DNA from: Planctomycetales bacterium
Lineage (GTDB): Bacteria; Planctomycetota; Planctomycetia; Isosphaerales; Isosphaeraceae
Direction of reading: 5' to 3'
Length of the DNA: 33,513 nucleotides
NCBI GenBank assembly: GCA_027451885.1
Contig: DAIDHX010000239.1
Location: 1-33,513, forward strand
Part shown: positions 1 to 33,513 of the stretch, piece by piece
Layout: every line of letters begins with the position of its first letter
Position numbering within the stretch: position 1 is the stretch's first letter
Notes under the pieces: generated by a model
Databases searched by the model: none
What the model saw: the letters and a program-made list of their open reading frames with translations, nothing else
What the model was told of the DNA's origin: nothing
Translations under genes and position numbers: made by a program

Positions 1-66
1 GCCCCAACCGCTCAGGCTGCCGTCACGCTTAGCCCTGACGCCACGTGCGTGTGATGTGACCGCGGC

Positions 67-333
67 TTACCGAGGCGCAGGGTAACCCGTCTTGCCCTGG
101 TCGGGACGCGGGCCGCTTTTCATCCCCGCGCCCCGGACCCCAGGTGTGATCTCGTAGTATTCGTCCTGGGTCTGAGCTTGCGCGGTCCGCGAACCGGGAA
201 TGATCCCCCTGGCATTCGCGGCCTGCGCCTTGAACGCGGCCTCGTTATCCTCAGCACAGCCCGAAACGCCCAGCATGCTCAGGACCAGGAGCAACGGGCC
301 AGGCCGACACCTCACGCAGTTCCGCATACGCAT
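67..333 (-). CDS. Small secreted lipoprotein, function unknown
   Basis: This 88-residue protein starts at the ATG at 333. A strong GGGAGG ribosome site lies 4-6 bases upstream, so the 100 residues of open frame further upstream are not needed. The N-terminus is basic (MRMRNCVRCR), followed by a hydrophobic stretch and the lipobox-like sequence LGVSGC near residue 26, which is expected to be lipidated and exported. The mature part is only about 60 residues, polar and probably unstructured, with no recognised domain. It lies 262 bases downstream of the AlgJ/AlgX-like gene on the same strand, so it may belong to the O-acetylation module or be transcribed separately. Its ribosome-site context (GGGAGGCGAG) matches that of the other lipoprotein at 3695. 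Lipoprotein call fairly sure; role unknown. Confidence 0.65.
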   Translation of the reverse strand: MRMRNCVRCRPGPLLLVLSMLGVSGCAEDNEAAFKAQAANARGIIPGSRTAQAQTQDEYYEITPGVRGAGMKSGPRPDQGKTGYPAPR

Positions 334-595
334 CTCGCCTCCCGGGGGAGGGACACGATTCTGGACGCCAAACAACGCGGGATTCAGACATCCTTGTGCA
401 TACGATCGATCATGGCCGGCGTGCAGGACAGGCTTCCCTCGCCACGAATCGTCAATCCGTTTAACCATGAACGATACGCTCATCCTAACCTTCCTCCGCC
501 TGCCGCAACAAGGCTCAGCGGCTGGCTGGATCATGCCGCGGCCGATGCGAACTCGCAGTGACAATCTGGTTTGCTGCTCTGTGATTTTGCAGGGT

Positions 596-1750
596 CTAAC
601 GGGGGATGGAGTTCGAGCGATCCAGGCTGACAATGTGCCAACCGTCGAGCGCGTCGCGCAGGTCGCGCTCGGCGAATTCCCAGATCACCACGCGCTTGTT
701 CTTGAGCAGGTTCGGCCGCCGCGCGAGCTCCTGGCGCACCAGCGTTGCCCCACCGCCATCGTTCACGATCGAAGCGACGGGTGCTTGCAGTTCGCTGGCA
801 AGCTGGGCAAGAAACCCGGCCGAGCCCGGCTCGTCGCGTTCGTAGATGCGCAAAAAGCTGTCCCCCAGCACGAGAACCTCCGCGGCAGGCTCATCGTGAT
901 AGGGAACGTCTGAGTCCGGCTCGAGAACCTGGCGGCAGAGGACGCGCTCAGGGGAGACGAACGCCTCGATCGCGGGCGACTGGAGCATGAGCACAAGATC
1001 GCCCACGCGGTCCACGGCCGCCGTGCGCGCGCGATACCTGCGGTTGCCGAGTGCAATCGCGCCTGAGCGCAGAATGCGTTCCGCAACGGCGTGCGCGGCC
1101 AGTTGAGCCCCCTGGGGAGACCAGTGGGTATCCTGGGCCAGGTAAAGCGGCGAGGCGTGCACGCGTCCGCCACGCAACTGGCGAAACACCGTGAAGAGAT
1201 CGATCGCCGCGATCCCATGCCTGCGCAATTCGTCGAACAGCCAGGCGGTCCGCGCCGGCACGATCACCCCCGCATCCGTCGCCCGCCACGCAAGCTGATC
1301 CGGATAGACGCTCTCCTTCCCCGGGACCGGAACCACATAGAGCACAATCCCTCGCGCCTGGAGCTCGTCTCGAAATGCCCGGATCGCGTCGATCGCCGCT
1401 CGGCCTGGCTGCCAGGGCTCCGATCGACGCTCGACCACGAACCGCACGCCTGGCTCATAAAACAGCCAGCCGTCGCGCCCGGCAACTGCCTTCTCACCAG
1501 GGTCCGCAAGCAGCCGGAATCGCCCATATTGCACCCAGGGACGAAGCACACGCAGCACCAGGCTCGAACGCTCAAGATCACGCTCGAAATCGTGCAAATT
1601 CCGCGCGGTGGGCGCCCGGTCGAATACCTCGAACACCCCCGGGCGCTCGCGGTTACGCACCTCAAACGCCGTCTGAATCAGCCCAGGCGCGGCGATGATC
1701 GCCAGCAACGGCACGATCACAACCCAGTCTATCAATCGCTTGTTGCACAT
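596..1750 (-). CDS. AlgJ/AlgX-like SGNH-fold O-acetyltransferase
   Basis: A 384-residue protein with an N-terminal membrane anchor (residues 8-26) and a periplasmic SGNH-like domain. Family hallmarks are GRDGWLFY (91-98), PGKESVYPDQL (143-153), the catalytic DTHW motif (207-210) followed by a Pro-Gln-Gly turn, and VLGDSF (294-299) carrying the candidate nucleophilic serine. AlgJ and AlgX proteins place acetyl groups on exopolysaccharide outside the inner membrane, using acetyl delivered by an AlgI-type MBOAT protein. That partner is encoded immediately upstream with a 10-base gap, so the two form an acetylation pair. No other alginate gene is present, so the substrate is probably another surface glycan; it cannot be read from the sequence. 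Family assignment is firm, polymer unknown. Confidence 0.88.
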   Translation of the reverse strand: MCNKRLIDWVVIVPLLAIIAAPGLIQTAFEVRNRERPGVFEVFDRAPTARNLHDFERDLERSSLVLRVLRPWVQYGRFRLLADPGEKAVAGRDGWLFYEPGVRFVVERRSEPWQPGRAAIDAIRAFRDELQARGIVLYVVPVPGKESVYPDQLAWRATDAGVIVPARTAWLFDELRRHGIAAIDLFTVFRQLRGGRVHASPLYLAQDTHWSPQGAQLAAHAVAERILRSGAIALGNRRYRARTAAVDRVGDLVLMLQSPAIEAFVSPERVLCRQVLEPDSDVPYHDEPAAEVLVLGDSFLRIYERDEPGSAGFLAQLASELQAPVASIVNDGGGATLVRQELARRPNLLKNKRVVIWEFAERDLRDALDGWHIVSLDRSNSIPR

Positions 1751-1760
1751 GGCACTGCGC

Positions 1761-3203
1761 CTAGAACTGAAAATAGAGAAACGGATTGAACGACTGCGAA
1801 ATCATCACGAGAAGCGCCAGGCAAAACAGGGGATGGATCAACATCGCCCTGGAGCCCGTGATTTCCCGGCTCCAATCGTGGGCCTGCACCGGCCAGGCGA
1901 GCACAACCCCGGCGACCGCCATCACCGCAAGCGACGTGCGGGTGTAAAGCAGCGAAGGCAAGGCCAGCCAGGCGGGACCAGCGCTCGATTGCCCGCACAT
2001 CGCCGCCAGATAGATCAGGGCGTCGTGCAGGCTCGCCGCCCGAAAGAACACCCACGAAACCAGCACGAGCACAAGCGTGCCGCAGACCCGTATCCCCCGC
2101 GGCATTCCCAGCCAGAAGCCCCGCTTGCCGTGATAACGCTCGAGCGCGAGCAACACCCCGTGGTACGCGCCCCAGACCACGTATGTCCAGTTCGCCCCGT
2201 GCCAGAGCCCCCCCAGAAGCATCACCACCAAAAGGTTGACGTAGGTACGAATCGGCCCGCGGCGGTTTCCTCCCAGAGGAATATACAGATAATCACGCAA
2301 GAATGTACTCAGTGAAATGTGCCACCTGCGCCAGAAGTCCGTGATGCTCTGAGACTGGTAAGGCGCGTTGAAATTCCTGGGAAACTCAAAGCCGATCATC
2401 CGCGCAAGCCCGATGGCCATGTCGGAATAGCCGGCGAAGTCGAAGTAGATCTGGATCGAGAAGGCGACCGCCCCAAACCAGGCGTCAAGCGCACCAGGCG
2501 ACTGGGCGCCGAACGCGGCGTCGGCAACCCGCCCCATCGGATTGGCGAGCAAGATCTTTTTGGCGAATCCAAGCACGAACAGCACAATCCCGGAGCGGAA
2601 TCGCTCGGCGCTGACAGTCCTGTGCACAAGCTGCTCGGCCACGGTGTTGTAACGGATGATCGGCCCAGCCACGAGCTGGGGAAAAAACGCGATGTAACAG
2701 GCAAAATCGAGCCCGGATCGCACAGGCGCGGCCGTCCTGCGCTCGATGTCGATCGTGTAGCTCAACGCGTGGAACACATAAAACGAAATACCGATCGGCA
2801 GGGAGAGAGCGAGCACGGGCGCCCGCTCGACGCCGAACCAGGACAGCAGGTCGTTGAGGTTCTGCTCGAGAAAAGGTGCGTACTTGAAAAACCCAAGCGT
2901 TCCCAGGCTGGCAAGGATGGCGAGCCGCGTTGCCCTGGCCTTGCGCCTGGGGTCCACGCTCGGCCGCGACGCAACCCGCGCGCAGAGATAATTGATCGCG
3001 GTGACACCCAGCATCAACAAAACGAACCAGGGCTCCCACCAGCCGTAAAACACGTAACTGGCGCACACGAGGACCGCGTTCAGCACAAGCGAGCAGGCGC
3101 GATCACTGGCCCCAAGGCGGCGGCAGGCTTCGAGCAGTGAAAAGTAAAGCGCAAGGACGAGCGGCAAAAAGTAAAAGACGAAAAGAGAGGTGGTAAAGAC
3201 CAT
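1761..3203 (-). CDS. MBOAT-family O-acyltransferase, AlgI/PatA-like
   Basis: A 480-residue polytopic membrane protein with many hydrophobic helices. The N-terminus (MVFTTSLFVFYFLPLVLALY) is typical of AlgI. Diagnostic blocks are SITDFWRRWHISLS (286-299), FLRDYLYIPLGGNRRG (301-316) and GGLWHGANWTYVVWG (331-345), which holds the catalytic histidine His335. Proteins of this family move an acetyl group from a cytoplasmic donor across the inner membrane to a periplasmic transferase. The AlgJ/AlgX-like gene 10 bases downstream is the expected acceptor. A lipoprotein gene ends 15 bases upstream, so the three genes very likely share a transcript. Length matches the family. The acetylated polymer is not identifiable from this window. 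Confidence 0.93.
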   Translation of the reverse strand: MVFTTSLFVFYFLPLVLALYFSLLEACRRLGASDRACSLVLNAVLVCASYVFYGWWEPWFVLLMLGVTAINYLCARVASRPSVDPRRKARATRLAILASLGTLGFFKYAPFLEQNLNDLLSWFGVERAPVLALSLPIGISFYVFHALSYTIDIERRTAAPVRSGLDFACYIAFFPQLVAGPIIRYNTVAEQLVHRTVSAERFRSGIVLFVLGFAKKILLANPMGRVADAAFGAQSPGALDAWFGAVAFSIQIYFDFAGYSDMAIGLARMIGFEFPRNFNAPYQSQSITDFWRRWHISLSTFLRDYLYIPLGGNRRGPIRTYVNLLVVMLLGGLWHGANWTYVVWGAYHGVLLALERYHGKRGFWLGMPRGIRVCGTLVLVLVSWVFFRAASLHDALIYLAAMCGQSSAGPAWLALPSLLYTRTSLAVMAVAGVVLAWPVQAHDWSREITGSRAMLIHPLFCLALLVMISQSFNPFLYFQF

Positions 3204-3218
3204 GATCGGCCTGGCCGG

Positions 3219-3695
3219 TCATTCGCGGACGAGATCGGTCCAGACGGCCCAGTAAATCGGATCAGCACCTTCCTCGGCGTACTTGTTCAAAACTCCGCCG
3301 GAAAAGTGATCGAGCATCGCACCGTCGAGGGACAGGCGGTGGACATCGCCCGCGTGGAAGGTTTTGAGATTGCCGCCAATCGCCGGCACAAGCTTGTCGG
3401 CCACCTGAGCACGGGGCCTGGCAGGGTTGTAGTGGCCCACGTAGATCACATCGCCGTTCACCTTGCCGCGATGAACCTCAAGCACCTGATACTTGAGCAC
3501 GGTGGCGTAGTTATAGAGCTCGCGCTCGAAGATGGCCCCCGGTGGGATCTCGAGCAGCCTGGCCGTGACCTCGATCGTTCCATGCGTGTCGCGGCTGGGT
3601 TCGATATCGTAGGCCGCGGGGCCACAGCCGGGCGCAAGCCCCCCCGCGAGGACGAGCCATATCCCCACACCGGCCGAGCGCATGCTCTCACACAT
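3219..3695 (-). CDS. Lipoprotein at head of the O-acetylation operon
   Basis: A 158-residue protein with a signal peptide and lipobox (LAPGC, Cys24), so a lipid-anchored envelope protein is predicted. The start at 3695 has a GGGAGGCGAG ribosome site five bases upstream. The mature part alternates beta-prone segments (for example GTIEVTARLLEIP and YATVLKYQVLEVHRGKV) and looks like a small beta-rich domain, with no catalytic motif that I recognise. It is the first gene of the run that continues with the MBOAT protein (15-base gap) and the AlgJ/AlgX-like protein, so an accessory role in polysaccharide acetylation or sensing is plausible by position only. I do not recognise the family. The operon promoter must lie in 3696-3975, where nothing clear could be read. 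Confidence 0.7.
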   Translation of the reverse strand: MCESMRSAGVGIWLVLAGGLAPGCGPAAYDIEPSRDTHGTIEVTARLLEIPPGAIFERELYNYATVLKYQVLEVHRGKVNGDVIYVGHYNPARPRAQVADKLVPAIGGNLKTFHAGDVHRLSLDGAMLDHFSGGVLNKYAEEGADPIYWAVWTDLVRE

Positions 3696-3975
3696 CGTTC
3701 TCGCCTCCCGGGTTGGAGGTGGACCTCAAACGAGGAATACCGGGGAGTGCCAGACCCAGCCAGGAGCGAAAGGAGGATCGATGCCGGCCAGCGTTCACGG
3801 CCGTACTCGCCGCCCTTCCGCCAGTCCCGCTCTCTGAGAATCAATCTACCACAGCCATTGTGTGCGGCCTAGCGGCCCGCCGCACGAAACGCCCGCGCCG
3901 ACTGCCCTGCATGCCTTCGCGCGCCGACTGCTCTGCATGGCTTTGACTCTCCTGTCGCCAGGGCCAATGTTCTGC

Positions 3976-4674
3976 TCATTGATCCGGTCCCTGAGCCACA
4001 GGCGGCCTGGCCGGGAAGAATTCATCCCCGGGTCTTGCCAGATAGGGCGTGGTGCGAATGTCTGGCTCCGGGCGAGCCAGGCCGTTCAAGACGTAACCAG
4101 CAAGGATCACCGGCCAGGGACCATCACCGCCAATCCCGAGTTCCTCCCTGGCCTCCGGCCTATCGAGGATGCTGGCAAATGCGAGATACTGAGTCTTCAG
4201 CGAGTCCAGCCCGACGGGTGGAAGGGACTCGAGGTCCGTGACCAACACGTCAATTTGAGCCTCGCGGTAGGCCTCAAGGACGAATCCCACGCAACTGAAA
4301 CGACGATACACAACGGTCTGGTCATCACGGCGGACCTCTTTGACATGGGGACAGATGACGTATTGCCCCGGAAAGCGTCCAACTTGTGCCGCTTTGAACT
4401 CAGATTCAAGCTCCTCAGAGAAGAGCTTGATCTGAAGCTGCTGGTCGACTGTCAAGCCGGCTGATCCGACGCAGTTGGCACGACATTCCCCCAGCGATTC
4501 CAATGGAGGGCGCATGTGCAAAACGGGTAGGACGGCGGACGATGCATAACTTTCGAGTTCTTGAGCCGCCAGAGCGACATGCCCTACGAAACTGAGCTCG
4601 TTCGACGCATCCTGACCCACGACGTCAAATTGTCGAATTGCGATCGGGCTGCTTCCCACTCTCTGGGCGGGCAT
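3976..4674 (-). CDS. Unknown protein, possible permuted NlpC/P60-like fold
   Basis: A 232-residue soluble protein, third gene of a tight three-gene cassette; its start lies 10 bases after the stop of the preceding gene, with AGGGACAG just upstream. Two short segments stand out: FVGHVAL (around His32) and FSCVGFVLEAYR (around Cys129). A small hydrophobic His strand preceding a Cys at a helix start is the order seen in circularly permuted NlpC/P60-type (YiiX or LRAT-like) enzymes, which hydrolyse or transfer amide and thioester bonds. That is inference from two short motifs. No signal peptide is visible, so a cytoplasmic location is likely. The C-terminus is Pro-rich. Base composition is clearly less GC-rich than the flanking operons. 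Function unknown. Confidence 0.62.
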   Translation of the reverse strand: MPAQRVGSSPIAIRQFDVVGQDASNELSFVGHVALAAQELESYASSAVLPVLHMRPPLESLGECRANCVGSAGLTVDQQLQIKLFSEELESEFKAAQVGRFPGQYVICPHVKEVRRDDQTVVYRRFSCVGFVLEAYREAQIDVLVTDLESLPPVGLDSLKTQYLAFASILDRPEAREELGIGGDGPWPVILAGYVLNGLARPEPDIRTTPYLARPGDEFFPARPPVAQGPDQ

Positions 4675-4684
4675 CTGTCTGTCC

Positions 4685-5770
4685 CTACGACGCGAGCGCG
4701 GATGGATCTAACTTGGTGAGTTGTTCGAGGACGTGAATGGTGTCAGCGAACTCCGCCCCCGGTCTTCGTGTTACAAGGTCCGCCCGAAGTCGACCTGCAC
4801 GGCGACCGACGAGTTGCTGAAACCACGCGACCTGAAGGGTCCGCATCGTTTCAACGACGTGCGTGTCCCGACCGCTCCGAGTCAGCACCAGCCCTAGTAC
4901 GGCATTGAGAGCGACAGCTCCGTACTTCTCACGGCTTAAGAGCCTTGGTCTCGCGTAGTCATCGACGAGTTCCTCGAGCCGGCGCGCCAGCTCGGAGTAC
5001 TGTTCGCGGTCTGCGGGAGGATTCGCGGTCAACTTCCGCACGACCATCTTGGTAACCTCGACCTCAAGGTCAATTGAGATCGAGTTCCTACTGTGCGCCT
5101 TCAAAAGGCTTGCAGCGGCCTCGAAGGCGTCATCGATTGTCGCTGTCGCAACGTAGTTCCGGATCGCGGAACCCACTGCGATCTGGTCGGCGGGGACGTT
5201 CGACTCCCGGTACCTCTCGACGAACTGACGTAGCAAAGGAGCGAGAGCGGCGGCTTGTTGACCTCGGAACGGCAGAACTTCTGATTCCAGGATCAACCTC
5301 CGACGCTCGTCATGCTCCAGATTGGGGCGCTGTAGAGACTCGATGATCGCTCCGCATCTCGATTCGGGATCGTCACGCTCCGCTTCTAACCACTTGTCCA
5401 AAGCGTGACGAACATCTTGCGAGCCCGGCTCCTCCGGATTGGGTACGGCAATCAGAAGCCTCGAAATCGCTACGACTTTCTCGAAATCAGCGTAATCCCT
5501 GGGGTTCCAGTCCACGGGAGTCGGCTCAGACTGTGGATCACCCCTGTCGACTTCTTGGGCGTATCGGAAGCTACGAGGACCCGAGGCCGTGCTCAACGGG
5601 AGTCCGTAATAGACCGGGACATCGCGATCTGGCATCACCGCACCAGAGCGGAACTCCTCGATCGATTCCCGAACGGGCTTTGGCAGTTTCCTGGGATGAT
5701 CTTCCCACCGCCCCCAGCTTGGGATCCCCGCAACTTGTAAGAAATTGGAGTACTTCTTTATCCTGCTCAT
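4685..5770 (-). CDS. Unknown all-helical protein of three-gene cassette
   Basis: A 361-residue protein. The ATG at 5770 is chosen because GAGGAT sits about eight bases upstream and it leaves a 19-base gap from the preceding gene; an in-frame start at 5875 would overlap that gene and lacks support. The first 90 residues hold a hydrophilic segment rich in Pro, Arg and Trp (IPSWGRWEDHPRKLPKP). Residues 100-360 read as a string of amphipathic helices (for example QQAAALAPLLRQFVERYR and EQYSELARRLEELVDDYARP), suggesting an alpha-solenoid or scaffold. There is no signal peptide, membrane helix or catalytic motif. Genes on both sides are 10 and 19 bases away, so the product probably works with theirs. 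I do not recognise the family. Confidence 0.68.
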   Translation of the reverse strand: MSRIKKYSNFLQVAGIPSWGRWEDHPRKLPKPVRESIEEFRSGAVMPDRDVPVYYGLPLSTASGPRSFRYAQEVDRGDPQSEPTPVDWNPRDYADFEKVVAISRLLIAVPNPEEPGSQDVRHALDKWLEAERDDPESRCGAIIESLQRPNLEHDERRRLILESEVLPFRGQQAAALAPLLRQFVERYRESNVPADQIAVGSAIRNYVATATIDDAFEAAASLLKAHSRNSISIDLEVEVTKMVVRKLTANPPADREQYSELARRLEELVDDYARPRLLSREKYGAVALNAVLGLVLTRSGRDTHVVETMRTLQVAWFQQLVGRRAGRLRADLVTRRPGAEFADTIHVLEQLTKLDPSALAS

Positions 5771-5789
5771 CAAAATCCTCGGTTCGCGA

Positions 5790-6494
5790 TTACTCGGCGG
5801 TCTCGGAGAGCCCATTGGGGATCCAGCCTTGGATCGATGCACGAAGGACCTCCAACTTGCGCTGTGCCTTGCCAACCGTCTCGCCGAGTTGCTTGAGCTG
5901 CTTCTCCGTCAGGACCAACTCGATACAGTTACCTTCTTCCTGCTGTGTATCGAACACGATCTTGAGGATCGTTTGAGTGACGAAGCCTTCGATCGACCTT
6001 CGGTCTGGATCAAAGACAGGTCGAGCATCGCAGACAATCTCGGTCTCTCGAATTTGATTGCCGGTAAGTGATTTCAGGCGGTGGGCTTTCCGCTGACGTT
6101 CGAGCGCCGGGTAGGGGCGAATCAACCTCGGTAAGATCGTTTCAATCGCTTGCAGCGACTCATCCGGGAATCGATCGACCCGGCTCTGAGCTGCCTGTCG
6201 CCAGGTCCGAAGCATTGCGAGGGACTGCTCGACTGACTGGGGGCGAAGTCCGCGGATAGCCCTGGCCAGTGCTTCGCCAACCTGCTCATCTTTTACTGTG
6301 TCGCCGATCACGGCCTTCAATCTGGCGTCGTCCAGGAATCCAGAAGCCGACTGCAGGTCCGTCGAGATCTGCTCGATGTTTTCCACGGAAAGCCGAGAAA
6401 TCGCGAGCAGGTCGCTGAGCATCTCCTCGGGCATGGAAACGCCGCGAATGAACTCTTCCGGAGAACTCGCCACGAAGAACACGCGATCGGCCAT
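5790..6494 (-). CDS. Unknown protein with COMM-like C-terminal domain
   Basis: A 234-residue protein, first gene of the three-gene cassette. Residues 8-115 are predicted helical (SPEEFIRGV, SVEQSLAMLRTWRQ). Residues 140-225 start with SLTGNQIRETEIVCDARPVF, continue with further beta-prone strands (FVTQTILKIVFDTQ, NCIELVL) and end in a long helix, LTEKQLKQLGETVGKAQRKL. A helical N-terminus, then strands, then one C-terminal helix in about 200 residues is the architecture of eukaryotic COMMD proteins, so I call it COMM-like; this is a shape and pattern resemblance, not a proven match. The conserved-looking CDARPVFDPDR segment may be a bacterial family signature. No signal or membrane segment is present. 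Upstream (6495-6742) is the only space for the cassette promoter. Confidence 0.66.
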   Translation of the reverse strand: MADRVFFVASSPEEFIRGVSMPEEMLSDLLAISRLSVENIEQISTDLQSASGFLDDARLKAVIGDTVKDEQVGEALARAIRGLRPQSVEQSLAMLRTWRQAAQSRVDRFPDESLQAIETILPRLIRPYPALERQRKAHRLKSLTGNQIRETEIVCDARPVFDPDRRSIEGFVTQTILKIVFDTQQEEGNCIELVLTEKQLKQLGETVGKAQRKLEVLRASIQGWIPNGLSETAE

Positions 6495-6742
6495 GAACCC
6501 ATTCTCCTGGGCCGCCCGGAACCAAGATTAGCCTCAATTCCTGACTCGCTTGTAGTTTAGGTGATTCTCGTCGCCATTTCCATGGTACGCGCCCAGGCAT
6601 CTGCCCCGGCGAATTCAACCCGATTCGTCGGGGAAAGCAAAAGGCAGACGAAAAATGGGTAGACGCAGATCCAGGCAGTCGAGGCAGTTTGAGCTCTGGG
6701 TGGTCTTGTGAGAACGCCTGGCCTTGCGGGCATTCGATTGCC

Positions 6743-8152
6743 TCAGAGCAACCCAACGGCGCGCTGGAGGGTGAAGCCGTCGAGCACGAGGTCGTAAAAC
6801 ACGTCGTAATAGTCGGTGTAGGTCTGCACGCGCAGGGTTTCGGCGTCGAGCACCTCGGTGTTGGTGCCCACTTGCTGTACGTAGCGTTCGCGCGCGACGC
6901 GGAGGTTTTCCCGCGCCCGGTCGATCGCGGCCTGGGACACGGTGAGCCGCGCCCGATCGCTCTGGGTGGTTTCCCAGGCGCGGCGGATCGAAAGCGCGAT
7001 GAGCGACGCGGCGTCTTGCCGCAGCCGCAAGGTCTGAGCTTCACGCATCCGCAGGCCGTCGGCCCTGGTTTTCGACTTGCGGCCGTCGAAGAGCGTCCAC
7101 TGGGCTACAATTGAGCCTGTGAAGAAATTTGGATCGGTCAGGTGCGAATCCTGGAAGTAGATGTACCCGCCCAGCACGCCGACCTGAGGTTTGTGGCCGG
7201 CCTCGACCTGGCGGGCGCTTGCGGCGAGCTCGGCCGCCTGGGCGGAGAGTCCCGCGAGCTCGGGCCGATTGCGGATTGCAAGCTCGGTCAAGCGTGCGAT
7301 TTCGGCGTCGGACTCAGTCTTTTTCTCGGCTGCCCTGGTCTGTTTTTCGGCCGGCGATTCGACGTCGATTCTGGCCGCGGCCTCCGCCGCGTGTTCGGGC
7401 TGGACCTGAGACAGGCGAATCTCCTCAAGCTGCACTGGTGCATCGAGCGGCCGGGAGAGAAGCTGGTTGTACTGGGCGCGAGCGGTCTCGAGCTCGTTTT
7501 GCGTCTGAAGCGCCTTCTGGCGGCTGCGCGCCAGCGACACCTGGACTGAGAGCAGGTCGTTCCGGCTCGCTGCGCCCTCGTCAAACAGGCTTTGCACGTC
7601 GCGCACGTGGGCCTCGAGATTCTTTACACTGGTCTCGTTGAGCATGACCAGCTTCTCCAGCCGAAGCACGTTGAGATACGCCTTGGCGACTTCGATCTTG
7701 AGGTCGAGGGCGGATGTCTCGGTTGTTGCATGTGCGACCCCGACTGCCGCGGCCGAGCGATCGACGCCGGACTGAATTCGCCCGCCGGTATAGAGCGGGA
7801 TGTTCATGAGCGTTGAGGAAAAGAAGAAATTCTGATTCAAGAATGGAAAGCTAAAGGAGCTTAAGCCCGGCGATATTGCCCCAAGCTGAGGCGCGTTGAT
7901 TTTGAACGCGGGGGATTGGCTGAGGAACGTTTGGGCGTTCATGGTGTGGATGGTGGGGATGCGTTCGCGCCTGGCGGCGGAGAGGTCGCTCTGGGCGGCG
8001 GCGACGCCGATTCGCGCAGCCTGGAATCCCGAGTTCGCCTGAAGCGCAACGGTCCATGCGTCTTGCAAGGTCTCGCCTGCGTGCGCCACGGGCGCGGACG
8101 CAAGAGCGAGCGCAAGGCACCAGACTCGCGATCTCGCTCCTCCCATTCGCAT
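6743..8152 (-). CDS. TolC-family outer-membrane efflux protein
   Basis: A 469-residue protein with a signal peptide (VWCLALALASAPVAHA, cleavage near residue 25) followed by the typical TolC opening ETLQDAWTVALQANSGFQAAR. The body shows the two-fold repeated, long amphipathic helices of the family: KAYLNVLRLEKLVMLNETS with the DLLSVQVSLARSRQ segment in the first half and RRAWETTQSDRARLTVSQAA with RENLRVARERY in the second. Such proteins form trimeric channels through the outer membrane for efflux pumps or type I secretion. The insert at 270-300, rich in Glu, Lys and Arg, is unusual. The start at 8152 has AAAGGA eight bases upstream. No pump or membrane-fusion gene is adjacent in the window, so the partner is unknown. 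Confidence 0.9.
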   Translation of the reverse strand: MRMGGARSRVWCLALALASAPVAHAGETLQDAWTVALQANSGFQAARIGVAAAQSDLSAARRERIPTIHTMNAQTFLSQSPAFKINAPQLGAISPGLSSFSFPFLNQNFFFSSTLMNIPLYTGGRIQSGVDRSAAAVGVAHATTETSALDLKIEVAKAYLNVLRLEKLVMLNETSVKNLEAHVRDVQSLFDEGAASRNDLLSVQVSLARSRQKALQTQNELETARAQYNQLLSRPLDAPVQLEEIRLSQVQPEHAAEAAARIDVESPAEKQTRAAEKKTESDAEIARLTELAIRNRPELAGLSAQAAELAASARQVEAGHKPQVGVLGGYIYFQDSHLTDPNFFTGSIVAQWTLFDGRKSKTRADGLRMREAQTLRLRQDAASLIALSIRRAWETTQSDRARLTVSQAAIDRARENLRVARERYVQQVGTNTEVLDAETLRVQTYTDYYDVFYDLVLDGFTLQRAVGLL

Positions 8153-8558
8153 GGCCGATTCCTTTCGACCGAATCTTTACCAGTTTATCGCAACGCAATG
8201 CGATTCCACCGTCGCTGCTCGCAATTATCGGCAGTTGGTCAAGATCGATTGGATCGAAAGATCCGCTGAAAAAGCGCCGGATTGTCTCAAGTGGATGGCG
8301 TTTTGAGCCGCGGAGTGCGCAGCTTCTCGCCCACATTTTCCGCGAACTCCCCGGCAACCGCCGCGTCCAGGCCCGTCGCGTGGAGCTCTCACGCGCTGCG
8401 GCCCAACCCCAGACGTAGCCCCGCGCCTGGTAGCGCGAATCGGCAACGATTCTGCGGAAAAACTGGATCATGCGGGGCAGGAATGATGATGAAGAAACAG
8501 GGCGATACCGCTGCGCGCCAGGATTGGCGCCGACCTGGCGAGAAGGGAGTCAGCAATC
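8153..8558. other. Divergent intergenic region tolC / secreted protein
   Basis: About 400 bases separate two divergent genes, so promoters for both should lie here. Open frames crossing it are shadows or lack coding character. The only structure noticed is a small GGATC-GAAA-GATCC hairpin with a GNRA-type loop at 8251-8264. No convincing promoter hexamers, operator or RNA gene was identified. The ribosome site AAGGGAG for the plus-strand gene lies at its right end. Confidence 0.5.
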
Positions 8559-9212
8559 ATGTCACGGCCGCGATCGTTCCGTCCCGTCGTGGGAGAGTTG
8601 CTCGAGGGAAGGCTATTGCTGGCCGCGGGTGCTGTGCAGGCATACGCACCATCGGCGCCTTATTACGACCAGATTACGACCACCTACGCCGGGGGCAACG
8701 CGGGCAACATCGTGGGCGTGGGCAGGCTGCATGGCTCGACCGAGGTCGAATACCGCATGGCCGTGCCCCTGGCCGCCAATTCCATCTCGACCACCGAATA
8801 CATCACACTCCCAGGGAATGCCGGCCGCGAGACGATCCTCAAGGTCGCCGCCACCCAGGGGAGCGTCACGAGTAATCGCTTTACGATCACGCTGCCGGAC
8901 GGTGTCACGGCGCAGCGCACGAACGTTGAGATCGCGCACGGCAACGTCACCACGATCTCGGGCACGCTTACCACGCCCGGCGTCGGTGTGCAGACCACCA
9001 GGGGCATGATTATCCATGCCGGGCGCAAGACGACAACCAACGAGACGATTCAGACGGCTGGCGGCCAGATATACCATTACCACAAGGTGACGACCCAGAT
9101 CACCCCGTTCAAGTACATTACCGTGAGCACGACCCGAAGCGCGAGCGGCAAAACGACCGAGCATGTCAAGTCGACAACGATCACCACACCGTTCCTGCTG
9201 GCCTCAGTCTGA
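8559..9212 (+). CDS. Secreted protein with LEPRxLL-like planctomycete N-terminus
   Basis: A 217-residue protein. The N-terminus MSRPRSFRPVVGELLEGRLL matches the LEPR-type signal region known from many planctomycete exported proteins, with LEGRLLLA in place of the usual LEPRxLLS. AAGGGAG sits seven bases upstream of the ATG. The mature part is rich in Thr, Ser and Val with alternating beta-type segments (TSNRFTITLPDG, NVTTISGTLTTPG, KYITVSTTRSASG), like a small beta-sandwich surface protein. No cysteine or enzymatic motif is present. It stands alone: divergent from the TolC gene and convergent with the glycosyltransferase 24 bases downstream. Export is a reasonable inference from the signal class; function unknown. 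Confidence 0.72.
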   Translation: MSRPRSFRPVVGELLEGRLLLAAGAVQAYAPSAPYYDQITTTYAGGNAGNIVGVGRLHGSTEVEYRMAVPLAANSISTTEYITLPGNAGRETILKVAATQGSVTSNRFTITLPDGVTAQRTNVEIAHGNVTTISGTLTTPGVGVQTTRGMIIHAGRKTTTNETIQTAGGQIYHYHKVTTQITPFKYITVSTTRSASGKTTEHVKSTTITTPFLLASV

Positions 9213-9236
9213 AAATGGCCTGGCTGAGGGGGTGCA

Positions 9237-10814
9237 TCAATAGGTTGTCTTACCCGCGCGGGGCATTTCGTCGCGGTTTGCGGCGGCGAGCTGGGTTGCG
9301 GCCTCGCGGGTGTAAGGATAGGCGAGTCGTTCGTTGATGCAGCGAAAGAGTCCGATTCTGCGGACGGGCTTACCGTTGCGTAAAACCCAGAAGTCGGCGA
9401 CGGGGTCAACCCTGGCGAAGAAGCGTGCGAAATGCCGCGCCTGGCCGTCCGGTTCGCCCACGGTGACCAGGATGCCGTCTCGGCCGATCCACTGCTCGGG
9501 CCGGCTCCAGTAAGCAAAGCCGCGGGCGTCTTCTGGGTTATAGCAAAGCACGGGTCGGTCATCGCCGAGCGCGCGGCCGATCTGGGCGCTTTGATACCAG
9601 TATCGGGTGAATACGAAGACGTTGGGGTTTTCGAGCAGGCCGAGCGCCCGCATGTGATCGGCCACCTGGTCCCAGCCGTGAAAATCGAGGGTGGGATCGG
9701 TGCGTTCGTCGAGCAGGCCGATGCTCCCTGGTGCGCGCTGAAGCCATCCGGTGCGGTACTCGGTGACGGCGAACGCGGCAATCACGAGCGAGAACGCGGC
9801 GGCGGCGGTCAGGAGCCTGCGCGCCCGGTCGGGCCTGGCCGCGAGCCGTTCCGCCCAGTCGCGCCCCAGGATCGGAAACAGATTCACCAGCCCCACCAGC
9901 CCCCAGTGCGGCAACACAGGGCGAAAGGCCGCAACCAGCAGAAACATGCCCCAGGGGACGATCGCGAGGCAGAGCCAGAGCCGCTCGCAGGCACGCCCCT
10001 GAGCCCAGGTTTTTCGCCCGCGAGCCAGGATCAACACCAGCGGCAACCAGATCCAGGGAAACAGGTACGCAGCCTGCGCCGCGATGGCTCCAGCCAGCAA
10101 ATCCGGGCGCGGCCTGATGCCGCCCACCGCCCGGCCCCCCTGGAACAGGAACGACGCCCAGCCGTTCCGGGCGTTCCAGACCAGGACCGGCGAAAACAAC
10201 GCAATTCCAATCAATACAGCTAGATATGGACCAGGCCGCCTGAGCGTGGCAAGGAGCCGCCGGTCGAGCAAGAGGTAAAGCCCCGCCGCGGCCGGGAGAA
10301 ACACGGCGTGGTACTTGCTGAGCAGCGCGCAGCCCCAGGCGAGCCCCACGCCAAGCCACGGGCCAATTCCAGCGCCGTCTCGATCCTGGAGCGCGACCGT
10401 GAGGCGGTCCACCGTGAGCAGCCAGAAGAAGAGCAAGGGGCCATCCGGCAGCACAAAGGTGGACGCCGCCAGGCCGTAGTAACCCGTGAGATTGAGTGCA
10501 AGCGCTGCCAGAAACCCCGCGCGCGGGCCATAAGCGCGCTCAGTCAGGCGATAGATCAAGGCGGTCGAGCCGGCGAACAGCAGGATAAAACCGAGTCGCG
10601 GCCCCCAGGTGGAATCGGGTGCGCCCGTGATCCGAAGACTCGCCGTCTCAATCCACGCCATGAGCGGCGGATGATCGTAATAGCTGAGCGAGGGATGGGT
10701 TGCGTAGAGATAATGATAGGCCTCGTCGTTTCCCAGCCCGAGGAGAGAGGCGCAGGCGAGATGGACGCAGGCCGAAACGGCGATCAGGACCACGAGTGCG
10801 CGGCGTGGAGTCAT
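9237..10814 (-). CDS. ArnT/PMT-like GT-C membrane glycosyltransferase
   Basis: A 525-residue integral membrane protein from the ATG at 10814; the open frame extends 79 residues upstream, but that part is hydrophilic and unlike the family. It starts with a transmembrane helix (ALVVLIAVSACVHLACASLL) and then GLGNDEAYHYLYATHP with YYDHPPLMAW, the acidic first periplasmic loop that marks ArnT and Pmt-type transferases. These use polyprenyl-phosphate sugars to glycosylate lipids or proteins at the outer face of the inner membrane. About ten further hydrophobic helices follow, then a soluble C-terminal part (residues 400-525) with aromatic-rich strands. It diverges from the quinone operon and has no glycan genes beside it, so the sugar and acceptor are unknown. 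Confidence 0.86.
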   Translation of the reverse strand: MTPRRALVVLIAVSACVHLACASLLGLGNDEAYHYLYATHPSLSYYDHPPLMAWIETASLRITGAPDSTWGPRLGFILLFAGSTALIYRLTERAYGPRAGFLAALALNLTGYYGLAASTFVLPDGPLLFFWLLTVDRLTVALQDRDGAGIGPWLGVGLAWGCALLSKYHAVFLPAAAGLYLLLDRRLLATLRRPGPYLAVLIGIALFSPVLVWNARNGWASFLFQGGRAVGGIRPRPDLLAGAIAAQAAYLFPWIWLPLVLILARGRKTWAQGRACERLWLCLAIVPWGMFLLVAAFRPVLPHWGLVGLVNLFPILGRDWAERLAARPDRARRLLTAAAAFSLVIAAFAVTEYRTGWLQRAPGSIGLLDERTDPTLDFHGWDQVADHMRALGLLENPNVFVFTRYWYQSAQIGRALGDDRPVLCYNPEDARGFAYWSRPEQWIGRDGILVTVGEPDGQARHFARFFARVDPVADFWVLRNGKPVRRIGLFRCINERLAYPYTREAATQLAAANRDEMPRAGKTTY

Positions 10815-10987
10815 GGCGCATCCTTGCGTGTCAGGACAGTCGGATCGCGGGGCGTCCCACGCCTCGTAACCCTCGAGCCGGCGACCCTCGTCTTGTCGAT
10901 CCCTGCCCCGGGCGTCCACAATATTTCCCATGCGGGACCGACCGTCAATCTCGACCGGCGCCGCGACTTCTGAGTTTGCGAGCTCCC

Positions 10988-11797
10988 ATGATCTCACCGT
11001 CCGATGTCGAAACATCGTCCGAACCCACACCAGACCAGGCGGTTGTGGCAAGCGTGCTCCGCGTCGACAAGTCCGGCCAGCGTGTCCGGCGGATGTTTTC
11101 CTCGATCGCGCGCCGTTATGACTTGCTCAACCATCTGCTGAGCCTGAATATCGACCGATCGTGGCGTCGGTTCACCACCCGCAAGGTGTTCCCCGCGCCC
11201 GGCGACCGGGTGCTCGATTGTTGTACCGGCACGGCCGACCTTGCGCTGGAATACGCCCGGCAAAGCGGTGGTAAGTCGCCGGTGGTGGGGGTCGATTTTT
11301 GCCGGGAGATGCTGGCGATCGGCCGCCAGAAGGTGGAGCGCACGCCGCAGGCCGAGCAGGTGATCCTGGTCGAGGGAGACGCGCAGCATCTGCCGGTGCC
11401 CACGAGCACGTTCGGCGTGGTGTGCGTGGCCTTCGGATTGCGGAACGTGCAGGACACGCGCAAGGGCATCGACGAGATGATCCGCGCTGCCCGGCCCGGG
11501 GGCACGGTGGCGATTCTCGAGTTTTCGCGCCCCCGCGGCCGGATTCTGGGCCGGGTCTATCTGGCGTTCTTCCGCAAGATCCTGCCGCGGATCGGCCAGA
11601 CCCTGGCGCCGAACCAGGATTCGGCGTACGAATACCTGCCGCGGAGTGTGCTCGAGTTTCCCGACGGCGACGCGATGCTCGCGCTTCTGGCCGAGCGTGG
11701 GCTTGTGCAGCTTGAGCAATATCCGCTCACGTTTGGGATCGCCACGCTCTATCTGGGCAGAAAGCCGATCCCGCAGGCGACTGGAGCGACGGCATGA
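10988..11797 (+). CDS. menG: Demethylmenaquinone methyltransferase (MenG/UbiE family)
   Basis: A 269-residue class I SAM methyltransferase from the ATG at 10988; the open frame further upstream overlaps the divergent glycosyltransferase and is not coding. Signature segments are MFSSIARRYDLLNHLLSLNI, typical of the UbiE/MenG N-terminus, then the SAM loop VLDCCTGTADLALEYA, FGLRNVQDTRKGIDEM and ARPGGTVAILEFSRP. It carries out the last methylation of the quinone ring, which is menaquinone here given the MqnE gene in the window. Its stop overlaps the next start as ATGA, beginning a four-gene coupled operon. The first 30 residues are a polar extension compared with the usual length. Family firm; menaquinone as product is inferred. 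Confidence 0.93.
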   Translation: MISPSDVETSSEPTPDQAVVASVLRVDKSGQRVRRMFSSIARRYDLLNHLLSLNIDRSWRRFTTRKVFPAPGDRVLDCCTGTADLALEYARQSGGKSPVVGVDFCREMLAIGRQKVERTPQAEQVILVEGDAQHLPVPTSTFGVVCVAFGLRNVQDTRKGIDEMIRAARPGGTVAILEFSRPRGRILGRVYLAFFRKILPRIGQTLAPNQDSAYEYLPRSVLEFPDGDAMLALLAERGLVQLEQYPLTFGIATLYLGRKPIPQATGATA

Positions 11798-12420
11798 GCC
11801 CCTCCCCGGGTGAGCTGGTCATCGGTATCACAGGGGCCAGTGGCGCGGCTTACGCCACGCGCCTGATCGAGATTTTGCTCGGCCAGGGACGCACCGTTCA
11901 CGTGGTCATCAGCCCCTCGGGCGCTCAGGTCATCCAGCAAGAGCTGGGCATCACCATCGACCTCGAGCACCTCGACCCGGCCCTGTTCGGCAAGCCCGGC
12001 CCAGGGCGTTTGATTCACCACAGCCATCGCAACCTTGCCGCCGGGATCGCCAGCGGATCCTTCCGAACGGCCGGCATGGTGATCGTCCCGTGCAGCATGA
12101 GCACCCTGGGACTCATCGCGGGCGGGATTTCCACCAACCTGATCAGCCGCGCGGCCGGTGTGCATCTCAAGGAAAAGCGCCCGCTGATTCTGGTCCCTCG
12201 CGAAACCCCCTTGAGCGTGATCCATCTGGAAAACATGACGCGTGTCGCACAGGCGGGCGCCCTGGTTCTGCCCGCCGCGCCGGGGTGGTACAACAACCCC
12301 AGAACCCTCGCCGACCTGGTGGACTTTGTCGTCGCGCGGATTCTCGACCAGCTCGGTGTCGAGCACTCGCTCTCCGCGCGCTGGGGCGAATCCCACGAAG
12401 GCGGAAAGGCCAGGTCATGA
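11794..12420 (+). CDS. UbiX-like flavin prenyltransferase (MqnL-type role)
   Basis: A 208-residue protein with the full UbiX pattern: LVIGITGASGAAYATRL at the N-terminus (FMN-binding), VVISPSGAQ, a central MVIVPCSMSTLGLIAGGIST, and KEKRPLILVPRETPLSVIHL with NMTRVAQAGALVLPAAPGWY. UbiX proteins join dimethylallyl phosphate to FMN to make the prenylated flavin cofactor of UbiD decarboxylases. In futalosine-pathway organisms the homologue next to UbiA-like and UbiE-like genes is assigned to late menaquinone steps (MqnL). The UbiD-type partner is not in this window. It is coupled by ATGA overlaps to menG upstream and the dehydrogenase downstream. Confidence 0.92.
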   Translation: MSPSPGELVIGITGASGAAYATRLIEILLGQGRTVHVVISPSGAQVIQQELGITIDLEHLDPALFGKPGPGRLIHHSHRNLAAGIASGSFRTAGMVIVPCSMSTLGLIAGGISTNLISRAAGVHLKEKRPLILVPRETPLSVIHLENMTRVAQAGALVLPAAPGWYNNPRTLADLVDFVVARILDQLGVEHSLSARWGESHEGGKARS

Positions 12421-13301
12421 ACGCCCCGCACACCACCGCGAGTCGCGTGATCGTGATCACGGGCGCCTCCGCCGGACTGGGCGCAACCCTCGCCGCAACC
12501 ATCGCCGCGCGCGGGCAGGCGCGGACTCTCGTGCTCACCGCACGCCGGCTGGAGCGGCTCGAGACCCTCAAATCGCGGCTGCTCGAACGCCACCCCAGCC
12601 TGTTGATTCACACCATCGCCGCCGACCTGGCCGAGCGCGAAGCCCCTGCCCGGCTCGCAAGCCGGATCCTCGATCTCGCGGGCGGCGTGGACGTGCTGAT
12701 CAATAACGCCGGCCTGGGACTGCCAAACCAGTTCGCCGATGGTGCTTACCACCAGCTCGCCGACCAGATTCAGGTGAACTTCACTTCCCCGCTCTTACTG
12801 ACACGGCTGCTCCTGCCTTCGCTGCGGGAACGCAAGGGGATGGTGATCAATATCGGCTCGGCGATCACCTGCGTGGCGAATTCCGCCCTGGGCGTGTATG
12901 GCGCAACCAAGGCGGGGATCGCCTACTGGAACGACGCGCTCCGCCGCGAGCTGGCCGGGACCGGGGTGCGGGTTTGCCTGGTCGAGCCGGGCCCGTTCCG
13001 CTCGGAGTTCATGGACGCGCTCACCGCGCTCGTCGAGCCTGGCGGGCAGCTCGATCCGTTCCTCGAAAACGCCTCTCCCTGGATGAGCGCGACGATCGAG
13101 GAAGTCGCTGGACGCACCGCCGACCTGCTCGATCGCCCCCGCAGGCGCGTCTCGGTCACCAGGCGCTTCGTCTGGCTCTTCCGGTTCCTGGGTCTGATCG
13201 CCTGGATTCTTCCCCCGCTCGGCGACCGGATCGTCGTCGCCATGAGCAGGCGCGGCCCGAGCACTGCTGCAGAAACCAAGAAAGATGCGCTCGTCTCATG
13301 A
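12417..13301 (+). CDS. Short-chain dehydrogenase in quinone operon
   Basis: A 294-residue SDR protein. The Rossmann motif TGASAGLG is at 15-22, NNAG at 97-99, and the catalytic Ser148 and YGATK (Tyr161, Lys165) have the standard spacing. EPGPFRSEF follows the active site, and a C-terminal hydrophobic stretch near residues 255-270 (FVWLFRFLGLIAWILPPLG) suggests membrane association. It overlaps both the UbiX-like and UbiA-like genes by ATGA, so it is made together with them, although no SDR step is known in the menaquinone route. It may act on a lipid or a quinone-related substrate. Family certain; substrate unknown. It is the odd member of the operon. Confidence 0.88.
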   Translation: MNAPHTTASRVIVITGASAGLGATLAATIAARGQARTLVLTARRLERLETLKSRLLERHPSLLIHTIAADLAEREAPARLASRILDLAGGVDVLINNAGLGLPNQFADGAYHQLADQIQVNFTSPLLLTRLLLPSLRERKGMVINIGSAITCVANSALGVYGATKAGIAYWNDALRRELAGTGVRVCLVEPGPFRSEFMDALTALVEPGGQLDPFLENASPWMSATIEEVAGRTADLLDRPRRRVSVTRRFVWLFRFLGLIAWILPPLGDRIVVAMSRRGPSTAAETKKDALVS

Positions 13302-14170
13302 TCCTGGCACGCATTCGCAACTATCTTGAGCTGATTCGCTTCAGCCACACGATCTTCGCGCTTCCGTTCGCGTTCATGGGAGGCGCGCTCGCCGCGCATT
13401 CCGGCGGGCAGTGGCACTCGCGGGCGCAGGACTGGCTGGGGATCCTCCTCTGCATGGCGACCGCACGCACCGCGGCCATGGCCTTCAACCGCCTCGTCGA
13501 CCGCGAGTACGACGCGCTCAACCCGCGCACCGCCATGCGGCACCTGCCCGCGGGTAAGCTCAAGGTCGGTGCCGTCGCGGTCTTCACCGCGCTTTCGAGC
13601 ATGGCGTTTCTGCTCTCAACCTTGATCTTCCTGCCAAACCGGCTGCCGCTCCTGCTCGCGATCCCGGTGCTGGGCTGGCTGCTCGCTTACTCTTACACCA
13701 AGCGCTTCACGAGCCTTGCGCACCTGTGGCTGGGGATCTCGCTGGGGCTCGCGCCCATCGCGGCCTGGATCGCGATCGCCGGCAGCCTCGCCTGGCCCCC
13801 GATCCTGCTTGGCCTCGCGGTCGCCGCCTGGGTCGCCGGCTTCGATGTGATTTACGCCTGCCAGGATGTGGATTTCGACAGGGCCGTCGGGCTTTCGAGC
13901 ATTCCGCGCCTGCTGGGAATCAAGGGTGCGCTCCTCGCCGCCGCGGCGCTCCACGCAGTGATGATTGTGCCTCTGGTCACGCTGGGCGTCATCTATCCGC
14001 TCGGAACCCTTTATTTCGTGGGCCTCGCCGCCGCCGCCGCGCTGCTCATCTACGAACACGCCCTCGTTCGCCCCGATGACCTCTCCCGCGTCAACCTCGC
14101 GTTCTTTCACGTCAACGCCTGGATCAGCATGGGACTTCTGGGCGTCACCCTGCTCGACCTCGTCGTCTAG
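13298..14170 (+). CDS. UbiA-family prenyltransferase (MqnP-like)
   Basis: A 290-residue membrane protein of the UbiA superfamily with about eight or nine hydrophobic helices. The first Asp-rich motif is NRLVDREYDALNPRT (64-78; Asp68, Asp72) and the second is YACQDVDFDRAVGLSS, both of which bind Mg-prenyl diphosphate. The sequence LIRFSHTIFALPFAFMG is typical of the 4-hydroxybenzoate or 1,4-dihydroxy-6-naphthoate branch. The start ATG overlaps the dehydrogenase stop as ATGA; longer upstream frames are shadows. With MenG, the UbiX-like protein and MqnE elsewhere in the window, the natural reading is MqnP, prenylating dihydroxy-6-naphthoate on the way to menaquinone. Substrate choice is inferred from context, not from residues. 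Confidence 0.9.
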   Translation: MILARIRNYLELIRFSHTIFALPFAFMGGALAAHSGGQWHSRAQDWLGILLCMATARTAAMAFNRLVDREYDALNPRTAMRHLPAGKLKVGAVAVFTALSSMAFLLSTLIFLPNRLPLLLAIPVLGWLLAYSYTKRFTSLAHLWLGISLGLAPIAAWIAIAGSLAWPPILLGLAVAAWVAGFDVIYACQDVDFDRAVGLSSIPRLLGIKGALLAAAALHAVMIVPLVTLGVIYPLGTLYFVGLAAAAALLIYEHALVRPDDLSRVNLAFFHVNAWISMGLLGVTLLDLVV

Positions 14171-14344
14171 CAGGGTTGCTGTCGTGCGTTTTGGCCAGAT
14201 CGCGTTTGGAAGCGAGAGGAGCGAGGCCGGTAATGGGATTGTCGATCTTTTGGGATTCGTCTAAAGTTCCGGGCCGTTAGGGACGACGGTCCGCGCCGGG
14301 ATGGCTCGGACCAGGTGCAGTCAAGGGGAGCCAGGGAGGGCGCG

Positions 14345-14785
14345 GTGGGGCGTGGACGCTCAATCGCCTGGGGCGGAATTCTCGCGGCCTGGATGGCGGC
14401 GGGGTGCGCGAGCGGTCCGCACCGATTCGGCAAGATCGACAGCCCTGCGCCTCTCACGCGTGCCCGTGCGGTGAGCCTGGGCGACCACAAGCCTGATTCT
14501 CAGGTCGTCCCCGCGCTCGTCGGCCGCCTGAACGACCCCGATCCCGTGGTCCGGCTGGCGGCGAACGAGGAGCTCAAGAAGCGGACGGGCCAGGATTTCG
14601 GTTTCGTCCCCTGGGCGCCTGGAGACGAACGCGAAGGGGCTGTGACGCGATGGCGGCGCTGGCTGCAAGGCACGCCCGCCGCCGTGCCGACATCCCAGGC
14701 CGTGCCATCACCCCAGACGACTCCGCCGGCCAAACGAGCCAGGAAGTTGCGCTTCTTCCGACGTCAATCCTCGGCTACGTCCTGA
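14345..14785 (+). CDS. HEAT-like repeat lipoprotein upstream of MlaE/MlaD
   Basis: A 146-residue protein from the GTG at 14345, chosen because AGGGAGG sits about seven bases upstream and it puts the signal peptide at the N-terminus; a GTG at 14315 is possible but weaker. The signal sequence (SIAWGGILAAWMAAGC) ends in a lipobox Cys. Residues 50-85 (DSQVVPALVGRLNDPDPVVR and LAANEELKKRTG) resemble one HEAT-like repeat pair. The tail is Pro/Thr-rich and then basic (KRARKLRFFRR). It precedes the MlaE-like permease by 22 bases and so probably shares its transcript. A role in envelope lipid transport is plausible by position only. Confidence 0.68.
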   Translation: MGRGRSIAWGGILAAWMAAGCASGPHRFGKIDSPAPLTRARAVSLGDHKPDSQVVPALVGRLNDPDPVVRLAANEELKKRTGQDFGFVPWAPGDEREGAVTRWRRWLQGTPAAVPTSQAVPSPQTTPPAKRARKLRFFRRQSSATS

Positions 14786-14807
14786 ACCCGCGATCACGGA
14801 TGCTCGC

Positions 14808-15701
14808 ATGACAACTCTCGACGCCAGCCGCTCCGGAACCGACCTCTTGCTCGCCCCATTCGCGATCGTGGGCCGAGCGACCCTCGGATCGCTGGGGTAT
14901 CTCGGCTCAGTTGCCCTGTTGCTGGGCGAGGCATTCTTGCGAATGCTCTGGCCGTTCAGGCGGGCGGGTAGTCTCGAAGGGGCGTTGCCGCGGCTGGTCA
15001 TTCATGAGCTGGGATGGATGATCGGGCTGGGTGTGCCGATCGTCGCCCTGATCCACGTCGCGATGGGGTCGTTTCTGGCCTTACAGGCTTATTACGGCAG
15101 CACGTTCGTCGACGGCACGGGGGCGGTGGTTGGCGTGGGGCTGGTGCGGAATCTCGGCGGAATCATGACCGGGCTTTCGTTTTCAGGCATCCTGGCCACG
15201 CGCATGATCCCGGAGCTGCGGATGAGATCGGATCAGCTCAAGCGGCAAGGCTTGCAGGACGCGATGGGGGAGCTGGCCGCGCCCAGGATCGTCGCCGGCG
15301 GTATTGCCTGTGTGTTGCTTTCGCTCTGGGGCGTGGCCGTGGGCACGCTCGTCGGCTGGCAATCGTCGCAGGCGATGATGGGCATCAGCACCGAGTCGTT
15401 CTTCCTGATGATGAATCGCATGCTCTGGTTCCGGGATGTGGTGGGGCTGGTGGTGAAGGGTGTTGCGTTCGGCATCATCACCAGCGCGATTGCCTGCCAC
15501 GAGGGTCTTTCCTGGACCGAGCCTGCTGGGAATCGAGCGAGCGCAGTGGGCTTTCCCGCGCCTGCGCTCACCACGCCGATCCTTCGAGCGGCCTGTCTTT
15601 CCATGGCCGCAGTGCTGGTCATGAATTCAAGTTGGTTCATCTTGATGTATCACGCGGTGCCGTTTTACGGCCCGACGCTTCTGCCGCCACCGGGGCCGTA
15701 A
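14808..15701 (+). CDS. MlaE-family lipid ABC transporter permease
   Basis: A 297-residue permease with the MlaE pattern. An N-terminal amphipathic helix is followed by helices around IHVAMGSFLALQAYYGS, then GVGLVRNLGGIMTGLSFSG and ILATRMIPELRMRSDQLKRQGL, where MlaE proteins contact the ATPase. FRDVVGLVVKGVAFGIITSAIACHEG and a C-terminal pair of helices complete the domain. MlaE proteins move phospholipids between the inner and outer membranes with an MCE (MlaD) protein and an ATPase (MlaF). The MCE gene follows 33 bases downstream, but no ATPase gene is present next to the pair, so the ATPase must be encoded elsewhere. Family certain; transport direction unknown. Confidence 0.92.
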   Translation: MTTLDASRSGTDLLLAPFAIVGRATLGSLGYLGSVALLLGEAFLRMLWPFRRAGSLEGALPRLVIHELGWMIGLGVPIVALIHVAMGSFLALQAYYGSTFVDGTGAVVGVGLVRNLGGIMTGLSFSGILATRMIPELRMRSDQLKRQGLQDAMGELAAPRIVAGGIACVLLSLWGVAVGTLVGWQSSQAMMGISTESFFLMMNRMLWFRDVVGLVVKGVAFGIITSAIACHEGLSWTEPAGNRASAVGFPAPALTTPILRAACLSMAAVLVMNSSWFILMYHAVPFYGPTLLPPPGP

Positions 15702-15734
15702 TCACGGCGCTGGGGCGAGTCTCGAGGAATCGCC

Positions 15735-17018
15735 ATGAATGCACGATCGAGGTTGCGAGAAGTGAGCGTGGGCATGGTGGTGCTCGCGGCGATCGCGGGC
15801 ATGCTGGCGCTTGTCGGCATGGCGAGCGACGGCCCGGGCTTCCTCGCCCCCCGCGCCACGGTGACCGTGGTCTTCAAGGATGGGCAGGGTATCCGCCCCG
15901 GATGCCCCGTACGCGTCGCCGGCCTTGATTCCGGCAACGTCGTGGATGTGGATCTCGTCGAAGTCGAGGGTACCCTCCGCGCACGCGTGCGGCTCTCACT
16001 TCCCGCCAGCCTCGCCCGGAAGCTGCGCCAGGATGCCAAGGTAACCATCCAGCCCGCTCTCACCGGCATGAGCCACGTCAACATCGCCTCCACCGGGCGC
16101 TCCGCCGAGCCCCTGGCCCAGGGCCAGTCCATCGCGGGAGTCGAAAGCTCCTTCTTCGACCCCATCATCGAACAGCTTGGCCTGGGCGCGGTCGAACGAA
16201 ACCACCTGAGCCACATGATCGCTCAGATTCGTGAGGTCATCGACTCCGCCAGCCCACGGCTCCGCCAGTCACTCGCCGCAATCGAGCAGACCACCGCCAA
16301 CCTGCAAGAAATCAGCGTCTCCGTCCGCCCCGCCGTCGAGTCGACCGTGAAACACGCCGAGCAACTGGCACGCTCCATCGCCGCCAACACGCCCCGGATC
16401 GAACAGACCGTCGCCCACGTCGAAAAAATCACCAGCCACGCCGAGGGCATCCTCAACGAAAATCGCGAGTCCGTCCGCCTCACCCTGGCCTCAACACGAG
16501 ACCTGACCTCCACACTCTCCGAGATCGCCGCCAAGGATCGCATCAAGATCGAACGGATGCTCGACGGCCTCGAGGAGACGCGACACCGGGCTGACCGTTT
16601 CCTCTATCAGGCAGACCAGATCGCAGACCAGCTTTCCATGATCGTCGCCCGCAGCGGCGCAGAGGTCGAACGCTCCGTCAGCAACGTCCGCGACGCCACC
16701 GACTGGGCCAACAAACTCGTCCAGAAAATCTACACCAACCCCTTCGTCCTGAGCCCGCTGTACAAGCCGCGGCACGAGGATATCCGCGTGCAAGTGGCCT
16801 ATGACACAGCACTTACGTTTACAAAAGGTGCCCAGGAACTGCGCGATACACTCAAGACCCTGGAAGCCTTGCGAAGCCGGCCGGCAAGCCCGGAACAGCA
16901 GCGCGAGATCGCTCAGCTTCAGCAAAATGTGCAGATGCTCACGGGGCAGCTCAACCAGATCTCAGCCCGGCTGGCGGACTCGCTCAAAAACCAGGGGAAC
17001 GGGCGAATGCTGCGCTAG
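15735..17018 (+). CDS. MlaD/MCE-family lipid transport protein
   Basis: A 427-residue protein with an N-terminal membrane helix (SVGMVVLAAIAGMLALVGMA, 11-30) and an MCE domain from about 40 to 145 (ATVTVVFKDGQGIRPGCPVR, VAGLDSGNVVDVDL, LTGMSHVNIAST). Residues 160-400 are long amphipathic helices with regularly placed Ala, Ile and Glu, probably coiled coil (RQSLAAIEQTTANLQEISVS, HVEKITSHAEGILNENRESV), and the end is a Gln-rich helix. MCE proteins make hexameric rings that pass lipids through the periplasm; the extended helical tail may bridge the envelope. The paired permease lies just upstream. About 400 bases without a gene follow. Confidence 0.92.
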   Translation: MNARSRLREVSVGMVVLAAIAGMLALVGMASDGPGFLAPRATVTVVFKDGQGIRPGCPVRVAGLDSGNVVDVDLVEVEGTLRARVRLSLPASLARKLRQDAKVTIQPALTGMSHVNIASTGRSAEPLAQGQSIAGVESSFFDPIIEQLGLGAVERNHLSHMIAQIREVIDSASPRLRQSLAAIEQTTANLQEISVSVRPAVESTVKHAEQLARSIAANTPRIEQTVAHVEKITSHAEGILNENRESVRLTLASTRDLTSTLSEIAAKDRIKIERMLDGLEETRHRADRFLYQADQIADQLSMIVARSGAEVERSVSNVRDATDWANKLVQKIYTNPFVLSPLYKPRHEDIRVQVAYDTALTFTKGAQELRDTLKTLEALRSRPASPEQQREIAQLQQNVQMLTGQLNQISARLADSLKNQGNGRMLR

Positions 17019-17426
17019 GGCCTTGAATTCACCACCGCGAAGATGACCCCAAGCCATGCAGTTAGCCCATATTCTAGAATACCCCCAGGCACCGCAAGCA
17101 GGCTCGTCCCCGTGCCTTTGTGGATTGGGTCGCATTTCGTGTAAATTGAAGAAAATGAGCAAGTTGCAGAGAGAATGGAAGTGGGTGCTGGGGACGAATC
17201 GCGGAGAGGAACTCGCGTCTTTGATTCAATTCGCGTGGGAGGGTGGCCGATACATGGTGTGTAGATGCTCGATTCGGGCGTCTTGGCGTGGACGGTGATC
17301 GGGTTGGCAGGCTGGTCATGTACACCGGCGCTGACTCGAGGCCATCCGAAGGGTTAACACGATTCACATCCAGGGTTCAAGCCGGGGGCGGAGCCGTCGG
17401 CCAGGCACCTGATTGGGAGGGGCGCA
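17019..17426. other. Non-coding stretch between MCE and FlgM-like genes
   Basis: About 400 bases without a believable gene. An 80-residue open frame (17056-17298) lacks a ribosome site and coding character. The stretch includes a short palindrome ATTCTAGAAT at 17071-17080 and a comparatively A-rich part around 17140-17180. The promoter for the FlgM-like gene must be here, but no clear consensus was found. The ribosome site GGGAGGGG lies at the right end. Confidence 0.5.
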
Positions 17427-17711
17427 ATGGAAATCTTCGGCGCTGGGGGTACACAAGGCCCTCAACCCATTTACCCGCGATTGGCCGCGTTCACCGTGGA
17501 CGCTGGCCAGGCCGTTCACGTAAGCTCGCCACGCGACCATGTCGAGATTTCGCCGCTGGGGCGAATGCTTGATGGAATTGGCGAGCTCCCCGATATCCGT
17601 CACGAGCGGGTTGAGCAGATTCGCGCTCAACTTGCGGCAGGTGTCTATGAGACCCCTGAGAAACTCGAGATCGCGCTCGACCGCATGCTCGACGAGCTGA
17701 TGGGCTGGTAA
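17427..17711 (+). CDS. FlgM-like anti-sigma factor
   Basis: A 94-residue protein with GGGAGGGG just upstream of its ATG. The C-terminal half matches the FlgM anti-sigma-28 pattern: SPLGRMLDGIGELPDIRHER followed by VEQIRAQLAAGVYETPEKLE and IALDRMLDELMGW, that is, a region of two helices around an Ile-Arg then Gly-x-Tyr. The N-terminal half is polar and probably unstructured, as in FlgM. Such proteins hold the flagellar sigma factor inactive. No flagellar gene is adjacent, and the gene stands alone ahead of a terminator, so it might act on another sigma factor. Family assignment is fairly good on pattern; target inferred. Confidence 0.75.
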   Translation: MEIFGAGGTQGPQPIYPRLAAFTVDAGQAVHVSSPRDHVEISPLGRMLDGIGELPDIRHERVEQIRAQLAAGVYETPEKLEIALDRMLDELMGW

Positions 17712-17753
17712 GCCCCGAGCTCCCAGGCGGAAATCGCTTCCGAGACACGAACC

Positions 17754-17798
17754 AAGCCGGGATGGGCCGCTTCCAGGTGGTCCATCGCCGGCTTTTTT
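17754..17798 (+). terminator. Intrinsic terminator after FlgM-like gene
   Basis: The arms AAGCCGG plus GATGG (17754-17765) and CCATC plus CCGGCTT (17782-17794, with one bulged G at 17787) pair over 12 bases, followed by a T-run at 17793-17798. It lies 42 bases after the FlgM-like stop codon and ends that transcript, separating it from the PilB-type gene. Confidence 0.8.
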
Positions 17799-17985
17799 GT
17801 TCTATATGAAAAAGCGGCACACCGGGGATTTTGCTGGCAAACCGCGGCAAGTCGAGTCAAGAATGCGACGACCGATGTGGTTCACCCTTTCGCCGCTTTT
17901 GTATCCTGAATCAATCTTCCGCTGGGGTTTCTGCGATCGGCTCTCGCCGTGCGAGGGCGGCGATCGTTGAGGGGAGTCTTGCACC

Positions 17986-19539
17986 GTGGACCCATCGCCC
18001 ACCTCACCTTACATGACTTTAAGGGGCCCGGGATCACCCGACCGTGTGCAGGCCGCCGAGCTTGGTCTGCCCGCACTTTCGCCAGGTGAAGATTCGCTCG
18101 CGTCGGTGCTCGTCAAACGCGGGCTCCTGACCGCCGAACAGATCCGCTCGGCCCACGCCTACGGCGAGGAACACGGGCGAGACCTGCGGCAGTCGATTCT
18201 CGAGCTGAACCTGATCTCGCCCGAGCGGCTCAATCAGCTTGCCTTTGAGCGGCTTTCCACCCTCGCGGATCCCGAGCCGGCCGCGGCGCCCGCCGCCGTC
18301 CCCGCCACGCCCATCTCGCCTGACCGCACCCAGTATCACCGCGACGTACGCAAGGATCTTCAGGAAAAGGCGGTCACGTCCACCCTTTCCGAGTTCGTGA
18401 GCCTCATCCTCGAACGCGCCTGCGACTGCGAAGCAACGGACATCCACTTCGACCCGCAGGAAAACGGCCTGCGCGTCCGCTTCCGCATCGATGGCCAGCT
18501 CCAGGATATCGTCTTCGTCGAACCCTCGATGGCCACCCCCGTCGTCAGCCGGCTCAAGGTCGTCTCGAACCTCAACATCGTCGAACGCAGGCACTCGCAG
18601 GACGGCCGCATCACCATCCAGCACAAGAACCGCCCCCGCGACCTGCGCCTGGCCACCGTTCCCACCATCTTCGGCGAGAAGATGGTCATCCGAATTCACG
18701 AGGTCATGACCGACGTCACAGGCTTCACCCATCTGGGGATGTCGCAGGAACAGGCCGATCTGCTCGACAAGCTCATCACCCAGCCCTACGGGGCGATTCT
18801 GGTGGCCGGGCCCGTCGGCGCGGGCAAAACCTCAACCTTGTATAACTCCCTCGAGCGGATCAATTCACCGCTCAAGAACGTGATGACGATCGAGGACCCG
18901 ATCGAGCATCGCATCCCCGGCGTAAACCAGACCCAGATCACCAACCCGGCCGAGATGGGCTTCAGCGACGGGCTGCGGGCGATGCTCCGGCAAGATCCCG
19001 AGGTGATCATGATCGGCGAGATCCGCGACGAGGAAACCGCCCGCATCGGCATCCGCGCTGCACTCACCGGGGTGCTCGTTTTCAGCACACTGCACGGCTC
19101 CGACGCACCCGGCACGATCAGCAACCTCTACAACTTCGGCATCCCGGGCTACCAGCTTTCCAGCAGCCTCCTCGCGATCGTTTCCCAGCGCCTTGTTCGC
19201 AAGGTCTGCCCGTATTGCCGGGTCTCACAGCCGGCGGATGAGAAGCTGCTCCTTTCGCTCGAGCTCGATCCCGACGAACATCGCGATTTGCGGCTGAATC
19301 GCGGCCTGGGCTGCCCCGCCTGCTTCCAGACGGGCTACCTGGGTCGGACTGGCATCTTTGAGATCATGGAAATCGGCGAGGTTCTCCGCGACCTGATTTT
19401 CCAGCAAATTCCCCGGGATGTTCTCCGGCGCGTGGCGGTTGATCTAGGAATGCGAACGCTGAGGCATAGCGCGGTCGATAAGATCAAGGAGGGACTGACG
19501 ACCGCCGAGGAGGCCTACCGCGTCGTCTCATTTAGCTGA
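17986..19539 (+). CDS. PilB/GspE-family secretion or type IV pilus ATPase
   Basis: A 517-residue AAA-type traffic ATPase from the GTG at 17986, with GAGGGGAG about ten bases upstream. Residues 36-92 are an MshEN-like helical N-terminal domain (LASVLVKRGLLTAEQIRSAH). The Asp-box region includes CEATDIHFDPQENGLRVRFR (148-167). Walker A is GPVGAGKT (275-282), Walker B is in EVIMIGEIRDEE, and a four-cysteine zinc site (CPYC near residue 407 and CPAC further on) is present. Such ATPases polymerise pilin for type IV pili or pseudopili in type II secretion. No other pilus or secretion gene is nearby, so which system it serves is not shown; pili for gliding are possible. Confidence 0.92.
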   Translation: MDPSPTSPYMTLRGPGSPDRVQAAELGLPALSPGEDSLASVLVKRGLLTAEQIRSAHAYGEEHGRDLRQSILELNLISPERLNQLAFERLSTLADPEPAAAPAAVPATPISPDRTQYHRDVRKDLQEKAVTSTLSEFVSLILERACDCEATDIHFDPQENGLRVRFRIDGQLQDIVFVEPSMATPVVSRLKVVSNLNIVERRHSQDGRITIQHKNRPRDLRLATVPTIFGEKMVIRIHEVMTDVTGFTHLGMSQEQADLLDKLITQPYGAILVAGPVGAGKTSTLYNSLERINSPLKNVMTIEDPIEHRIPGVNQTQITNPAEMGFSDGLRAMLRQDPEVIMIGEIRDEETARIGIRAALTGVLVFSTLHGSDAPGTISNLYNFGIPGYQLSSSLLAIVSQRLVRKVCPYCRVSQPADEKLLLSLELDPDEHRDLRLNRGLGCPACFQTGYLGRTGIFEIMEIGEVLRDLIFQQIPRDVLRRVAVDLGMRTLRHSAVDKIKEGLTTAEEAYRVVSFS

Positions 19540-19569
19540 TCCCCACCGAGTCCAGCAAGGAGGCTGGCG

Positions 19570-20373
19570 ATGCAGGTCAAGAACACACGGGCGATGGCTG
19601 CCGTCTTGGGCCTTGGCGTTCTGGCCGGGGCAAGCTGGGAAGTGGGCGCCGCGGACGATGGAGGGCTGCTGGGTCGACTGTTCCGCCCGAATCCTCCCGC
19701 GGCCAACCCGTATGCCAGGTCGCGCCCAACCGCAACCCCCGCACAGTCCAGGCCGGCAACTCCCGCGGCCACGCCGTTCCCCGAACCGGGCGACCCGGGC
19801 GCGAGCGACCTGCCGGCAACGCCCCCGGTCTCGTCCAGCGGTCCCGCGAACCGGATCGCTCCCAGGCCGCGCCAGTCTGCCGCGGTGACAAGCGCGGATC
19901 CCGTGCTGACCCGGATCGCGGTCGGCCGCTCGAGCGATGGCACTCAGTTTGGCATGCTCATGCAAATTTACGCCGATGGCACGGTCATCGACTCGGAGGG
20001 CGTGCACCGGCTCCGCCCTGGCGATCTCAGGCCCCTGGGCGAGGTGATCCAGAGCGGCGAGCTGAGTCGTCTCCGCGGCCACTGCGGCGCACCGGCGATT
20101 GACTTCCTCGAATATGTCCAGATCACAATGTACGAGCGTAGAATGGGCCGGCTGACGGCGCAGACGTTTTCGTATTCGGGGAATCCACAGGGGTGCGACC
20201 CTGCGCTTGGCAAGCTGCACCATGCGATCGAGAACTTGCAGCTCAAGCTGAGCCGGCCGGCGGGCTCGGCTGCTCCGGCGGGTGCAACCGGCCCCGCGCC
20301 GGCGGCGAGCCCCGCGCCTCGAGCGCCCGCGCCCGAGCCGATCCCGCTCAGCCCCGCCGGCGGCACCAGGTAG
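19570..20373 (+). CDS. Secreted Pro-rich protein, function unknown
   Basis: A 267-residue protein with AAGGAGGC upstream of the ATG and a signal peptide (AMAAVLGLGVLAGASWEVGA, cleavage near residue 28). Residues 40-105 and 235-267 are low-complexity, rich in Pro, Ala, Arg and Thr. Between them a compact domain (about 105-225) contains TRIAVGRSSDGTQFGMLMQI, YADGTVIDSEGVHRLRPGDL and FLEYVQITMYERRMGRLTAQ, with two cysteines (near 177 and 215) that could pair. It follows the PilB-type gene by 30 bases, so the two may be co-transcribed. I do not recognise the central domain. A periplasmic or cell-surface location is inferred from the signal peptide. Confidence 0.7.
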   Translation: MQVKNTRAMAAVLGLGVLAGASWEVGAADDGGLLGRLFRPNPPAANPYARSRPTATPAQSRPATPAATPFPEPGDPGASDLPATPPVSSSGPANRIAPRPRQSAAVTSADPVLTRIAVGRSSDGTQFGMLMQIYADGTVIDSEGVHRLRPGDLRPLGEVIQSGELSRLRGHCGAPAIDFLEYVQITMYERRMGRLTAQTFSYSGNPQGCDPALGKLHHAIENLQLKLSRPAGSAAPAGATGPAPAASPAPRAPAPEPIPLSPAGGTR

Positions 20374-20506
20374 CCCGCGATCCCGCCTGAAGCGCCGGCG
20401 GCGCGCCGGCGCTGGCTCGGCTGGAACGCCAGGGGCTCGTGGTATAGAATCCCAGGTAGAATGGCAACGTGCCCGCTCATCATGAGCCCATCCGGGAAAT
20501 TGCGAC

Positions 20507-21022
20507 GTGTCTAACCTCCACGCGGCCGGTCATGACCTGGACGCCGGCTCCGCCGCGGTCGATAGCGACACGCCGGTCGAGAAATTCCGCGAGTTTCTCG
20601 AGATCCGCGGCGATAAGCTCACCGAGCCAAGGCGAGTCGTCGTCCGCCATATTTTTCATTCCCACAAGCACTTCGATGCCGACGAACTGGTGCGAGACCT
20701 GCACGACGCCGGCAAGGCCGTGAGCCGGTCGACCGTCTACCGCACGCTCCGGCTGCTGGTCGAGGCCGGGCTCCTGCGCGAGCTCCGGCTCACCAACCGC
20801 ACCGCGTTCGAGCACGACTACGGCTATCCCCAGCACGATCATCTGCACTGCACGTCGTGTAACCGGATCGTGGAGTTCCGCAACGAGCAGGTGAAGGAAC
20901 TCCGCGACGCCGTCAGCCGGGCGCATGGGTTTCGCGCTTCCGGGCACCGGTTTCTGATCACCGGCATCTGTGCGTCGTGCTCGCGGTCGCACACCCCCAG
21001 GCGCAGGCTGGACCTCATCTAG
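20507..21022 (+). CDS. Fur-family metal or peroxide-responsive regulator
   Basis: A 171-residue protein beginning at a GTG (20507). The winged-helix part shows LTEPRRVVVRHIFHSHKHFD then ADELVRDLHDAGKAVSRSTV and YRTLRLLVEAGLLREL, the usual Fur DNA-binding pattern. The metal part is HDHLHCTSCNRIVEF with a second Cys pair at CASC near the end, a structural zinc site of four cysteines. This combination is found in Fur, PerR and Zur; residues alone do not decide between them. It converges with the phosphohydrolase gene at a gap of 18 bases. The operators it controls are not identifiable here. Confidence 0.88.
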   Translation: MSNLHAAGHDLDAGSAAVDSDTPVEKFREFLEIRGDKLTEPRRVVVRHIFHSHKHFDADELVRDLHDAGKAVSRSTVYRTLRLLVEAGLLRELRLTNRTAFEHDYGYPQHDHLHCTSCNRIVEFRNEQVKELRDAVSRAHGFRASGHRFLITGICASCSRSHTPRRRLDLI

Positions 21023-21040
21023 CGCTGGGTGCGAGCGGGA

Positions 21041-22687
21041 TCACTCGAGGTAACCCAGATCCGCCAGGCGCTGTTCCAGGATTTCCTGCTCGCGCTCGGT
21101 GTATTCGAACGGGCGTGCGTGCGGGCCGTTCACGGGTGTTTCGGGAGAATGCACGCGTGACTCCAGGGCCCGAGCGGCGATCCCGGCGATCGGCTGGCCC
21201 TCCATGAAGTCGGGAACGGGCATGCCCAGAAGGGCGAGAATGGTGGGCGCAGCGTCGATCAGGTTGGAATCGAGCCAGCGCCCTTGTTTGAGCCCCGCGC
21301 CCGCGAGCGAGACCACGCCTTGAGGCCGGTGCGTGCCGGGGAGGCCTGGATCGAGCTCGAGCCAGGATCGGCTCGCGCCCAGCTTGGTCTTGATCCAGTA
21401 AGGCGCGTCGGGGACGGCGATCAGGTCGGGGTAGCCCTGTTCGGCCGGGTCGAGCTGGAACTCGGCGGCCGTGTGGATGATCTGCGTGAAGAGCGGTTTG
21501 CCGGTCTCGGGATGGCGTGCGGTTGCGAGGGCGTTCGCGGCGGACGCGCGGGCGTCGTCGACCTGGCGTGGGGTCATGGTGGGGGCCTGGTTCGCGGGCC
21601 CCTTGTTGCGTGCGGCGGAGTTCACATAAACCATCGCCGCTGTGTCTTGATGCGGGGCGAAGGCGAGCGTGCGTTTCCAGTCGAAGGGGTACTGGGCGGT
21701 GACGGAGCGATCGAAGGCAGCGCCCCGGGCCTTGCGGTCCTCGCGTCTTTCGCCCCATTGCCGCAGGCGGTCGAGGCCCCAGAACGCGCGCTGTTCGATC
21801 CGGCCCAATAGCCCTGGCATGCGCACAACGCCGGCGTCGATGAGGATGCGGTTGACGTTCACGCGGCCCAGGCACGATCCGAAGCCATGGTCGCTCACCA
21901 TGAGGACCGCCGCACCCTTCCTATCGGCCAGCTCGCAGAGCCTGCCGATCGCGCGGTCGAGCCCGGCGATGACGATCATCGCGGCCTTGTTCCAGTCGGG
22001 CCGGTCGATCCCGGTCTCATCGACGTTCAGGAAGCGCCAGGCGCGATGCTGGAAGGGGTCGAGATTCTGGAACTGGACGAGCAGGACGGACCAGTCTGGG
22101 ACGATGGAATCGGCGAGCCAGCCGCCGTCGGCGCGGCCGAGGAAGCTATCGGCGGTTTTCTGGGCGTTGGTTTTGAGCTCCTCGAGCGTTTCGGGCACGC
22201 GTTTCCAGAAGTAGCCGAGTCCGTAGCCGGGTGCTTCGGCCGCGCGGCGGGCGGCGAAGGCAGGCGCGGAGGCAACCGCGGCGTCGAGGTGGGGCGCGTC
22301 CATCCCGGGAATGATGAAGCCGTTGATCGGCGGCGGCGGGTAGAGCCCCGGCAGATTGAGGGAAATCGACGCTCGGCCGGCCGCCGTCAGGAGATGCCAG
22401 AGCGTGGGCACGCGGATGCGCCCGGAGTGGTTGACCTTCATGCGGGCCTGGGTGGCGTCGTAATAGCGATGGTCGAAGACGCCGTGCCGCGCGGGTCCGC
22501 AGCCGGTCATCATCGAGGTCCAGGCGGCGGTGGTCACGGGGGGGATGATCGAGCGGAGCGTACCCGAGGCCGAGCGCTCCAGGAGCGCATCCAGGTTGGG
22601 CATCGCCCCCCGGGCACGCATGGCGTCGAGCACGGTCCAGGTTGCGCCATCGACCCCAAGGACCATGACGCGATCGACAGTCTTCAT
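21041..22687 (-). CDS. AlkP-superfamily phosphohydrolase/phosphomutase
   Basis: A 548-residue soluble protein. It has the alkaline-phosphatase-superfamily metal and nucleophile pattern: VMVLGVDGATWTVLD (Asp13), PPVTTAAWTSMMTGCGPARH with the candidate nucleophile Thr52 or Thr53, GVFDHRYYDA, and VLMVSDHGFGSC carrying the late Asp-His pair. Related proteins are type I phosphodiesterase, nucleotide pyrophosphatase and 2,3-bisphosphoglycerate-independent phosphoglycerate mutase relatives; many of unknown substrate sit beside glycan or lipid genes. There is no signal peptide, so it should act in the cytoplasm. Its start lies 30 bases after the stop of a methyltransferase gene, forming a two-gene operon. 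Family firm, substrate unknown. Confidence 0.87.
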   Translation of the reverse strand: MKTVDRVMVLGVDGATWTVLDAMRARGAMPNLDALLERSASGTLRSIIPPVTTAAWTSMMTGCGPARHGVFDHRYYDATQARMKVNHSGRIRVPTLWHLLTAAGRASISLNLPGLYPPPPINGFIIPGMDAPHLDAAVASAPAFAARRAAEAPGYGLGYFWKRVPETLEELKTNAQKTADSFLGRADGGWLADSIVPDWSVLLVQFQNLDPFQHRAWRFLNVDETGIDRPDWNKAAMIVIAGLDRAIGRLCELADRKGAAVLMVSDHGFGSCLGRVNVNRILIDAGVVRMPGLLGRIEQRAFWGLDRLRQWGERREDRKARGAAFDRSVTAQYPFDWKRTLAFAPHQDTAAMVYVNSAARNKGPANQAPTMTPRQVDDARASAANALATARHPETGKPLFTQIIHTAAEFQLDPAEQGYPDLIAVPDAPYWIKTKLGASRSWLELDPGLPGTHRPQGVVSLAGAGLKQGRWLDSNLIDAAPTILALLGMPVPDFMEGQPIAGIAARALESRVHSPETPVNGPHARPFEYTEREQEILEQRLADLGYLE

Positions 22688-22717
22688 GAGGTCGACGATC
22701 CTTTCCGACCCATTGAC

Positions 22718-23443
22718 CTAGGCCGCCTGCGACGAAAGCTCGAGCAAAGCGCGCGGGCTGGGGTCGAGATCGAGGTGGAATTCCGCGTGATTGTAGGCCG
22801 AGAGCTGCCGCCGCTCTCCCTTGGAGCGGCGAATCCTTCCCAGGCCGCGGCTGATCCGATCCCACGTGCTGAGCGTACGCTCCTGATCGGCGAGCCAGGC
22901 CTGGTAGCGTGAAACAAGCTGCCCGAGCCGGTCGGCGGAATCGCTCGCGAGCGGGCCCTTGATCCCCGCGCCCATCACCGTGTGAGGAGTGGTATGGTGG
23001 CCTTGCCAGCCGGTGACCCTGGCGTCGTACCCGGCCATCATCCGCCGCAGGCAAGAGGGCGTCATGCGCCAGTAATCATCAGGATATCCATGGATCCGAA
23101 AGTGAAAGGGCGAGGTGATGACGAACACGCCGCCGGGCTGCAGGATGCGGTAGACCTCGTCGAAGGCCTTCCAGACTTCGAAGACGTGCTCGAAGGTTTC
23201 CAGGCAGAGCACGGTGCCGGCGGAGTGGTCGGGCATGTGGATGGCGGTGACATCCTCGACGCGGTCGACGCCCAGGCCGGGGCGCATGTCGCAGCCCAGG
23301 TACTTTCGGCCGGGGAACATGGCGCGGAGATTGGCGTAGCCTTCTTGCCCCTCGACCTGGTACGAGCCGAATTCGATGACCGGGCCTGGGCAGGTGAGCG
23401 TCTCGGCCGCGATCTGGCAGAAGGCTTTGTTATGGTCGCGCAC
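22718..23443 (-). CDS. Class I SAM-dependent methyltransferase
   Basis: A 241-residue protein from the GTG at 23443, where GGAGGAG lies seven bases upstream; the open frame continues 73 residues further but that part is basic and non-coding in look. The Rossmann methyltransferase motifs are GPVIEFGSYQ (motif I), GRKYLGCDMRPG with VDRVEDV (motif II region), GTVLCLETFEHVFEVWKAFD and RILQPGGVFVITSPF (motif IV-V). The C-terminal part is helical and may bind the substrate. It is encoded just ahead of the AlkP-type phosphohydrolase. The motif LETFEHV resembles methyltransferases acting on sugars, lipids or small molecules; the target is not shown. Confidence 0.85.
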   Translation of the reverse strand: MRDHNKAFCQIAAETLTCPGPVIEFGSYQVEGQEGYANLRAMFPGRKYLGCDMRPGLGVDRVEDVTAIHMPDHSAGTVLCLETFEHVFEVWKAFDEVYRILQPGGVFVITSPFHFRIHGYPDDYWRMTPSCLRRMMAGYDARVTGWQGHHTTPHTVMGAGIKGPLASDSADRLGQLVSRYQAWLADQERTLSTWDRISRGLGRIRRSKGERRQLSAYNHAEFHLDLDPSPRALLELSSQAA

Positions 23444-23753
23444 GCTTGGGGCTCCTCCATGAGCCGGCTTGGAACAGACCCTCCCCGCGCGGAATCCCTG
23501 CGCAAGGACCCGATTTGATGCCGGGATGGTAGACCGAGGTGCCAGGTCGGTCAAGGCGGAAACCCAGAAATGGGGGCTGAGGCACATGCGAACGGCCGCG
23601 CAAGGGAAGCCCGGCGGCCGGCGCCGGCGAGACCTCGTCACAGCCTGGCGCCTCTGGTACAAAAGAGTTGGTTATATTCGTAAAACCGCTGTGGCTTACG
23701 CATTTCGTCCTTGACTCGTGAGCCGCGTTGGATTGCCGACGGGAGAATGGCAG
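23444..23753. other. Divergent promoter region, methyltransferase / kinase-like gene
   Basis: About 310 bases between two divergent genes. The left part is GC-rich, with a GGCGGCCGGCGCCGG tract near 23610; the right part (23660-23710) is AT-richer and the better place for the promoter of the kinase-like gene and probably the ATPase operon. No consensus promoter, operator or RNA gene could be stated with confidence. Confidence 0.45.
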
Positions 23754-26249
<2,496 letters not shown>

Positions 26250-26253
<4 letters not shown>

Positions 26254-26537
26254 AGCCCCACGGCGAACGCGACGAGGAGCCCTTTGTACGCGAGATCCGC
26301 AGGCAGGCGGAGCGGGCCCGCGCCGGCCAGAATCTCAGCTTCTGGCAAGGGCTCAGCCTCATGGGCTCGGTCGGCTGGATGGTCGTTCTCCCCACGCTCC
26401 TCGGTGCGTTTCTCGGGCGCTTCATCGATGCTCGGTATGGAACCGGCGTCTTCTGGACGCTGTCCCTGCTGTCCCTGGGGCTCGTCTTTGGCTGCGCCAG
26501 CGTCTGGCGGCAGGTGCACCGGGAGCTCGAATCATGA
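26250..26537 (+). CDS. atpQ: N-ATPase subunit AtpQ
   Basis: A 95-residue membrane protein with two hydrophobic helices (GLSLMGSVGWMVVLPTLLGA and VFWTLSLLSLGLVFGCASVW) after a charged N-terminal helix (VREIRRQAERARAGQN). Its position third in the operon, between epsilon and AtpR, and its two-helix shape fit AtpQ of N-ATPases, a relative of the AtpI/AtpQ-type small proteins thought to help c-ring assembly or ion handling. It overlaps atpC upstream and AtpR downstream by four bases. Identity is based mainly on operon order and topology. Confidence 0.85.
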
Positions 26538-26803
26538 GCTCGATCGCCGCCGCGATCGCCGGCATGGGCCTGGGCATTGCCTACTTCGGCACCCTGTGGC
26601 TGGCCGTGATCCACGTGCTTAAGCGCCCGGCCTGGGCGGGCTGGCTGCCTTTCCTGGGAGTCGTCCGCCTGGGTTTTCTGGGGCTGGGGCTGGCCGCGCT
26701 TGGCCGGGACGGAACCAGCAGCGTGCTGGCTGGGCTCGGCGGCCTCTGGCTCTGCCGCCTGGTTCTCCTGCGCCAACTGGGGTTCAAACACCATGGGGCA
26801 TGA
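26534..26803 (+). CDS. atpR: N-ATPase subunit AtpR
   Basis: An 89-residue membrane protein with three hydrophobic helices: AIAGMGLGIAYFGTLWLAVI, GWLPFLGVVRLGFLGLGLAA and LAGLGGLWLCRLVLLRQLGF. Arg residues sit inside or at the edges of the second and third helices, as described for AtpR, which is proposed to interact with the essential Glu of c subunits during ring assembly. It is located between AtpQ and the a subunit, as in all N-ATPase operons known to me. Its last 11 bases overlap the atpB start. Strong by position, moderate by sequence alone. Confidence 0.85.
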   Translation: MSSIAAAIAGMGLGIAYFGTLWLAVIHVLKRPAWAGWLPFLGVVRLGFLGLGLAALGRDGTSSVLAGLGGLWLCRLVLLRQLGFKHHGA

Positions 26804-27479
26804 GGGTTTCGCGTCTCCCACACTGCTTGTCCTCGGGCCGATCGAGATCACGGCCACCGTCGTGTACTCGCTCGTCGCCTCGGGCCTGGTGATCGCGATC
26901 GCCCTGTTCGCCCGGCCTGGCCTCGAGCGCGAATCCTCGGGCTGGCCAGTCGCGGCGGAGCTGATCATCGAGCACTTCGAGGATCTCATGCAGGAGATGT
27001 TCGGGCGCGATCCCAGGCCGTTCACCCCGCTGATTGTCACGCTCGCGCTCTACATCAGCGCGGCGAACCTGCTCGGACTCGCCCCCGGAATGCACGCGCC
27101 GACGGCCGATTTCTCGACCACCGCCGCGCTCGCCGTCGTGGTCTTCTTCGCGGTCCCGTATTATGGAATCCGCACCCGGGGCCTGCGCGGGTATCTCGGC
27201 CGCTACGTCGAAGCCTCGCCGCTCTTGCTCCCCTTCGAGATCATCACCGAGTTCTCAAGGACGCTCGCCCTGGCCGTGCGGCTCTTCGGCAATGTCATGA
27301 GCGAGGAGCTCGTCATCGCCGTCCTGCTCTCGATCGCGGGGCTGCTGGTCCCCTTGCCGATGATGATGCTCGCGGTGCTGACCAGTGTCGTTCAGGCGTA
27401 CATATTTGCAGTCCTAACTGTTGTTTATTTGAGCGCGGCTGTTCGTGCTCAAAGTCGCTCGGAGGAGCCATCTCGATGA
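26793..27479 (+). CDS. atpB: N-ATPase a subunit
   Basis: A 228-residue integral membrane protein; the ATG at 26793 lies inside the end of atpR, and the longer open frame is a shadow. The hydrophobic helices include ATVVYSLVASGLVIAIALFA, LIVTLALYISAANLLGLAPG and LAVVVFFAVPYYGI. The essential stator arginine is in TLALAVRLFGNVMSEELVIA, and the last helices are PLPMMMLAVLTSVVQAYIFA then VLTVVYLSAAV. It forms the ion half-channels next to the c ring. It is short for an a subunit, but this is normal for N-ATPases. Confidence 0.93.
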   Translation: MGHEGFASPTLLVLGPIEITATVVYSLVASGLVIAIALFARPGLERESSGWPVAAELIIEHFEDLMQEMFGRDPRPFTPLIVTLALYISAANLLGLAPGMHAPTADFSTTAALAVVVFFAVPYYGIRTRGLRGYLGRYVEASPLLLPFEIITEFSRTLALAVRLFGNVMSEELVIAVLLSIAGLLVPLPMMMLAVLTSVVQAYIFAVLTVVYLSAAVRAQSRSEEPSR

Positions 27480-27745
27480 GCCCCGCGTTGATCTTCGCAA
27501 TCGTGTGCATGGTCGTTGCCAGCCTCACCACCGCCGTCGGGTCGATTGCGCCGGCGGTCAGCCAGGGGCGGGCGGTGCAGTCAGCGCTTGATGCCATCGC
27601 TCGCCAGCCGGATGCATCGGACCGGATCAGTCGCACGTTGTTCGTGGGGCTGGCGATGATCGAATCGCTGGCGATTTACAGCCTGGTGATCGCGCTCATT
27701 GTGCTGCTTGCGAACCCGTTTTTGTCACTTGTGCGCGGGCAATGA
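27476..27745 (+). CDS. atpE: N-ATPase c subunit, Na+-type ligand pattern
   Basis: An 89-residue two-helix hairpin: helix 1 ALIFAIVCMVVASLTTAVGS, loop ARQPDASDR and helix 2 FVGLAMIESLAIYSLVIALI. The ion-carrying Glu is Glu63. Aligned by eye with the Na+-dependent Ilyobacter c subunit, Gln30, Glu63, Ser64 and Tyr68 match its Na+ ligands Gln32, Glu65, Ser66 and Tyr70; the Thr67 position is Leu here. The pattern therefore points to Na+ rather than H+, but is not complete. The ATGA overlap with atpB and the gap of three bases before atpF keep it in the operon. Confidence 0.92.
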   Translation: MSPALIFAIVCMVVASLTTAVGSIAPAVSQGRAVQSALDAIARQPDASDRISRTLFVGLAMIESLAIYSLVIALIVLLANPFLSLVRGQ

Positions 27746-27748
27746 GCC

Positions 27749-28498
27749 ATGATGGTCAACGCCTGGACGTTCCTGTTTCAGCTTCTGAATTTTGTGGTGC
27801 TCGTGTACGTACTGCGGCGTTTGCTTTACCGGCCGCTGCACGAGGCGATCGACCGCCGCAGGGCGGCGAACGCGCGGGCGCTGGCCGAGGCCGAGTCGAT
27901 GCGTGGCCAGGCCGCCGCCCAGAAGCGGCAGCTCGAGGAACAGCTCGCGGGCCTGGACCGGGAGCGCCAAAGGGCGATCGGCGAGGTCCGCGACCGCGCC
28001 GAGGCCGAGCGCCAGAGCCTGCTGGCCGAGGCAGAGCGCGCGATCCAGTCGCGGCGGGACGACGTCGAGAAGCAGCTCGAGCAGGATCGGGCCGAGGCGG
28101 CGCGTGCGCTCCGCGGCGAGCTTGTGGACTGGGCCGTTGCGCTCGCGGAGCGCATGGTGCGGGAGGCCGCTGGCTCGAGCCTGCAGGACCACTTCGTCGA
28201 TCGGCTCATCGACGCGCTCGAGCATCCGCCGGCCCAGGAAGGGGCGGAGGGCCAAAAATCCTGGCAGCCCGAGGACCACGCGACGCTCGAGACGGCGGCC
28301 GATCTCAGCGGCGACCAGCTTGCTCGGATCACCCGCGCCCTGGAAGCGCGTTCGGGTCGATCGGTGCCGATCGTGGTCCAGAATCAGCCTGCGCTCGTGG
28401 TCGGCGTGCGCTTGCTCACGGACGGCCATGTGTGGGAGGCAACCCTTCACGGCGGGCTCGAGGCCGAGCCTGAAGCCGCGGCGAGCAGCAATCGATGA
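27749..28498 (+). CDS. atpF: N-ATPase b subunit with delta-like C-terminal extension
   Basis: A 249-residue protein, far longer than a normal b subunit of about 160. An N-terminal membrane helix (WTFLFQLLNFVVLVYVLRRL) is followed by a long charged coiled coil (residues 40-135) rich in Glu, Arg, Gln and Ala. After a loop at 170-185 comes a small domain, ATLETAADLSGDQLARITRA then LEARSGRSVPIVVQNQPALV, VGVRLLTDGHVWEATLHGGL. That looks like the C-terminal half of the delta subunit (AtpH), which is otherwise missing from this operon. Two ATGs are adjacent at 27749 and 27752. The reading is that the b subunit took over the delta stator function; the domain match is by eye. Confidence 0.88.
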   Translation: MMVNAWTFLFQLLNFVVLVYVLRRLLYRPLHEAIDRRRAANARALAEAESMRGQAAAQKRQLEEQLAGLDRERQRAIGEVRDRAEAERQSLLAEAERAIQSRRDDVEKQLEQDRAEAARALRGELVDWAVALAERMVREAAGSSLQDHFVDRLIDALEHPPAQEGAEGQKSWQPEDHATLETAADLSGDQLARITRALEARSGRSVPIVVQNQPALVVGVRLLTDGHVWEATLHGGLEAEPEAAASSNR

Positions 28499-30015
28499 AC
28501 CCAGGCATCGACCAGATCCGGGACCAGGTCCGCCAGACCCTCGCCGCCATGCGCTGGCGCGTGCGCCGCCGTGAAGTCGGCCGGCTCGTCTCCGTGGGCG
28601 ATGGCGTGGGCCGGGTCCGTGGCGCACCCTCGGTTCGGTTTGGCGAATTGCTCGAACGCGCGGACGGACTCACCGGCCTCGCCTTCGACATCCGCCCGCG
28701 CGAAATCGGCGTCCTGTTTCTCGACCCCTCGGAACACGTCTCCGCGGGCGATGAGCTCCGCGCCACCGGGCGCGTCTCCAGCGTCGCCGTCGACGACAAG
28801 CTGCTCGGACGCGTGGTCGACGCACTCGGCCGGCCAATCGACGGCGGACCCTCCTTCCGCCCGCGCGCCTACTGGCCCACCGAACGCGAAGCCCCAGGCG
28901 TGATCGACCGCCAGCCGGTCCGCGAGCCGATGCACACCGGAATCCAGGTGGTCGACACCCTGTTGCCGCTCGGGCGCGGCCAACGCGAGCTGATTCTCGG
29001 CGACCGAGCGACCGGCAAGACCTCGCTCGCGCTCGACGCCATCCTCGCCCAGCGCGGCAGCGAGGTCCTCTGCGTCTACACCGCCATCGGGCTCCGCAAG
29101 ACCAACGTGGCCGAGGTCGTCGACACCCTGGCGCAGGCGGGCGCACTTGCCAGCACCGTGGTTGTCGCGGCCGACGCGGAATCGCCCCCAGGCCAGCAAT
29201 ACCTGGCCCCTTACGCCGCCTGCACCATCGGCGAGTTCTTCATGAGCCAGGGCCGACATGTTCTCGTCGTCTACGATAGCCTGTCCAATCACGCCGACGC
29301 CTATCGCCGGATCGCGCTTTTGCTCGGACGCTCGCCCGGGCGCGAAGCCTATCCGCCCGACGTCTTCTATCTCCACGCCCGCCTGCTCGAACGCGCCACA
29401 AGGCTGCATGACCGCCTCGGCGGCGGCAGCCTGACCGCGCTGCCGATCGCCACCACACAGGCAGGCAATATCTCGGCCTACATTCCCACCAACCTCATCT
29501 CGATCACCGACGGCCAGCTCTACCTCGATAGCCACCTCTTCAATGAAGGCGTCCGCCCGGCCGTCGATGTGGGGCTCTCCGTCTCACGCGTCGGTGGCAA
29601 GGCCCAGCCCCGCGTCCTCCGCACCCTCGCCAGCGACCTCCGCCTGGTCTACGCCCAACTGCACGAGCTCGAAACCTTCGCCCGCTTTGGCGCAGAGCTC
29701 GAGCCCGAAACCCGCAGGCGCCTCGAGCTCGGGCGCAGGCTCCGCGAAGCCCTCAAGCAACCGCGGCTCGCTCCCTTGCGCGTCGGGCACCAGGCCGCGG
29801 TCCTGTTCGCCATCCGTGAAGGCTTCCTCGACTCCGTGCCCGTCGACCAGATCGTGCATTTTCTCGCCGACCTCCGCCGCCGCCTCGACGAGACCTGCGC
29901 TCATGTGCTCGACGCGATCGAACGCGAAAACACCCTCAGCACAGAATCGACGGCAAGCTTGAAACAAACCCTCGAAGCCCTGCAACGCAACCACGTCAAA
30001 GAGCAACCCCCATGA
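28495..30015 (+). CDS. atpA: N-ATPase alpha subunit
   Basis: A 506-residue non-catalytic nucleotide-binding subunit. Walker A is GDRATGKT (169-176); the segment VVYDSLSNHADAYRRIALLL with GRSPGREAYPPDVFYLHARL matches the alpha family, except that the usual YDDLSKQA has Ser in place of the second Asp. The arginine finger lies in VDVGLSVSRVGGKAQPRVLR. The N-terminal beta barrel is in place (residues 25-95). It overlaps atpF and atpG by ATGA. The N-terminal helix that normally binds delta is present but short, which fits the loss of a separate delta gene. Confidence 0.95.
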   Translation: MNPGIDQIRDQVRQTLAAMRWRVRRREVGRLVSVGDGVGRVRGAPSVRFGELLERADGLTGLAFDIRPREIGVLFLDPSEHVSAGDELRATGRVSSVAVDDKLLGRVVDALGRPIDGGPSFRPRAYWPTEREAPGVIDRQPVREPMHTGIQVVDTLLPLGRGQRELILGDRATGKTSLALDAILAQRGSEVLCVYTAIGLRKTNVAEVVDTLAQAGALASTVVVAADAESPPGQQYLAPYAACTIGEFFMSQGRHVLVVYDSLSNHADAYRRIALLLGRSPGREAYPPDVFYLHARLLERATRLHDRLGGGSLTALPIATTQAGNISAYIPTNLISITDGQLYLDSHLFNEGVRPAVDVGLSVSRVGGKAQPRVLRTLASDLRLVYAQLHELETFARFGAELEPETRRRLELGRRLREALKQPRLAPLRVGHQAAVLFAIREGFLDSVPVDQIVHFLADLRRRLDETCAHVLDAIERENTLSTESTASLKQTLEALQRNHVKEQPP

Positions 30016-30854
30016 GCGAGGAAGCCACGCACAGGCGTCATGAAGCCATCGAAACCGTGCACGACGTGGTCTCCGCCATGCGCGCCATCGCCGCTGGCCG
30101 CATCCAGAGCGCCCAGCGCGCGCTCGAAAGCGCGCGGCGCTATCACGAGATCGTGCTCCGCGGCCTGGCCCGCGTCTTGCCCGAAGCCTTCAATATCCCG
30201 CCGGCCGACCCTCGCCTGACCACGCTGCTCGTGATGACCTCCGAGCAACCACTCTGCGGCGCACTCAATCCGAACGTCCTCGCCCTCGCCGAACGCCGCT
30301 GGCTGGAGCTCAAGCAAGGCGGTCAAGTTCATCTGCTTGTGGTCGGCCAGCGCGGGATTCGCCAGCTCCTGGCCCGGAACATCACGCCTGACGGCGGCGA
30401 GCCCGCCGCGGCCTCGCTCGACGGGCTCCATGACCTCGTCAAACGCCTGGCCACGATGCTCGGCTCACGCCACGCCGCAGGCACGCTCGGCACCCTCCGC
30501 GTGATCTACAGCCGATACCAGTCGATCAGCGAGCAAATTCCCACCGAGGTCCAGATCTTGCCCCCAGACCTGAGCTTCGCCCAGCCTGCAACCCGCGCCC
30601 GCGCGCCTTTGCGCTATCTCCCCCCCGATCGGTTGCTCGCCGGGCTTGTAGATGAATATGTCTTTATCAGCCTCTACCTGCTCGCCGCCGAGTCCTTCAC
30701 CAGCGAACAGGCCAGCCGGCTCGTCGCCATGGACGCCTCGACCCGAAACACCGAACGCATGCTCGAATCGATCATCGACCTCGAGCGCAGGGAACGCCAG
30801 GACAGGATCACGCGCGAGGTTCTCGAGCTGATCGCCGCACGCTTCGCCGAGTAG
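30012..30854 (+). CDS. atpG: N-ATPase gamma subunit
   Basis: A 280-residue protein and last gene of the operon. The N-terminal helix HEAIETVHDVVSAMRAIAAG and the C-terminal helix MDASTRNTERMLESIIDLER with RRERQDRITREVLELIAARF are the two halves of the rotor coiled coil. The central domain has LLVMTSEQPLCGALNPNVLA, the counterpart of the Ser-Asp-x-Gly-Leu-Cys-Gly-x-Leu-Asn segment, with SEQPLCG replacing SDRGLCG. It couples c-ring rotation to ATP hydrolysis or synthesis in the F1 head. It converges with mqnE with 67 bases between. Confidence 0.9.
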   Translation: MSEEATHRRHEAIETVHDVVSAMRAIAAGRIQSAQRALESARRYHEIVLRGLARVLPEAFNIPPADPRLTTLLVMTSEQPLCGALNPNVLALAERRWLELKQGGQVHLLVVGQRGIRQLLARNITPDGGEPAAASLDGLHDLVKRLATMLGSRHAAGTLGTLRVIYSRYQSISEQIPTEVQILPPDLSFAQPATRARAPLRYLPPDRLLAGLVDEYVFISLYLLAAESFTSEQASRLVAMDASTRNTERMLESIIDLERRERQDRITREVLELIAARFAE

Positions 30855-30921
30855 CACCAGAACGCCCAGCCGCGGCGAAGGCCCCCTGCCCCGTCCGCCA
30901 GGGCTCGATCGCCCGCCCGGT

Positions 30922-32064
30922 TCAGCCCGCCACCGCGCCGGCCAGCGCGGCCGCGTCGATGTGCTCGCGGCTCGTCCAGCTCCCGCCATCCCGCTCCACG
31001 CGATGGTACAGCGTGTCTCGCTCGATCGGAATCCGCCCCGCCTCCGCGATCAACCGCTGAATCTCGGCCACGGTCACCTCTTGCGGCGTCTCCGCGCCCG
31101 CCTCGTGATAGATCTTCTCGTGCACCACCGTGCCGTCGATGTCGTCCGCCCCAAAGGCAAGCGCAACCTGCGCGGTCTTGAGGCCCAACATCACCCAGTA
31201 AGCCTTGATATGTTCAAAGTTATCAAGCATCAGCCGGCTGATCGCCATCACCTTCAGATCCATCACGCCCGACGGCTTGGGGATCTCGTCCATCCGCGAA
31301 TTATCAGGATGGAACGCAAGCGGGATGAACGTCTGGAACCCGCCCGTCTCATCCTGGAGCGTGCGCAGCCGAACCAGATGGTCGATCCGATGCCTGGGCC
31401 TGTCGATATGGCCGTAGAGCATGGTCGCGTTCGAGCGCAAACCAAGCTTGTGCGCCACCCTGTGCACCTCGAGCCAGCGCTCGGTGGACGCCTTGGCCCC
31501 ACAGATCTGCTCACGCACCTCGGGATGAAAAATCTCAGCCCCACCCCCCGGCAGGCTCCCCAGACCCGCGTCCATCAGCTCCCGCAGAATCGTCTCCAAC
31601 GGCTTCCGCGAAATCTTGGCAAACCACTCGATCTCCACCGCCGTATACGCCTTGATGTGAATCTCAGGCGCAGCCGACTTGATCCACTTCACCACGTCCA
31701 CGTAATACTCAAACGGCAGCTTGTGATGCAGCCCGCCCACAATGTGCAGCTCCGTCGCACCCCGAGCATGCGCCTGCCGCGCACGCTCCTCAATCTGGGC
31801 CTGGTCCATCACATAGGCCCGGTCCTCGCCCAGGTCGGCCCGGAACGCACAAAAGTCACACTTGTACACGCAAACATTCGTGGGATTAATGTGCGTGTTG
31901 ACGTTGTAATACCCAAAATTGCGGTTCAACCGCTCGCGCACCATGTTGGCCATCGAGCCCAGCGCGAACAGATCGTTCGACTCCTCAAGCGCAAGCCCGT
32001 CCTCAAAGCTCAGCCGAACCCCCGCCTCGACCTTCTCACGAATCGCCGCCAACGTCTTCGACAT
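30922..32064 (-). CDS. mqnE: Aminofutalosine synthase (radical SAM), MqnE
   Basis: A 380-residue radical SAM enzyme from the ATG at 32064; the open frame extends 106 residues further upstream but that part does not look like the family and contains a hairpin. The cluster motif is CVYKCDFC (Cys65, Cys69, Cys72). Diagnostic of MqnE, not MqnC, are IVGGLHHKLPFEYYVDVVKW, IHIKAYTAVEIEWFAK, SLPGGGAEIFHPEVREQICG and NATMLYGHIDRPRHRIDHL. MqnE joins 3-((1-carboxyvinyl)oxy)benzoate to SAM, giving aminofutalosine at an early step of the futalosine menaquinone route. The other Mqn core genes are not in the window; late steps may be served by the UbiX/UbiA/MenG operon. Confidence 0.94.
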   Translation of the reverse strand: MSKTLAAIREKVEAGVRLSFEDGLALEESNDLFALGSMANMVRERLNRNFGYYNVNTHINPTNVCVYKCDFCAFRADLGEDRAYVMDQAQIEERARQAHARGATELHIVGGLHHKLPFEYYVDVVKWIKSAAPEIHIKAYTAVEIEWFAKISRKPLETILRELMDAGLGSLPGGGAEIFHPEVREQICGAKASTERWLEVHRVAHKLGLRSNATMLYGHIDRPRHRIDHLVRLRTLQDETGGFQTFIPLAFHPDNSRMDEIPKPSGVMDLKVMAISRLMLDNFEHIKAYWVMLGLKTAQVALAFGADDIDGTVVHEKIYHEAGAETPQEVTVAEIQRLIAEAGRIPIERDTLYHRVERDGGSWTSREHIDAAALAGAVAG

Positions 32065-32093
32065 GATTATCCCCAGGTCGATCCCTTCGCAGC

Positions 32094-32117
32094 AAAAATG
32101 GGTGAGGCCCCACCCAT
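32094..32117 (-). terminator. Hairpin plus U-tract in the mqnE leader
   Basis: On the minus strand a perfect ATGGGTG / CACCCAT stem with a six-base loop is followed by TTTTT, about 30 bases before the mqnE start. This is the form of an intrinsic terminator. As it sits between the promoter region and the start codon it may be an attenuator, or it may end a transcript coming from the upstream gene. Which is the case cannot be told from the sequence. Confidence 0.55.
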
Positions 32118-32302
32118 AAACGTCGTCCCCCTCGCTTCTCTCGAAGATTTTAATCGGAATTGAACGACGCGACAACCGGCCTCGAAAGGAGATCTGCTGC
32201 CTGCGTGCACCCATCTGCCCGGCCGACGCGGTTCCTCGGTCGTCACCCGCCGGCGGAACGGACTCATCAGGGCAGAAGCAGACCCAAAAGAAACCCAAAA
32301 GG

Positions 32303-32373
32303 CAGGCGCCCGCACAGACCCGTCGATCGAACAGACCCGAAAGGCACAGGCGCCCGCACAGACCCGTCGATCG
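32303..32373. repeat. Perfect 27-bp direct repeat
   Basis: The segments 32303-32329 and 32347-32373 are identical over 27 bases (CAGGCGCCCGCACAGACCCG followed by TCGATCG), with a 44-base period. Only two copies are seen, with a 17-base spacer. It lies in the non-coding region upstream of mqnE and has no evident function. Confidence 0.8.
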
Positions 32374-32650
32374 CGTTGACATTCATGGCGTCGATCTCCT
32401 GCTCGCCGCATAAATTCCCCATGCACGCATCGCATGAAGTCCCTTCCCCGCACGCGCACCGCGGGCGCCCCCACCTCGGCCCGCGGGTGCCAACCGCGGG
32501 CCGCCGCCACCCACCGCCATATTGCCAAGGAACTCCCGCGGGATTCACCCGCTCACAACCAGACCGCCGCCCGCCGACCGCTGGGGCTCTGACCTCGGAG
32601 GCTCGCGGTTGAGCCTCTGGCCGCCGAGCCGCACGGCTGAGCCCCGCGAC

Positions 32651-32788
32651 CGGTCTGCCCGACTCACCGCCGCCGGTCGACCCGACTCACCGCCGACGGT
32701 CTGCCCGACTCAACGCCGCCGGTCTGCCCGACTCACCGCCGCCGGTCTGCACGACTTAACGCCGTCGGTCTCGCCGACTCACCGCCTG
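32651..32788. repeat. Six tandem 23-bp repeats
   Basis: Six head-to-tail copies of a 23-base unit, beginning CGGTCTGCCCGACTCACCGC and ending CGC, at 32651, 32674, 32697, 32720, 32743 and 32766. Copies 1 and 4 are identical and the others differ at a few positions. There are no spacers, so this is not a CRISPR array. The last copy covers the stop codon of the adjacent repeat-protein gene (32779-32781). Confidence 0.85.
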
Positions 32789-33513
32789 CGGTTCTTCCGC
32801 CTGCTCTCTTTCTGCCGCCGGCGTTCTTCCTTCCGCTTCTTCCGCTCCCTGGCCTCCGCCGAGTCGTTCCGCCGCTCCTGCGCCCGCCCAGCGTTCTCAG
32901 CACGCCTGGAACCGGCCGGATTCGTGTCACTCACACTCGACGCAAGCTCTTTCTCAGTAACGGTCTGCGACACGTTTTCCGGGCCGTTGGGTTCGCTTCG
33001 CAAAAGCGCGGTGGGTTCGCTCTGAACAGGCGCGGTGGCTTCGGTTTGTTCCAGAGTCGAGTCGCCGGTCTGAAGGCCCAACCGATCGCGCTCCCCATAC
33101 TGACTTTGCATGTCCAGGATAGGGGGATTTGTGTTGTTCGAACTCGACGTAACATCCTGCGGCACATCATCCTGCGGCACGTTTTCAGGGGCGTTGGATT
33201 CGCTTCGCAAAAGCGCGGTGGGTTCGCTCTCGACAGGCGCGGTGGCTTCGGTTTTTTCCAGCGTCGGGTCGCCGGTCTGGAGGTCCAACCGATCGCGCTC
33301 CCCAAGCTGACTTTGCATGTCCAGGATAAGGGGATTTGTGTCGTTCGAACTCGACGCAAGCTCTTTCTCTGTAACGGCCTGCGACGCCTCCGCCGGGCCG
33401 TTGGGTTCGCTTCGCAAAAGCGCGGTGGGTTCGCTCTGAACAGGCGCGGTGGCTTCGGTTTTTTCCACCGTCGCGTCGCCGGTCTGGAGGTCGAACCGAT
33501 CGCGCTCCCCATA
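32779..33513 (-). CDS. Repeat protein with basic tail, 5' end beyond window
   Basis: A gene whose 5' part lies outside the window: the frame is open to the last base, and 244 residues are visible. The visible part has two complete 69-residue repeats (33510-33304 and 33303-33097) and a third, decaying copy. Each begins GERDR(F/L)xLQTGD, goes on to EKTEATAPVxSEPTALLRSE and ends near ILDMQSQ. The repeats are acidic, rich in Ser, Thr, Pro, Glu and Gln, and look disordered. The C-terminal 40 residues change to very basic (ERKKRKEERRRQKESRRKNR). No fold is recognised. A tail like this may bind nucleic acid or acidic polymers; that is a guess from charge. The ORF in another frame (32931-33512) is a shadow. 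Confidence 0.7.
   Translation of the reverse strand, partial: YGERDRFDLQTGDATVEKTEATAPVQSEPTALLRSEPNGPAEASQAVTEKELASSSNDTNPLILDMQSQLGERDRLDLQTGDPTLEKTEATAPVESEPTALLRSESNAPENVPQDDVPQDVTSSSNNTNPPILDMQSQYGERDRLGLQTGDSTLEQTEATAPVQSEPTALLRSEPNGPENVSQTVTEKELASSVSDTNPAGSRRAENAGRAQERRNDSAEARERKKRKEERRRQKESRRKNRRR
32917..33513. repeat. 207-bp in-frame coding repeats
   Basis: Two complete 207-base units (33097-33303 and 33304-33510) and one partial unit (to about 32917) within the gene at the right edge. The sequence similarity is high at the DNA level, including third codon positions, which points to recent duplication. More copies probably lie beyond 33513. Confidence 0.85.

What the first reader, a model, noticed from the sequence alone, without database searches (positions are those of the whole stretch)
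3976..6494. Compact three-gene cassette of unknown function with lower GC
Three unrecognised genes lie head to tail with 10- and 19-base gaps, between an O-acetylation module and a tolC gene. They are visibly less GC-rich than everything around them, which suggests transfer. Products: a two-domain protein with a COMM-like C-terminus, an all-helical protein and a protein with possible permuted NlpC/P60 motifs. A protein scaffold, a helper and a putative hydrolase would fit a defence, signalling or protein-modification system, but nothing in the sequence proves it.
Basis: partly seen in the sequence, partly recalled or inferred. Interest (0 to 1): 0.68.

Follow-up and report, generated by a model that had tools for sequence, protein, structure and literature searches.

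The report
COMMD-like three-gene effector cassette
Three neighbouring planctomycete genes form a conserved unit in which a bacterial relative of the human COMMD ring proteins travels with an adaptor and a papain-like enzyme, probably as a swappable-effector immune or conflict system, which matters because the COMMD family was until recently thought to be purely eukaryotic.

Summary
Three intact, tightly spaced, low-GC3 genes lie at 6494-3976 on the minus strand, and they are conserved as a unit: A-B-C, same order and strand, in 10 of the planctomycete loci recovered. A (5790-6494) is a bacterial COMMD-like protein: its family profile hits the octameric "COMMD-like protein MBK5214510" (PDB 9q6a) at E=6e-26, and its model matches that structure at Z 12.5 and human COMM domains at Z 7-8. 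C (3976-4674) is a circularly permuted NlpC/P60 (papain-like, YiiX/LRAT type) enzyme with the complete catalytic quartet H32/H53/Y105/C128. B is an effector-specific middle protein.

Across 33 A loci the COMMD-like protein is constant. The enzyme is swapped between four classes (this one, a metallo-beta-lactamase-fold hydrolase, a second permuted papain-like family, DUF7689), and the middle protein changes with it. One cassette sits inside a type 2 BREX operon. Best reading: a three-component conflict/defence system with a COMMD-like ring as scaffold or sensor. The anatomy is well supported. Anti-phage function is inferred; a neighbour-gene control showed no clear enrichment of defence genes. 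Bacterial COMMD-like structures were released in October 2025, so the fold is not new; I found no description of the cassette.

The parts
5790..6494 (-). gene A: bacterial COMMD-like protein, 234 aa; helical N-terminal (HN-like) domain ~residues 20-143, COMM-like beta-beta-beta-alpha domain ~145-224; family motif D-x-R-P-[VI]-[FY] at residues 156-161
4685..5770 (-). gene B: helical middle component specific to the permuted-NlpC/P60 class; variable N-terminal extension of ~109 aa (absent where A is absent) and a conserved ~236-aa C-terminal domain
3976..4674 (-). gene C: circularly permuted papain-like NlpC/P60 enzyme (YiiX/LRAT-like), 232 aa; predicted catalytic residues H32, H53, Y105, C128; conserved HxxPP and FSC motifs
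6743..8152 (-). flank: TolC-type outer membrane efflux protein, not part of the cassette
   Evidence: not beside the cassette in other genomes
596..3695 (-). flank: lipoprotein (3219-3695), MBOAT O-acyltransferase (1761-3203), AlgX-like protein (596-1750); orthologous trio in congener G002 without the cassette

Best explanation
The cassette is a three-component effector system, most likely for conflict with phages or other invaders. Gene A encodes a COMMD-like protein that, like its solved relative, probably assembles into a ring-shaped homo-oligomer and serves as the constant scaffold or sensor. Gene B encodes an adaptor whose long N-terminal extension docks on the A ring and whose conserved helical domain holds, and possibly restrains, the effector. 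Gene C encodes the effector, a permuted papain-like (YiiX/LRAT-type) Cys-His-Tyr hydrolase or acyl-transfer enzyme. On a trigger still unknown it would be released or activated and would hydrolyse an acyl or amide bond, plausibly on a lipid, lipoprotein or cell-wall-linked substrate, harming or reprogramming the infected cell. Shown: gene conservation as a unit, the COMMD-like fold, the catalytic quartet, effector swapping with a class-specific middle gene, and one copy inside a BREX operon. Inferred: oligomerisation of this A, B-A docking, B as adaptor or restraint, the trigger, the substrate and the anti-phage role.
For: Conserved unit: A, B and C adjacent in the same order in window, L006, L007, L038, L039, L040, L043, L044, L045 and L046, with A-A identity down to 22%. 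A fold: profile of 29 relatives vs PDB 9q6a E=6.1e-26 across positions 5-214; model pLDDT 85; Foldseek 9q6a E=2.9e-7, human COMMD ring 8p0w E=6.5e-4; Z 12.5 (9q6a) and 7.9 (COMMD9 COMM domain, 77 residues, 3.4 A). C: invariant H32 and C128, near-invariant H53, invariant Y105 in 11 sequences, the same four positions and order as BcPPNE and YiiX (PMC3142127); structural matches YiiX Z 8.6 and BcPPNE 3kw0 Z 7.8, everything else Z 3.3 or less. Modularity: effector classes assigned in 26 of 33 A loci; A tree needs 10 effector changes vs 18.8 shuffled, with swaps inside starred clades; the middle gene is homologous within, not between, classes. B N-terminal extension is 58-167 aa where A is present and 23 aa or less in the two B-C loci without A. 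Defence setting: in G054 the cassette plus a second degenerate B-C copy lies between pglX and brxC/pglY, pglZ, brxD, brxHI; L038 lies just after a TmtA gene; L047 is near AbiEi/AbiEii; L058 is near a phosphorylase-CTD10 gene. The MBL effector class resembles ComEC-type and defence MBL proteins (LmuA, DRT-MBL, Avs1a models).
Against: An aggregate control (127 neighbour vs 124 random proteins, PADLOC E<=1e-20) shows no clear enrichment of defence genes. The window's own neighbours are housekeeping, and no PglZ match was found in its genome. B-C occurs without A in two genomes (G025, G006), so A is not strictly required. Four of five C models had pLDDT under 50, Foldseek alone found nothing for C, and no Pfam NlpC/P60 or LRAT model hits. 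No relatives were found in viral contigs or plasmids. No binding, activity or phage assay exists.
Confidence: 0.55

Rival explanations
1. A toxin-antitoxin-like pair: B is the inhibitor of the enzyme C, and A is a later-added regulator or sensor. The cassette would persist by addiction rather than by defence.
For: B and C are paired in 12 of 12 loci that hold a B of this class, including two without A; B and C are adjacent with short gaps; the middle gene tracks the effector class closely.
Against: A is present in most loci and is the one component shared by all four effector classes, which a plain two-gene addiction module does not explain; B is larger than usual antitoxins; no toxicity data.
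Confidence: 0.2
2. A housekeeping or physiological regulatory system of planctomycetes (for example lipid or protein de-acylation), with no role in conflict.
For: Most neighbours of the cassettes are housekeeping genes and defence genes are not clearly enriched; C relatives YiiX/LRAT act on or bind lipids (PMC3142127).
Against: Patchy presence (22 of 297 genomes in the class), low GC3, absence at the orthologous site in a congener, repeated replacement of the enzyme by unrelated hydrolases, a BREX-embedded copy.
Confidence: 0.2
3. A BREX accessory: the cassette is a passenger or regulator that needs BREX.
For: G054 carries it inside a type 2 BREX operon, with a second, decayed B-C copy in the same slot.
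Against: One locus only; the window shows no BREX gene, and PglZ was not found in its genome (a search without a positive control).
Confidence: 0.05

Closest known systems
Octameric COMMD-like protein MBK5214510, Flavobacteriaceae bacterium (PDB 9q6a, 9q6c, 9q6d; released 2025-10-01)
   Same: Same two-domain fold over the whole length of A; E=6.1e-26 from the family profile, Z 12.5.
   Different: 16% identity, other phylum; its gene neighbours and function could not be examined here, and no paper was found in the held library.
Human COMMD1-10 ring of the Commander complex
   Same: HN + COMM architecture; COMM domain Z 7.4-7.9 (COMMD9, COMMD5/7/9/10 tetramer, ring), HN of COMMD9 Z 3.8.
   Different: Eukaryotic hetero-decamer for endosomal recycling, bound by CCDC22/CCDC93; a 2023 analysis reported no bacterial or archaeal homologues (PMC10187114); PF07258 does not detect the bacterial proteins.
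YiiX / BcPPNE permuted NlpC/P60 enzymes (PDB 2if6, 3kw0), and LRAT/PLAAT
   Same: His-polar-Tyr-Cys order; topology; HxxPP-like motif as in PLAAT (the PLAAT comparison is from memory).
   Different: About 10-17% identity; extra C-terminal region; part of an operon with COMMD-like and adaptor genes.
ABC-three-component (ABC-3C) and other ternary conflict systems
   Same: Constant component + class-specific middle component + exchangeable effector (general logic; from knowledge).
   Different: No ATPase or NTPase in this cassette; the constant part is COMMD-like.
BREX type 2
   Same: One copy lies inside a BREX operon.
   Different: None of A, B or C is a BREX core gene; no BREX genes were seen beside the other copies.

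Membership tests
COMMD / COMMD-like protein (gene A) | C-terminal COMM domain, three antiparallel strands and a long helix | tested here: met
   model E147-161, E168-182, E188-195, H197-224 at pLDDT mostly 85-95; Z 7.9 to COMMD9 COMM domain, 77 residues, 3.4 A
COMMD / COMMD-like protein (gene A) | N-terminal helical HN domain before COMM | tested here: met
   eight helices 23-143; full-length match to 9q6a Z 12.5 and weaker to COMMD9 HN Z 3.8
COMMD / COMMD-like protein (gene A) | sequence-profile relationship to a solved COMMD-like protein | tested here: met
   E=6.1e-26 to 9q6a
COMMD / COMMD-like protein (gene A) | match to Pfam COMM_domain PF07258 (the eukaryotic family's model) | tested here: not met
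   no match over cut-off in 10 A-bearing genomes; so filed as COMMD-like, not as a member of the eukaryotic COMMD family
COMMD / COMMD-like protein (gene A) | ring-forming oligomer | not testable with these tools
   no complex prediction offered
Permuted NlpC/P60 enzyme, PPNE (gene C) | catalytic His before Cys in the sequence (circular permutation) | tested here: met
   H32 and C128 invariant in 11 homologues
Permuted NlpC/P60 enzyme, PPNE (gene C) | third polar residue and conserved Tyr | tested here: met
   H53 (E in G054) and Y105 invariant; BcPPNE H49/E64/Y127/C154, YiiX H49/E64/Y115/C128
Permuted NlpC/P60 enzyme, PPNE (gene C) | fold | tested here: met
   YiiX Z 8.6 over 145 residues, BcPPNE Z 7.8 over 135, next best 3.3; caution: only one of five models confident, Foldseek found none
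Permuted NlpC/P60 enzyme, PPNE (gene C) | enzymatic activity on acyl/amide substrates | not testable with these tools
   needs bench assay
Three-component conflict system | constant component with interchangeable effectors | tested here: met
   four effector classes with one A family; swaps within supported clades
Three-component conflict system | class-specific middle component | tested here: met
   leave-one-out E 1e-15 to 1e-64 within class, none under 0.05 between classes; exceptions L059 (unrelated B) and L058 (IS4-like transposase taken as B)
ABC-3C system | ABC ATPase component | tested here: not met
   no ATPase among A, B, C
Anti-phage defence system | enrichment beside known defence genes | tested here: inconclusive
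   BREX, TmtA, AbiE and PNP-CTD10 neighbours in single loci, but no clear aggregate enrichment
Anti-phage defence system | protection against phage | not testable with these tools
   needs plating assay
BREX | PglZ and other core genes at the locus | tested here: not met
   none seen in the window's gene calls; G000 has no PglZ match, though that search had no positive control

The most novel reading that the evidence does not exclude
Bacterial COMMD-like rings are immune scaffolds that hold exchangeable hydrolase effectors through adaptor proteins threaded into the ring, and the eukaryotic COMMD ring, threaded by CCDC22/CCDC93, descends from such a bacterial conflict system.
Probability: 0.22. 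Interest if true: 0.92.

Novelty: new variant of a known kind. Interest (0 to 1): 0.72.

Why it matters
COMMD proteins were described in 2023 as a eukaryotic invention with no bacterial or archaeal homologues (PMC10187114). Finding COMMD-like proteins in a constant position of modular effector cassettes gives them a bacterial context with a testable function, links them to hydrolase effectors and in one case to BREX, and gives a concrete hypothesis for where the Commander ring came from. The cassette also adds permuted papain-like and DUF7689 enzymes to the candidate effector repertoire.

Tried and rejected
A by itself against PDB: nothing; the family profile was needed. Genome contigs with single A: nothing; with the four-row alignment six loci. 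PADLOC hits of A to PglZ and DpdC (E 0.002-0.006) and Pfam CSL4_N on C (E 8e-4, below cut-off, in one of 11 members) were judged chance. Weak A hits in G025, G592 and G714 lie in long unrelated frames or cover only part of the model, and were not used. Viral contigs: nothing for A or C; plasmids: nothing. Literature: no paper on bacterial COMMD-like proteins in the held library. Aggregate defence-neighbour test: no clear enrichment. Foldseek for C: no match, but VIA-align found YiiX and BcPPNE. Considered and rejected: cell-wall amidase of canonical NlpC/P60 type (catalytic order is permuted); ABC-3C member (no ATPase); BREX component (only one of the loci).

Full report
Observation. Their GC3 (0.63-0.68) is below that of all 26 other window genes of at least 100 aa (0.808 +/- 0.037, minimum 0.706), and the cassette overlaps the window's lowest-GC stretch of that length. 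None has a Pfam, NCBIfam or PADLOC match above cut-off.

Conservation as a unit. A profile of A found relatives in 22 of 297 genomes of the class, in 15 of 154 genera, in few genomes elsewhere in the phylum, and in a Methylococcales sponge symbiont. Iterated profiles of B and C over all fetched loci found both next to A, in the order A-B-C and on the same strand, in ten loci from several families: window, L006, L007, L038, L039, L040, L043, L044, L045, L046. An eleventh (L059) has A and C with an unrelated middle gene. The reverse search with C hit 12 of 297 genomes: eight have A beside C, two (G025, G006) have B-C without A, one lies at a contig edge (G008) and one is a fragment beside IS66-like transposase pieces (G039). 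So B-C is the tightest pair and A the usual third member.

Gene A is COMMD-like. The 29-member alignment has an invariant R-P in a D-x-R-P-[VI]-[FY] motif and an invariant Lys in the last helix. Against the PDB the profile hits 9q6a, 'COMMD-like protein MBK5214510', at E=6.1e-26 over nearly the full length. The AlphaFold2 model (pLDDT 85) has a helical N-terminal domain and a beta-beta-beta-alpha C-terminal domain. Foldseek ranks the bacterial COMMD-like octamer first (E=2.9e-7) and the human COMMD ring next (E=6.5e-4). VIA-align gives Z 12.5 for 9q6a and 7.4-7.9 for human COMM domains over 69-77 residues; the first unrelated entry scores 6.3 over a poorly superposed 142 residues (12.4 A) and the rest 4.8 or less. 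The Pfam COMM_domain model does not see these proteins, which explains why they are unannotated. I therefore call A COMMD-like rather than a COMMD.

Gene C is a permuted papain-like enzyme. In 11 homologues H32, Y105, S127 and C128 are invariant and H53 is kept in all but one, where it is Glu. The order His-polar-Tyr-Cys is that of YaeF/YiiX and LRAT-type permuted NlpC/P60 enzymes: BcPPNE H49/E64/Y127/C154, YiiX H49/E64/Y115/C128 (PMC3142127). A canonical NlpC/P60 chain even aligned to the profile in two pieces in swapped order, below significance. The model (pLDDT 74, only one of five confident) matched YiiX at Z 8.6 and BcPPNE at Z 7.8, with everything else at 3.3 or less. Xu et al. found a fatty acid in YiiX and a hydrophobic S1 pocket in these enzymes, so a lipid or acyl substrate is plausible, not shown.

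Effector swapping. In other A loci the third gene is something else. Eight loci (one a contig-edge fragment) have a metallo-beta-lactamase-fold protein with THPHxDH and HHGS motifs, related to ComEC and to defence MBL models. Four have a second His-His-Cys protein that looks permuted papain-like by motif only (L051, L053, L054, L084). Three have DUF7689 (E 1e-32 to 1e-41). Seven remain unassigned. On the A tree the effector label needs 10 changes against 18.8 in shuffles, so it is clustered, but swaps occur inside supported clades: one clade at 98/91 holds MBL, second-papain and DUF7689 loci. The middle gene belongs to a different family in each class: leave-one-out E-values are 1e-15 to 1e-64 within a class, and nothing is significant between classes. 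Constant A, class-specific B and interchangeable C is the logic of a multi-component conflict system.

B as adaptor. Where A is present, B carries 58-167 residues before its conserved domain, depending on the start chosen. In the two loci without A it carries 23 or fewer. With only two A-less cases this is suggestive, but it points to the B extension as the A-binding part, much as CCDC22/CCDC93 linkers weave through the human COMMD ring (PMC10187114).

Context. In G054 the run on one strand is pglX (C-terminal part) - A - B - C - remnants of a second B and C - brxC/pglY - pglZ - brxD - brxHI, a type 2 BREX operon. In L038 the cassette follows a TmtA-family gene by about 250 bases; L047 lies near AbiEi/AbiEii; L058 near a phosphorylase with an ABC-3C CTD10 domain. 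A control comparison of 127 neighbour and 124 random proteins against PADLOC gave no clear difference, so I do not claim statistical association with defence islands. In the congener G002 the lipoprotein-MBOAT-AlgX trio that adjoins the cassette in the window is followed upstream by a DUF1559-type pilin gene (identified by eye), not by the cassette. The other congener, G001, has its cassette in a different neighbourhood. With the low GC3 this supports gain by transfer.

Verdict. The fold of A is not new: 9q6a was released on 2025-10-01. I found no description of the cassette, but the held library lacks preprints and most subscription journals, and the group behind 9q6a may have described it. 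Mechanism confidence is moderate: architecture, modularity and catalytic residues are shown; ring formation, docking, trigger, substrate and anti-phage effect are inferred.

Noticed in passing
L007:13398-13864 (G054, inside BREX): A decayed second copy of B and C (C-terminal fragments of both) directly after the intact cassette, suggesting tandem duplication or replacement in the BREX slot.
   Followed up: partly
L058:10440-11711 (G003): An IS4-like transposase gene (identified by eye) lies between the COMMD-like gene and its MBL effector, apparently interrupting the cassette.
   Followed up: no
L063 and L006 (both G001): One genome of the same genus holds two COMMD-like genes of different effector classes: a permuted NlpC/P60 cassette and an MBL cassette cut off by a contig end.
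   Followed up: no
L042:7998-8585 (Methylococcales sponge symbiont): A gammaproteobacterial COMMD-like gene followed by two small genes that look membrane or coiled-coil, with no recognised effector.
   Followed up: no
window 24476-30854: ATP synthase operon in the order beta, epsilon, small membrane genes, a, c, b, alpha, gamma, which looks like an N-ATPase operon; recognised by eye only.
   Followed up: no
window 32620-33513: Tandem repeats of 207, 46 and 23 bases in and before an open frame that runs off the window end.
   Followed up: no
L061, L062, L064 (G059, G062): A separate supported clade of COMMD-like proteins without a recognised effector next to them.
   Followed up: no
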